From NCBI RefSeq assembly GCF_900103875.1, contig NZ_LT629705.1, positions 124,001 through 188,000 of the forward strand: a stretch of 64,000 nucleotides of DNA, given 5' to 3'. Below, in pieces: positions 1 to 64,000 of the stretch. The position numbers were made by a program, and so were the translations under genes. The stretch comes from Pseudomonas arsenicoxydans (lineage in GTDB: Bacteria; Pseudomonadota; Gammaproteobacteria; Pseudomonadales; Pseudomonadaceae). Position 1 is the first letter of the stretch. Every line of letters starts with the position of its first letter. Below the pieces are notes generated by a model. The model ran no database searches. It saw only the letters and a program-made list of their open reading frames with translations, and was not told the DNA's origin.

Positions 1-680
1 ATCTGCGCCAGCAACTCATCAAATCGGGTGCTCGACGACGAATTGAGGAAGCCCTGCCCCAGCGAATAGGAACCCATCGCGCGGCCGTCGCCGAGGATCT
101 GGGTAACGGGTGGGGTGACGTTGGTAATGAGTTCGCTCAGTTGCCGCATGTCGCTCTGGGTGTCGCGGCTCAGGCCGGCCTGACTGGCAATGATCTGACT
201 GAAAATCTGCGCGCTGCCCAACAACTTTCCGATCATTCCGCTTTTGCTTTGCAGGGAGCTTTCCGCTTGCTGGGCCTTGAACGCAGCAATCATTTCGTCG
301 CGCTTGGCATCGAAAATCGCGATCTGCTCCGCATCGGTGGTCATCGCCGTCATGCCCTGCAAACGGGTCAGCACGCTTTGTCCCACGGTACTGATCTGCG
401 ATTCGACGTTGCCGGCCTTGCCGGACTGGCCAAGGGTGACGTTGATCTGCACCAGGTTGTTCAGGGTTTCCAGGTCCCGTCGCAGGGTCAGGCTGCTGCC
501 CAGCAGATCGAGGCTCTGCAGTTCCACCTGTGTGCCCTGGAACTCACGATAGGAATCGCGCACCAGATAGAAGTTGGTCACCAGCATCGGCACGAGGAAT
601 AGCACACTGATCAGGCTGAACTTCATACCGAAGCTCAGGCGATTCATCAGCGCGACGGCGGGATAGAGCAAGCTCTTCAC
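1..680 (-). CDS. methyl-accepting chemotaxis protein, N-terminal part (cut by window edge)
   Basis: This is the start of a membrane chemoreceptor reading off the left edge; about 226 codons are visible. I read a GTG start (VKSLLYPAVALMNRL) preceded by a GGGAGA ribosome site; an internal ATG (MNRLSFGMKF) is an alternative. A hydrophobic segment near residues 20-38 (FSLISVLFLVPMLVTNFYLV) is the first membrane helix. A mainly helical, polar periplasmic region follows, as expected for a four-helix-bundle ligand domain. The HAMP and signalling domains would lie outside the window. In P. aeruginosa a chemotaxis transducer occupies the same place beside ampE, which supports the call. The ligand cannot be predicted. 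Confidence 0.8.
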   Translation of the reverse strand, partial: MKSLLYPAVALMNRLSFGMKFSLISVLFLVPMLVTNFYLVRDSYREFQGTQVELQSLDLLGSSLTLRRDLETLNNLVQINVTLGQSGKAGNVESQISTVGQSVLTRLQGMTAMTTDAEQIAIFDAKRDEMIAAFKAQQAESSLQSKSGMIGKLLGSAQIFSQIIASQAGLSRDTQSDMRQLSELITNVTPPVTQILGDGRAMGSYSLGQGFLNSSSSTRFDELLAQ

Positions 681-815
681 TGGAAGTCTCCCTTTGAATT
701 CTTATTTTTATTGGCAGGCGCAGCGCTACGGCAGATAGCCACTATTGAGCGCTATGCCTGTATAGCTCAAATCGGAGAGAGGTTTTGTAACTTAAGGTTA
801 ACGGGGGGCGGGCGT

Positions 816-856
816 ACCCGTAGCCGTTGACGCAGTTTGCGCCAACGATTACGGGT
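816..856 (-). other. long imperfect hairpin downstream of ampE
   Basis: About ten bases past the ampE stop, the arms ACCCGTA/TACGGGT, CGTTG/CAACG and CGCA/TGCG pair around a tiny loop, giving an almost continuous stem. No T-run follows, so it is not a classical intrinsic terminator. It may stabilise the 3' end of the message or act with Rho. Confidence 0.4.
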
Positions 857-865
857 ATCGGTGTG

Positions 866-1702
866 TCAGGGAAGGACAGTCCACAGTGCAAAACCGGCGT
901 ACCAGAGCACCGCCGCACGCAGCAGCAATTCCCAGATCCGGTCCAGGCTGTTGATGCCGTCCGGTCCGACGACTGGCGCAGGGATTTCACCGGCGACCAG
1001 TCCGACTTTTTCAATCAACTGGGCAGCGCTGATGTTCCAGTTCAGCAGTTCGTGCAACATCACCCGGCTGACGGCCACAAAGTTGCCGACCAGCGCGAAA
1101 CTGGCCGCCAGCAGGCGCACAGGCACCCAGTCAAACGCGTGGCGCAACTGGCCCGCGCGCTCGACCACGGCCGGGTTCTGTCCGTGCTCTTCGGCCAGCG
1201 CCAGCAGTCGATAGCTGAGGGCGGCAACCGGTCCGAGCAAGAAGTACCAAAAGATCACGGCGAAAAAGCTTTGATAAGCCTCCCACAGCAAATGGCCCTG
1301 GACCCGTTCAAGCAGTTGCTCGCCGCTGTCGGCGCAAATATCCAGGTCGCGTTTCGCCACATGGGCCGCCGCTTGCAGGTCTTCCCGGCGCCAGGCATCG
1401 CGAAACGGCCCGAGGCCGGCCAGCAAATCGCCACGCCCCAGACTGTAAATCACCACCAGCAGGTGCACCGGCAAGGCCAGCAACCCGTAAGCCACCGGAT
1501 CCAGCACCACCAACACCAAACCCAACAGCGCCACGGGTAGCAGCACCAGCACTATCAGGATCAGCCATGGCCGATCAATCAGTCGCGGGCTGACTTCAAG
1601 CTTGTTCAGTTCATGTATCCAGCCGCCATCACGTTGAACCCGATGGCGCAGGGCCGAGAATTTCTCGATCCAGACGGCCAGCAGCAGCACCAGAAAACTC
1701 AT
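866..1702 (-). CDS. ampE: AmpE, inner-membrane protein of the ampDE operon
   Basis: This is a 278-residue membrane protein encoded just after ampD, with a 4-base ATGA overlap. Hydrophobic segments lie near residues 1-10, 45-67, 71-88, 146-167, 205-220 and at the C terminus. A soluble, charged stretch (about 90-140) lies between them. The family is known as a signalling modulator linked to AmpD and beta-lactamase induction, but its biochemical activity is unresolved. Order and overlap match ampDE of other pseudomonads. The overlap implies translational coupling to ampD. Confidence 0.9.
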   Translation of the reverse strand: MSFLVLLLAVWIEKFSALRHRVQRDGGWIHELNKLEVSPRLIDRPWLILIVLVLLPVALLGLVLVVLDPVAYGLLALPVHLLVVIYSLGRGDLLAGLGPFRDAWRREDLQAAAHVAKRDLDICADSGEQLLERVQGHLLWEAYQSFFAVIFWYFLLGPVAALSYRLLALAEEHGQNPAVVERAGQLRHAFDWVPVRLLAASFALVGNFVAVSRVMLHELLNWNISAAQLIEKVGLVAGEIPAPVVGPDGINSLDRIWELLLRAAVLWYAGFALWTVLP

Positions 1703-2259
1703 TGTTGTTCCTCTTTTGCCAGGGCGGCGCGATAGCGTGCCCAGTCGAACGCTGGTCCCGGATCCGTTTTGCGGCCCGGTGCGATGTCACTATGGCCACA
1801 GATGCGCTGTGCAGTGATGGCCGGGAAAGCGCTTTGCAGCTGGCGGGTCAGCGCCGTCAACGCTTGATACTGAGCATCGGTGAACGGCAGATCATCCGTG
1901 CCTTCCAGCTCAATCCCCAGGGAAAAATCATTACAGGTTTCCCGCCCCTCGAAAATCGACACACCGGCATGCCAGGCGCGCTCAAGACAGGAGACAAACT
2001 GAGTGACAGTGCCGTCACGTTCAATCAGAAAGTGCGCAGACACCCGCAGGTCGGCAATCCCTTCAAAGTATGGGTGCTCCGTGACATCCAGGCGATTCTG
2101 GAAAAATTCCTGGACCTTGCCAGTCAGAAACTGCGCAGGCGGCAGGCTGATGTTGTGGATCACCAGCAGGGAAATTTCGCCCGTGGGGCGCGCATTGAAA
2201 TTGGGCGAGGGGCACAAGCGCACGCCCTGACACCAACCGCTCGCGGGGTCCAACTGCAT
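1699..2259 (-). CDS. ampD: AmpD, cytoplasmic 1,6-anhydro-MurNAc-L-alanine amidase
   Basis: A zinc amidase that cleaves the stem peptide from anhydro-muropeptides during cell-wall recycling, so lowering the inducer that activates AmpR. At 186 residues it has the usual length. The Amidase_2 fold shows zinc ligands at H35 (LLVIHN), H156 (CGHSD) and D166 (KTDPG), with a catalytic lysine at K164. These match H34/H154/D164/K162 of the Citrobacter enzyme. There is no signal peptide, fitting the cytoplasmic recycling enzyme rather than the secreted AmpDh paralogues. Its stop overlaps the ampE start. Confidence 0.95.
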   Translation of the reverse strand: MQLDPASGWCQGVRLCPSPNFNARPTGEISLLVIHNISLPPAQFLTGKVQEFFQNRLDVTEHPYFEGIADLRVSAHFLIERDGTVTQFVSCLERAWHAGVSIFEGRETCNDFSLGIELEGTDDLPFTDAQYQALTALTRQLQSAFPAITAQRICGHSDIAPGRKTDPGPAFDWARYRAALAKEEQQ

Positions 2260-2322
2260 ACAGGTTCCTTCAACGACGACTGTGTGGCCCCCAGTATGCC
2301 GCGATAGACCCTCGGGGCGCGA

Positions 2323-4530
2323 TCACTTGCCGCGATTGAGGCGCCGCAGATTGCCAAGCACAGACTCAAGAGCCCGGTCGAACAGCAAGGTGTCGTCCAG
2401 CGCCCGGACCACGCCGCGACGAAATTCCAGGGCCAGACCGATGCGACTGCGTTCCAGCACCTTCATCCCGGTGCGATCGACGAAAATATACTTTGCGGTG
2501 GCTTCGATAATCGCCGCCAGCTTACAACGCAGGGTGTTTTCGTCGTCCTCCTGAAACTCGACCCAGGCGCCCAAACGCAATTGATCGACCTGAAGCAAGC
2601 CGGGATCGTCCGCCGGCAAGCGCACCGACACGCTATCGACCGGTCCTTCGTCAGCGCTGCGCAGCACGATTTCCTCCAGCACCTGGACCATCACCGGCGC
2701 CACGACGGGCTGCTCGACGGCGTGCCCCGGATTTTCAAACAACTGAAGATGCAAGGTTTCCAGCTCACTGAAAAACTCACTGGTGGCGAACGGATCGAAT
2801 GCGGAGCCGCTCAACCCGTCGCGCAGGGACTTCAGCAATCCAGGTACCAATGCCAACAAACGCATACCCGCATCCGGGTCGACATGACGCTGCACACTCC
2901 AGATCAGTTGCTCCATGGTCTGCACATCTGCGCGCCACTCTGCAGAGTGTTCGCCATGCTTGAGGCAGGTCAACAACAGCACTTTGCTCCAGGCTTGCTG
3001 GACGAAAGCCACCACGGCTTGGGGCAATACTTTGCCCAATAACGCCTGATTGAGCGCCTGCTCGACATGCTGACGCGCCAGTTCAGTCCTGGCGCGGCCT
3101 TCTTCGGCGTCACGGGTGCGCTGCTCCAGCAGTTCACTGCGCCGGCGCTCGTCGCTGGTAAAGGCGAGAAAATCGGCCAGTAGTTCGGAAAAAATGGCCG
3201 GGTCGTCGACAAAATCGTTCAACAAGCGCTGCACGACCTGCTCGATGCGCAGGTACAGGCTGTCACGTTCATGGTCATCGCACTCGCCCCAGCCCATGGC
3301 GGCGGCTGCGATTTCGTTGAGCAGACGCCGGGCCGGATGACTGGTGCGGCTGAAGAAGCTCTTGTCGAGCATCGCGACTTTGAGCATCGGGATTTGTAGA
3401 CGGCCAATCAACGCTTTGAGGGTATCCGGCAGGTTGCGGTCATCAAGGATGCATTCAAAGAGCATGGCGATCAGGTTGATCACGTCTTCGTCGGCACCGT
3501 CGACCACGCGCGACTTGCCACTCTTGACGCTGACCCGGGTCAGCAGTTGCTCGAGCTGGTTACGCAAATCGAAATCGTCCTGCGTCGTCAGCGCCGGCAC
3601 GTATTGCTGCAAGTGCGAGAGCAGGCGCAACAGGTCGCGGGTGGAAATGGGTTGTGTCTGGGCACTGACTTCCAGGGTCGGCGCCACACTGCCGCGCACG
3701 TGCAGCAGCAACGCCTGCAGCGCGGCGAAGACCTCCTGCACGCCCTCCTCGATCAGCGTATTGCCTGGATGCTCGATGGCCTCCACCGGCTCGGCATAGG
3801 CACTGGCCGTCGCATGATCGGTGAAACGACGCATGGGGGCGGGCTTGAGGTCAGGCAAAACACCGGTCGCGACGAGCAACTGATTCGCTTCGGCATACAG
3901 CTGATCAGCGCTGCTGAGCACATAGCGATCGAACAGTTTGAGGATGATCAGCTTGACCTTGATCTCCGCCCCGAGGTTGCGCCAGGCCTGCAAGAAATAC
4001 TCACAGAGCATCGCCGGCCCCAACGGGTTGTGCTGATCGTCCAGGTCTTTGCCGAGCAACGCGCTGAGCCGGGCCGTCAGTTGGTCGAGGGCGAAACCGT
4101 CGCGGTTCAGCACTTTGCCGACCATAGCCTCTACCGCGATGCTGCGCTCGAGATCGTCACAGGGTAATGCATCGGTGTCGAGCGCCAACACCGGAGGCAG
4201 GGCCGACTGAGTGCCGTCGTACTGAGAGAGGCTGACGAATGCCGCAAAGAATTGCTCGAGAAAGCCGCGCTCAATGCTTTTTCGCTTGAGTCGCAAATCG
4301 CGCATGGCTTCGAAAAAGAGGTTCTGCTCAACATCGTTGCGCGCCCGATCGGCCATTTCGAATAGCGTATCGTCGGCGTTATCGAACAGGTCCTGTAAAC
4401 CATGCCGCAGCTGTTGAGTGGCCTTGTCGCGAACCTGAAGCAGAACCACAGGTAGGCGGGCGAGTGGCGATTGTGTCGCCTGATCGGTAGCCGCCTTGCG
4501 CAAAGGCACTACATTCCCGTCGTTGTGCAT
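2323..4530 (-). CDS. DUF1631 family protein
   Basis: A large, mainly helical acidic protein, 735 residues from the chosen ATG (MHNDGNVVPL). That start has a strong GGAGG ribosome site; the frame stays open 17 codons further upstream. It shows the DUF1631 layout: a conserved N-terminal segment, a long helical middle with a coiled-coil-like Arg/Glu-rich stretch, and a C-terminal beta-rich part (LRLGAWVEFQEDDENTLRCK, then KYIFVDRTGMKV). It lies between ampD and divergent nadC, as in P. aeruginosa. Some databases call the family thymidine phosphorylase, but I see no support for that. The C-terminal part resembles a small-molecule-binding beta-barrel such as PilZ only loosely. Function unknown. 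Confidence 0.8.
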   Translation of the reverse strand: MHNDGNVVPLRKAATDQATQSPLARLPVVLLQVRDKATQQLRHGLQDLFDNADDTLFEMADRARNDVEQNLFFEAMRDLRLKRKSIERGFLEQFFAAFVSLSQYDGTQSALPPVLALDTDALPCDDLERSIAVEAMVGKVLNRDGFALDQLTARLSALLGKDLDDQHNPLGPAMLCEYFLQAWRNLGAEIKVKLIILKLFDRYVLSSADQLYAEANQLLVATGVLPDLKPAPMRRFTDHATASAYAEPVEAIEHPGNTLIEEGVQEVFAALQALLLHVRGSVAPTLEVSAQTQPISTRDLLRLLSHLQQYVPALTTQDDFDLRNQLEQLLTRVSVKSGKSRVVDGADEDVINLIAMLFECILDDRNLPDTLKALIGRLQIPMLKVAMLDKSFFSRTSHPARRLLNEIAAAAMGWGECDDHERDSLYLRIEQVVQRLLNDFVDDPAIFSELLADFLAFTSDERRRSELLEQRTRDAEEGRARTELARQHVEQALNQALLGKVLPQAVVAFVQQAWSKVLLLTCLKHGEHSAEWRADVQTMEQLIWSVQRHVDPDAGMRLLALVPGLLKSLRDGLSGSAFDPFATSEFFSELETLHLQLFENPGHAVEQPVVAPVMVQVLEEIVLRSADEGPVDSVSVRLPADDPGLLQVDQLRLGAWVEFQEDDENTLRCKLAAIIEATAKYIFVDRTGMKVLERSRIGLALEFRRGVVRALDDTLLFDRALESVLGNLRRLNRGK

Positions 4531-4757
4531 CCAAGCCTCCAGAAACGGTAATTCTTCGAATAGTCGTAAACCCGACAGCACGTCAAAGCCATGACGTCAA
4601 AAGCAAGGCGGATTATCTTGCAAAAGATGTCCGGTATACCAGCAGACTCTGTCCTTGCTATTGAATTAGACGCTTCTGGAAGACGCCGCCATTGTGCGGA
4701 TGACTCAAATGAATCGACCAAATGCAGGTTTGCAAGCGACGAGACGCCTCTGATGCC

Positions 4758-4787
4758 TTGGGTTGCTTCACGCCATAGCCCTATAAT
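4758..4787 (+). promoter_or_regulatory. sigma-70 promoter of nadC
   Basis: A perfect TATAAT -10 hexamer (4782-4787) lies 18 bases after TTGGGT (4758-4763), and about 27 bases before the nadC ATG. The position gives a very short leader. Confidence 0.6.
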
Positions 4788-4814
4788 CGGGCCACTTTGT
4801 TTGTGGAGCCCGTT

Positions 4815-5663
4815 ATGCCGAATCTACGTCTCGCCGACTTGACCGCCGAAATCGAAGCCAACGTGCGCCGTGCGTTGCTCGAAGACATCGGCAGCGGCGA
4901 CATCACCGCGCAGCTGATCCCCGCCGAACGCTTGGCGAAAGCGACCATCATCACCCGTGACGCTGCTGTCATCGCCGGCACGGCCTGGGTCGATGCGGTT
5001 TTCCGGCAACTGGACCCTCGGGTTGCGGTGCACTGGCAGGTGCGCGACGGCGAGCGGGTCAAACCCAATCAAGCGCTGTTTCATCTGGAAGGCCCAGCAC
5101 GCTCGCTGCTGACCGGTGAACGCTGTGCGCTGAACTTCCTGCAATTGCTTTCGGGCGTGGCCACGCGTGCGCAGTACCTGGCGGATTTTGTTGCCAATAC
5201 TCAGGTTAAGTTGCTCGACACCCGCAAAACCCTGCCTGGCCTGCGCCTGGCGCAAAAGTACGCCGTGACCTGCGGCGGTTGCCACAACCACCGCATCGGC
5301 CTCTACGACGCCTTCCTGATCAAGGAAAACCATATCGCCGCCAGTGGAGGCATCCCCGAAGCCATCAATGCCGCCCACAAAATCGCCCCCGGCAAGCCGG
5401 TCGAGATTGAAGTAGAAAGCCTGGAAGAATTGAAAGAAGCCCTGGCAGCAGGCGCTGACATCATCATGCTTGACGAGCTGAGCCTGGACGACATGCGCGA
5501 GGCGGTGCGCCTGAACGGCGGCAAGGCGAAGCTGGAGGCCAGCGGCGGTATCAACGAAAGCACGTTGCTGCCGATTGCCGAGACCGGGGTGGATTACATT
5601 TCGATCGGTGCGATGACCAAGGATGTGAAGGCTGTCGATCTGTCGATGCGGCTCAGCCTCTGA
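4815..5663 (+). CDS. nadC: NadC, nicotinate-nucleotide pyrophosphorylase (carboxylating)
   Basis: Converts quinolinate and PRPP to nicotinate mononucleotide, CO2 and pyrophosphate in de novo NAD synthesis; cytoplasmic. The start at [10 protein letters not shown] gives 282 residues, typical of the family, and has TGGAG seven bases upstream. The N-terminal open-face sandwich is followed by the barrel with conserved [10 protein letters not shown] and [13 protein letters not shown] (substrate-binding Arg, Lys and His) and the phosphate-binding EASGGIN near the C terminus. It is transcribed away from the DUF1631 gene from its own promoter. Confidence 0.97.
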
Positions 5664-5672
5664 GCAGCTACG

Positions 5673-5742
5673 GGCGACAAGCTTCAAGCTTCAAGCAGTT
5701 CTGCTTTGACTTGAAGCTTGCCGCTTGAAACTTGAAGCTGCC
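5673..5742. repeat. REP-like inverted repeat downstream of nadC
   Basis: Two arms rich in CAAGCTTCAAG and CTTGAAGCTTG flank a short spacer, so the stretch can fold into a long hairpin on either strand. Such AAGCTTCAAG palindromes are typical intergenic repeats in Pseudomonas. It lies between the convergent ends of nadC and the DUF6388 gene and could end both transcripts. Confidence 0.65.
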
Positions 5743-5743
5743 C

Positions 5744-6049
5744 TTAAACCACCAGATTGTTCATCTCGCAGTACTCTTCCCATTCGACGCCCAGGACCTC
5801 GGCCGCCTCTTTGTGCAGTACAAGGCGCGCAGCCTCGAACTCTTCCGGGGTCGACGTGTACTTGAGCGTCAGCTCCCACGGCTGCAAGCCCTGGGCTTCC
5901 GCCTCATCCTCGAACGCCCACTGGATCTGGTCTTTCTGATCGTCGGCTGGCAGGTCCTTGATCTCTTCGGCTAGCTGGGGCGATTCCAGCAAGTACTTTT
6001 TCAGTGCTTCTTCGTGTCTGGCTTCTTGGGTCAATTCTTTAACGGTCAT
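5744..6049 (-). CDS. DUF6388 family small acidic protein
   Basis: A 101-residue, strongly acidic, helical protein with no signal peptide or membrane segment. I chose the ATG at MTVKELTQEA because the family begins there and sequence before it looks non-coding; a weak AGCGAGAA lies ahead. It matches my recollection of DUF6388, a Pseudomonas family of unknown role (WAFEDEAEAQGLQPWELTL, EWEEYCEMNNL). It stands alone, convergent with nadC. Confidence 0.65.
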   Translation of the reverse strand: MTVKELTQEARHEEALKKYLLESPQLAEEIKDLPADDQKDQIQWAFEDEAEAQGLQPWELTLKYTSTPEEFEAARLVLHKEAAEVLGVEWEEYCEMNNLVV

Positions 6050-6364
6050 GTCGTTCTCGCTGATCTGGGGAATGGAAGATGGATCTGGATCATCAAGGAT
6101 CTCTCTGACGCAAAAAACCGTTTGAAGCCCGGTTTGTCTGGCCTTCAGAACCATTCGGGGATCATCTGAAAACTGCAAGGTGGTGCGTGTGCAGGGTCCG
6201 AATATAGGACGTTTGTTCGACGATTTATACGGACTTTTACATCAAATCAACAAAAAAACCGTCGAGCAGACTTTCTGTAAATTTTCCCGCGTTACCCAGG
6301 AACAAGATTCAAAAGGTAAAGTCGTAGCGATGTGCCATCTTGGCACTTCACAAGGAACCCGGTG
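6050..6364. other. divergent intergenic region without a gene
   Basis: These 315 bases separate the leftward DUF6388 gene from the rightward secreted coiled-coil gene. An AT-rich core around 6205-6290 is a likely site of divergent promoters, but no pair of hexamers stands out. I see no RNA gene or repeat here. Confidence 0.5.
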
Positions 6365-6916
6365 ATGCGTAATTTTCCAAAGCTTCCGTCCACCCTGTTG
6401 GCAACCGGCATGGCCGCCCTTCTTCTTGGCAGCCTGACACTGCCCAATACAGCTCAGGCCGGTCTGGAATACAAATCCGACAGCGCTTCTTCTGCCGACA
6501 AATTCCTCGCCTATCACAACAATTACGGCACATACGTGATGGTCAAATCCAACGTCAGTACCGATGACGTGGAAGGTCTGCAACGCGTCGTCAAAACCAA
6601 TACGGCTGATATGGAAGCGCTGAAAAAAACCGTCAGTGATCAAGCGCGCCTCATTGAAGAACTCAAGCGCAACAACGGATCGAGTTCCAACACCAACGCC
6701 AGCGAAGTGGACAAACTCAAGCGCACGGTCAACGAACAGCAAAACGACTTGAAAAGGCTTGCCAGTCAGGTGGAAGACCTCAAGCGCAGCGCCGGATCGA
6801 GTTCCAGTTCAAGCTCCAGTGACCTGTCCAGTCTGAAGCGAGACGTCAGTGCCCAGAACAGTCAGATGGATCAGCTCAAACGGGCCGTGGATGATTTGAG
6901 CAGAAAGGTGAAATAA
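6365..6916 (+). CDS. secreted coiled-coil protein with serine-rich linkers
   Basis: A 183-residue exported protein I do not recognise. The ATG at MRNFPKLPST has AAGGAA nine bases ahead. Residues 1-32 form a signal peptide ending near TAQA, leaving a mature protein that begins GLEYKS. After a short globular segment (to about residue 75) come coiled-coil blocks with the recurring pattern LKR-x-V. They are separated by linkers NNGSSSNTNAS and SAGSSSSSSSS. It could be a periplasmic or envelope spacer or oligomerisation protein. The gene precedes a tRNA on the opposite strand and has no obvious partner. Confidence 0.7.
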   Translation: MRNFPKLPSTLLATGMAALLLGSLTLPNTAQAGLEYKSDSASSADKFLAYHNNYGTYVMVKSNVSTDDVEGLQRVVKTNTADMEALKKTVSDQARLIEELKRNNGSSSNTNASEVDKLKRTVNEQQNDLKRLASQVEDLKRSAGSSSSSSSSDLSSLKRDVSAQNSQMDQLKRAVDDLSRKVK

Positions 6917-6923
6917 AAGGGGA

Positions 6924-6999
6924 TGGTGCCCGAGACAGGAATCGAACCTGCGACCTTCGCGTTACGAGTGCGCTGCTCTACCGGCTGAGCTACACGGGC
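6924..6999 (-). tRNA. tRNA-Thr (anticodon CGT)
   Basis: A 76-base cloverleaf on the minus strand with encoded CCA. Acceptor arm GCCCGTG/TCGGGC, D-arm GCTC...GAGC, anticodon loop CTCGTAA, and T-arm GCAGGTTCGATTCCTGT. It closely resembles E. coli tRNA-Thr(CGU), including the same G27-A43 apposition. It is followed downstream by the coiled-coil gene's 3' end on the other strand. Confidence 0.95.
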
Positions 7000-7060
7000 G
7001 GTGGGCTAAACCTAGCACCGGGTTTAAGCGTCAGCAACTTCATGCGCCGTTTCGCAGACA

Positions 7061-7098
7061 AAAAAATGCCCCGCAGCTTTCACTGCGGGGCATTTTTC
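7061..7098 (-). terminator. intrinsic terminator of the rpsO-pnp operon
   Basis: An 11-bp stem (ATGCCCCGCAG/CTGCGGGGCAT) with a 6-7 base loop is followed on the minus strand by a run of seven T. It lies about 35 bases after the pnp stop. Confidence 0.9.
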
Positions 7099-7130
7099 AT
7101 AACGTTGAAGCGGTCAAGCCTGGGAGTTGA

Positions 7131-9236
7131 TTAAACGCCCGATGCCTTGGCTGCTGCTACGTCTTTGATGGACAGCTTGATACGGCCGCGGTTGTCCACG
7201 TCCAGTACCAGTACTTCCACTTCCTGGCCTTCTTTCAGGATGTCGGTCACTTTCTCTACGCGAGCATCGCTCAGCATCGAGATGTGAACCAGACCGTCCT
7301 TGCCTGGCAGGATGTTGACGAATGCGCCGAAGTCGACGATGCGCTCAACCTTACCAACGTAGATCTTGCCGATTTCAGCTTCTGCGGTGATGCCCAGAAC
7401 GCGCTGACGTGCAGCTTCAGCAGCTTCCTTGGTTTCGCCGAAGATCTTGATCGAGCCGTCGTCTTCGATGTCGATCGAAGCCTTGGTCTCTTCACAGATC
7501 GCACGAATGGTCGCGCCGCCTTTACCGATAACATCACGGATTTTGTCGGTGTCGATTTTCATCGCGATCATGGTCGGAGCGTTTTCCGACAGTTCGGTAC
7601 GCGACTGGCCAATGATCTGGTTCATCTGACCGAGGATGTTCAGGCGCGCTTCCAGGGCTTGGCCCAGAGCGATTTCCATGATTTCTTCGGTGATGCCTTT
7701 GATCTTGATGTCCATCTGCAGCGCGGTCACACCTTTGGCGGTACCGGCTACTTTGAAGTCCATGTCGCCCAAGTGGTCTTCGTCACCCAGGATGTCGGTC
7801 AGGATGGCAAATTTCTCGCCTTCTTTAACCAGACCCATGGCGATACCGGCAACCGGCGCCTTCATCGGAACGCCGGCATCCATCAGGGCCAGGGAGGCGC
7901 CGCAGACCGAAGCCATGGAGCTCGAACCGTTGGATTCGGTGATTTCCGACACAACACGGATGGTGTACGGGAACACGTCGGCAGCAGGCAGCATGGCTGC
8001 AATCGAACGACGGGCCAGACGGCCGTGACCGATTTCGCGACGACCAGCGCCACCCATGCGACCACACTCACCTACCGAGAACGGAGGGAAGTTGTAGTGC
8101 AGCATGAACGGGTCTTTTTTCTCGCCTTCCAGGGTGTCCAGCAGTTGTGCATCACGGGCGGTGCCCAGTGTTGCAACAACCAGAGCCTGGGTTTCGCCAC
8201 GGGTGAACAGAGCCGAACCGTGGGTCTTTGGCAGAACACCGACTTCGATGTTCAGAGGACGTACGGTCTTGGTGTCGCGGCCGTCGATACGTGGCTTGCC
8301 GTTTACGATGTTTTCGCGAACGGTGCGGTATTCGATTTCGCCGAAAGCCGCTTTGACTTCGCTGGAAGAAGGCTGGCCTTCTTCACCGGACAGCTTGGCA
8401 ACAACCTGGTCTTTCAGCTCACCCAGGCGAGCGTAACGGTCGGCCTTGATGGTGATGGTGTAAGCCTGGGAAATCGCGTCGCCGAACTCGGCACGGATGG
8501 CGCCCAGCAGAGCGGTGGCTTCTGGCTGTGGAGTCCAGGTCCAGGTTGGCTTGGCCGCTTCGGCAGCCAGTTCTTTAACGGCGTTGATCACAACCTGGAA
8601 CTCGTCGTGAGCAAACAGTACCGCGCCCAGCATCTGGTCTTCGGTCAGCTCTTTGGCTTCCGATTCAACCATCAACACGGCTTCCGAAGTACCGGCAACG
8701 ACCATGTCCAGGCTCGAAGCTTTCTGTTGTTCGTAAGTCGGGTTCAGCAGGTAGCCGGTGCTTTCGTGGAACGCAACGCGTGCACAGCCGATAGGGCCAT
8801 CGAAAGGAATGCCGGAGATGGCCAGGGCCGCCGAGGTACCGATCATCGCAGCGATGTCCGGATCGGTTTTCTTGCTGGTGGAAACGACGGTGCAGACAAC
8901 CTGCACTTCGTTCATGAAGCCTTCTGGGAACAGCGGACGGATCGGACGGTCGATCAGTCGGGAAGTCAGGGTTTCTTTCTCGGAAGGACGGCCTTCGCGC
9001 TTGAAGAAACCGCCAGGGATCTTACCGGCAGCGTAAGTCTTTTCCTGGTAGTGAACGGACAGAGGGAAGAAGCCCTTGCCTGGATCGGCTTGTTTGGCGC
9101 CGACCACAGTCACCAATACGCTGACGTCGTCGTCAACGGTGACCAATACTGCGCCGGAGGCCTGACGGGCGATGCGGCCAGTCTCGAGGGTAACGGTCGA
9201 CTGACCGAACTGGAATTTTTTGATTACCGGGTTCAC
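7131..9236 (-). CDS. pnp: Pnp, polynucleotide phosphorylase
   Basis: A 3'-to-5' phosphorolytic exoribonuclease, trimeric and part of the RNA degradosome. At 701 residues it has the family length. Two RNase PH domains (about 1-230 and 310-540) flank an all-helical linker. Conserved [13 protein letters not shown] and the phosphate site around [18 protein letters not shown] lie in the second. A KH domain ([15 protein letters not shown]) and an S1 domain ([20 protein letters not shown]) follow. rpsO lies 195 bases upstream in the same direction, and the two are normally cotranscribed with RNase III processing between them. Confidence 0.98.
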
Positions 9237-9431
9237 GGTGTCCTACCTTCTTTTGTGGCTCTTGGGGAACTTGTCTTCTTGCGAAATTCTTGGGCAATGT
9301 CGGGAATCGGCCCAACGCCTGTCCAGGGTAAAACGACTATCCAGATAAAACTTGAGGCTGGAAGCCTGCCATACGCCAGCGGGAATCCCACTGATGTACG
9401 ACAGACAACCAACCTCTAGCGCAATCGCTTA

Positions 9432-9701
9432 TTAGCGACGCAGACCCAGGCGAGCGATCAGAGCGCTGTAACGGCTCACGTCCTTGCCTTTCAGGTAGTC
9501 CAGCAGCTTACGACGCTGGTTAACCATGCGGATCAGACCACGACGGGAGTGGTGATCTTTACCGTTGGCCTTGAAGTGACCTTGCAGTTTGTTGATGTTG
9601 TGGGTCAGCAGTGCAACTTGCACTTCTGGCGAACCAGTGTCACCAACAGCTTGCTGGTAGTCAGCTACGATTTGAGCTTTTTCTTGAACGTCGAGAGCCA
9701 T
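9432..9701 (-). CDS. rpsO: RpsO, 30S ribosomal protein S15
   Basis: An 89-residue primary 16S rRNA-binding protein of the small subunit platform. The signature [20 protein letters not shown] and the C-terminal [16 protein letters not shown] are intact. It begins at MALDVQEK with an AAAGGATT ribosome site. It is the usual leader gene of rpsO-pnp. The intergenic stretch on its 3' side shows no strong terminator, consistent with read-through into pnp. Confidence 0.98.
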
Positions 9702-9816
9702 GAGGCAATCCTTTTATCAGGAAACCATCCAGGGGACGGTTTCAACAGGCCAGGGACAAATCCCTGTATCTAAAAATGAGTAGTGACCGTGCCTGTTGAC
9801 AGCCACCCTCGTCCGG

Positions 9817-10734
9817 TCATTCTGACCGAATCAGTCGACGTGGCGCGATGCGCCCGTCTTCGCTCACTTCACCGATACCGATGAAGCGACCATTGTGATC
9901 CTGTACCCGTACCATGCCGAACTTCGGTGCATCGGGGGCACGTACCGGTTGGCCGTTGAGCCAGTAGAACGTGCTGTGCTCCGAGAACTGCAATAGCGGC
10001 CAATCCAGCAGGCCGCTGTCCGATGGCATCAGGAAGCGGTCGACCGCTTCGTTGCCGCCTTCGGTGTGTACGGCTTCCAACTCTTCAAGCGTGACTGTCT
10101 GTGCCAGCGTGAAAGGCCCGGCCTGGGTACGTCGCAATTCAGCCACGTAAGCGCCACAACCGAGTTGCTCACCGATATCCTCCACCAGGGTGCGAATATA
10201 GGTGCCTTTGCTGCAATCCACCGCAAGCCGCGCAGTATCACCCTCAAAGGCCAGCAATTCCAAGCGCGCAATAGTAACAGAACGCGGTTCGCGCTCCACT
10301 ACTTCGCCTGCACGGGCCAGTTTGTACAAAGGCTGGCCATCACGCTTGAGTGCCGAGTACATCGGCGGTATCTGACTGATTTGCCCACGAAATTTCGGCA
10401 GCACAGCTTCGACATCGGCGCGACCAACGGTCACCGGACGTTCCTGCAAAACTTCACCCTCGGCATCCGCCGTGGTGGTGGTCTTGCCCAGTTGCGCCAG
10501 GGTTTCGTAACCCTTGTCCGAATCGAGCAGGTATTGCGAAAACTTGGTGGCCTCTCCGAAGCACAACGGCAACACGCCGGTGGCCAGCGGATCGAGACTG
10601 CCGGTATGTCCGGCCTTCTCGGCGTTCAGCAACCAGCGGACCTTCTGCAACGCGGCGTTGGAGGTAAACCCCAGCGGCTTGTCGAGCAGAATGATACCGC
10701 TGACATTACGACGGATACGTTTGACCTGAGCCAC
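9817..10734 (-). CDS. truB: TruB, tRNA pseudouridine-55 synthase
   Basis: Isomerises U55 in the T-loop of tRNAs. At 305 residues it carries the TruB catalytic motif [15 protein letters not shown] with the nucleophile at D48, then the RNA-binding [13 protein letters not shown] motif and a C-terminal PUA-like domain. It starts three bases after the rbfA stop, so it is part of the long nusA-infB-rbfA-truB unit. Confidence 0.97.
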
Positions 10735-10737
10735 CGA

Positions 10738-11139
10738 TTACTCCTTGGTGTCTTCGGCTTCAGCCGCAACCGGGTGCTGATTGTCTTCAGCCACCGCACG
10801 CTCGATCAGGGCCGACAGGTGCGCACCACGCACGACGCTTTCGTCGTAGTGGAAGTGCAACTGAGGAACGCTGCGCAACTTCATTTCGCGGGCCAACTGC
10901 ATACGCAGGAAACCGGCGGCGGAGTTGAGCACCTTGATGCTTTGCGCGATGTCTTCGGCGTTGTCCTGCCCCATCACAGTGATGAAGATCTTGGCGTGAC
11001 CGACGTCACGGCTGACTTCAACAGCGGTAATGGTGACCAGGCCGACGCGCGGGTCTTTGACTTCACGACGGATCAGCTGTGCCAGCTCACGCTGCATCTG
11101 ATCGCCGATACGTTGGGTACGGCTGTATTCTTTTGCCAT
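10738..11139 (-). CDS. rbfA: RbfA, ribosome-binding factor A
   Basis: A 133-residue KH-fold protein needed for late maturation of the 30S subunit and for cold adaptation. It shows the family start ([27 protein letters not shown]) and the [26 protein letters not shown] region. The final 20 residues are acidic and probably disordered. It sits between infB and truB, as in most gammaproteobacteria. Confidence 0.97.
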
Positions 11140-11190
11140 GTCTTGTTACCTGTTACTGCCCCACGGCGAAACCCGAAGGGTCTGAAAGCG

Positions 11191-11229
11191 GCAAACGCCC
11201 GGCCTGACAAAAGCCAGACCGGGCGTTGC
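11191..11229 (-). other. hairpin between infB and rbfA
   Basis: AACGCCCGG...CCGGGCGTT forms a strong stem, with further CCTG/CCAG pairing and a short loop. On the minus strand it is followed by only three T, so termination would be partial at best. It may tune rbfA-truB expression or mark RNA processing. Confidence 0.4.
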
Positions 11230-11298
11230 GTTTAGAGTCCTGACGCTGTGCCGCGCATCTGCATGCAGCGGCTCATCGTGGCCCTTGAAGTGCGCGAG

Positions 11299-13827
11299 TT
11301 AGAGGCTGCGAGCAACCTGAACCTTCTCGAAGACTTCGATCTTGTCACCGACTTTGACGTCGTTGTAGCTCTTCACGCCGATACCGCATTCCATGCCGGC
11401 ACGCACTTCGGAAGCGTCATCCTTGAAGCGGCGCAGGGATTCCAGCTCGCCTTCGAAGATAACGATGTCTTCACGCAGTACACGGATTGGACGGTTACGG
11501 TGAACAACACCTTCAATAACCATGCAACCGGCGATCGCGCCAAACTTCGGCGAACGGAACACGTCACGCACTTCAGCGGTACCCAGGATGTTCTCGCGAA
11601 CATCACTGCCCAGCATACCGGTGAGGGCTTTCTTGACGTCTTCGATGATGTCGTAGATCACGTTGTAGTAACGCATATCCAGACCTTCCTGCTCGACGAT
11701 CTTGCGAGCGCCAGCATCGGCACGCACGTTGAAGCCAAACAGTACAGCGTTGGAGGCCAGTGCCAGGTTGGCGTCGGACTCGGTGATACCACCGACACCG
11801 CCACCGACAACACGCACTTGCACTTCGTCGTTACCCAGGCCGTTCAAGGCACCGTTCAACGCTTCCAGCGAACCACGGACGTCGGATTTGAGGACGATGT
11901 TGAGCGTCTTCTTCTCTGCCTGACCCATGTTTTCGAAGATGTTTTCCAGCTTGCCGGCGTGAGCGCGAGCCAGTTTGACTTCGCGGAACTTGCCTTGACG
12001 GAACAGAGCCACTTCACGGGCTTTCTTCTCGTCCGACAGCACGCTCATCTCGTCGCCAGCGTCCGGGGTACCGTCCAGGCCGAGGATCTCGACAGGGATG
12101 GAAGGACCGGCTTCCTTGATTGGCTTGCCGTTCTCGTCGAGCATGGCACGTACACGGCCATAGTTCGAACCGACCAGCACCATGTCGCCTTGGCGCAGGG
12201 TACCGTCTTGAACCAGAACGGTTGCAACCGGGCCACGACCTTTGTCGAGACGCGATTCAACCACGACGCCACGGCCAGGAGCCGAAGGTGTCGCTTTCAG
12301 TTCCAGAACTTCAGCTTGCAGCAGGACAGCTTCGAGCAACTCGTCCACGCCAGTACCGACTTTCGCCGAAACCGATACGAACGGGGTGTCGCCGCCCCAC
12401 TCTTCCGAAGTCACGCCGTGAACCGACAGCTCGCTACGGATGCGATCGAGATCAGCGCCCGGCTTGTCGATTTTGTTCACTGCAACAACCAGTGGAACAC
12501 CGGCAGCCTTGGCGTGCTGGACCGCTTCAATGGTCTGCGGCATTACGCCGTCGTCCGCTGCAACGACCAGGATCACGATGTCAGTCGCCTTGGCACCACG
12601 GGCACGCATTGCGGTAAACGCGGCGTGACCAGGGGTGTCGAGGAAGGTGACCATGCCGCGTTCGGTTTCAACGTGGTACGCACCGATGTGCTGGGTGATA
12701 CCGCCGGCTTCGCCAGCAGCTACCTTGGCACGACGGATATAGTCGAGCAGCGACGTCTTACCGTGGTCAACGTGGCCCATTACGGTCACGACTGGCGCAC
12801 GGGAGAACGTCTCACCTTCAAACTTCAGGGACTCGGCCAGGGAATCTTCCAGGGCGGTGTCGCTGACCAGGGTCACTTTGTGGCCCAGTTCTTCGGCTAC
12901 CAGTTGAGCAGTTTCCTGATCAAGCACCTGGTTGATGGTCGCTGGAGTACCCAGTTTGAACATGAACTTGATGATTTCAGCAGCCTTGACCGACATCTGA
13001 TTGGCGAGATCGCCAACAGTGATGGTCTCGCCGATCTGCACATCACGCACGACAGGGCCGGTTGGGCTCTGGAAACCGTGGGCGTTGCGTTTCTTCAGCT
13101 TGGCCTTGCCGCGACCACCACGACGGAAGCCATCGCTTTCTTCGTCGGTGGTACGTGGAGCAACACGCGGAGCAGGCGCTTTTTCCTTGACCGAAGCACG
13201 ATGCGGAGCGTTTTTGCGCTCACCATCGCCACTGCCACGACGATTGTTATCGTCGGCACGTGGTTTGTCCGGACGGCGCTGTTCGTTCTGCTTGTTGCGA
13301 ACGTCGGCAGACGGCGCTGGAGCAGCAGCCACAACCGGAGCGCTTTCACGTACTGGTTCAGCCACTGCAGCAGGAGCTGCAACAGCGTCATTAGTAGCGG
13401 ATTGCGCAGCAGCAGGCTGGCGACGCGCTTCTTCTTCGGCGCGACGCTTGGCTTCTTCTTCAGCCTTCTGACGTGCAGCATTTTCTACTGCGCGACGTTC
13501 TTCCAGTTCGCGTTTGCGCTCGGCTTCGATTTCTTCCGGGCTGCGCTGTACGAAAACTTTCTTTTTACGCACTTCAACACTGATGCTTTTGCTGCCAGCA
13601 ACACGCAGGGTGCTGGTGGTTTTACGCTGCAGTGTAATCTTGCGTGGTTCTTCCACTTTCGCCTTGTGGCTGCTTTTCAAGTGAGTCAGCAAAGATTGCT
13701 TCTCACTGTCAGTCACATGTTCTTCGGCGGCGGTGTGCGGCAGACCTGCCTCACGCATCTGCTGCAACAGGCGCTCTACCGGTGTTTTGACCTCATCGGC
13801 CAGTTGTTTCACCGTGACTTGCGTCAT
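11299..13827 (-). CDS. infB: InfB, translation initiation factor IF-2
   Basis: The GTPase that delivers initiator tRNA to the 30S subunit and promotes subunit joining. Its 842 residues comprise the IF2 N-terminal domain (about 1-50), a long charged Ala/Glu/Arg-rich linker (roughly 90-240), and a second N-terminal module. The G domain follows, with G1 [10 protein letters not shown]3 DTPGHAAF and G4 NKID, then the beta-barrels and C-terminal fMet-tRNA-binding domain ending [12 protein letters not shown]. It lies 27 bases after nusA. Alternative internal starts known in E. coli were not examined. Confidence 0.98.
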
Positions 13828-13854
13828 GCACTTCTCTCCTCAGGCCGCGCCTAA

Positions 13855-15336
13855 TTACTCGAACCAGTGGGCTCGGGCGGCCATGATCAACTTGCCGGCA
13901 CGATCATCGTCAATGCCGTCGATGTCGAGCAGATCGTCAATAGACTGCTCGGCCAGGTCTTCGCGGGTAATTACGCCGCGCACCGCCAGTTCCATCGCCA
14001 AATCCTTGTCCATACCCTCAAGCGAGAGCAGGTCTTCGGCCGGATGGGCGTCTGCCAGCTTTTCCTCAGTAGCGATGGCTTTGGTCAACAAACGATCCTT
14101 GGCGCGAGCGCGAAGCTCGTTGACGGTTTCTTCGTCAAAGCCGTCGATGTTGAGCATTTCTTCCAACGGTACGTAGGCAATCTCTTCCAGGCTGGTGAAG
14201 CCTTCATCTACCAGCACCTGTGCCAGGTCTTCATCGACTTCCAGCTCGTCAATGAAATTGCGCAGGATGTCGCCGGTTTCTGCTTGCTGCTTAGCCTGGA
14301 TGTCCGATTCGGTCATCACGTTCAGGGTCCAGCCAGTCAATTGGCTAGCCAGACGCACGTTCTGACCACCACGACCAATGGCCTGAGCCAGATTGTCTGC
14401 GCCAACGGCGATGTCCATTGCATGGGCATCTTCGTCAACGATAATTGCCGCCACTTCAGCCGGCGACATTGCATTGATCACGAACTGAGCAGGGTTGTCG
14501 TCCCACAGGACGATGTCCACACGCTCACCGCCCAACTCACCCGACACTGCCTGGACGCGCGAACCGCGCATACCGATGCAAGCGCCTTGCGGGTCAATGC
14601 GTTTGTCCTTGGAGCGGACCGCGATCTTGGCGCGCGAACCCGGATCACGGGACGCAGCCATTACTTCGATCAGGCCTTCAGCAATTTCCGGCACTTCGAT
14701 GCGGAACAACTCGATCAGCATTTCCGGCGCGGTACGCGACAGGATCAGCTGCGGGCCGCGGTTCTCGGTGCGGATTTCCTTGAGCAGCGCACGCAAACGC
14801 ACGCCAACCCGGAAAGTTTCGCGAGAGATGATGTCTTCACGAGCCAGCAACGCTTCAGCGTTGTTGCCCAGATCGACGATCACGTTGTCGCGGGTGACTT
14901 TTTTCACGGTGCCGGAGATGATTTCCCCCAGGCGCTCGCGATAGGCATCAACGACTTGAGCGCGCTCGGCTTCGCGCACTTTCTGCACGATAACTTGCTT
15001 GGCAGTCTGTGCAGCGATGCGACCGAACTCGATGGATTCGATTTTTTCTTCGACTACATCACCAACCTTGGCACCAGGATGCGTTTCTGCAACCTTGCTC
15101 GGCCAGGTTTCGATGGCCGGATCGTCCAGGTCTGCTTCTTCGACGACCGTCCAGCGACGGAAAGTCTCGTAAGCGCCGGTGTGGCGATTGATTTCCACAC
15201 GCAGATCGACTTCGTCCTCAAAACGCTTTTTGGTAGCAGTGGCCAGAGCCAGCTCCAGCGCTTCAAAAATTACGTTTGCCGGTACGCCCTTTTCATTGGA
15301 TACCGACTCAACAACCAGCAGTACTTCTTTGCTCAT
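13855..15336 (-). CDS. nusA: NusA, transcription elongation, termination and antitermination factor
   Basis: Binds RNA polymerase and RNA to modulate pausing, termination and antitermination. I start at [17 protein letters not shown], which has GAGGCG ahead and gives the 493 residues expected for Pseudomonas. The N-terminal polymerase-binding domain is followed by S1 ([23 protein letters not shown]), KH1/KH2 ([36 protein letters not shown]) and two C-terminal acidic repeats. It is the second protein gene of the rimP-nusA-infB operon. Confidence 0.98.
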
Positions 15337-15383
15337 CGTACGCCTCGCCTTTCGCAAGCCATTGGATCCGCGGGATCCGCGTC

Positions 15384-15842
15384 TCAGTCAAAACTGGGAA
15401 TAATGTTGGCCTTGTCGATCATATCGATCGGCAACAGGAACTCGTGGTCTTCTACCTGCACCACGACGTCCTGCTCTTCTACACCGCGCAGAAGGCCCTG
15501 AAAGTTGCGTCGTCCTTCAAAGGGCGAGCGCAGCTTGATCTTCACTTGTTCACCGGCAAATTTTGCAAACTGCTCAATAGTGAACAGCGGGCGTTCCATG
15601 CCAGGCGAGGAAACTTCAAGGGTGTATTCAACGGCGATTGGATCTTCAACATCCAGGACACCGCTGATCTGACGGCTGACGATGGCACAATCGTCCACCA
15701 GCACGCCGCCTTCTTTATCAATATAAACGCGCAACATTGAGTGGCGACCTTGAGCCGAAAACTCAATACCCCAGCATTCATAGCCTAGGGCCACGACCAC
15801 CGGGGCCAACAAGGCCTGCAACTCTTCTAGCTTGCTCGACAC
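15384..15842 (-). CDS. rimP: RimP, 30S ribosome maturation factor
   Basis: Binds the pre-30S particle and assists assembly. I start at the GTG giving [12 protein letters not shown] (152 residues, the length known for Pseudomonas RimP) because GAGGGGG lies eight bases ahead. An in-frame ATG six codons earlier has no ribosome site. The two-domain fold is recognisable from [38 protein letters not shown] and [16 protein letters not shown]. First gene of the nusA-infB operon. Confidence 0.95.
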
Positions 15843-15883
15843 CTGAACCCCCTCGTGCATGTATGTGCATGCTATGCAAAATA

Positions 15884-15906
15884 AAAAAATGGGCGAAACG
15901 CCCATC
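15884..15906 (-). terminator. terminator just upstream of rimP
   Basis: GGATGGGCG-TTT-CGCCCAT then seven T on the minus strand. It lies in the leader of rimP, so it either closes the preceding tRNA transcript or acts as a leader attenuator of the nusA operon. Confidence 0.65.
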
Positions 15907-15950
15907 CTTGAAACGCCGTCGAACAGCGGCGTAGAAAGTGTCCAGCTAAC

Positions 15951-15973
15951 AAAAAGCCCCTTAAAAGGGGCTC
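15951..15973 (-). terminator. terminator of tRNA-fMet
   Basis: GAGCCCCTTTTAAGGGGCTTTTTG on the minus strand is a compact GC stem with a T-run, starting about eight bases past the CCA end of the initiator tRNA. Confidence 0.8.
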
Positions 15974-15980
15974 CTTAAAC

Positions 15981-16057
<77 letters not shown>

Positions 16058-16120
16058 ACAAAGCTGGGGCGGAAGTATACGACCGATCCCTGACAGGGTC
16101 AATGTAACCTTCCACCTACA

Positions 16121-16142
16121 AGAAAGCCCGCAACAGCGGGCT
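16121..16142 (-). terminator. terminator of tRNA-Leu
   Basis: GAGCCCGCTGTTGCGGGCTTTCTTG on the minus strand forms a 7-bp GC stem with a T-rich tail, about eleven bases past the tRNA-Leu 3' end. Confidence 0.7.
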
Positions 16143-16153
16143 CTCCTGATAAT

Positions 16154-16239
16154 TGGTACCGAGAAGGGGACTCGAACCCCTACACCCTATGGGCACAACC
16201 ACCTCAAGGTTGCGTGTCTACCAATTCCACCACCTCGGC
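16154..16239 (-). tRNA. tRNA-Leu (anticodon GAG)
   Basis: An 86-base class II tRNA with encoded CCA. Acceptor GCCGAGG/TCTCGGT, anticodon loop CTTGAGG, variable arm GTGCCCATAGGGTGT, T-arm with GTTCGAGTCCC. It lies between secG and the initiator tRNA. Confidence 0.95.
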
Positions 16240-16262
16240 AATACTACGTTTTGAAACTCTTC

Positions 16263-16649
16263 TTACTTCTGCTCTTGAGCTGGAGGCACGTCAGTCGCTG
16301 GAGTAGCCGACTTTTGCTCTTGAAGCACCGGGACATCATCAGAAGCCGGTTGTTGCTGCTTTGGAACTTCCAACACTGCTGGGTTTGGCAAACCTACTTG
16401 AGTCAGCTGGTGAGCTTTCTCTTTAGCAAAGTAACCTAACCCTAAGCTGGTTATGAAGAAACCGGCGGCAAGTATAGCAGTAAACTTACTAAGAAAGGTA
16501 GAGGAACCTTGGCTTCCGAACACAGTATTTGAAGCACCTGCTCCGAAAGACGCGCCAGCATCCGCACCTTTACCCTGCTGCAGCAATACCAGAGCAACTA
16601 CGCCCAATGCACCCAGCAGATGAAAAACGACTACGACTGTTTCCAGCAT
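16263..16649 (-). CDS. secG: SecG, preprotein translocase subunit
   Basis: A membrane subunit of SecYEG that aids protein export. The start at [16 protein letters not shown] gives 128 residues. The first membrane helix (2-20), the conserved [25 protein letters not shown] loop and the second helix (about 52-74) are intact. The C-terminal tail is longer than in E. coli and low in complexity, with two similar stretches ending LQEQK and AQEQK. It follows tpiA by four bases and precedes tRNA-Leu. Confidence 0.96.
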
Positions 16650-16653
16650 TTTT

Positions 16654-17409
16654 TCAGTTTCCCGCGGCGCGACAAATCGCACCGAACTCATCTGCATTCA
16701 GGGAAGCTCCACCAATGAGCCCCCCATCGATATCCGGCATGCCGAACAGTTCGACCGCATTGGCCGCCTTCACGCTGCCGCCGTATAGAAGTCGCACACC
16801 TTGTGCGATTTCAGAATTCTCTGCCGCCAACTGAGCGCGAATGGCTGCGTGCACATCCTGCGCCTGTTGCGGCGAAGCAGTCAGCCCGGTGCCAATGGCC
16901 CAGACCGGCTCGTAAGCAATTACTGCATTGGCAAAGGCACCTACACCCAGCTCCTCTATGATACTGCCAAGCTGACGCCCGACAACCTCAAGAGTTTTCC
17001 CGGCTTCACGCTGCTCAAGGGTTTCCCCTATGCACAACACCGGAATCAAGCCACATGCCTGTGCCGCTGCGAACTTGCGATTCAGCATGCCGTCCTGCTC
17101 GCCCATAATCTGGCGGCGCTCGGAATGCCCAACAAGTACCAGGGAACACCCTGCATCCACCAACTGACTCGGTGCAACTTCACCGGTCAACGCACCTTGC
17201 ATGGATTCCACCGCAGAGTTCTGCGCGCCGACCGAAATCGACTGACCTTTCAAACCATCAATCACTTGATTGATATGCAAGCAAGGCGGGAATACCGCTA
17301 CATCAACACCGCTCGGCAAGGCCAGATGACGAAGGCCATTGATCAGCTCAGCGACGCTGGCGCGGGTACCGTGCATCTTCCAGTTACCAGCTACCATAGG
17401 GCGACGCAT
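16654..17409 (-). CDS. tpiA: TpiA, triosephosphate isomerase
   Basis: Interconverts dihydroxyacetone phosphate and glyceraldehyde 3-phosphate. Its 251 residues include catalytic K11 (AGNWKMHG), His in VLVGHSERR and Glu in [11 protein letters not shown], plus the phosphate-binding loop [11 protein letters not shown]. It is followed immediately by secG, an arrangement typical of gammaproteobacteria. Confidence 0.98.
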
Positions 17410-17475
17410 GCTGTACCTCGTCGGTCAAAGTGGGCGCAGATGTTACCCAACACAATCATGGCTGGCAAGCCGAAT

Positions 17476-18813
17476 TCAGGCAGAAACTTCAGTAACCAGT
17501 TTTGCCAGCTCTTCGGCGTAACCACGAACCAGTGTTTCGTCCTCGCCTTCGACCATCACCCGCACCAGTGGCTCCGTCCCGGACTTGCGCAACAGCACAC
17601 GCCCGCGACCCGCCATCGCCTGGGTGACACGATCACTGGCTTCCTTGACCGCAGGATGGTCGAGCGGGCTCGCACCCCCGCCGAACCGGACATTGATCAG
17701 CACCTGAGGGCACTTACGCAGCGCTTGACGAGACTGAGCGAGACCTTCTGCACGAGACTTCAGCGCCATCAGAACTTGCAATGCAGCGATGATCGCATCA
17801 CCCGTCGTGGTGTGATTGAAGCAGACGATATGACCCGAGTTCTCACCGCCGACCAGCCAATTACGCTCCAGCAAGTCAGCGATTACATAACGGTCGCCGA
17901 CGTTGGCGCGCACAAAAGGAATCGACAGGTCAGCCAGGGCAAGCTCCAGCCCCAGGTTACTCATCAACGTACCGACTACGCCGCCTTGCAGCTTGTTACG
18001 TTCATGCAGATCGCGGGCGATGATGTACAGCAACTCATCACCATCAACAACGGCACCCGTGTGATCGACCATCAAGACACGATCACCATCACCGTCGAAG
18101 GCGATACCCAGATCGGCATGCTCGGCCAATACGGCAGCCTGCAATTGGCCCATATGGGTCGAGCCGCAATTTTCATTGATGTTCAGGCCATTAGGCTGAG
18201 CGGACAGCACAACGACTTCGGCACCCAACTCACGGAACACACTCGGTGCAACCTTGTAGGTCGCACCGTGGGCGCAGTCGACCACGATTTTCAGGCCAGC
18301 GAAGCTGGTGCCGGTCGGGACGCTGCTTTTGCAGAACTCGATGTAGCGACCAGAGGCATCGTTGATTCGCGACACTTTACCGATCTTGCTCGACTCAACC
18401 ACGGTCATCGGGGTATCGAGCAATTCTTCGATCATCAACTCGACTTCATCCGGCAGCTTGGTGCCTTTGCCAGAGAAGAACTTGATACCGTTGTCATCAT
18501 GAGGATTGTGCGAGGCACTGATCACGATACCGGCTTCAGCATGGAAGGTACGTGTCAGGTATGCGATCGCCGGAGTCGGCATCGGACCCAGCAACATCAC
18601 ATCAGCACCTGCCGAAGTCAGACCGGCCTCGAGCGCGGACTCAAACATATAACCGGAAATCCGGGTGTCCTTGCCGACAAGCACCTTGCAGGCACCCATC
18701 TTGCGGAACGCCATGCCCGCAGCCCAGCCGAGCTTGAGCATGAAGTCAGGAGTAATCGGGTATTCGCCGACCCGACCACGGATACCGTCGGTGCCAAAGT
18801 ATTTTTTGCTCAT
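17476..18813 (-). CDS. glmM: GlmM, phosphoglucosamine mutase
   Basis: Converts glucosamine 6-phosphate to the 1-phosphate on the way to UDP-GlcNAc. It has 445 residues. The catalytic phosphoserine is S101 in [13 protein letters not shown], the metal-binding loop is FDGDGDR, and the sugar-binding loop GGENSGH and phosphate-binding loop [12 protein letters not shown] are present. Gene order ftsH-folP-glmM is the conserved one. Confidence 0.98.
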
Positions 18814-18829
18814 AAGTGCTCCATCATTC

Positions 18830-19681
18830 TTATTCGGCTGATTCCACTGCGGCGATCATCCGGACCACGTCCACTGTTTCGGCTACATCATGGACGCGCA
18901 ATATACGCGCACCCTTGGCCGAAGCCAGCGCCGCGAGCGCCAGACCACCATACAGGCGTTCTCCAACCGGGCGATTCAAGGCCAGGCCTATCATGCTCTT
19001 TCGCGAAACCCCGACCAACAGGGGCCGCCCCAAGGCATGCAGGGCTTCCATATGTTTGAACAAACTCAGATTGTGCTGCAACGTTTTCGCGAACCCAAAA
19101 CCTGGATCAAGAATAATCCGCTCGGCCGGAATGCCCACTGCAGCGCACTGGGCCATGCGTTCAGCGAGAAACTCGCCGACCTCCCGGGTGACATCCAGGT
19201 AGTGCGGATCGTTCTGCATGTCGCCAGGCTCACCGAGCATATGCATCAGGCAGACTGGTAGCCCGGTGGCGGCGGCCGCATCCAGGGCGCCGTCTCGACG
19301 CAGCGACCGCACGTCATTGATCAAGCCCGCTCCCAGCCGCGCCGTTTCGCGCATGACCGCTGGCGTGGACGTATCGACCGAAATAATCACGTCCAGTTCA
19401 CGACTGATGCGCTCAACGACAGGCGCTACGCGCTCCAACTCCTCAAGCGGTGAAACAGCCCTTGCGCCAGGCCGTGTAGATTCGCCACCCACATCAATCA
19501 ACGTCGCGCCGGCCGCCACCATCGCTTCGGCATGACGCAGGGCCGTATCGAGCTGACTGTATCGGCCGCCATCGGAAAAGGAATCGGGGGTGACATTGAG
19601 AATGCCCATGACATGCGTCTGGGCCAAATCAAGAACCCGGTTGCCGCAAGGCAACCGGGTCGAGGACTGAACAGAAGTCAT
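18830..19681 (-). CDS. folP: FolP, dihydropteroate synthase
   Basis: Joins p-aminobenzoate to dihydropterin pyrophosphate in folate synthesis and is the target of sulfonamides. The 283-residue TIM barrel shows the two signatures [17 protein letters not shown] and [13 protein letters not shown], and the C-terminal [10 protein letters not shown] loop. It begins nine bases after the ftsH stop, so the two are probably cotranscribed. Confidence 0.97.
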
Positions 19682-19689
19682 TTCAAACC

Positions 19690-21609
19690 TTATACGTCAG
19701 CAGCCGGGCCGCCGATCGGTGTTTCCGGACGCGGATCCTGCACTGCCGGAGGTGTTCCGGAAGTACCGGTTCCACCCGACCAGTCACGAGGCTCACGCGG
19801 CGTACGACCAGCCATGATGTCGTCGATTTGATCAGCATCGATCGTTTCGTACTTCATCAGGGCATCGGCCATCGCATCGAGCTTGTCGCGGTTGTCCGTG
19901 AGGATCTGCTTGGCCGTGCCGTAGCACTGGTCAATGATGCTGCGCACTTCGGAGTCGATCAGCTTGGCCGTCTCACCAGAGAAGCTTGCACTCTGACCAC
20001 CGCCGCCGCGACCGAGGAACACTTCGCCCTCTTCTTCGGCGTACATCAAAGGACCGAGTTTTTCCGACAGGCCCCACTTGGTGACCATGTTCCGGGCAAT
20101 CTGGCTGGCTCGCATGATGTCGTTGGACGCGCCGGTGGTCACACCGTCGAAGCCCAAGGTCATTTCTTCAGCGATACGGCCACCGTACAGCGAGCAGATC
20201 TGGCTGATCAGCGCGCGCTTGGACAGGCTGTAGCGATCCTCTTCCGGCAGGAACATGGTCACACCCAGCGCACGACCGCGCGGGATGATCGAGACCTTGT
20301 AAACCGGATCGTGCTCAGGCACGACACGGCCCACAATGGCATGGCCTGCTTCGTGATAGGCGGTGTTCTGTTTTTCTTTCTCGGACATGACCATGGATTT
20401 GCGCTCGGCGCCCATCATGATCTTGTCCTTGGCCAGTTCGAACTCTTTCATTTCGACGATGCGCTTGCCGGTACGGGCCGCGAACAACGAAGCCTCGTTC
20501 ACCAGGTTAGCCAGGTCGGCGCCGGAGAAGCCAGGCGTACCACGAGCGATCACGGCCGGAGCGACGTCGTCACCCATTGGCACTTTGCGCATGTGAACCT
20601 TGAGAATCTGCTCACGACCACGAATATCCGGCAGACCGACCACAACCTGACGGTCGAAACGACCCGGACGCAGCAACGCAGGGTCCAGTACGTCCGGACG
20701 GTTGGTTGCGGCGATGACGATGATGCCGTCATTCATTTCAAAGCCGTCCATCTCTACCAGCAACTGGTTGAGAGTCTGCTCGCGCTCGTCGTGACCACCA
20801 CCCATGCCGGCACCACGATGGCGACCAACGGCGTCGATTTCATCGATGAAGATGATGCACGGTGCGTGCTTCTTGGCTTGCTCGAACATATCGCGAACGC
20901 GGCTGGCACCAACACCGACGAACATTTCGACGAAATCGGAACCGGAAATGGTGAAGAAAGGCACTTTGGCTTCGCCGGCAATCGCCTTGGCGAGCAAGGT
21001 CTTACCGGTACCTGGTGGGCCAACCATCAGTACGCCACGCGGAATGCGGCCGCCCAGACGCTGGAACTTGCCCGGATCACGCAGGAACTCAACCAGCTCG
21101 CCGACTTCTTCCTTGGCTTCATCGCAACCGGCAACGTCAGCCAGGGTGGTCTTCACCTGATCTTCAGAGAGCAGACGCGCCTTGCTCTTGCCGAAGCTCA
21201 TCGGCCCGCCCTTGCCACCGGCACCACCCTGCATCTGCCTCATGAAGAACATGAAGACGGCGATGATCACCAGGATCGGGAAGCTCGCGACCAGGAGTTG
21301 AGTCCAGATGCTTTGCTGCTCAGGCTGCTTACCTTCGACCACGACGTGGTTATCCACGAGGTCGCCGATCAGGCCGTTGTCCTGGATAGCAGGACGAATG
21401 GTCTTGAAGCTGTCGCCGTCGTTGCGTTTACCGGTAATCACATAGCCGTCAACGGCTACGCGCTCGACCTTGCCATCCTTGACCTGCTGGATGAAGTCGG
21501 AATAGTTGAGGGTCTGCGGCTCGTTAGGGCTGGAGAAGTTGTTCATCACCGTCACCAGGACAGCCGCGATGATCAACCACAGGATCAGATTCTTTGCCAT
21601 ATCGTTCAA
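19690..21609 (-). CDS. ftsH: FtsH, membrane ATP-dependent zinc metalloprotease
   Basis: A membrane-anchored AAA+ protease that degrades regulatory and misassembled membrane proteins. The first helix (about 8-24), a periplasmic domain and a second helix (about 105-122) precede Walker A GPPGTGKT (197-204), Walker [12 protein letters not shown], and the zinc motif HEAGH near residue 420. Two starts are possible: a TTG at 21609, seven bases after AGAGGG (used here, 639 residues), or ATG at 21600 (MAKNLILW), which lies 16 bases from that site. Confidence 0.97.
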
Positions 21610-21803
21610 TTAACTACCCTCTGAAGCAAGCTCCGCTAATGGCGCGTGCTTCGCATGATATTCACCGGCCTAACTTACTACATTACCTACGGCTCTGGCA
21701 GGCGCCGTCTGTAACCCTTTGTGAAACACTTTCTACACAATATTCGTTAAAGCTCACGGGGCGAAATACGAAAAACCTATCGCCCCGCCAAAAAAACCTC
21801 GTT

Positions 21804-22433
21804 TTACTCACTACGCCCGCGGTAACCCCAAGCCAGCATGTATTGCTCACGGGAACTGCCACGAGAAGAATCTGGCTTGATCATCTGGATCTTGTCGAAT
21901 TTCCGACGAGCATCCTTCAGGTAAACATCAAACCCTTCGCCCTGAAAAATCTTGATCACGAAATTACCACCCGGCTTGAGTATCCGTTCCGCCAAATCAA
22001 GCGCCAGCTCGCAAAGAAACATGGCTTTTGGCATATCTACTTCAGGCGTACCACTCATATTGGGGGCCATATCGGAAATCACAAGGTCCACCTGCGAATT
22101 ACCCACGGCTTCAAGGATCTGCGCGAGCACTTTGTCCTCGGTGAAGTCACCCTGGATGAAGGTCACGTCTGGAATGCTGTCCATTTCCAGAATGTCCGAG
22201 GCGATCAGACGCCCCTCACCACCGATCAGACGGCTAGTCACCTGCGACCACCCCCCAGGCGCCGCACCCAGGTCGACAACGCTCATGCCGGGACGGATCA
22301 ACTTGTATTTCTCCTGGACCTCCAGAAGCTTGTAACTCGCACGCGAGCGGTAGCCATCCTTCTGCGCCTGCTTCACATAGGGATCATTGACATGTCTTTG
22401 CAACCACTTAAGGCTTGTCTTGGAACGGGCCAC
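21804..22433 (-). CDS. rlmE: RlmE (FtsJ), 23S rRNA 2'-O-methyltransferase
   Basis: Methylates U2552 of 23S rRNA using S-adenosylmethionine. The 209 residues carry the SAM-binding [14 protein letters not shown] motif and the catalytic K-D-K-E residues (K in [10 protein letters not shown] in [10 protein letters not shown] in [10 protein letters not shown]). It lies upstream of ftsH in the same direction, a conserved pair. Confidence 0.97.
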
Positions 22434-22538
22434 GGGCCACCTCGAAAATAAAACGGGTCGTGATTAACTGGGCGGTCCCGGACTCGCTCGGGTAAACTGG
22501 CCGCCGCTTTTTACAAGATCAGACGCAGGGGTCAGATT

Positions 22539-22847
22539 ATGCCGCTCACTCAAGAGCAGAAGAAACAGTACAAATCCATCGGCCACCATCTGAAACCAGT
22601 TTTGATTGTGGCTGACAACGGTTTGACTGAAGGTGTGTTAGCCGAACTTGAACGCGCGCTGGCGGATCACGAGCTGATCAAAATCAAGCTCAACATCCTC
22701 GATCGCGAATCGCGCCTGGCGTCCATTGCAGAACTCTGCAAGGTCGGCAAAGCGGATCTGGTTCAGGTCATCGGCAAGATGGCACTGATTTACCGCAAGA
22801 ACTTCAGCGTCAACAAGCAGCTGTCGAACGTCCATCGCTTCAAATGA
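22539..22847 (+). CDS. yhbY: YhbY, ribosome-assembly RNA-binding protein
   Basis: A 102-residue CRM-domain protein associated with pre-50S particles. The GLTEGVLAELERALADHELIKIKL core and C-terminal GKMALIYRKN motif are diagnostic. It is divergent from rlmE, with about 105 bases between the starts, the usual gammaproteobacterial layout. It starts at MPLTQEQKKQYKS. Confidence 0.93.
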   Translation: MPLTQEQKKQYKSIGHHLKPVLIVADNGLTEGVLAELERALADHELIKIKLNILDRESRLASIAELCKVGKADLVQVIGKMALIYRKNFSVNKQLSNVHRFK

Positions 22848-22856
22848 TGGCAAGGG

Positions 22857-23261
22857 TCAAGGGTGTGCTTCGCGCACCCTGCCACTCCATCCAGGCACCG
22901 GTTGCAACACCAGTACAAGCCCGGAAAAACCCAGAGCAAGATAGCTGAACACCTGCCAGCGCATGGCGTCCGGCCAGCCAATACGCACTGCGACGAACAT
23001 CGCACACGCCAACAGCGCCATCAGCAGCAGTTGCCCGCGAATATCGCGCCATAGACTGTCAAGGCCCTCGGCCTGAACCAGCACCAAAGCCTGAAAAACC
23101 ACACACGCTGCGGCGAATCCCACCACCAGCGCATTCAGCATGCCTGCAATTTCGTCGATCAGCAGCGGCGCCAGGCCAATCTGGCCCAGCACCGGCAGCA
23201 GACCGATGTGTAACAGCCACAGGCCACCGACCCACAACATCTGAGCCAGTTGCCAAAGCAT
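22857..23261 (-). CDS. DUF4149-type membrane protein
   Basis: A 134-residue integral membrane protein with about four hydrophobic helices (near 3-25, 35-60, 75-95 and 100-122). I use the ATG giving MLWQLAQMLWVGGLWLLH because it has AGG seven bases upstream and lies clear of greA; the frame stays open upstream into greA. The N-terminal WVGGLW is typical of DUF4149. Its place between yhbY and greA is conserved in Pseudomonas. Function unknown. Confidence 0.7.
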   Translation of the reverse strand: MLWQLAQMLWVGGLWLLHIGLLPVLGQIGLAPLLIDEIAGMLNALVVGFAAACVVFQALVLVQAEGLDSLWRDIRGQLLLMALLACAMFVAVRIGWPDAMRWQVFSYLALGFSGLVLVLQPVPGWSGRVREAHP

Positions 23262-23289
23262 GGCGCCTGCACGGAGCGGGCGCCTGCGT

Positions 23290-23768
23290 TCAGATGTGGC
23301 GGACTTCGACAATCTCGTACTCGATAACGCCACCAGGCGTTTTCACGGCAACCACATCACCCTCTTCCTTTGCAATCAAGGCGCGGGCCAATGGCGAACC
23401 TACAGAAATCTTGCCCAGTTTGAAGTCAGCCTCATCCTCACCCACGATGTGGTAAGTGACGCTTTCATCAGTCTCGACATTGGCGATTTCTACGGTGGTG
23501 CCGAAAATCACCTTGCCGGTGTGAGGAATGGTCGTGACATCAATGATCACTGCGTTCTGCATGCGACCTTCGATGTCACGGATCCGCGCCTCGACCATAC
23601 CCTGCTGCTCGCGGGCAGCATGGTATTCGGCGTTTTCCTTCAAGTCACCCAACTCGCGGGCCGTACCGATGTCCTGGCTAAGCTTCGGACGGACGACCTT
23701 GGTCAGGTGAGCGTGCTCTTCTTCCAGGGCTTTGGCGCCCTGAACGGTCATTGGGTACTTGGTTATGC

Positions 23769-23772
<4 letters not shown>
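23290..23772 (-). CDS. greA: GreA, transcript-cleavage elongation factor
   Basis: Rescues backtracked RNA polymerase by stimulating transcript cleavage. The 160-residue protein has the N-terminal coiled coil (with the tip region [20 protein letters not shown]) and the C-terminal FKBP-like domain ending [13 protein letters not shown]. Its start overlaps the carB stop by four bases (ATGA), coupling it to carB. Confidence 0.97.
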
Positions 23773-26990
<3,218 letters not shown>

Positions 26991-27110
26991 GGGTTTGTCA
27001 CTCAAATCCGCAGGTCAGTCGGCAAGCCGTCTTGTTCAATCTTTGAAGCCTTGAGGGGGGCCACCGGTTCTCGGGACCGCCCCTCAAGCTTTGCTCATCA
27101 AGGCGAGCGA

Positions 27111-28247
27111 TTAGCGTCGCTTGGCCATTTCGTTGATGAAGCGATCAAACAGTGGCGCTACGTCGTTCGGGCCAGGGCTGGCTTCAGGGTGACCCTGGAA
27201 GCTGAAAGCGCTCTTGTCGGTACGCTCGATGCCTTGCAGGGTACCGTCGAACAGCGATTTGTGGATCGCGCGAACGTTGGCTGGCAGGGTCGTTTCGTCT
27301 ACCGCAAAACCGTGGTTCTGGCTGGTGATCATCACAACGCCGGTGTCCAGATCCTGGACCGGGTGGTTGGCACCGTGGTGGCCGTGACCCATTTTCAGGG
27401 TCTTGGCGCCGGAGGCCAGAGCCAGCAGCTGGTGACCGAGGCAGATGCCGAACACCGGAATCTCGGTTTCCAGCACATCCTTGATCGCCTGGATCGCGTA
27501 GTCGCAAGGCTCCGGATCACCAGGACCGTTGGACAGGAACACGCCGTCCGGCTTCATCGCCAGAACGTCGGCGGCTGGCGTCTGAGCCGGCACTACGGTC
27601 ACGCGGCAACCGCGCTCGACCAGCATGCGCAGGATGTTCAGCTTGACGCCGTAGTCGTAGGCAACCACGTGGTACGGCAGCTCGGAGGCTTCGATGGTCG
27701 CGTGGCTGTCGGTCTTCAAGTCCCAGACAGTCGAGCGCCACTCGTATTTCTCTTTGGTGCTGACGACTTTCGCCAGGTCCATGCCCTTCAGGCCAGGGAA
27801 GCCCTGAGCTGCGGCGATGGCGGCTTCTTCGGAGATGTTGTCACCGGCCATGATGCAGCCGTTCTGCGCGCCTTTCTCACGCAGGATGCGCGTCAGGCGG
27901 CGGGTGTCGATACCGGCGATTGCCACAACGTTGTTGGCTTTCAGGTAGTCGGACAGGGACATCGTGTTACGCCAGTTGCTCGCAACCAGTGGCAGGTCAC
28001 GGATGACCAGACCAGCAGACCAGACGCGGTCGGACTCGGCATCTTCCGGCGTGGTGCCGGTGTTGCCGATGTGCGGGTAAGTCAGGGTAACGATTTGTTG
28101 GGCGTAGGAAGGATCGGTAAGGATTTCCTGATAGCCGGTCATGGCGGTGTTGAACACCACCTCACCAACGGTTTGACCGTCGGCTCCAATGGCTTCGCCG
28201 CGAAAAATGCTGCCATCAGCAAGGGCGAGTATGGCTGGCTTAGTCAA
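27111..28247 (-). CDS. carA: CarA, carbamoyl-phosphate synthase small (glutaminase) subunit
   Basis: Hydrolyses glutamine and passes ammonia to CarB. It has 378 residues, with an N-terminal CPSase domain ([14 protein letters not shown]...[21 protein letters not shown]) and a class I amidotransferase domain. The nucleophile cysteine lies in [13 protein letters not shown], and the His/Glu pair in [11 protein letters not shown]. The start codon is TTG with GGGAGG five bases upstream; no better start is in frame. A strong terminator-like hairpin lies about 45 bases before the start. Confidence 0.97.
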
Positions 28248-28292
28248 GAAGACCTCCCGTAAATAAAGCCTGAAAGGGCGATCGCAGGTTGC

Positions 28293-28330
28293 AAAAAAGC
28301 GGAGTGACGTATGGACACGTCACCCCGCTT
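28293..28330 (-). terminator. terminator/attenuator in the carAB leader
   Basis: On the minus strand AAGCGGGGTGACGTG...ACGTCACTCCGCTT forms a long stem with a T6 tail, ending about 45 bases before the carA start. dapB upstream already has its own terminator, so this hairpin most likely acts inside the carAB leader as an attenuator. Pyrimidine-linked attenuation of carAB has been reported in Pseudomonas; the mechanism here is inference. Confidence 0.7.
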
Positions 28331-28460
28331 CTTCACTGAATAATTCTGCGCGCTTTTAGTGGACACACTAAAGCTGTAGCTTACAGAAAAAGGCTTTTTT
28401 GGTCTACCGCCAATGAGCCTTAAAGGCCGGAGAATGCGACAGGACGTCGCTTGGCGGGAT

Positions 28461-28492
28461 AAAACCGGGCTCAAACGCTGGGTTTGAACCCG
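28461..28492 (-). terminator. terminator of dapB
   Basis: CGGGTTCAAAC...GTTTGAGCCCG pairs over 11 bp (one G-U) with a 5-base loop and a GTTTTAT tail on the minus strand, fifteen bases past the dapB stop. Confidence 0.75.
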
Positions 28493-28506
28493 ATTTCGGG
28501 CGCATC

Positions 28507-29322
<816 letters not shown>

Positions 29323-30447
29323 TTACAAATCGCCGAAGAAGCGCTTCACGCCTTCAAACCAACCAGTGGTTTTCGGCGAATGACTGTTGTCGTCCGCCAG
29401 CGAACTGCGGAACTCTTCCAGCAACTCGCGCTGACGACGACCCAGGTTGACCGGGGTTTCGACCGCCACACGGCACATCAAGTCGCCAGCACCGCCGCCA
29501 CGCACCGGCGCAACGCCTTTACCGCGAACACGGAACTGCTTGCCGGTCTGAGTCCCCTCAGGGATTTTCAGTTTGACGCGACCATCAAGGGTCGGAATCT
29601 CCAACTCGCCGCCCAACGCCGCATCGACAAAGCTGATCGGCACTTCGCAGAACAGGTGCTTGCCATCACGCTGGAAGATCGCGTGCTCGCGCACATTGAT
29701 CACCACGTACAGATCGCCAGTCGGACCACCCTGCGCACCCGCCTCGCCTTCGCCGGACAGACGAATGCGATCACCGGTATCGACGCCCGCCGGCACTTTT
29801 ACCGAGAGGGTTTTGTACTCTTCGACACGGCCTTCGCCGTTGCACGAGTTGCACGGATCGGAAATGATCTTGCCTTGGCCATGGCAACGCGGGCAGGTTT
29901 GCTGCACCGAGAAGAAGCCTTGCTGCATGCGCACCTGACCAATGCCGCCACAGGTCGGGCAAGTGACAGGCGAAGAGCCTTTCTTGGCGCCCGAGCCATC
30001 GCACGGCTTGCAGTTGACCAGTGTTGGAACGCGGATATTCACGGTCGTGCCGCGCACCGCCTCTTCCAGGTTCAGCTCCAGGGTGTAGCGCAAGTCGCTG
30101 CCGCGCTGGGCGCCGCCACGGGCTCCGCCACGACCGCCACCGAAGAAGTCACTGAAGACATCGCCAAAGATGTCGGAGAAGTTCTGACCGCCAAACCCGG
30201 CACCGCCGCCACCCATGCTTGGGTCGACGCCGGCATGACCGTATTGGTCGTATGCCGCGCGCTTGCTCGAATCGGACAGCACTTCATAGGCCTCGTTGGC
30301 CTCTTTGAACATATCTTCCGACGCTTTGTCATCGGGATTACGGTCCGGGTGGTGCTTCATTGCCAGGCGGCGGTAGGCCTTTTTCAGGTCTGCTTCGCTT
30401 GAGCCACGCTCAACACCCAATACTTCGTAATAGTCACGCTTTGCCAT
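29323..30447 (-). CDS. dnaJ: DnaJ, Hsp40 co-chaperone
   Basis: Stimulates DnaK ATPase and delivers unfolded substrates. From [15 protein letters not shown] it has 374 residues: J domain with HPD ([10 protein letters not shown]), a Gly/Phe-rich segment, and a zinc domain with four CxxCxGxG-type repeats ([32 protein letters not shown]). C-terminal substrate-binding domains follow. It is third in the grpE-dnaK-dnaJ series, separated from dnaK by about 300 bases. Confidence 0.98.
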
Positions 30448-30670
30448 AAGTCTTTGCACTCTTAAGGACGTTCGGCAAACCTCTCCTGAGCCTCGCCAAA
30501 CTCGTTGAGCCCCAATACAGGCCCGGACCCAACTCACGTCAATTCAACGATCCTGGTCTTTGATTCAATGCGGCACTTTCGGCTCGAGAAGCAGGAGCAT
30601 TCCCAACCCTACCGCCAGCATCCGAACGTTGTCGCATGCTGTAAAAATTCGCTAACTCCAGACACGCCAA

Positions 30671-30690
30671 CGCGGGAGCAAGCTCCCGCG
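30671..30690. repeat. REP-type palindrome between dnaK and dnaJ
   Basis: The perfect palindromic arms CGCGGGAG and CTCCCGCG around CAAG are the core of the common Pseudomonas REP element. It lies about 55 bases past the dnaK stop and may stabilise dnaK RNA or weakly terminate. The rest of the roughly 300-base dnaK-dnaJ gap shows nothing clear. Confidence 0.6.
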
Positions 30691-30744
30691 CGGCGACATC
30701 CTACCAGTCACCGCCAGAAGGCAGTCAACCGGGCGACCAACAAC

Positions 30745-32661
30745 TTACTTGTGGTCTTTTACTTCTTCGAACTCGGCATCAACGACGTCGTCGGCTTTTT
30801 GAGCTTTTTCGTCGTGCGGTGCAGCGCCTTCAGCAGGCTGGGCCTGTTCGGCATACATCTTCTGCGCCACTGGAGCGGAGACTTTCGACAGCTCTTCAAC
30901 CTTGGCGTCGATGGCAGCCTTGTCGTCGCCTTTAATGGCGGCTTCCAGGGCAACCACTGCCGCTTCGATTGCAGTCTTCTCTTCAGCGCTCACTTTGTCG
31001 CCAGCATCAGCGACCATTTTGCGTGTCGAGTGAACCAGTGCATCACCCTGGTTGCGGGCGCTTGCCAGCTCTTCGAACTGACGGTCGGCATCGACGTTGG
31101 CTTCAGCGTCGCGAATCATCTGCTGAATTTCTTCCTCGGACAGACCGGAGTTGGCCTTGATCACGATCGACTGGGTCTTGCCGGTAGCCTTGTCTTTGGC
31201 GCCTACGTGCAGGATGCCGTTGGCATCGATGTCGAAGGTCACTTCAATTTGTGGCACACCGCGTGGCGCTGGTGGAATCTCGGCCAGGTCGAACTTGCCC
31301 AGGGACTTGTTCTGAGCAGCTTGCTTACGCTCGCCTTGCAGCACGTGAATGGTCACAGCGCCCTGGTTGTCGTCGGCAGTCGAGAACACTTGCGATTTCT
31401 TGGTAGGAATCGTGGTGTTTTTCTCGATCAGCGCGGTCATCACGCCACCCATGGTTTCGATACCCAGGGTCAGCGGGCTGACGTCGAGCAGCAGAACGTC
31501 TTTCACGTCGCCGGCCAATACCGCGCCCTGGATAGCAGCACCCATGGCAACAGCTTCATCCGGGTTCACGTCTTTACGTGCTTCTTTACCGAAGAATTCG
31601 GTCACCAGCTTCTGAACCAGTGGCATACGGGTCTGACCGCCTACCAGGATCACGTCGTTGATGGCGCCAACGTCGATACCGGAGTCTTTCAGAGCGATAC
31701 GGCAAGGTTCGATGGTGCGTTGAACCAGGTCTTCTACCAGCGCTTCGAGCTTGGCGCGGGAGATTTTCACGTTCAAGTGCTTAGGACCGGTGGCGTCTGC
31801 AGTGATGTACGGCAGGTTCACGTCGGTCGACATGCTCGAGGACAGTTCGATCTTGGCTTTTTCAGCGGCTTCTTTCAGGCGCTGCATGGCCAGCGGGTCA
31901 CCTTTGAGGTTCATGCCGCTTTCTTTCTTGAATTCGTCAACGAGGTAGTCGATCAGACGAATGTCAAAGTCTTCACCGCCCAGGAACGTATCGCCGTTGG
32001 TGGCCAATACTTCGAACTGGTGCTCGCCATCAACTTCAGCAATCTCGATCACGGAAACGTCGAAAGTACCGCCGCCCAAGTCGTAAACGATCACGGTGTG
32101 ATCGCCTTTAGCCTTGTCCATACCGTAAGCCAGAGCAGCAGCGGTAGGTTCGTTGATGATACGTTTAACGTCCAGACCCGCGATGCGGCCGGCGTCTTTG
32201 GTGGCTTGACGCTGGCTGTCGTTGAAGTAGGCCGGAACGGTGATCACCGCTTCGGTCACTGGCTCGCCGAGGTAGTCTTCGGCGGTCTTCTTCATTTTCT
32301 TCAGAATTTCAGCCGAGATTTGCGGCGGCGACATTTTCTGGCCGTTCACTTCAACCCAGGCGTCACCGTTGTCAGCCTTGGCGATTTTGTACGGGACCAT
32401 CTTGATGTCTTTCTGTACGACTTCTTCGTCGAACTTACGACCGATCAGACGCTTCACCGCATACAGGGTGTTGTGCGGATTGGTCACAGCCTGACGCTTG
32501 GCCGACTGGCCAACGAGGATTTCGCCATCGTTGGCGTACGCAATGATCGACGGCGTGGTACGCGCGCCTTCAGCGTTTTCAATAACTTTTGCTTTGCCGT
32601 TTTCCATGACGGAGACGCAGGAGTTGGTAGTCCCCAGGTCGATACCGATAATTTTGCCCAT
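30745..32661 (-). CDS. dnaK: DnaK, Hsp70 chaperone
   Basis: ATP-driven chaperone of 638 residues. The N-terminal ATPase domain begins [20 protein letters not shown] and contains [16 protein letters not shown] and the [11 protein letters not shown] motif. The linker [16 protein letters not shown] leads to the substrate-binding domain, and the tail is acidic ([15 protein letters not shown]). A sigma-32 promoter match lies about 80 bases upstream, overlapping the grpE stop codon. Confidence 0.99.
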
Positions 32662-32740
32662 GTTAACTCTCCCGAAACTTTGGATTTGGTTGCCGCAGCA
32701 GTGGTGGCTAACTGCGGTAGCACTTAAACGCTTGACTTCT

Positions 32741-32768
32741 AAATGGGGGCCTTGCGGCTAATTTCAAG
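32741..32768 (-). promoter_or_regulatory. sigma-32 heat-shock promoter of dnaK
   Basis: On the minus strand CTTGAAA and CCCCATTT are separated by 13 bases, a near-perfect match to the heat-shock consensus. The -35 box contains the TGA stop codon of grpE. Confidence 0.75.
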
Positions 32769-33330
32769 CCTGCTCATCAATAGAAGGCGAAACTGGCGCA
32801 GGCGCCTTGCTCACCACGACCATGGCCGGGCGCAGCAGGCGACCATTGAGCTGGTAACCCTTCTGGAAGACTTTGAGCACGCTGTTCGGCTCGACGTCGG
32901 CGCTTTCCTGCATGGCCATTGCCTGATGCTGAACGGCATTGAACGGTTCGCCATGCGGATCGATCGCTTCCAGGTGATAACGCTTCAGGGTGTCCTGAAA
33001 CATTTTCAGCGTCAGCTCGATCCCTTCGCGCATCGGACGGATGCTTTCGTCGTCCGGGCTGGACAACTCCAGACCACGCTCCAGGCTGTCAACGATCGGC
33101 AACAAGTCGCTGGCGAATTTCTCCAAGGCGAACTTGTGAGCCTTTTCTACATCCTGCTCGGCGCGACGGCGGACGTTCTGCAGATCAGCCGCTACACGCA
33201 AAGCCTGATCATGAGCACCCGCCAATTGCTCTTCGAGCACTTGTACACGAGCCGCCAGTTCATCACCCGAATCCTGGGCAGCCTGATCGGCGTCTAGATT
33301 TTGCGTATCCACTGTCTGTTCGTCAGCCAT
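32764..33330 (-). CDS. grpE: GrpE, nucleotide exchange factor for DnaK
   Basis: Releases ADP from DnaK. A 188-residue protein with an acidic disordered N terminus, a long coiled coil (about 35-90) and the C-terminal beta domain, recognised by [25 protein letters not shown]. It is the first gene of the leftward grpE-dnaK-dnaJ unit and has a sigma-32 promoter in its upstream region. Confidence 0.97.
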
Positions 33331-33383
33331 AGAATTCTCCTTTCAATATCGTCCGCGAGCTCAACTCACACTTCTGTCCCGGT

Positions 33384-33411
33384 ATATGGGGCCGCAAAAA
33401 TCAGCTTCAAG
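33384..33411 (-). promoter_or_regulatory. sigma-32 heat-shock promoter of grpE
   Basis: Minus-strand CTTGAAG and CCCCATAT with a 13-base spacer match the heat-shock promoter consensus. It lies about 55 bases before the grpE start, in the divergent grpE-recN region. Confidence 0.8.
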
Positions 33412-33570
33412 GGGTGGGTTGTGATTAACCCTACAAAAAACGCTGCATTGTGATTACCCGATGCGCCAAGCATTTCGTCAGATCAAGCAAATCGAGCCAA
33501 GAGAGGGCATTGTCAGCCACAAATAAAACACTGTATAAATAACCAGACCTAAAGCCTGGGAGCGGCCTTT

Positions 33571-35244
33571 ATGCTGGTGCACCTGTCCGTACATAACTAC
33601 GCCATCGTCGAACACCTCGATCTCGAACTCGATCGCGGGATGAGCGTGATCACCGGGGAAACCGGCGCCGGCAAGTCGATCATGCTCGACGCCCTGGGCC
33701 TGACGCTGGGCGACCGTGCCGACAGCGGCGTGGTTCGTCCCGGTGCCGACAAGGCCGACATCCTGGCAACCTTTGACCTGGTTGACATCCCCGAAGCCAG
33801 CGCCTGGCTCGCCGAACGCGACCTCGAAAGCGACGGCCCGTGCATCCTGCGCCGGGTGATCACCGCCGAAGGACGCTCGCGGGGCTACATCAACGGCACG
33901 CCCTGCCCGCTCGGCGATCTCAAAGCCCTGGGCGAATTGCTGATCGACATCCACAGCCAGCACGAACACCAGTCACTGCTCAAGACTGACACTCACCGCC
34001 GCTTGCTGGACGAGTACGCGGGAGCCACCGACCTTGCCCGCCAGGTGCAACTGGCTGCTCAACGCTGGCGCCAGACCCGCCAGGAACTGGAGCGTCTCTC
34101 CAATTCCGGTGACGAGCAGCGCGCTCGCCATCAATTGCTCAGCTATCAACTCGAAGAGCTGGAGAACCTGGGCCTCGGTGAAAACGAGCTGGAGCAACTG
34201 GAACAGGAACACAAGAACCTCACCAACGCAGAAACCCTGCTGGGCATCTGTCGGCAAGTGGTCGAACAATGCAGCGAAAGTGATTCCGGGAATGTCCTGA
34301 ACGCGCTGACCGCCAGCCTCAATCGCCTGTCGAGCGTCAACAACTCGATCGGCGCACTGGGCGAAGCCAGCAGCCTGCTGACCAGCGCACAGATTCAGGT
34401 AGAAGAAGCCGTCGGCGAGCTGAACCGCTTCCTTGATAACTTCGACGCCGACCCTGCCCGCCTTCAATACCTGGAAGAACGTCTCGACGCGATCTACACC
34501 ATGGCGCGCAAGCACCGCATCCAGCCGACCGAAGTCGCGGAGATGCAGCAACGCTTGCTGGATGAAATCGAAACTCTGAACGCCAATGACGAGTCCATCG
34601 AACGCCTGAGCGATGAACTGGCGTCTTTTGCCCGCCATTATCAGGAGAAGGCCCGGGAACTGAGCGACTTGCGTCATCAGGCGTCGAACAGCCTGGCCAG
34701 CGCCGTCGAGCAGGAAATCCAGCGACTGGGCATGCCCGGCGGACGTTTCACCATTGAGCTTCGCCCCAACAGCAGCGATGAACTGTTACCCAACGGGCTT
34801 GAGCAGGTCGAACTGCTCGTCAGCGCCAACCCCGGCCAGCCATTAAAAGCCTTGGCCAAAGTAGCTTCGGGCGGCGAGCTGTCGCGGATCAGCCTCGCGA
34901 TTCAAGTGATCACCGCTCAGACCTCGCGAGTACCGACGCTGGTGTTCGACGAAGTGGACGTGGGCATCGGCGGCCCGACTGCCGAAATCGTCGGCCAGCT
35001 GCTGCGCCGGCTCGGGGAGAGCGGACAAGTGTTGACCGTGACTCACTTGCCACAAGTGGCTGCTCAGGGTCATCAACATCTATTCGTGCACAAGGTGCGC
35101 GGCGAAGATGCCACCCACACAGCGGTTTCCAAGCTGAGCAAAAATGACCGAGTCGAAGAAGTGGCGCGGATGCTGGGGGGCATCGATCTGACCAAGGAAT
35201 CCCTGGCCCACGCGAAGAAAATGGTCGTTACTGCAAAAATTTAA
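33571..35244 (+). CDS. recN: RecN, DNA double-strand-break repair ATPase
   Basis: An SMC-like ATPase that acts early at double-strand breaks. It has 557 residues: Walker A GETGAGKS (29-36), a long central coiled coil, then the ABC signature VASGGELSRISLA and Walker B TLVFDEVDVGIGG near the C terminus. It is divergent from grpE; the order grpE/recN/fur/bamE is conserved in Pseudomonas. LexA control is likely from family knowledge, but I did not identify a clear SOS box. Confidence 0.97.
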   Translation: MLVHLSVHNYAIVEHLDLELDRGMSVITGETGAGKSIMLDALGLTLGDRADSGVVRPGADKADILATFDLVDIPEASAWLAERDLESDGPCILRRVITAEGRSRGYINGTPCPLGDLKALGELLIDIHSQHEHQSLLKTDTHRRLLDEYAGATDLARQVQLAAQRWRQTRQELERLSNSGDEQRARHQLLSYQLEELENLGLGENELEQLEQEHKNLTNAETLLGICRQVVEQCSESDSGNVLNALTASLNRLSSVNNSIGALGEASSLLTSAQIQVEEAVGELNRFLDNFDADPARLQYLEERLDAIYTMARKHRIQPTEVAEMQQRLLDEIETLNANDESIERLSDELASFARHYQEKARELSDLRHQASNSLASAVEQEIQRLGMPGGRFTIELRPNSSDELLPNGLEQVELLVSANPGQPLKALAKVASGGELSRISLAIQVITAQTSRVPTLVFDEVDVGIGGPTAEIVGQLLRRLGESGQVLTVTHLPQVAAQGHQHLFVHKVRGEDATHTAVSKLSKNDRVEEVARMLGGIDLTKESLAHAKKMVVTAKI

Positions 35245-35260
35245 GAACGGCAGAAAGCAC

Positions 35261-35290
35261 GAAGGCGACCCTGGGGTCGCCTTCGCTCGT
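35261..35290 (+). terminator. terminator-like hairpin after recN
   Basis: GAAGGCGACC...GGTCGCCTTC is a perfect 10-bp stem with a 4-base loop, 17 bases after the recN stop. The downstream tail GCTCGTTTCG is poor in T, so the efficiency is uncertain. It lies between the convergent recN and fur genes. Confidence 0.55.
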
Positions 35291-35319
35291 TTCGCGAACG
35301 TGAAATTCGCGCGACTTGC

Positions 35320-35724
35320 TTACTTTTTCTTACGTACGTACAGCACCAGATTGTGGTCAACCATCTCGAAGCCATACTTGTCGACGATGGCTTTCTGCAG
35401 ACGCTCGATTTCTTCGTCGAAGAATTCGATCACTTCGCTGGTTTCGACGTTGACCATATGGTCGTGATGCTTGCCGTCATCCAGCTCGAAGACCGCATGG
35501 CCCCCGTCGAAGTTGTGTCGCACCACAAGGCCAGCTGCCTCGAACTGAGTCAATACACGGTAAACCGTGGCCAGACCGACGTCCTCACCAGCCTCCATCA
35601 GCGCCTTGTAAACATCTTCGGCACTCATGTGGCGTTGCTCGGCGGAATCGAGCATTTGCAGAATCTTGACCCTTGGCAGGGTCACTTTGAGGCCGGCTTT
35701 GCGTAGTTCGCTATTTTCAACCAT
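35320..35724 (-). CDS. fur: Fur, ferric uptake regulator
   Basis: Iron-responsive repressor, 134 residues. The winged-helix N-terminal domain (GLKVTLPRVKILQML, ...DVGLATVYRVLTQFEAAGLV) is followed by the metal site GGHAVFELDDGKHHDHMVN. The CxxC pair found in E. coli Fur after HDH is replaced by N-VET, as in other Pseudomonas Fur proteins, so the structural zinc-cysteine site is absent. It is divergent from bamE, with a short shared upstream region. Confidence 0.98.
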   Translation of the reverse strand: MVENSELRKAGLKVTLPRVKILQMLDSAEQRHMSAEDVYKALMEAGEDVGLATVYRVLTQFEAAGLVVRHNFDGGHAVFELDDGKHHDHMVNVETSEVIEFFDEEIERLQKAIVDKYGFEMVDHNLVLYVRKKK

Positions 35725-35821
35725 GGTCAGCTTTCTCGCGATGCTGCTTCGCAGCTTCTCTTAATGCGGGTATGATCGGCGTTTACGTTGTCCCAGCCAA
35801 GATAGTGGAAGTCGCCCACCG

Positions 35822-36349
35822 ATGCAAAACACCAAGCTCTTGCTAACCAGTTTCACCTTTGTGGGACTGCTCGCACTCGCCGGTTGTTCATTCCCCGGGG
35901 TTTACAAAATCGACATCCAGCAGGGCAATGTCGTCACGCAGGACATGATAGACCAGTTACGCCCGGGAATGACCCGTAAGCAAGTACGGTTTATCATGGG
36001 CAACCCTCTGCTGACCGACACGTTCCATGCCGATCGCTGGGATTACCTGTACAGCCTGCAACCCGGTGGCGGTGAACGCCAACAGGAACGCATTAGCGTT
36101 ATCTTCAACCCAAATGACCAGCTTGTCAGCCTCTCCGGCGACTTCATGCCGGGCGTGAGCCGCGACGAAGCCATTCTCGGCAAGGACAGCACCACTAACG
36201 TGGCTGCTCCTGTAGAAAATACCGAGAAGCCGAAACCGGAAAAACCGGTCAAGCCAGGTTCGTTGCTGGATCAGATTCAGAAGGATGTCGACGGCGTAGA
36301 AACCGTTCCAGTCCCGACGCCAGAACCGCTGGAAACCACGCCGCAATAA
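35822..36349 (+). CDS. bamE: BamE/OmlA, outer-membrane assembly lipoprotein
   Basis: A lipoprotein subunit of the BAM complex that inserts beta-barrels in the outer membrane; the Pseudomonas gene is also known as omlA. It has 175 residues, a signal peptide with lipobox LAGC (lipid-modified C22) and the SmpA/OmlA domain ([41 protein letters not shown]). The proline/lysine-rich C-terminal extension is absent in short enteric BamE. It is divergent from fur, a conserved pair. Confidence 0.95.
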
Positions 36350-36360
36350 TTTGCGACGCA

Positions 36361-36392
36361 ATAAAAAACCCGGAAATTCCGGGTTTTTTATT
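36361..36392. terminator. bidirectional terminator between bamE and rnfH
   Basis: AAAAAACCCGGAAATTCCGGGTTTTTT is symmetrical, with runs of A and T on both sides. It can therefore end both the rightward bamE and leftward rnfH transcripts. Confidence 0.9.
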
Positions 36393-36409
36393 GTCCAGCG
36401 TTCAGTGAT

Positions 36410-36724
36410 TTACTGATTCCGGGCCTTAGCCTCAGCAGCCTTGGCGGCGCGCAACCGGCGAACTTCCTTCGGATCAGCTAGCAAGGGCCGGTAGATCTCG
36501 ATGCGATCCCCAGCCTGAACTGGCCGAGTGTCCGGATCAGCGATCACTTTGCCGAAGATTCCCACCGGGCAATCGGTCAGGTTCAACTCGGCAAACGCTT
36601 CACCGATGCCTGACTTGAGCAACGCCGCGCGCACTGTCGTTCCGGCAGGCACCGCCACCGAGAGGAGCGCCTGTCGATCAACGGCGGCATAAACCACCTC
36701 GACATCAACCATCGACTCAACCAT
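36410..36724 (-). CDS. rnfH: RnfH/RatB family ubiquitin-like protein
   Basis: A 104-residue beta-grasp protein (UPF0125), paired with ratA in most proteobacteria. Its function is unresolved. The signature VEVVYAAVDRQALLSVAVPAGTTVRAAL and the GDRIEIYRPLLADPKEVRRLRA segment are clear. Two starts are possible: the ATG used here, overlapping the ratA end by eight bases, or an ATG four codons later (MVDVEVVYA). Neither has a good ribosome site, which points to coupling with ratA. Confidence 0.88.
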   Translation of the reverse strand: MVESMVDVEVVYAAVDRQALLSVAVPAGTTVRAALLKSGIGEAFAELNLTDCPVGIFGKVIADPDTRPVQAGDRIEIYRPLLADPKEVRRLRAAKAAEAKARNQ

Positions 36725-37151
36725 GCATTTGTTTGGCGCGCTGACAGAACGCGTCCACCAGCGTATTCGCGGCCTGATTGAATAATGGCCCCAACGTCGC
36801 GCGCACGATCGGCCCGGCGTAATCGAACGACAGGTCCAGGCTGATCTTGCAGGCCTTTTCGCCCAAGGGCTTGAACACCCAGATACCGTGCAACTGGGTG
36901 AAAGGACCTTCTTCGAGGTTCATTTCGATGGAATGGCCGGGGACCAGAATGTTTCGAGTAACGAAATGCTGACTCAAGCCACCCTTGGCCACGCCTACGC
37001 TGGCGCGCATGTGTTCAAGGCTGCTTTCCAGCACCTCGGCGGTCGAGCACCACGGCAGAAATTCCGGGTAACGCGCTACGTCGTTGACCAGGTCATAAAG
37101 CGCTTGTGCCGGATAGGGCAGCAGCGCCGAACGTTGAATGTGTGTCGTCAT
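36717..37151 (-). CDS. ratA: RatA, START-like (Coq10 family) protein
   Basis: A 144-residue polyketide-cyclase/START-fold protein; homologues are linked to ubiquinone handling, and E. coli RatA was reported as a ribosome-association toxin. From MTTHIQRSALLPYPAQALYDLVNDV it shows the family motif YPEFLPWCSTAEV and the lipid-pocket strands. It overlaps rnfH, together forming the ratAB pair. Upstream of bamE and smpB is its usual neighbourhood. Confidence 0.9.
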   Translation of the reverse strand: MTTHIQRSALLPYPAQALYDLVNDVARYPEFLPWCSTAEVLESSLEHMRASVGVAKGGLSQHFVTRNILVPGHSIEMNLEEGPFTQLHGIWVFKPLGEKACKISLDLSFDYAGPIVRATLGPLFNQAANTLVDAFCQRAKQMHG

Positions 37152-37158
37152 GTCAGCG

Positions 37159-38562
37159 TCACTTCCACAGCTGTGCGGCAAACACTACGAGAATGCCGAT
37201 GGGCGCCACATAGCGCATCAAGAACAAGGACAGGGCGAACAACGCCGGGCTGCGGATCGACAATTCGTCGCGTACCGCTTCACGCCCCATCACCCAGCCT
37301 GCGAACACCACGAAACACAAACCACCGAGTGGCAACATGATCCGCGAAGTGAAGAAATCGATCACGCCAAAGAAGTCCAGGCCGCCGGCCGCTCCCCATT
37401 GATAGAGGTGGAACATCCCCCCTTCGTTCACGAAAAACTTGGCTTCTTTCCAGATATTGAAGGAAAACACCGTACCCAGGCCGACAAACCAGCAGGTAAA
37501 TGCCAGCCAAAAGGTCACCCAGGCACGACTGACCTTCGTGCGTTCAACCAGATAGGCCACCATCGGTTCAAGCAGGGAGATCGCCGAACTCCAGGCCGCC
37601 ACAGCGACCAGTACGAAGAACACTACGCCCATCAACTGGCCGAACGCTACGTTACCGAACGCAAACGGCAGGCTGACGAACATCAGGCCAGGGCCTTCAC
37701 TCGGGTTCAGGCCCGCGGCAAACACAATCGGAAACAATGCCAGGCCAGCCACCAGAGAAACAAAGGTGTCGAGCAATGCCACGCCGACCACGGTGCCGGA
37801 GATCGACGAATCCTTGGGCATGTAGGCCCCGTAGATCATGATCGAACCGACGCCCACGCTCAGGGAGAAGAAGGCGTGTCCCATGGCGGGCAACAAGCCG
37901 TCGAGCACTTTTTCCGGGTGGAAGTCGAACATGAAATGCACGCCTTCCATGAAATGGCCTGTGGTCATGCTGTAGCCCAGCAGCACCAGGATCATTACAA
38001 AAAGAAGCGGCATCATGATCCGCAGACTGCGCTCGAGCCCCGCAACCACGCCTTTGGCGATGACGACCGCCGACAGCAACATGAATATCGTGTGCCAAAG
38101 GGTCAGGCGCCAAGGGTCGGCGATCACCCCGCCAAAGTACGCGCCGACCTGATCAGGCGTAACCCCCTGGAAGTCGCCACGGCCCATGTCGATGATGTAA
38201 TCCAGTGACCAGCCGCCAACCACGCTATAGAAAGACAGGATCAGCAACGCCGTGACCATCCCGGCGAACGCACCCCACGACCACTTGCCCGAATGCCCGG
38301 CTTCCTGCGCCAGAACCTTCAAGGCATTGGCCGGACTCTGCCGCGCGCGGCGGCCGATCAGGGTTTCGGCGAGCATGACCGGCACACCGATCAGCGCGAT
38401 ACAGGCCAGGAACATGAGCACGAAGGCACCGCCGCCGTAGACGCCAACCATGTACGGGAATTTCCAGATACTACCCAGGCCCACGGCCGAACCGGTCGCG
38501 GCGAGTATGAAGACCCAGCGGCTAGCCCAACTGCCGTGGACAGAAACCTTGTCTGTCGACAT
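37159..38562 (-). CDS. sodium-dependent transporter of the NSS/SNF family
   Basis: A 467-residue inner-membrane sodium symporter, probably for an amino acid or similar amine; the substrate cannot be read from sequence. I start at [12 protein letters not shown]. The first helix carries the family motif [23 protein letters not shown] (unwound sodium site), and about 11-12 hydrophobic segments follow. It lies between smpB (divergent) and ratA (same strand, seven bases after its stop), so weak cotranscription with ratA-rnfH is possible. Confidence 0.9.
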
Positions 38563-38680
38563 CGTTATCACGCCCAAGCGTTCAAAAAAGAGGCCGCATT
38601 GTCCGGGATTCAATCAACCTGCTCAAGCACGTAGCGATACCGTAGCCGACTCGCGTGCAACTCCCTATAATGCCGCCCCT

Positions 38681-39163
38681 ATGGCTAAACAGAAGAAACA
38701 CCCAACAGGGACCATCGCGCAAAACAAAAAGGCGCGACACGATTACTTCATCGAGCACAAGTTCGAGGCTGGTCTGGTCCTGGCCGGCTGGGAAGTAAAG
38801 AGTCTGCGGGCAAGCAAGCTGCAACTGGTCGACAGTTACGTGCTGCTCAAGGATGGCGAAGCCTGGTTGCTCGGCAGTCACATCACGCCGTTGATGACCG
38901 CCAGCACCCACGTCATCGCCGACCCGACCCGCACCCGAAAATTGCTGCTCAACCGCCGCGAGCTGGAAAAGCTGGCCGCCGCCGTGCAGCAAAAAGGTTA
39001 TGCCTGCGTGTGCCTGTCCTGGTACTGGAGCAAGCACATGGTCAAGTGCGAGATCGCACTGGGCAAGGGCAAGAAGGAATACGACAAGCGTGATACCGAA
39101 CGCGAGCGCGACGCTGGTCGTGAATTGCAGCGTGCGGTGCGCAACAAGGGCAAGGAAGACTGA
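38681..39163 (+). CDS. smpB: SmpB, tmRNA-binding protein of trans-translation
   Basis: Binds tmRNA and mimics the codon-anticodon arm at stalled ribosomes. From [22 protein letters not shown] it has 160 residues, the family length. The oligonucleotide-binding barrel ([17 protein letters not shown]) and the basic C-terminal tail ([20 protein letters not shown]) are intact. Its RNA partner ssrA lies about 10 kb downstream on the same strand, with the lactate locus between. Confidence 0.98.
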
Positions 39164-39197
39164 TTCTTTCGCCTTGAGAACGCTTTCGTCGGATACC

Positions 39198-39305
39198 TGA
39201 TCGTTCCCACGCTCCGCGTGGGCATGCATCCCGTGACGCTCCGCGTCACAAAGCGGACGCAGAGCGTCCATTGCTGCATTACCACGCAGAGCGTGGGAAC
39301 GATCA
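39198..39305. repeat. compound inverted repeat downstream of smpB
   Basis: A 108-base palindromic block: outer arms TGATCGTTCCCACGCTC...GCGTGGGAACGATCA enclose two smaller hairpins (GTGACGCTCCGCGTCAC and GGACGCAGAGCGTCC). Such GATCGTTCCCACGC repeats are frequent in Pseudomonas genomes. It separates the convergent smpB and lldR genes and could terminate both. Confidence 0.75.
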
Positions 39306-39314
39306 CTCCACTGA

Positions 39315-40082
39315 CTACATCCCTTTGCGCCGCTCCGCCCGAGCCATGCGCTGCACTTCCTGACGCACCTCTTCCAGCACCTCCTGCACATACAGGATGT
39401 GTCGGCTGGAGACTTCCCGCGCCTGCTCCGCCCTTCCTTCGATGATCGCCAGGTACAACTCCCGGTGCTGTGTGATCAGCATGTCGCGGGTTTCCGTACG
39501 CTGTTTGTACATGCCACCGATGTTGGTCACGACGTTGCGCTTGAGCAGATCGAACAACCCGCGAATGGTGTGCAGCAGCACCGCGTTATGGCTGGCTTCG
39601 GCAATGGCCAGGTGAAATTTTGCGTCCGCCGCGCCCTCCTCCGCCCGGCTCACCTCGTCGTGACGCGTGTAGCAGTCCTGCAATTCGTTGAAGGCCGCCG
39701 TCAATCGCTCACGATCCACATCAGTGGCGCGCAGTGCCGCGTAATAGGCGCAGGACGCTTCCAGCGTATGGCGAAATTCCAGAAGATCGCGCTGAGCTTC
39801 GGGATTGCTTTCCAGCAGGTGCAGCAGCGGATCGCTGAAGGTCGACCCTAGCGATTCCACCACATAGTTGCCGCCACCCTGACGACTGACCAGCAAGCCC
39901 TTGGCCGCCAGTTTCTGAATCGCCTCGCGCAACGAAGGGCGTGACACGCCGAACTGCTCGGCCAACGCGCGTTCGGCCGGCAAGCGCTCACCGGACTTCA
40001 ACGTGCCTTCGAGAATCATCCCCTCGAGCTGCTCGACAATATCGTCAGACAAACGGCGCTGACGAATCTGATCAAACCCCAT
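39315..40082 (-). CDS. lldR: LldR, FadR/GntR-family lactate-responsive regulator
   Basis: A 255-residue transcription factor. The N-terminal winged helix (LPAERALAEQFGVSRPSLREAIQKLAAKGLL) is of the GntR type, and the C-terminal helical FCD domain (about 85-235) contains the metal/ligand histidines in KFHLAIAEASHN and TQHRELYLAI. It is divergent from lldP, and a perfect palindrome of the FadR-type consensus lies between them. Lactate is expected to relieve repression of lldP-lutABC-dld. Confidence 0.93.
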   Translation of the reverse strand: MGFDQIRQRRLSDDIVEQLEGMILEGTLKSGERLPAERALAEQFGVSRPSLREAIQKLAAKGLLVSRQGGGNYVVESLGSTFSDPLLHLLESNPEAQRDLLEFRHTLEASCAYYAALRATDVDRERLTAAFNELQDCYTRHDEVSRAEEGAADAKFHLAIAEASHNAVLLHTIRGLFDLLKRNVVTNIGGMYKQRTETRDMLITQHRELYLAIIEGRAEQAREVSSRHILYVQEVLEEVRQEVQRMARAERRKGM

Positions 40083-40228
40083 AACTCAATTCTCCACGGT
40101 CCCGACGGCTCGCCGGGCTCTCTATTCTGGCCTATCGGCGCTGTGCCAGCACCTACCAGACGGCATTTGTTAAGACGGATCAAGCACACGGCCATGGGCT
40201 TATTCGACAAAAGTTTTAGGGCGGCAAA

Positions 40229-40258
40229 TTGACACACCACCTCCAACACTTTTACCCT
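40229..40258 (+). promoter_or_regulatory. promoter of lldP
   Basis: TTGACA (40229-40234) and TACCCT (40253-40258) are 18 bases apart. The LldR palindrome begins 17 bases downstream, placing it around the start of transcription. Confidence 0.5.
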
Positions 40259-40275
40259 AGCCAACAGCGATTGTA

Positions 40276-40292
40276 AATTGGTATTACCAATT
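40276..40292. promoter_or_regulatory. LldR operator, perfect 17-bp palindrome
   Basis: AATTGGTATTACCAATT is an exact inverted repeat matching the TGGT...ACCA core of FadR-subfamily operators and the operator described for LldR in Pseudomonas. It sits between lldR and lldP, just downstream of the predicted promoter, where bound LldR would block transcription. Confidence 0.85.
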
Positions 40293-40344
40293 ATCCAAGA
40301 ACGCTGACCAGTGCCTGACCAACAACAATTAGGGGCCACCCCAT

Positions 40345-42039
40345 ATGCAAACCTGGCAACAGCTCTATACCCCGCTCGGCAGCCTCGGCGTCTCTGCGCT
40401 CGCGGCCGTTATTCCCATCGTGTTTTTCTTTTTGGCATTGGCCGTGTTCCGGCTCAAAGGGCACGTGGCGGGCAGCATCACGCTGGCCTTGTCCATCGCC
40501 GTCGCCATCTTCGCTTTCAAGATGCCGGTCGATATGGCCTTCGCCGCCGCAGGCTATGGCTTTGCCTACGGACTGTGGCCCATTGCGTGGATCATCGTCG
40601 CGGCAGTGTTCCTCTACAAACTGACGGTCAAGAGTGGCCAGTTCGAAGTGATCCGCAGCTCCGTGCTGTCGATCACCGATGACCAGCGCCTGCAGGTTCT
40701 ATTGATCGGCTTCTGCTTCGGCGCGTTCCTGGAAGGGGCCGCCGGTTTCGGTGCACCGGTCGCGATTACCGCCGCCCTGTTGGTAGGCTTGGGCTTCAAC
40801 CCGCTGTACGCCGCCGGCCTGTGCCTGATCGCCAACACCGCGCCAGTCGCTTTCGGTGCCTTGGGCATTCCGATCATCGTCGCCGGCCAAGTGACCGGCA
40901 TCGACGCGTTCAAGATCGGCGCCATGACCGGCCGCCAACTGCCGCTGTTGTCGTTGTTCGTGCCGTTCTGGCTGGTGTTCATGATGGACGGCATGCGCGG
41001 CGTGCGGGAAACCTGGCCGGCTGCGCTGGTGGCCGGTTTGAGCTTTGCCATCACCCAATACTTCACGTCGAACTTCATCGGTCCCGAGTTGCCGGACATC
41101 ACCTCGGCGCTGGTCAGCCTGATTTCCCTGACGCTGTTCCTGAAAGTCTGGCAGCCAAAACGTGCCGCAGGCCAACACATCGCCGGTGCCGTCTCGGCCT
41201 CCGTGGTGACGGCCAGCGCCGGCGGTTTCGGCCAGCCACGCACCACCGTGGCTTCGCCTTTCAGCTTCGGCGAAATTTTCAAAGCCTGGTCGCCGTTCCT
41301 GATCCTCACCGTCCTGGTCACTATCTGGACCCTCAAACCGTTCAAGGCAATGTTTGCCGCCGGCGGCTCGATGTACAGCTGGGTGTTCAACTTCGCCATC
41401 CCGCATCTGGATCAAATGGTGATCAAGGTCGCGCCGATCGTGACGGCACCGATCGCCGTTCCAGCGGTGTTCAAACTTGATCCGATTTCCGCGACCGGCA
41501 CGGCGATTTTCTTCTCCGCGCTGATCTCGATGCTGGTGCTGAAGATCAATATCAAAACTGGTCTGACCACTTTGAGAGAGACCTTCTACGAGCTGCGCTG
41601 GCCGATTCTGTCGATCGGTATGGTGCTGGCATTTGCCTTCGTCACCAACTACTCGGGCATGTCGTCGACCATGGCCCTGGTACTGGCCGGCACCGGCGCC
41701 GCGTTCCCGTTCTTCTCGCCGTTCCTCGGCTGGCTGGGCGTGTTCCTGACCGGTTCCGATACCTCGTCCAACGCGCTGTTCAGTTCGTTGCAAGCGACCA
41801 CCGCACACCAGATCGGCGTCAACGATGTGCTGCTGGTGGCGGCCAACACCAGTGGTGGCGTGACCGGCAAGATGATCTCGCCGCAATCGATCGCCGTGGC
41901 CTGCGCCGCGACCGGTCTGGTGGGCAAGGAATCGGACCTGTTCCGCTTCACCCTCAAGCACAGCCTGTTCTTCGCGACCATCGTCGGCTTGATCACCCTG
42001 GCTCAGGCCTACTGGTTCACCGGCATGCTGGTGCACTAA
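40345..42039 (+). CDS. lldP: LldP, L-lactate permease
   Basis: A 564-residue inner-membrane lactate/proton symporter of the LctP family, with about 13 hydrophobic segments. Conserved stretches include [39 protein letters not shown] and [16 protein letters not shown]. It starts at [15 protein letters not shown], about 50 bases after the LldR palindrome. A stem (GACGCCGGA/TCCGGCGTC, 42066-42090) lies between it and lutA, without a T-run. Confidence 0.97.
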
Positions 42040-42190
42040 GACCTACACGGCAAAACGCAAAAACCGACGCCGGACCACGACTCCGGCGTCAGCAATTCAC
42101 CACCCGGTCCGTAAGGCTACTGAAAGCTTGCCTCTCTATATTCAGCAGCCTCAGCGGACGGATAACCGGGCCCACCCGGAGACACGCCTG

Positions 42191-43015
42191 ATGAGCGAGC
42201 TTTTTTACAACGCCGTGCCGAACGCGACCCGTGTCGCCCCGCCACTGCCCGAGCCTCGGCAATACCCCAGCGAAAAACCGTCCCGGGTCTACCTGTTCGG
42301 GACTTGCGTGGTGGATTTGTTCTACCCCGAAGCCGGGATGGACGCGATTCACTTGCTGGAACGCGAAGGCATTCGGGTCGAGTATCCGCAAGGTCAAAGC
42401 TGCTGCGGGCAACCGGCCTACACCTCCGGCTACACCGAGCAGGCACGGACCGTGGCGCGCTCGCAACTGGCGTTGTTCGCCGGGGATTATCCGGTGGTGG
42501 TGCCTTCAGGTTCTTGTGCCGGGATGTTGCGCGAACACTACGCCGACTTGTTCAAGGACGAGCCGCAAACGTTGAAACAGGTTCAGGCGCTGGCCGCCCG
42601 GACTTACGAGCTGGCTGAGTTCCTGTTGTTTGTCTGCAAGGTGCAGCTCAAGGACAGCGGCAAGCCGGTAAAAGTGGCGTTGCACACATCGTGCTCGGCA
42701 CGCCGCGAAATGAACACCCACCTGCACGGTCGCGAGTTGTTGGCGCAATTGAGCAACGTGGAGCGGGTCAATCACGATCACGAAAGTGAATGTTGTGGCT
42801 TCGGCGGGACGTTCAGCGTCCGTATGCCAGACATTTCCGGCGCGATGGTGGCTGACAAGACCCGGTCGTTGAAGGAATCCGGCGCGCACAAGGTACTGAG
42901 TGCCGATTGCGGTTGCCTGATGAACATCAACGGCTCGCTGGAGAAACAGCAGGAAGCGTTGCGCGGCCAACACCTGGCCAGCTTCCTCTGGCAGCGAACC
43001 GGAGGTGCTCAATGA
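42191..43015 (+). CDS. lutA: LutA (LldE), Fe-S subunit of L-lactate oxidase complex
   Basis: A 274-residue cytoplasmic CCG-domain protein of the LutABC complex, which oxidises L-lactate to pyruvate. From MSELFYNAVPNATR it has two cysteine-rich CCG-type modules: QGQSCCGQPAYTSGY with VPSGSCAGMLREHY, and HTSCSARREM with HESECCGFGGTFS. GGAG lies ten bases before the start. Its stop overlaps the lutB start (ATGA), so lutA-lutB-lutC-dld form one coupled operon. Confidence 0.93.
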   Translation: MSELFYNAVPNATRVAPPLPEPRQYPSEKPSRVYLFGTCVVDLFYPEAGMDAIHLLEREGIRVEYPQGQSCCGQPAYTSGYTEQARTVARSQLALFAGDYPVVVPSGSCAGMLREHYADLFKDEPQTLKQVQALAARTYELAEFLLFVCKVQLKDSGKPVKVALHTSCSARREMNTHLHGRELLAQLSNVERVNHDHESECCGFGGTFSVRMPDISGAMVADKTRSLKESGAHKVLSADCGCLMNINGSLEKQQEALRGQHLASFLWQRTGGAQ

Positions 43016-44466
43016 ACGCCTCTGCGATTATTCCTACGGTTGCCGTGGAAGAAGATTTTCGCGTCCGGGCTCACAAGGCTTTGGACGACAAGCAATTGCG
43101 AAACAACTTTCGCACTGCGATGGATTCCCTGATGAGCAAGCGGGCAGCGTCCTTCAGCGATGCCCACGAAAGAGAACATTTGCGCGCGCTGGGCAATGCT
43201 GTCCGCGCCCGAGCGTTATCCAAGTTGCCCGACCTGCTCGAGCAACTTGAACAGAACCTGACCCGCAACGGTGTGACAGTGCACTGGGCGGAAACGGTGG
43301 ACGAAGCCAATGGCATCGTCCTCTCGATCATCCGCGCTCACGAGGGGCGGCAAGTGATCAAGGGCAAATCGATGGTCAGCGAAGAGATGGAGATGAACCA
43401 CGTCCTCGCTGAACAGGGCATTGAATGCCTGGAATCGGACATGGGCGAGTACATCGTCCAGCTCGACCACGAGAAGCCTTCACACATTATTATGCCGGCG
43501 ATCCACAAGAATGCCGGTCAGGTCGCGTCCTTGTTCCACGACAAACTTGGCGTGGAATACACCAAGGACGTTGACCAACTCATTCAGATCGGTCGCAAAG
43601 TCTTGCGGCAGAAATTCTTCGAAGCGGACATCGGCGTCTCCGGCGTCAACTTCGCCGTGGCCGAAACCGGCACCCTGCTGCTGGTGGAAAACGAAGGCAA
43701 CGGCCGCATGACCACCACGGTGCCGCCGGTGCACATCGCCGTCACCGGCATCGAAAAAGTCGTGGAAAACCTGCGCGATGTGGTGCCGCTGTTGTCGCTG
43801 CTGACCCGCTCGGCGCTCGGCCAGCCGATCACCACCTACGTCAACATGATCTCCGGCCCGCGCAAGGAACATGAACTCGACGGCCCCCAGGAAGTGCATC
43901 TGGTGCTGCTCGACAACGGTCGCAGCCAGGCCTTCGCCGACAGCGAATTGCGCCAGACCTTGAACTGCATCCGCTGCGGCGCGTGTATGAATCATTGCCC
44001 GGTCTACACTCGAATCGGCGGCCACGCCTATGGAGAGGTTTACCCGGGACCTATCGGAAAAATCATCACTCCGCACATGGTCGGCCTGGCGAAAGTCCCG
44101 GACCATCCAAGTGCGTCGTCGCTGTGTGGCGCTTGCGGCGAAGTCTGCCCGGTAAAAATCCCTATCCCTGCATTGCTGCGGCGCCTACGGGAAGAGAACG
44201 TCAAAGCCCCGGACAGCCCGCATCAAGTCATGCGCGGCCAGGGCAGCAAGTATTCACGCAAGGAGCGCTTTATCTGGAACGCCTGGGCCAAACTCAACAG
44301 TTCGCCAACGCTGTATCGTTTGTTTGGCTTCTTTGCCACGCGCCTGCGTGCGCTCGCGCCGAGCAACGTTGGCCCGTGGACGCAAAACCACAGTGCACCG
44401 AAGCCCGCCGCCCGCTCACTGCATGACATGGCCCGCGAGCATTTGGCCAAACAGGGAGATCGTTGA
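43012..44466 (+). CDS. lutB: LutB (LldF), ferredoxin-type subunit of L-lactate oxidase complex
   Basis: A 484-residue iron-sulfur protein. An N-terminal LUD domain is followed by two 4Fe-4S clusters, CIRCGACMNHCPVY and CGACGEVCPVKIP, and a C-terminal LutB segment. It relays electrons from lactate oxidation. It starts at MNASAIIPTVAVEEDF inside the lutA stop and overlaps lutC by one base. Confidence 0.94.
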   Translation: MNASAIIPTVAVEEDFRVRAHKALDDKQLRNNFRTAMDSLMSKRAASFSDAHEREHLRALGNAVRARALSKLPDLLEQLEQNLTRNGVTVHWAETVDEANGIVLSIIRAHEGRQVIKGKSMVSEEMEMNHVLAEQGIECLESDMGEYIVQLDHEKPSHIIMPAIHKNAGQVASLFHDKLGVEYTKDVDQLIQIGRKVLRQKFFEADIGVSGVNFAVAETGTLLLVENEGNGRMTTTVPPVHIAVTGIEKVVENLRDVVPLLSLLTRSALGQPITTYVNMISGPRKEHELDGPQEVHLVLLDNGRSQAFADSELRQTLNCIRCGACMNHCPVYTRIGGHAYGEVYPGPIGKIITPHMVGLAKVPDHPSASSLCGACGEVCPVKIPIPALLRRLREENVKAPDSPHQVMRGQGSKYSRKERFIWNAWAKLNSSPTLYRLFGFFATRLRALAPSNVGPWTQNHSAPKPAARSLHDMAREHLAKQGDR

Positions 44467-45133
44467 TGAGCGCCAAGCAAAACATCCTCGCCAAGTTGCG
44501 CAATAGTCTGACCGGCACCACGCCCGTGCCCGACGATTTCGACGTTGAACTGGTGACAGCGCCCTACACCTACACCGCCGAGCAACGCATCCCGCAACTG
44601 CGCAAACTGATGGAAGCGGTGCACACCGAAATCCACCTGACGTCCGGCGAAGGTTGGCCGACGTTGCTTGCTCAGTTGCTGCGGGATCGTCAGTTGCCAA
44701 GCCTGTTGATTGCACCGACTACGCCTCACGGCCAACGTGTCACTCAGCACTGGGCGAAAAATCCGGGACTGCCGACACTCAAGTCCTACAACCGCCCGGT
44801 TGAAGAATGGAAAGCCGAACTGTTCAACGACACACCGGCCAGCCTGACCACCACCCTCGGCGCCATCGCCGCCACGGGCAGCCTGATTCTCTGGCCGACG
44901 CGCGAAGAGCCACGCCTGATGAGCCTGGTGCCACCGGTGCATTTCGCCCTGCTCAAGGCCAGCGAAATCCGCGATAACTTCTATCAGGTGCAGCAGGAAT
45001 TCGAATGGGCCCAAGGCATGCCGACCAATGCGTTGCTGGTGTCTGGCCCGTCGAAAACCGCGGACATCGAGCAAGTCCTGGCCTATGGCGCACATGGTCC
45101 CAAAGACCTGGTGGTTTTGATTTTGGAGGACCA

Positions 45134-45137
<4 letters not shown>
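44466..45137 (+). CDS. lutC: LutC (LldG), LUD-domain subunit of L-lactate oxidase complex
   Basis: A 223-residue LUD-domain protein, required with LutA and LutB for L-lactate use. It starts at MSAKQNILAKLRNSL, sharing one base with the lutB stop (TGATG). The C-terminal motif GPSKTADIEQVLAYGAHGPKDL is typical. Its stop overlaps the start of the D-lactate dehydrogenase gene. Confidence 0.93.
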
Positions 45138-47953
<2,816 letters not shown>

Positions 47954-48072
47954 AACCCTGATGCGCTGCCGTAGTCCACCCAATAAGCCCGGACGTTACC
48001 GGGCCTTACTTAAACTCGGCAGCCCGACCTGATGGCCAGCGATGCCTGGACCCTCAGTTCAAGGAGATACAC

Positions 48073-48348
48073 ATGAAACGTTCTGTACTGTTAGGTCTGT
48101 TCGTTACTGTCTCACTGATGGCGTCCACCTCGTTTGCCGCTGAAAAAGACCAATGTGCGGTCAACTTGCAAACCATCGAAGATGCCCAGGCGCAGATTCC
48201 TCAAGAGATGGCTGATCAGGTAGCGGATAGCGTCAAGCAAGCCAAAGCCGATCATGCAAAAGGCACCAAGAAAGGGATTGATGATTGCGTCGCCGAGACC
48301 AACCAGACCATCCAGGACCTTAAGAACGCGAACAAAGGCGGGAAGTAA
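48073..48348 (+). CDS. small secreted protein, paralogue 1
   Basis: A 91-residue exported protein not otherwise recognised. It has AAGGAGATACAC before the ATG, a clear signal peptide (1-22, cleaved after SFA-A) and a helical mature part with two cysteines (NLQTIEDAQAQIPQEM..., DDCVAETN). The downstream gene at 48643 shares the start MKR-(S/T), the signal peptide style, cysteine spacing and C-terminal end, so the two are tandem paralogues. The cysteines may form one disulfide. Probably periplasmic; function unknown. Confidence 0.75.
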   Translation: MKRSVLLGLFVTVSLMASTSFAAEKDQCAVNLQTIEDAQAQIPQEMADQVADSVKQAKADHAKGTKKGIDDCVAETNQTIQDLKNANKGGK

Positions 48349-48411
48349 CCCGGCACGACGCCAACCTTCGGGTTGGCTGGCTGGGGCCCCGGCACCATCC
48401 AGTACGAAGCA

Positions 48412-48440
48412 AAACAAAACCCGCCATTTGCGGGTTTTGT
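48412..48440 (+). terminator. terminator after the first small secreted gene
   Basis: AAAACCCGCCATTTGCGGGTTTTG is a compact stem with a T-run, about 65 bases after the stop. A second, smaller hairpin (CCAACCTTCGGGTTGG) lies closer to the gene. Confidence 0.8.
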
Positions 48441-48642
48441 TGCATCTGGGGTTTGGAATCCGCGGAGCCCCCCTTTGCTTCTATCAAACAATTTTTTCAT
48501 AGCCATTCTGCTAAAACCGAATTACTGCGCCCCGCCGTAGTCTTTTATGTAGGCCCCATCAATCGTGACTAATTTTTTCCGACCTCGGCCGAGCCGCTTG
48601 TTCACCCGGCAGCACCGAGACCATCAGGTAAAGGAGATATCC

Positions 48643-48909
48643 ATGAAACGTACCGCACTCGCTGGCCTGTTGATTTCTGCTGCAATGTTGGCCTCTCCCG
48701 TATTTGCTGCGGACAACAGCCAGTGTACGAGCAAGGTGCAGGAGCTCGAAAATAAAGTCGGCACACTGCCGCCGACCGCCACAAACACCATAGTGGAGGT
48801 CAAAAGGCTGCTGGCCAGTGCCAAAGCTTCACAAGCCTCCAAGGACGACAAAAAATGCGTCACCGAGGCCACTCAAGGATTGTCACTCGCCAACCAGGTC
48901 ACCCCGTAA
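48643..48909 (+). CDS. small secreted protein, paralogue 2
   Basis: An 88-residue exported protein. AAGGAGATATCC precedes the ATG, almost identical to the ribosome site of the upstream paralogue. The signal peptide (1-22, MKRTALAGLLISAAMLASPVFA) is followed by a helical mature part with two cysteines (NSQCTSKVQELE, DDKKCVTEATQGL). After its stop an ACAACCTTCGGGTTGG hairpin repeats one found after paralogue 1, supporting duplication of a whole cassette. Function unknown. Confidence 0.75.
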   Translation: MKRTALAGLLISAAMLASPVFAADNSQCTSKVQELENKVGTLPPTATNTIVEVKRLLASAKASQASKDDKKCVTEATQGLSLANQVTP

Positions 48910-49004
48910 CGTGCGATGGACAACCTTCGGGTTGGCCTTCTGAGCCGCGTTGGCGTACACTGTGCGTGCTTGTTGCTCACTTTGATTCACAGAGCAACAG
49001 GCTC

Positions 49005-49402
49005 GGGGCCGTTTAGGATTCGACGCCGGTTGCGAAACTTTAGGTGCATGCCGAGTTGGTAACAGAACTCGTAAATCCACTGTTGCAACTACTTATAGTT
49101 GCCAATGACGAAACCTACGGCCAGGAATTCTCTCTCGCTGCGTAAGCAGCTTTAGATCCTGAGCTTCTGGTACCTTCGGGTCCAGCAATCACCAGGGGAT
49201 GTCTGTAAACCCAAAGTGATTGTCATATAGAACAGAATCGCCGTGCAGTACGTTGTGGACGAAGCGGCTAAAACTTACACAACTCGCCCAAAGCACCCTG
49301 CCCTTCGGGTCGCTGAGGGTTAACTTAATAGAAACGGCTACGCATGTAGTACCGACAGCGGAGTACTGGCGGACGGGGGTTCAAATCCCCCCGGCTCCAC
49401 CA
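49005..49402 (+). ncRNA. ssrA: tmRNA (ssrA)
   Basis: A 398-base transfer-messenger RNA. The tRNA-like ends are GGGGCCGTTTAGGATTCGACG and CGGCTCC-ACCA, with T-arm GGGGGTTCAAATCCCCC. The tag frame runs 49101-49145 (GCC...TAA) and encodes ANDETYGQEFSLAA, preceded by the alanine charged on tmRNA. The upstream resume signal TTATAGTT is present. It works with SmpB (38681) to free stalled ribosomes. Its 3' end is the insertion point of the downstream island. Confidence 0.98.
49372..49402 (+). other. probable attL of the island (3' end of ssrA)
   Basis: The T-arm and acceptor end of tmRNA are immediately followed by an integrase gene in the same direction, the usual arrangement for elements that insert in ssrA. 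A repeat of part of this sequence (attR) is expected beyond the right window edge. I found no second copy inside the window. Confidence 0.65.
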
Positions 49403-49413
49403 AATACACATCT

Positions 49414-49440
49414 AAAGACGTCCACGGACGTCTTTTTTTG
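49414..49440 (+). terminator. terminator downstream of ssrA
   Basis: AAAGACGTCCACGGACGTCTTTTTTTG forms a 7-8 bp stem with a 3-base loop and seven T, twelve bases after the tmRNA 3' end. Confidence 0.85.
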
Positions 49441-49516
49441 TGCCTTAAACCCAGTGAATACAGGGGTTTAGAGTCCATGAGCGTCCACCAGCATCCGTGA
49501 CCATCTACGATTTCGT

Positions 49517-49583
49517 GTATTCCAAGTGGTATTCCAAGCCATCACCTGCTATTTTTTGGAATACATAAACAGCACTGGAATAC
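49517..49583. repeat. four copies of a GTATTCCA motif before the integrase gene
   Basis: GTATTCCAAG occurs directly at 49517 and 49529 (12-base spacing). The inverse TTGGAATAC is at 49556-49564 and CTGGAATAC at 49575-49583, ending three bases before the integrase ATG. Such sets often serve as arm-type sites for integrase, or as operators for its own control. Confidence 0.55.
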
Positions 49584-49586
49584 ACC

Positions 49587-50843
49587 ATGGGGGCCCAAGC
49601 CACGCGCCTTTCAGACGTAAAAGTCAAAGCCGCGAAGCCAAAAGAAAAGGACTACATACTCACCGATGGCAACGGCCTTCAGATGCGAGTGAGAATCAAT
49701 GGGTCAAAGCTATGGAATTTCAACTACATCCAACCCGTGACGAAAAAGCGGATAAACATGGGATTGGGCACCTTTCCTGAAGTAAGCCTGGCTCAAGCAC
49801 GCAAGAGAACTGTGGAAGCGAGAGAGCTCGTCGCCCAGGGGCTGGACCCTAAAGAGAAACGCGACGCCGAGCGGCACGCGAAAAAAGCAGCCACGGAACA
49901 CACTTTCGGAAATATCTCGGCAGCGTGGTTCGAACTCAAAAAGGATTCAGTCACCCCAGCGTACGCCGAGGATATTTGGCGCTCTCTCACGCTGCATGTC
50001 TTCCCTGATCTGGCGACCACCCCAATCTCTGCTATCACTGCCCCTAAAGTCATAAGTTTGCTTCGCCCCCTCGAGACGAAGGGCAGCCTCGAAACCGTTA
50101 AACGCCTAACCCAACGCCTCAATGAGATCATGACCTATGGGGTCAATTCGGGATTGCTTCACGCGAATCCACTCAGTGGAATCCGCTCCGTCTTCAAAAA
50201 GCCCAAAAAGAAAAACATGGCGGCCCTTGCGCCCGATGAGCTGAAAGAGCTCATGGTGGCAATTGCCAATGCCAGCATAAAAAGAACCACGCGCTGCCTA
50301 ATTGAGTGGCAACTTCACACCATGACTCGGCCAGCCGAGGCTGCCACTTCCCGCTGGGCTGATATCGACTTCGAAAAGAAAATCTGGACTATACCGGCGG
50401 AGCGCATGAAGAAACGTCGGATACACATCATTCCGCTTACGCAACAAGCTTTGGCGCTCTTGGAAGCAGTCAAGCCCTACAGTGGACCTCGAGAGTACGT
50501 TTTCCCCGCCGACCGGGAACCTCGCACACACTGCAATAGCCAAACCGCCAACATGGCACTGAAGCGTATGGGGTTCGAGGGGCGTCTAGTAAGTCACGGC
50601 ATGCGCTCAATGGCGAGTACCATCCTTAATGAGCACGGTTGGGATCCTGAGTTAATCGAGGTTGCGCTAGCCCACGTCGATAAAGATGAGGTACGCAGCG
50701 CCTACAACCGAGCAGACTACATCGAGCGCAGACGCCCAATGATGAATTGGTGGAGCGAACACATTCAAGAAGCCGCCACTGGCAGCCTTTCCATCTCGGC
50801 GGTTCAAGCAAGCCGAGCCTTGAAAGTCGTATCGATACGCTAG
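49587..50843 (+). CDS. P4-type tyrosine integrase of the ssrA island
   Basis: A 418-residue site-specific recombinase, with an N-terminal DUF4102 arm-binding domain (LSDVKVKAAKPKEKDYILTD, INMGLGTFPEVSLAQAR), a central core-binding domain (about 105-200) and a C-terminal catalytic domain. The active-site residues visible are R248 (TMTRPAEAA), H337 and R340 (SHGMRSMAS), H363 (ALAHVD) and the nucleophile Y373 (SAYNRADY). All are intact, so it is probably active. It lies about 185 bases after ssrA, as expected for an element integrated there. Confidence 0.95.
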   Translation: MGAQATRLSDVKVKAAKPKEKDYILTDGNGLQMRVRINGSKLWNFNYIQPVTKKRINMGLGTFPEVSLAQARKRTVEARELVAQGLDPKEKRDAERHAKKAATEHTFGNISAAWFELKKDSVTPAYAEDIWRSLTLHVFPDLATTPISAITAPKVISLLRPLETKGSLETVKRLTQRLNEIMTYGVNSGLLHANPLSGIRSVFKKPKKKNMAALAPDELKELMVAIANASIKRTTRCLIEWQLHTMTRPAEAATSRWADIDFEKKIWTIPAERMKKRRIHIIPLTQQALALLEAVKPYSGPREYVFPADREPRTHCNSQTANMALKRMGFEGRLVSHGMRSMASTILNEHGWDPELIEVALAHVDKDEVRSAYNRADYIERRRPMMNWWSEHIQEAATGSLSISAVQASRALKVVSIR

Positions 50844-51165
50844 CCAATCAATATTTAGTCACTGGCCGCAACTTTTACAGACAAAGAGGGCTTTTAGCGG
50901 GGTACTTAATCCCTTACCCAACGCGAGATCGCCGCGTATACGCCCCCCTAATAGGTCGACTGTTCACTGCTGCGGCAGTGCAATTTTGAAATCGACATTT
51001 CAAGAGAATCGGTAGGAGCCGGCTTTTCATGACCGGAGATAATCGGTCAATAGTGGCCATTGCCAAACTCAAAAAAAACACTCAAAAAGCCAAAAGCAAC
51101 ATGAACTAGCAGTAAAAACTGCTCCCACCTCCTAAAAAACGGAGGTGGGTTAATTTGAAGCTAAC
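50844..51165. other. intergenic region between integrase and helicase 3' ends
   Basis: These 322 bases lie between convergent genes. I see one strong hairpin (51124-51149) and an A-rich patch (51065-51120). No gene, tRNA or clear repeat is visible. A small excisionase gene, often found near such integrases, is not evident. Confidence 0.5.
51124..51149. terminator. hairpin terminating the nuclease-helicase operon
   Basis: CCCACCTCC...GGAGGTGGG is a perfect 9-bp stem with an A/T loop, 16 bases past the helicase stop. The T-run is weak on either strand, so the strength is uncertain. Confidence 0.55.
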
Positions 51166-54100
51166 TTATGAAAGACGGTGGCGCTGGTAGGCCGATCCCA
51201 AGATAGTGGCGGACTCCACTTGAAGCTCGAAGTAGTAATGCTCAGAACCGTCAAACCAACCTTCTAATTTGGGAGATCTAGCGACTACATATCCAGCCGG
51301 ATCGATCCAGATGACTGCGCCGTCGGAAAGTAACGGTGAGACTGCTACGTGCTTAACTACGAACTTGTTAGCTAAACATTCAAGCTCAACGGGAATTTTG
51401 ACGTCAACCCTTGTAGGAGCAGTTTCCTTTGTACCGCTACGACGTTTCAACCAATCCCGAATCTTCCGTGGGTCTAGAAGGTCGTTACCATCCGCAATTA
51501 ATGACGCCTCTTTATAGTAAAGCTTAGCGTCAGTTTCCGCTTCTTGGCGGTTCAAGGCGTTCCCCCGCGCCAATAAAAAGGCTGCGACCGGGTCCAGAGT
51601 GCCCCAACTCAACAACTCTTTTAACCAAAAAGCGATCCATGGGAGGCCACTGTTTGGCCAGTCATCGATCTCGAGTGCGCGTACGGGTTTTCCGTCAACT
51701 GTATCCTCCATCAGGACGCTGATTAACCCTCCCAACCCCCAGTTACTGCGATAGATGAAGTTGTTGTTTGTAAATTTGAACCACTTCGTGATGCTGTCCG
51801 GAGGTGGTAGTTGCTTGCGTAGAAGCGTTCCAGGTGTGAGCCACCATTGAAGGACAACTCGCCAACCTACCCCCTTTTTCAATTGAGGTTCAATCTCGAA
51901 TGCCGGCACTGCAGATAACGACTCAAGAACTTCCGCGATAAAGTCGAACTGGTCCTTTTGGCTGCGTTGAGCGTAATCGGCGCCTGACTGCAGAAACTCC
52001 CGGAGCCTATCCGAAATCTTCAGCAGCACTGTCGCCGAACGCGGGGGGAGACTGGTCTTATATATCCTTCGACGTTGCACAGCGTCTGGATAAAGATTGC
52101 CGATGGCGAGCCCTCGTGTCAGCCAGCGCTGCTTGAGAATATACTCATTGGCTGAAGCCGCTGCTGCGTACGAGTACCCCCAAATACGGGCTAGCTCGCC
52201 TTCAATCTCCGCAGGTTCTAGCTCCGCCGCTTTCAACTGTGCGGCTTCTTCTAGTGCAGAGATCAAGATGGCATCTAGAGGATCGAGAAGTTCAAGAAGC
52301 TCCTCAGGGGTGTCCTCATCTTCATTTTCGATCAGCGCCGTACGGGCAAGCCACCCATCGAAGGTTCCGTCTCCGTCAAGCCGGGACCATATATCGTGCA
52401 GGACATCTAAAAGGTTTTGAAGCGGACTGTTGGCACTCACCTCTTCAGCATTGGCGCCAGTGACGGCCTTGCTCGAGTCGAGCATTTCGCCAATCAGCTC
52501 GTCATAGGCACGTTTCTGGCGGCTCCACGACTCTGCGTCCGGAAGTATCATTAATGCAGCCCCCTCGGTGGAGACGCCTGGTCGACCGGCACGTCCAATC
52601 AGGTTCATGAACTCCTGAAGTGACATGCGTTGAGTACCTCGATAAAGGCTCGGGATCAAAACAGTGTTCACTGGAATATTGACGCCTTCGGACAGCGTCG
52701 ACGTGGCGATGATGACCCGGACGAGACCTCGGTCAATTACCGTCTTGAGCCTACGCGCCAACAGCGGTGGAAGCTGTCCGTGATGGACCGCGATTCCGTA
52801 TTGAAGTAGCCGATACTCGACCGACTGCTCGGTAAAGTAGTCAGCCGCGCTGGCAAGGCACCTAGTCCAAGCCTCATCCGCCTCATCAATTGCGCAGTAC
52901 ACGGGCAGTTCCACGTCTCTCCACTCGTCCATGAGATCAGCGCAGGTCTTGGCGAACCCACTAATTTGCTGAGTGATGGAAATAAGCACCGCAGGGCGTA
53001 GTCCGTCGGGACGCTCTCTAGCTAGGTTGAGCGCTGCCCAAAGTGTCGGCCCCCTCATACGTAAATCAGGACCGCCTGCTAGCTTACTCCCGGGAACGGG
53101 GCTGAATGGTGCTGGAACGTACGGAGTCTCCTCATTGGCCCCATCATCAAAAAGCAGGCTTTGTCCGTCGATTAGATCGTAGTGTATGGAGAATGCAGCT
53201 CGCGTCGAGACTTCGAGCTTGCCAACCATCTGCCTTGTGCTTCGATGGCTAGACTTGACAGGAAGAGCGTCCGGGCCACCACCAAGCCACTTCGCTATCG
53301 CAGGACCGGCATGCGCCGCAACCGCCGATAGCGCAATAATCCTGAAGCCGTGAGTGTCTTGTGCCCGGAGTAAACGCATTCCCAACTGTTCTAGGCGAAG
53401 GGCTCGAGAATTGCCGCCAGCGAGCTCAGCGGCTCTTGTCGGGTCGAGTTCTACCATGTGCGCCTCGTCGATCACAACTAGCCGAACACGATCCAAGAAG
53501 AGAATGCCTAGGTAGCGAATTAGGGCGTCAGCCTTCTCGAAGGTACAAATTACTACAGCCGGGTCATCGGACTGTGTCCACGCATCAGTCGGCCCCCAGT
53601 CCACACCACCGTACAAACCAGTGACAACCACCGGTTTCGCATCTACGCCTTTGAGATCTTCCGATAACCGTTGCTCGACTTCGGCTGCTAAAGCGCGAGA
53701 TGGGACTATATACAGCATCAGATTGCCTGGACCGATACCCGTGACCGAGGGCAGATCGTCCCGTTCTGTAAAAAGGCTTTGGACAATGCCAAGCGTGGCA
53801 ATCGTAGTCTTGCCCGAGCCTGTAGGCGTACAGAGAACGAAAGACCCTTGCTCATTAAGTCGTTTAATACCCTTCGCCTGAGCGGGCCACACCAAGGCGC
53901 GCCTGTTCATAAAGGCTGCACGAGCGAACTGTACTAGCGCTTCACCGGCTCTCTCTGAAGTTCCAGTGCATAGATTTCTGACGTGAGGCCAGAGGCAGTT
54001 CTGCACGAATTTCCGAGCAGTGGCCGCGACTAGGCGCGCCAATAAAAAAGAGTAAGGGTCACGACTATGCAGAAATACGTGAGCGAGGCGCTCTAACTTC

Positions 54101-54729
54101 ACTAGAGCGCGCTCAATGGATAGGGAATCACCTGTTCGCAGGTACGCGCAGACTGTGCCAATGCATTTCACGAAATGCTGCTCGGAAAGCCTGCTTAGCT
54201 CAAGATCGGCATCCTCATTCAAACTATCAGGCGATGGCGGATTAGCTACATGCTCGTTTTGCCAATAACGACCAACCGAATTCAGAGCACCTGGGAAGTC
54301 ACCACGGAGGAAATCTCGCAGAATTTCGGAACCTTGCTCGCCGGGGGGCATTCTGCGCAGATGCCCAAGTGCCATCGCTGGTAGATCGGCCACTTGATAT
54401 ATTGCCGCGGCGATCAAGTGAAGGGGTGATCCTGGCGGTCTAATGCCCTCTTGTGAAAGCCACTCGACAATCTGAGCCGCTCGCTGCAGTGAAGCACGCC
54501 AGCTTGAGTTAGGAGCCTCTTCACGCTCAATGAGGCCACACTCAACTAGCAGCATCGCTTGATCAAGAAGTGAGTACACGTCAGCCTGCGAGAAGCTCGT
54601 CAAGCCCGGTCGAGACATATCAAGCCGCAACTGTTGACTGTAGAGCTTGGCATGTATCCCCAAAAGTGCCGCACCTGCCTTTTCCGACCGGACACGTTGG
54701 ACAATGCTAAGAATTACCTCGTCGGTCAT
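51166..54729 (-). CDS. Ski2-like superfamily 2 helicase, HamB-like defence subunit
   Basis: An 1187-residue protein (ATG at 54729; GTG one codon earlier is possible). Numbered from that GTG, a helical N-terminal region of about 280 residues precedes two helicase lobes: Walker A TPTGSGKTT (302-310), DEAH box VVIDEAH (419-425), motif III ALSA (467-470), HHGQLP (650-655), TSTLSEGVNIP (677-687) and motif VI LIGRAGRPG (711-719). HH-x-x-LP, SEGVN-x-P and GRAGR are typical of Ski2/Hel308-like enzymes. The last 450 residues are of unknown fold. Its start shares one base with the upstream nuclease stop, so the two act together, as in Hachiman (HamAB) or AbpAB. Function in defence is inference. Confidence 0.75.
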   Translation of the reverse strand: MTDEVILSIVQRVRSEKAGAALLGIHAKLYSQQLRLDMSRPGLTSFSQADVYSLLDQAMLLVECGLIEREEAPNSSWRASLQRAAQIVEWLSQEGIRPPGSPLHLIAAAIYQVADLPAMALGHLRRMPPGEQGSEILRDFLRGDFPGALNSVGRYWQNEHVANPPSPDSLNEDADLELSRLSEQHFVKCIGTVCAYLRTGDSLSIERALVKLERLAHVFLHSRDPYSFLLARLVAATARKFVQNCLWPHVRNLCTGTSERAGEALVQFARAAFMNRRALVWPAQAKGIKRLNEQGSFVLCTPTGSGKTTIATLGIVQSLFTERDDLPSVTGIGPGNLMLYIVPSRALAAEVEQRLSEDLKGVDAKPVVVTGLYGGVDWGPTDAWTQSDDPAVVICTFEKADALIRYLGILFLDRVRLVVIDEAHMVELDPTRAAELAGGNSRALRLEQLGMRLLRAQDTHGFRIIALSAVAAHAGPAIAKWLGGGPDALPVKSSHRSTRQMVGKLEVSTRAAFSIHYDLIDGQSLLFDDGANEETPYVPAPFSPVPGSKLAGGPDLRMRGPTLWAALNLARERPDGLRPAVLISITQQISGFAKTCADLMDEWRDVELPVYCAIDEADEAWTRCLASAADYFTEQSVEYRLLQYGIAVHHGQLPPLLARRLKTVIDRGLVRVIIATSTLSEGVNIPVNTVLIPSLYRGTQRMSLQEFMNLIGRAGRPGVSTEGAALMILPDAESWSRQKRAYDELIGEMLDSSKAVTGANAEEVSANSPLQNLLDVLHDIWSRLDGDGTFDGWLARTALIENEDEDTPEELLELLDPLDAILISALEEAAQLKAAELEPAEIEGELARIWGYSYAAAASANEYILKQRWLTRGLAIGNLYPDAVQRRRIYKTSLPPRSATVLLKISDRLREFLQSGADYAQRSQKDQFDFIAEVLESLSAVPAFEIEPQLKKGVGWRVVLQWWLTPGTLLRKQLPPPDSITKWFKFTNNNFIYRSNWGLGGLISVLMEDTVDGKPVRALEIDDWPNSGLPWIAFWLKELLSWGTLDPVAAFLLARGNALNRQEAETDAKLYYKEASLIADGNDLLDPRKIRDWLKRRSGTKETAPTRVDVKIPVELECLANKFVVKHVAVSPLLSDGAVIWIDPAGYVVARSPKLEGWFDGSEHYYFELQVESATILGSAYQRHRLS

Positions 54730-55667
54730 CACTTGCCCCTAAAGATGCTGTCAACCACGCCAGCGAGATCGAGAAACTGGTATTCCAACCCAACCAGCGG
54801 ATACTTAAGCGTATAGCTGGAATGGCTTTTAAGCGGATCCATCCATGACTCTCGTGTCTTCGGCCTTTTGGGTTGCGCACCTACGCCGTACGAAACGCAA
54901 TCGTATCGAGACACGGTCATGTGCCCGCTGCGCCAGAGTTCAAGGAGTGCGGCCCGCCACTTTTGAGCTTCGCCTGTATCGTACTTGTCTAAAATATTGA
55001 TGAGCTCACGAAATCCACTGTTTTTAAGCAGCGGCGTCGAAAGCTTTTCATGAGCCTCGGCAATTGTCCCGTTGTTGTTGGCTCCTAGGCACTTTGCCTC
55101 GATAACAAGCACGTCGCTTATCACACCTTCATCATCCATGCGGAACGCGAGGGCATCGTCGCCTGTACGGCCTGGCCGCATCTCTGGGGTAGCATCCTGA
55201 TTGAACGGTACGCCTCTCGCGATGCGATCATTGATAGATGCAAGATGCTGGAGCTCAGCTGAGTGAAACCGGAAGAGCATTGCGGGAACCTGCCAGTCGT
55301 TGTGGCCGCCAGCTCCCCAATGCTCAACGGCAAGGGCTCCCAAAGCCTCACCAAGATATCCCTGCTGAGTGACACGGTGAAGGAGACCAGGAAAGTTGGC
55401 AGCAGGATCCACGGCTGGATCGGCAAATGAGCAGAGATCGTCCTCAAACCCTTCCCTGAGACACTTCCTCGCATCTTCAAAGGCTTCGTCAAAGTAGGCT
55501 AAGACCTCATCTTTGAATGGCGCCGCCAAGGCGCTGCGATCTTCTCGCCAAAGTCTGAGGCTGTATTGAGGATCGCCAACAGGCAACGGAACGCTTACGA
55601 GCCAATTGTTTAACGGGGTCAGCTGAAATCGCTTCTTACGTATCAAGTCCCTGAATTCCGGATGCAA
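54729..55667 (-). CDS. PD-(D/E)xK-like nuclease, HamA-like (DUF1837-type) defence subunit
   Basis: A 312-residue protein directly upstream of, and coupled to, the helicase. The pattern G-E107 (QGYLGEALGALAVEHW), D171 (RTGDDALAFRM) and E190-x-K192 (VLVIEAKCLG), followed by a helix (TIAEAHEKL), fits a PD-(D/E)xK nuclease core as in HamA/DUF1837 proteins. Overall similarity to DUF1837 is only partial to my eye. The only start in the open frame before MHPEFRD is a TTG without a ribosome site; a G9 run lies about 75 bases further upstream. Type II restriction-like nuclease is an alternative, but order and size favour hamA-hamB. Confidence 0.6.
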   Translation of the reverse strand: MHPEFRDLIRKKRFQLTPLNNWLVSVPLPVGDPQYSLRLWREDRSALAAPFKDEVLAYFDEAFEDARKCLREGFEDDLCSFADPAVDPAANFPGLLHRVTQQGYLGEALGALAVEHWGAGGHNDWQVPAMLFRFHSAELQHLASINDRIARGVPFNQDATPEMRPGRTGDDALAFRMDDEGVISDVLVIEAKCLGANNNGTIAEAHEKLSTPLLKNSGFRELINILDKYDTGEAQKWRAALLELWRSGHMTVSRYDCVSYGVGAQPKRPKTRESWMDPLKSHSSYTLKYPLVGLEYQFLDLAGVVDSIFRGK

Positions 55668-55740
55668 TTTGAGAGTGAGATTATCGAATGATTCTCACAA
55701 ATATTGATAGCTGAATAAGACTCGGCAGCCCGTAGTCGGT

Positions 55741-55749
55741 GGGGGGGGG
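55741..55749. repeat. homopolymeric G9 tract
   Basis: Nine G (C on the opposite strand) lie in the divergent region between the nuclease gene and the CxxC/glycine-zipper gene. Runs of this length are slippage-prone and can vary expression; a sequencing or assembly artefact is equally possible. Confidence 0.6.
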
Positions 55750-55844
55750 ACGTATTACGTATCAATATTCCGATGTAGTGAATGACTAAAAAAATTTCAG
55801 TCCTACATCACTGCCATGACATCTACCCCATGGAACTAAGAATC

Positions 55845-56174
55845 ATGTCATTGCAATGTCCTCTGTGTAACTCCCCCAAGGTCGCATCTTTACAAACGGC
55901 TATGAAGATTGGCGCAGCTGTTGGGACCGTCGGCGGAGCCGCTCGTGGCGCAAGCGCCGCACTGGCAGCAGGCCAGGTGGGCGCTGCTGTCGGCGCTATT
56001 GCCGGCCCGCTTGGCATCACCTTCGGCACAGTCTCTGGTGCCATCCTCGGCGGGCTCGCTGGAGGTGCAGGCGGCTGCACCCTCGGTGCTCAGCTCGGCG
56101 AAAAACTTGATCGCCATGTGTTCGCCAACAACCTCTGTCTCGCCTGCAATCATCGCTTCAACCTACCAGCCTAA
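55845..56174 (+). CDS. small glycine-zipper protein with paired CxxC motifs
   Basis: A 109-residue protein I do not recognise by name. From MSLQCPLCNSPKVASL it has an N-terminal CPLC and a C-terminal CLAC-NHRF pair. These could form one split zinc ribbon around a long alanine/glycine-rich hydrophobic stretch (GAAVGTVGG, GAAVGAIAGPLG, GAILGGLAGGAGG) of the glycine-zipper type. Membrane insertion is plausible. An ATG five codons earlier (MELRIMSLQ) is an alternative start. It heads the rightward DUF932-YqaJ-RadC cassette. Confidence 0.6.
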   Translation: MSLQCPLCNSPKVASLQTAMKIGAAVGTVGGAARGASAALAAGQVGAAVGAIAGPLGITFGTVSGAILGGLAGGAGGCTLGAQLGEKLDRHVFANNLCLACNHRFNLPA

Positions 56175-56251
56175 TCCTCTTACAACATTCTTCGGCCAGT
56201 GCTGCGCGAGCGCAGCATTTATGCCGGCACGCACCCAAAGGAATAACTCCC

Positions 56252-57220
56252 ATGGCTCATCTCGTCGAACAAATGGCATACGTTGGCGCTACCCCTTGGC
56301 ATGGTCTGGGTAACCGCCTGACGCAAAAGCAACCGCTGGAAGTCTGGCAGCGCGAAGCTGGCATGAACTGGCAGATTCAGGAAAGTCCTGTTCACTTCAA
56401 GGCCGACACTGTCGGCAACCTAGGCACGATTCATTCCTTTCCGGAACAGAAGGTTCTCTATCGCTCCGACACCAAGGTCCCCTTGTCCGTGGTTTCCAAC
56501 CGCTACCAGGTTGTGCAGCCTCGTGAGGTGCTGGAGTTCTACCGGGATCTGACTGAGGTCTCCGGCTACGAGCTGGAAACAGCTGGGATACTCAAAGGTG
56601 GCCGCAAGTTCTGGGCTCTGGCCAGGACGGGGCAGACAACCGTGCTGAAGGGGAGCGATCAGGTGAATGGCTATCTTCTGTTAGCCACCTCCTGTGACGG
56701 CACGCTGGCCACCACCGCGACCCCGACCACCGTGCGTGTAGTTTGCAACAACACCCTGACCATCTCCCTGAACGGCGCTACCCGCGCAATCAAGGTGCCG
56801 CACAACACGCGCTTTGATCCGCAGGCCATGAAGAAACAACTCGGCATCGCCGTTTCGCACTGGGATGAATTTATGTATCGCATGCGCGCACTGGCGGAGC
56901 GCAAGGTGCAGTGGCATGAGGCGATGGGCTTTTTCATGAATGTGCTGTGTGATGTGGCCCCCAATAGCAAGCTGCCGGAAGTGCTTCCGAATGAGCGAGC
57001 ACTACGCAAAGTCCAAGGACTGTACGAAGGCCAAGGTCGTGGAGCGACTCTTGAATCTGCTCAAGGAACTGCGTGGGGCTTACTCAACGCCGTGACGGAG
57101 TATGTCGATCATGAGCGGCGCGCCAGGAGTACCGAATACCGAATGGACTCTGCGTGGTTCGGAGCCGGTGCAAGCCTCAAAGAGCGCGCACTGAATGCAG
57201 CGCTGCAACTCGCCGCTTAG
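56252..57220 (+). CDS. DUF932 (phage/plasmid-like) protein
   Basis: A 322-residue protein of the DUF932/TIGR03299 family, common on phages, plasmids and integrative elements. Diagnostic parts are the N terminus (MAHLVEQMAYVGATPWHGLG), VLYRSDTKVPLSVVSNRYQVVQP and TTPTTVRVVCNNTLT. The molecular role is unknown; its frequent company with YqaJ and RadC proteins suggests DNA maintenance or recombination. Ribosome site AAGGAATAACTCCC precedes the ATG. A terminator-like hairpin follows the gene. Confidence 0.85.
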   Translation: MAHLVEQMAYVGATPWHGLGNRLTQKQPLEVWQREAGMNWQIQESPVHFKADTVGNLGTIHSFPEQKVLYRSDTKVPLSVVSNRYQVVQPREVLEFYRDLTEVSGYELETAGILKGGRKFWALARTGQTTVLKGSDQVNGYLLLATSCDGTLATTATPTTVRVVCNNTLTISLNGATRAIKVPHNTRFDPQAMKKQLGIAVSHWDEFMYRMRALAERKVQWHEAMGFFMNVLCDVAPNSKLPEVLPNERALRKVQGLYEGQGRGATLESAQGTAWGLLNAVTEYVDHERRARSTEYRMDSAWFGAGASLKERALNAALQLAA

Positions 57221-57248
57221 CCCCACTCACCAACTCAACGATTACAGC

Positions 57249-57280
57249 GCCTGGCCAGTTTCTGCTGGCCGGGCGTTTTT
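57249..57280 (+). terminator. terminator-like hairpin between DUF932 and YqaJ genes
   Basis: CGCCTGGCCA...TGGCCGGGCG pairs over about 10 bp and is followed by TTTTTTATG. It lies about 30 bases past the DUF932 stop and 20 bases before the next start. Confidence 0.7.
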
Positions 57281-57301
57281 TATGCCGGATAGGAAAACAT
57301 C

Positions 57302-58306
57302 ATGGAAACGCAATCGCTGCAACAATCCTGCAGTAAACCCCGCCCCGCCTTGCGCCTGGTGGGGACCAAACAACTTCCCCGAGAAGACTGGCTGGCTGTG
57401 CGTAAACAAGGCATCGGCAGCTCGGATGCCGCCGCTGCTGTAGGTCTTAACCCTTACAAATCCCAGTTGGAGCTGTGGCTGGAGAAAACTGGCCGTGACG
57501 AATCACTGCCCAAGCTCGATCCGCAGGATGAAGAGAGTCCAGCCTACTGGGGCAATGTGCTGGAGCCCATCGTCGCCTGGCATTACAGCAAGCGTAGCGG
57601 TAACCGAGTACGACGTATCAATGCAGTGCTGCAGCATCCGGATCCTAAACTACCGTGGATGCTGGCCAACATCGACCGTGAGGTCATCGGTACCGACGAT
57701 GTACAAATCCTTGAATGCAAAACCGCCGGCATAAACGGGGCCCGCCTCTGGAAAGAGGGCGTGCCGGAGTATGTTCAGTTGCAGGTCATGCACCAATTGG
57801 TCGTGACTGGCAAACAAGCAGCGGATGTCGCGGTACTGCTGGGTGGCCAACATCTTGAGATCCATCGCATCGAGCGGGACGAATCGATGATTGCTCGGCT
57901 GATCGACCTGGAGCGGCTGTTCTGGGATTACGTGGTCAGTGACACCCCACCACCGGCCGATGGGTCGGCTTCAGCCGAAGCGGCGTTGCGCTGCCTCTAC
58001 CCCGAGGACAACGGTCAGACCCTGGATTTCAGCCAGCACATGGAGCTGACCAGCACTTACCTGGAGTTCAAGGCTGTTCGCCAGAGTATTGCTCAACAGG
58101 AAACACGTGAGGCGCAGCTCAAGCAAGTCCTGCAACAGGCCATGGGCGCTGCCACTCGTGCGGAGTTTGCCGAGGGCTATATCAGTTGGAAGAAGTCCAA
58201 GGACAGCACCGGGCTGGATGTCGAGCAGATGCTCAAGGACAAACCCTACCTGCAAGCCCGCTACCCCAAGCTTAAGGAAGGCAGCCGCCGCTTCTTGATC
58301 GGCTGA
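57302..58306 (+). CDS. YqaJ-family (lambda-exonuclease-like) recombinase nuclease
   Basis: A 334-residue protein with the YqaJ core in the N-terminal half: GIGSSDAAAAVGLNPY (37-52), WGNVLEP (83-89), D125 in LANIDRE, E138-x-K140 in ILECKTA and the helix VPEYVQLQVMHQL (154-166). These are the metal-binding and catalytic residues of the PD-(D/E)xK exonuclease fold and are intact. The C-terminal 100 residues are helical. Family members resect DNA ends for single-strand annealing. The next gene may supply the annealing or DNA-binding partner. Confidence 0.9.
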   Translation: METQSLQQSCSKPRPALRLVGTKQLPREDWLAVRKQGIGSSDAAAAVGLNPYKSQLELWLEKTGRDESLPKLDPQDEESPAYWGNVLEPIVAWHYSKRSGNRVRRINAVLQHPDPKLPWMLANIDREVIGTDDVQILECKTAGINGARLWKEGVPEYVQLQVMHQLVVTGKQAADVAVLLGGQHLEIHRIERDESMIARLIDLERLFWDYVVSDTPPPADGSASAEAALRCLYPEDNGQTLDFSQHMELTSTYLEFKAVRQSIAQQETREAQLKQVLQQAMGAATRAEFAEGYISWKKSKDSTGLDVEQMLKDKPYLQARYPKLKEGSRRFLIG

Positions 58307-58324
58307 ATCATTCCTCCTCACTCA

Positions 58325-58360
58325 AGCCACCCGGACCGAGCAGGTCCCGGTGGCTTTTTT
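58325..58360 (+). terminator. terminator-like hairpin between YqaJ and gp3-like genes
   Basis: GCCACCCGGACC...GGTCCCGGTGGC (one mismatch) is followed by TTTTTTAT, about 20 bases past the YqaJ stop and 25 bases before the next start. Confidence 0.75.
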
Positions 58361-58384
58361 ATTTCCAGATGCAGGAGATCCATC

Positions 58385-59305
58385 ATGCTCAAAGGTTTAG
58401 CGATCACCCCTCCAGTACTCGGGCGTATTTCCATCGGCAAGGTCGTCGAGAAAAATGGCAAACGTCTGCCGGAGAAAGACGATCAATTCACCATCACCTC
58501 ACAGGTACAAAGCCGCGACGGCTGGCTGCTGCACCCACTCAATGAGGAACTGCGTAATGGCCAGGATGGAAAACTGCGCAGCATTCCGATCCGTTTATTG
58601 TTCAACGAGCCGGAGCTCAACTTTCGGGCTGACTACAACCTGTTCGACCGTAACACCGGCCGGCCGGTGTGCGTCGGCAATGGTGAGACCTGCAAGCGTT
58701 TGACCAAGGACGGCATCCAGTCGTTGCCCTGCCCTTCACCAGATGGCTGCTCACTGGCCCAAGGCAATGCCTGCAAGCCTTACGGCCGGCTGAATGTGGT
58801 GATTGGCGATGACGATCCGCTGGGTAGCTTTGTCTTTCGTACCACCGGTTTTAACAGCATTCGCACTCTGGCGGCACGCCTGCAGTATTTCCAAGCCATC
58901 TCCGGCAACCGCCTGGCCTGCCTGCCACTGGAGCTACGCCTGCGCGGTAAGTCCACCCGGCAGAGCCATGGCACGCCGATTTTCTACGTGGACATCACGG
59001 TACGCAGTGGCTTGAGCATGGAAGACGTTTTGCTGGAAGCCAAGCAGCTTGATGAAACCCGACAAGTCTCTGGCTTTGACCAGACCGCCTTGGATCGCGC
59101 GGCACGACAAGGCTTTAACAACGGCGCCTTTGAAGACAGTGAAGAGGACACCGGAGCCATCGTCGAGGAACTTTTCCCTGCCATTGAAGACTTCCCCCGC
59201 AACGAAGATGCCCCACCTCAACCGACTGCGTCTGCAAAGCCTTCACTGGCCCAAAAGCTGGAGTACCAGGCGACCCGATATAACGGCAGGCCTTCGGCCC
59301 AGTAA
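58385..59305 (+). CDS. gp3/recombination-directionality-factor-like protein
   Basis: A 306-residue protein. The layout resembles a family often annotated as hydrolase or metal-binding protein and related to phage gp3-type directionality factors; I cannot confirm this without a profile search. A cysteine cluster in the centre (VCVGNGETCKRL, LPCPSPDGCSLAQGNACKPYG) probably binds zinc. FVFRTTGFNSIRTLAARLQYFQ is the most family-like stretch, and the last 60 residues are acidic and low in complexity. Its fixed place after YqaJ suggests a DNA-binding or annealing partner. Confidence 0.65.
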   Translation: MLKGLAITPPVLGRISIGKVVEKNGKRLPEKDDQFTITSQVQSRDGWLLHPLNEELRNGQDGKLRSIPIRLLFNEPELNFRADYNLFDRNTGRPVCVGNGETCKRLTKDGIQSLPCPSPDGCSLAQGNACKPYGRLNVVIGDDDPLGSFVFRTTGFNSIRTLAARLQYFQAISGNRLACLPLELRLRGKSTRQSHGTPIFYVDITVRSGLSMEDVLLEAKQLDETRQVSGFDQTALDRAARQGFNNGAFEDSEEDTGAIVEELFPAIEDFPRNEDAPPQPTASAKPSLAQKLEYQATRYNGRPSAQ

Positions 59306-59355
59306 CGCCCTCCTCGACCTCCTCAGAACTCTCCCATTCGTACAGGAATACCAGC

Positions 59356-59862
59356 ATGAAATATCACAAGCTCATCGCCGGTGAAACGACCGGCACTTAT
59401 ATCTTGGAATCACCAATCACCGAAGCTGACATCCTGCAGATGGCTCAACAACTCGCAATGAGTCGCTTGTCGAAAGGTCGGGCATTGACTGAGCCTAAGC
59501 ACGTCTTCAGCCACCTACAAACACTGCTGCAGTACCACGAGCATGAAGTCTTTGCGTTATTGCTGCTCGATACCAAGCACCAGGTGATCGGTTTCCGAGA
59601 GCTATTCAGAGGCACCCTTGACGGAGCCAGCGTGCACGCAAGGGAAGTGGTCAAAATCGCCCTGGAACACAACGCTGCCGCGGCGATCCTTGTTCATAAG
59701 GTACATAACAATCCCTCCGGTGACCCGGAGCTCAGTCAAACCAATCGCGCACTGACCGCGACCCTCAAAAATGCCCTCAGCATGATTGGCACCCAATTAT
59801 TGGATCATGTCGTCGTAGGTTATGAAGGCGGCGTATCGCTGGCAGAACGGGGGATTCTGTAG
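59356..59862 (+). CDS. RadC/JAB-family protein with degenerate metal site
   Basis: A 168-residue RadC-like protein of the short, mobile-element type. E82 in GFRELFRGTLDGASVHAREVVK and the surrounding fold are conserved. The JAMM motif H-N-H-P-S-G-x7-D reads H117-N-N119-PSGDPELSQT-N130, so the second histidine and the aspartate are both asparagine. The residues before H117 (VHKV) also look like a small insertion. It is therefore unlikely to bind zinc normally. Its role in the cassette is unknown. Confidence 0.85.
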   Translation: MKYHKLIAGETTGTYILESPITEADILQMAQQLAMSRLSKGRALTEPKHVFSHLQTLLQYHEHEVFALLLLDTKHQVIGFRELFRGTLDGASVHAREVVKIALEHNAAAAILVHKVHNNPSGDPELSQTNRALTATLKNALSMIGTQLLDHVVVGYEGGVSLAERGIL

Positions 59863-59963
59863 GGGCGCTTTGCCCTTAGCATTTGCTAGGCAAGCCGCTC
59901 CTGCAGATGGCAACCGATACGTCCGGGGCCGGACCAACATCACCTCAACTCCAGGAGACTCCC

Positions 59964-60140
59964 ATGGTATCGATAAGCCTCCTGATCGTACTTCTCATCT
60001 TCATCGGCGTACTGGTAAGCGCTTCCGCAGTAGTGCTGGCGGTGATCCTGATGCTGCGATTTCCGCCGATTTTGATCGCAGTAGGCCTTGCCTGCCTGCT
60101 CTTTCACTGGGTGCTCAAACGCGTCCCAACAATCGGATAA
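59964..60140 (+). CDS. small hydrophobic membrane peptide
   Basis: A 58-residue peptide, MVSISLLIVLLIFIGVLV followed by a second hydrophobic segment (FPPILIAVGLACLLFHWVL). It has a good ribosome site (CAGGAGACTCCC) and probably forms two membrane helices. It ends the rightward cassette. No homology is evident, and its small size limits confidence. Confidence 0.5.
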   Translation: MVSISLLIVLLIFIGVLVSASAVVLAVILMLRFPPILIAVGLACLLFHWVLKRVPTIG

Positions 60141-60147
60141 ACAACAT

Positions 60148-60205
60148 AAGGCAAACAGGAAGCTGAAGTGCCTCCTGTCTGCCTGAATGCTATTTTCTTT
60201 TTTTG
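60148..60205. terminator. terminator at the end of the DUF932-YqaJ cassette
   Basis: AGGCAAACAGGA...TCCTGTCTGCCT pairs around a 12-base loop, and after GAATGC a T-rich tract (TATTTTCTTTTTTT) follows on the plus strand. It separates this cassette from convergent hsdR. Confidence 0.65.
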
Positions 60206-60223
60206 GTCCGGACTGTTGAAAGC

Positions 60224-63200
60224 TTAAGCCCTGGTCGAACTCAGCAGGTCTGCCCCTGCATCCTTCTTCAGCAACTCATACACCACCGTCAGGAACACAT
60301 CCCGCGTCGCCTCGTCGCTCAGTAGCTTGGTTGCCATGCTGGCATGGCTGCTCATGGCACCGGCAATCGCTTGGATGGCTTTCGTCGGCAGGTCGGCCCT
60401 CATGGCCTGATCCATGGTGTTGTTCTGCACCTGAGCCATGACCACTACATCGTCACGAAGCTTTTCGGAGACATGCACAGCGAAAGCCACCTGATCCGTG
60501 TCGGTGATGTCCTTGCCGAAGGCGTTGTTGAGCTTTTCGATCAGGTCGGCGAGGTATTTTTTCTCGCGGTCACGCGCGTCGCGCAGGCCGTTATCGGTGA
60601 TGCCATACAGCTCGGGGGTTTCGCCCACGGCTGAAAGTCCGGTCAGACCTTCACCGTTCTTGATTTTGTAGTGACTGAGTTTGAGATCACCCAGGTCCAC
60701 CTGTTCGGCACTGATACCCTTCAAACGTTTACGCAGCAGCCGCGCGTAGCTGGCGAACGACTCCAGTGCGGGGTCACCAAATTCCACCAACTGAGCAATG
60801 TACTCATAAGTGCGGACGAACTTAGTCAGGCTCTCGCTGAATATCATCAACTCATCACGAGCCATGCAGTACTCCGCCCGTTGCACGTCGGCGTACTCCA
60901 TCCCCTTTTCATCACCGTTGTCATGGGCGGCCTCCCAGGCCTTTTCCCACTGATCGATAGCATCGTTGAGCGTTTTCAACTTGCCGTTGAAACGGTCAGT
61001 GGCGGATTGAGTCAGCGAGTAAAGCTTCTGATGAGTGACGTTACGGTCCACGATGGCCTCGCCAAAAGCATCCACCTCTGCAGCCTCATAGATGAACATG
61101 CCATCCAAGCGCTGCTTGATGTCATAGACGATATTTGGGTCCTGAATATCGGCCACTTGAGCATCGCGGTAGAAGGTCTTGAAGGCCGCCAGTATCTCTT
61201 CTGCCTCGTTAGCGAAGTCAATGACGTAGGTTTTGTCTTTGCCTGGGAAGGTGCGATTCAACCGCGATAGGGTCTGCACCGCTTCCACGCCAGAGATTTT
61301 TTTGTCCAGGTACATCGCCAGCAGCTTGGGCTGGTCGAACCCAGTCTGGTATTTGTTGGCAACGATCATCACCCGGTAGTCCGGGGTATCGAACACTTTG
61401 CGCATGTCGCGACCATGCAGACCAGGGTTCAAGCTGGTTTCGCTGAAATGGTGATCACTGGGCAGGCTACCTTCCTGAACATCTGTATTTGGCACCTCGC
61501 CGGAGAAAGCCACCATCGCCAGCACATTGTCGTAGCCCTTGCGCTGGCAATAGTCCTGCAGCGCTAGGTGGTACTTCACCGCTGCCGCACGGGAACTGGT
61601 CACCAGCATAGCCTTGGCCTGGCCACCCAGCAGGTGTGCCACGTTTTTGCGAAAGTGCTCGACGATCAACTCGACCTTCTGACCCACGTTCACCGGGTTG
61701 AGTGACAGCCACCTGGCCAGCGAACGCTTGGCGTTCTTCTCATCTACACGCTTGTCATCAACGAACTCGCTACCGATTTTGAACGCCACGTTGTAACTGG
61801 TGTAGTTCTTCAACACATCTAGGATAAAACCCTCCTCGATGGCCTGCTGCATGGTGTAGAGGTGAAACGGTGCCGGTGGATTTTCCTGGCTCACCGGCAG
61901 CGCCCTATTACGTGGGCGGCCAAAAAGACTCAGGGTTGAATGCTTGGGCGTGGCGGTGAAGGCAAAGTAGCTGGCATTCCCTGGTCTGCTGCGTGAAGAC
62001 TGCCAGACCGACAGACGCTGCTCCTTGCTCAGCTTGTCCCACTCTTCCTCACTTTGGCCGGTCAACACATAGCGCAGGTCATCGGCGGTGCTACCACCCA
62101 TGGAGCTGTGCGCTTCGTCAATAATGATGGCAAATCGACGGTTGCGCAGGCTGGTCTCGCCAAGGATCACTTTCTGTGCGTAGGGAAAGGTCTGCAGTGT
62201 GCAGACGATGATCGGCACGCCATCGAGCATCGCTTTGGCCAACTGCTGGCTCTTCGGCAAACTGGATTGCTGACGATCGATGGCGCACACCACTCCTGCC
62301 TGGTGCTCGATTTGTTGAATGGCCTCCTGCAGCTGCTGATCCAGCACCTGGCGATCGGTGACCACGATGACGCTGTGAAAGTAGGGTTCGCCATCTGGCC
62401 GGCGTACGCGAATCAGTGAATGCGCTGTCCAGGCAATGGTGTTGGTCTTGCCAGAGCCGGCGCTGTGCTGGATCAGATAAGGCTGCCCAGCACCCTCGAT
62501 GCGAACGGCGTCGATCATTTTGGTTACGCTTTCCCACTGATGGAAACGCGGGAAAATCAGACCTTCCTTGAAGTATGTCTTGCCGTTTACATCCTGGGCC
62601 TCCTTACGATCCTGCAGCACAAAGCGATGGAAGATGTGCAGCCAGTTGTCTTTCTGTAGCACCCGCTCCCAGAAATAGCTCACTGGATAGCTGTTGTTGT
62701 CGCCGGGCGGGTTGCCTGCAGCGCCATCGTTGCTCCTGTTGAACGGCAGGAAGAAAGTAGAATCACCCGCCAGTTTAGTGGTCATGCGGATGTCGCTATC
62801 GCTCATGGCGAAATGCACTACTGCACCACGCCTGAAGGTCAGTAGCGGCTCAAGACCACCGCTCTTGCGCTCGGGCTTGCGATCCATGCGGTACTGCTGC
62901 ATGGCAGCCTCGACCGATTGAGTGAAGTCAGTCTTCAGCTCCACTGTGGCCACGGGAATACCGTTAATAAAGAAGGCCAGGTCAATCTCATCAGCCTTGT
63001 CCAGCGAGTAACGCAGCTGCGGCAACACGCGCAGGCGGTTGGCTTCATAGCGCTGGATCACCGTCTTGTTGCGATCGTCCTCGGGCAGGCCTTGGCTCAT
63101 CGCCAGCGTGCCTCCACCGGCAACAGCAAAGCCATAACGCAGCACGTTGACTGTGCCGCCCTCGACTTTGTTTTCCAGTTGCTTGACCAACCGATCCAGA

Positions 63201-63406
63201 ACCACATCGCGTGTACCAGCTCCATTCATGGCACGCAGCTTGGCCATCGCATCGGGCTGGCTGTCTTCTAACCAGCCGAGTACATCCTCCGCGAACAGCG
63301 CTCGCCCCGCGTCATAATCGGCGGACTTGCCGACCAACCAGCCGCTGGCAGTCAGTTGTTCGACGATGTGGCGTTCGAGTTCGCATTCGTGGTGGATGTG
63401 GCTCAT
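60224..63406 (-). CDS. hsdR: HsdR, type I restriction enzyme R subunit
   Basis: The motor and nuclease subunit of a type I restriction system, 1060 residues. The N-terminal nuclease core has D142 (EIDLAFFING) and E156-L-K158 (ATVELKTD). The helicase lobes follow with Walker A HSAGSGKT (314-321), DEAH (430-433, IIIDEAHSS) and a later ANKYQTGFDQP motif. The C-terminal region is helical and would contact HsdM/HsdS. Motifs look intact. The ATG overlaps the stop of a 35-codon ORF (ATGA), which itself overlaps hsdS. Confidence 0.96.
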   Translation of the reverse strand: MSHIHHECELERHIVEQLTASGWLVGKSADYDAGRALFAEDVLGWLEDSQPDAMAKLRAMNGAGTRDVVLDRLVKQLENKVEGGTVNVLRYGFAVAGGGTLAMSQGLPEDDRNKTVIQRYEANRLRVLPQLRYSLDKADEIDLAFFINGIPVATVELKTDFTQSVEAAMQQYRMDRKPERKSGGLEPLLTFRRGAVVHFAMSDSDIRMTTKLAGDSTFFLPFNRSNDGAAGNPPGDNNSYPVSYFWERVLQKDNWLHIFHRFVLQDRKEAQDVNGKTYFKEGLIFPRFHQWESVTKMIDAVRIEGAGQPYLIQHSAGSGKTNTIAWTAHSLIRVRRPDGEPYFHSVIVVTDRQVLDQQLQEAIQQIEHQAGVVCAIDRQQSSLPKSQQLAKAMLDGVPIIVCTLQTFPYAQKVILGETSLRNRRFAIIIDEAHSSMGGSTADDLRYVLTGQSEEEWDKLSKEQRLSVWQSSRSRPGNASYFAFTATPKHSTLSLFGRPRNRALPVSQENPPAPFHLYTMQQAIEEGFILDVLKNYTSYNVAFKIGSEFVDDKRVDEKNAKRSLARWLSLNPVNVGQKVELIVEHFRKNVAHLLGGQAKAMLVTSSRAAAVKYHLALQDYCQRKGYDNVLAMVAFSGEVPNTDVQEGSLPSDHHFSETSLNPGLHGRDMRKVFDTPDYRVMIVANKYQTGFDQPKLLAMYLDKKISGVEAVQTLSRLNRTFPGKDKTYVIDFANEAEEILAAFKTFYRDAQVADIQDPNIVYDIKQRLDGMFIYEAAEVDAFGEAIVDRNVTHQKLYSLTQSATDRFNGKLKTLNDAIDQWEKAWEAAHDNGDEKGMEYADVQRAEYCMARDELMIFSESLTKFVRTYEYIAQLVEFGDPALESFASYARLLRKRLKGISAEQVDLGDLKLSHYKIKNGEGLTGLSAVGETPELYGITDNGLRDARDREKKYLADLIEKLNNAFGKDITDTDQVAFAVHVSEKLRDDVVVMAQVQNNTMDQAMRADLPTKAIQAIAGAMSSHASMATKLLSDEATRDVFLTVVYELLKKDAGADLLSSTRA

Positions 63407-63510
63407 CTAAAGTCCCTCTTGATCAAAAAATGCGTCCAGCTCAATTCGCGACGCGATGCGTCGTGTTTTGGAAAATCCAGATAAAGGCGGATGCTACGAC
63501 CTTGGCTCAT
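63403..63510 (-). CDS. 35-residue micro-ORF coupled between hsdS and hsdR
   Basis: ATG at 63510 overlaps the hsdS stop (ATGA), and its TGA overlaps the hsdR start (ATGA), so the frame exactly bridges the two genes. The start MSQGRSIRLYL resembles the opening of GIY-YIG nucleases, and RRELSWTHF resembles the start of DUF1016/YhcG-type nucleases. Both kinds are often found inside type I loci. I read it as the scar of a deletion that fused two accessory genes, now serving to couple translation. It may encode no functional peptide. Confidence 0.5.
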   Translation of the reverse strand: MSQGRSIRLYLDFPKHDASRRELSWTHFLIKRDFR

Positions 63511-64000
63511 ACCGTCTCCCGCAGGTCGATCTGGCCGGTGACGGCTGCGGTGATCAGAGCGGAGCGGCGTTCTTTGAGAAGGGTTATGCTGATCTCAACT
63601 TTCCGCAAAAGCTCACGCCTGTAGCGCACAAGCGATGCCACTTTTTCTTGCTGCTCCATTGGAGGCACAGGAATCTTCCACTTCAACAAACTGCCTAAAT
63701 TCAGAGGTCGATTTCGTCCAGCCGACCCTCTTGAGCAATCATTCAGCAAAAAATCCCCATAATGACTCAGAAAAAATGCCAAGAGATACTCTGTCAAGAC
63801 TTCGCCACTACGCCCTCGAATAATTGGGTAGCGATGAGAAACTACACAAGCATCATGTTCAGCACCAGCCAGTGCAACTGAACCTTCCCATGCAAATTGC
63901 CCGCTTAGAATTAGATCCCCGCACTCAACCCAGAAAAAATCTGAGTCCCCCATATCTTCAGCATCGGCTTCTTCTTTCTTAAATATGCCGCGTCCACGGT
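63507..64000 (-). CDS. hsdS: HsdS, type I specificity subunit, C-terminal part (cut by window edge)
   Basis: About 163 codons of the DNA-recognition subunit are visible; the frame is open at the right edge. It contains the distal part of a target-recognition domain (GQFAWEGSVALAG, GRNRPLNLGSLLKWKIPVPPM) followed by the conserved helical spacer (EQQEKVASLVRYRRELLRKVEISITLLKERR) and the ending SALITAAVTGQIDLRETV. It determines the sequence methylated and cut. hsdM is expected further right. Confidence 0.92.
   Translation of the reverse strand, partial: RGRGIFKKEEADAEDMGDSDFFWVECGDLILSGQFAWEGSVALAGAEHDACVVSHRYPIIRGRSGEVLTEYLLAFFLSHYGDFLLNDCSRGSAGRNRPLNLGSLLKWKIPVPPMEQQEKVASLVRYRRELLRKVEISITLLKERRSALITAAVTGQIDLRETV

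Follow-up and report, generated by a model that had tools for sequence, protein, structure and literature searches.

The window, a stretch of 64,000 nucleotides of the Pseudomonas arsenicoxydans genome (6.50 Mb in one contig), carries a pair of adjacent minus-strand genes encoding a HamA-like nuclease and a HamB-like helicase. The pair is very likely a divergent yet ordinary Hachiman system, a member of a new subfamily, which resides on an integrative island in ssrA and would work by damage-triggered abortive infection similar to that of the ECOR31 system. The assignment is based on the gene order and overlap, the active-site motifs, the HamA and HamB folds of whole-length models, the homology between the nuclease and ECOR31-type HamA in profile comparison, the conserved pairing of the genes and one natural fusion.

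Both open reading frames claimed in the preliminary description are present on the minus strand. The nuclease frame encodes 312 amino acids when read from the TTG codon at 55667 (54729-55667), but 30 of the 35 aligned relatives start with methionine at the position of TTG 55646. It is therefore probable that the protein starts there and comprises 305 residues (54729..55646). The protein search found 349 nuclease relatives at E <= 0.001, 120 of which were listed. Residues G106, E107, D171, E190 and K192 were invariant in all 36 rows of one alignment and in all 92 rows of a larger one, where D170 was aspartate in 62 rows. Thus, the motifs named earlier (G-E107, D171 and E190-x-K192) are upheld by the larger alignment, and the D-ExK active site (D171/E190/K192) is intact. 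E107 (55347..55349) belongs to a G-x-L-G-E motif aligned with the GE of HamA, and D171 (55155..55157) to a GRTGDD motif aligned with the GDD/GxDG of HamA. The catalytic motif E190-A-K192 (55092..55100) is aligned with E138-x-K140 of ECOR31 HamA, and mutation of E138/K140 abolishes defence, as stated in PMC12278908.

The Ski2-type helicase (51166..54729, minus strand) comprises 1187 residues from the ATG at 54729, or 1188 if translation starts at the GTG at 54732. It has at least 793 relatives at E <= 0.001 among a maximum of 8000 candidates, 120 of them listed, and matches two PADLOC HamB profiles (2.4e-66 and 4.5e-61), as well as the HamB sequence in the PDB (2.5e-28). The Walker A motif TPTGSGKT (residues 301-308; 53806..53829), the DEAH box (residues 421-424; 53458..53469) and motif VI GRAGR (residues 712-716; 52582..52596) are intact, as proposed previously: their letters do not vary across all 40 rows, except A423 and A714, which are conserved in at least 90%. 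The N-terminal alpha-helical region (approximately residues 1-292; 53854..54729) is the predicted counterpart of NAH, the HamA-docking domain of HamB. Residues 1-265 alone match the PADLOC HamB profile PDLC00192 (6.3e-7), and residues 1 to 1184 of the helicase model can be superposed on HamB. According to PMC12278908, NAH is missing from other Ski2 helicases. The helicase had been thought to be longer than HamB, with ends of no recognised fold. Neither impression holds, as the solved ECOR31 HamB has 1174 residues and the ends correspond to HamB domains in the superposition.

The junction of the two genes (54727..54732), AAGTGATGACC, contains the nuclease stop codon TGA (54729-54731) and the helicase ATG (54727-54729), which share one base (TGATG); with the GTG start at 54732, the overlap would be four bases. 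Such an overlap suggests translational coupling. The nuclease gene precedes the helicase gene on the same strand, adjacent to it, in all 12 clade loci counted, including one with fused genes and one with a broken helicase gene. These loci, with spacing measured by the longest open reading frame, include the window, Burkholderia sp. MS389, Azospirillum, Nitrobacter, Rhizobium, Leisingera and Bosea, and the spacing lies between -8 and +3 bases in ten of them. This adjacency, together with the numbers of nuclease and helicase relatives, puts the observation of the two genes and their motifs beyond chance. Outside the count, two further loci (L079 and L080) are annotated with this gene order. Of ten plasmid records that contain a nuclease match, eight were retrieved, and in the remaining two a helicase match likewise adjoins the nuclease match, as judged by coordinates.

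In the Calothrix sp. PCC 6303 plasmid NC_019727.1 (L007:5992-10695), the nuclease and the helicase form one protein of 1567 residues, annotated only as a DEAD/DEAH box helicase. This natural single chain may be taken as indirect support for a HamA-HamB complex. A HamA-HamB-like fusion of another branch was also observed in a Nostoc plasmid (L059:2321-6550). In a Sinorhizobium fredii plasmid (L062:5622-7426), the clade helicase gene is in pieces, and the nuclease gene beside it retains intact motifs.

The relationship of the nuclease to HamA was revealed by profile and structure comparisons. Searches of Pfam, NCBIfam and PADLOC with the single nuclease sequence matched nothing, Pfam HamA was absent from the matches of 36 nuclease relatives, and a PDB search with the nuclease profile gave two unrelated chains at E 1.4 and no HamA. 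The clade nucleases are not called, or are matched weakly, by the Pfam and PADLOC models used. The preliminary description had made its reading of a divergent hamA-hamB pair depend on a profile match of the nuclease to a PD-(D/E)xK or DUF1837 family. Such a match was obtained by profile-profile comparison of the clade with seven ECOR31-type HamAs, all of which score above the cut-off of Pfam HamA (PF08878); the match was strong, and strong with this seven-sequence set only. In addition, HamA was the top structural match of the predicted nuclease structure by a wide margin, and the divergent hamA-hamB reading is thus supported. The sequence distance within HamA is large in general, because two other searches of the PDB also missed ECOR31 HamA: phmmer with one canonical HamA (L014) found nothing at E <= 0.01, and profile A2 recovered an AbpA chain and an unrelated ryanodine-receptor chain (E 0.028).

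Like the ECOR31 HamAB system (PDB 8VX9; PMC12278908), the window pair comprises two genes, and its nuclease model shares the HamA fold with a D-ExK site. In both helicases, as judged by the model, an N-terminal helical region is followed by two RecA domains, a C-terminal helical region and finally a strand-rich part, and they are similar in length (1187 residues in the window, 1174 in ECOR31). Identity to ECOR31 in the structure alignments is 14% for HamA and 20% for HamB. Unlike the ECOR31 system, the window clade is missed by the Pfam HamA model and occupies its own clade in the HamB tree. Hachiman systems of Pseudomonas-like relatives, with PF08878 HamA and a short HamB, share with the window pair the gene order, the GE, D and ExK motifs and a Ski2-type helicase. 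However, they have GxDG/ESK in place of GDD/EAK, and ten of their 11 partner helicases comprise 833-911 residues and one 733, versus 1187 in the window. No significant profile match joins their nucleases to that of the window: hhalign of the 92-row nuclease profile against the HamA set drawn with PF08878 gave 24.2, a score that the best of 40 shuffles also reached, with the three motifs aligned in order.

The quick HamB tree of 44 rows, built with neither outgroup nor bootstrap and containing some very long branches, several joins of which may be false, divided into 16 rows of short HamB/AbpB and 28 rows of long HamB. It included six of the 120 listed window-clade helicases, and two of the 39 HMM matches were omitted from it (L062, one fragment, and L074, 548 aa). 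Within long HamB, the window clade, a Rhizobium group and Calothrix formed a group of 17 rows (SH-aLRT 100 in this unrooted tree), and eight rows of the ECOR31 type or similar to it stood separately (SH-aLRT 94). The topology lends support to a separate subgroup, consistent with the distinct subtype that had been considered earlier. A literature search on Hachiman, HamA/HamB and AbpAB that covered neither supplements nor subscription journals found no description of the window clade, and published HamB trees may include it.

By homology to ECOR31 HamAB, as described in PMC12278908, complex formation, sensing of DNA damage, activation and cell suicide would proceed as follows. The HamB helicase would patrol double-stranded DNA with HamA kept in an inactive state on the N-terminal helical domain of HamB. 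Entry into the helicase of a free single-stranded 3' end, arising from phage replication, recombination or breakdown of the host genome, would lead to ATP hydrolysis and activation of the D-ExK site of the nuclease. Both phage and host DNA would then be cut by the activated nuclease, and the infection would be stopped by abortive infection.

The window nuclease is longer than ECOR31 HamA (305 versus 259 residues), and the stretch before its GDD motif is longer by about 25 residues (P128 to G169, compared with P100 to G116 in L060). In ECOR31 HamA, residues 102-117 form the loop contacting HamB, according to PMC12278908. Since the longer stretch lies at this position, where HamA is presumed to contact HamB, the interface and gating may differ. 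It is possible, with the balance of probability against it, that the clade constitutes a distinct Hachiman subtype in which an enlarged HamA docking loop has co-evolved with a separate HamB clade, altering the hold-off and triggering of the nuclease, and which also occurs as a single-chain fusion. If so, this subtype has gone unnoticed because none of the Pfam, NCBIfam and PADLOC models tested recognises its HamA. Rather unlikely is a Hachiman-like complex tuned to other invaders (for example, plasmids or islands that compete with this one) or having a trigger unlike that of ECOR31. The longer HamB-contact stretch and the presence of clade members on plasmids, several of them conjugative, agree with this assumption, but neither the catalytic motifs nor the order of the domains has changed.

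The Hachiman pair is located directly behind a gene for a tyrosine integrase (49587..50843, plus strand; PF00589 8e-30; NF007246 over the cut-off), which adjoins the tmRNA gene ssrA (49005..49402, plus strand). The tag peptide encoded by ssrA is ANDETYGQEFSLAA. The sequence CCACCAAATAC at the end of ssrA (49397-49407) has a sole other copy in the 124 kb examined, about 23.06 kb away (L036:8455-8465), and the 3' end of ssrA is likely the attachment site of the island. So delimited, the putative island extends from 49397 to the end of the window at 64000 and continues to L036:8465, comprising about 23 kb; its end repeat is 11 bp long, and a repeat of 22 bases (95% identical) is present inside both ends. 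The G+C content is about 0.50-0.58 between the island ends, compared with about 0.60 just outside, and is also lower in a later stretch near 88-96 kb. As its second defence system, the island carries type I restriction-modification genes (HsdR, HsdS and HsdM), together with DUF932, YqaJ, Gp3-like, RadC and YagK/YfjJ-like genes. No DrmA, DrmB or DrmC (DISARM) models were among the PADLOC matches listed for ten surrounding proteins (the best 25 for two of them). An open reading frame for 130 amino acids (55782-56174), divergent from the nuclease gene, has no Pfam or NCBIfam match and a weak PADLOC match to JukA (E 0.33); it could encode a regulator or be unrelated. The Rfam Pseudomonas sRNA P31 was also found within the window.

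The presence of the YqaJ exonuclease and RadC on the same island, the Hel308 and Pol theta helicases as the next structural matches after HamB, and the location of some related loci among metabolic genes might point to a DNA-repair or element-maintenance module serving the island, for example, a Hel308-like helicase with a structure-specific nuclease. This explanation is highly improbable, since the N-terminal region is unmatched by most Hel308/Pol theta-type helicases and HamA by far outscores every other nuclease as a match of the window nuclease. The distribution also argues against it: the clade is patchy, being found in one of 144 related genomes, that of the window itself, and other related loci lie beside genes for toxin-antitoxin systems, VapC, AbiH, AbiEii and Swt1-HEPN. 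In a phylum sample of 398 genomes, the clade occurred in one (G533) besides the window and an ECOR31-type match. PF08878 HamA was found in 20 of 194 related genomes and is absent from that of the window.

AbpAB of E. coli K-12 (PDB 8ZUE), a Hachiman variant to which the pair had also been likened, shares with it a HamA-like domain (C-terminal in AbpA) and a Ski2-type helicase; however, an AbpAB-type system, in which another nuclease domain cuts and the HamA domain is dead, can be rejected with near certainty, as the window nuclease has a single HamA-like domain in 305-312 residues (531 in the AbpA chain), with D171/E190/K192 kept in all 92 rows of the larger alignment, while AbpA, according to PMC12278908, has an extra N-terminal Cap4-like nuclease and an inactive HamA site, and the 1187-residue helicase groups apart from four AbpB-like rows (714-740 aa). 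The abpAB genes are presumably situated in CP4-57, an ssrA-integrated element of E. coli.

With this assignment, Hachiman comes to include nucleases left uncalled or matched weakly by the Pfam and PADLOC models used. The main use of the finding is that the standard HamA models tested miss the window clade, and surveys with a HamA profile of this clade should find more Hachiman systems. The release of HamA or its transfer to DNA, listed as open in PMC12278908, can be compared with the help of the longer loop and the natural fusion. Several clade nucleases carry the annotation 'aminotransferase' or 'hypothetical protein'. The label 'aminotransferase' is also given in public records to sister-group HamA-like nucleases (L008:4917-5885, L012:4971-5921, L062:4471-5442, L080:2044-2997 and others), apparently a propagated misnaming.
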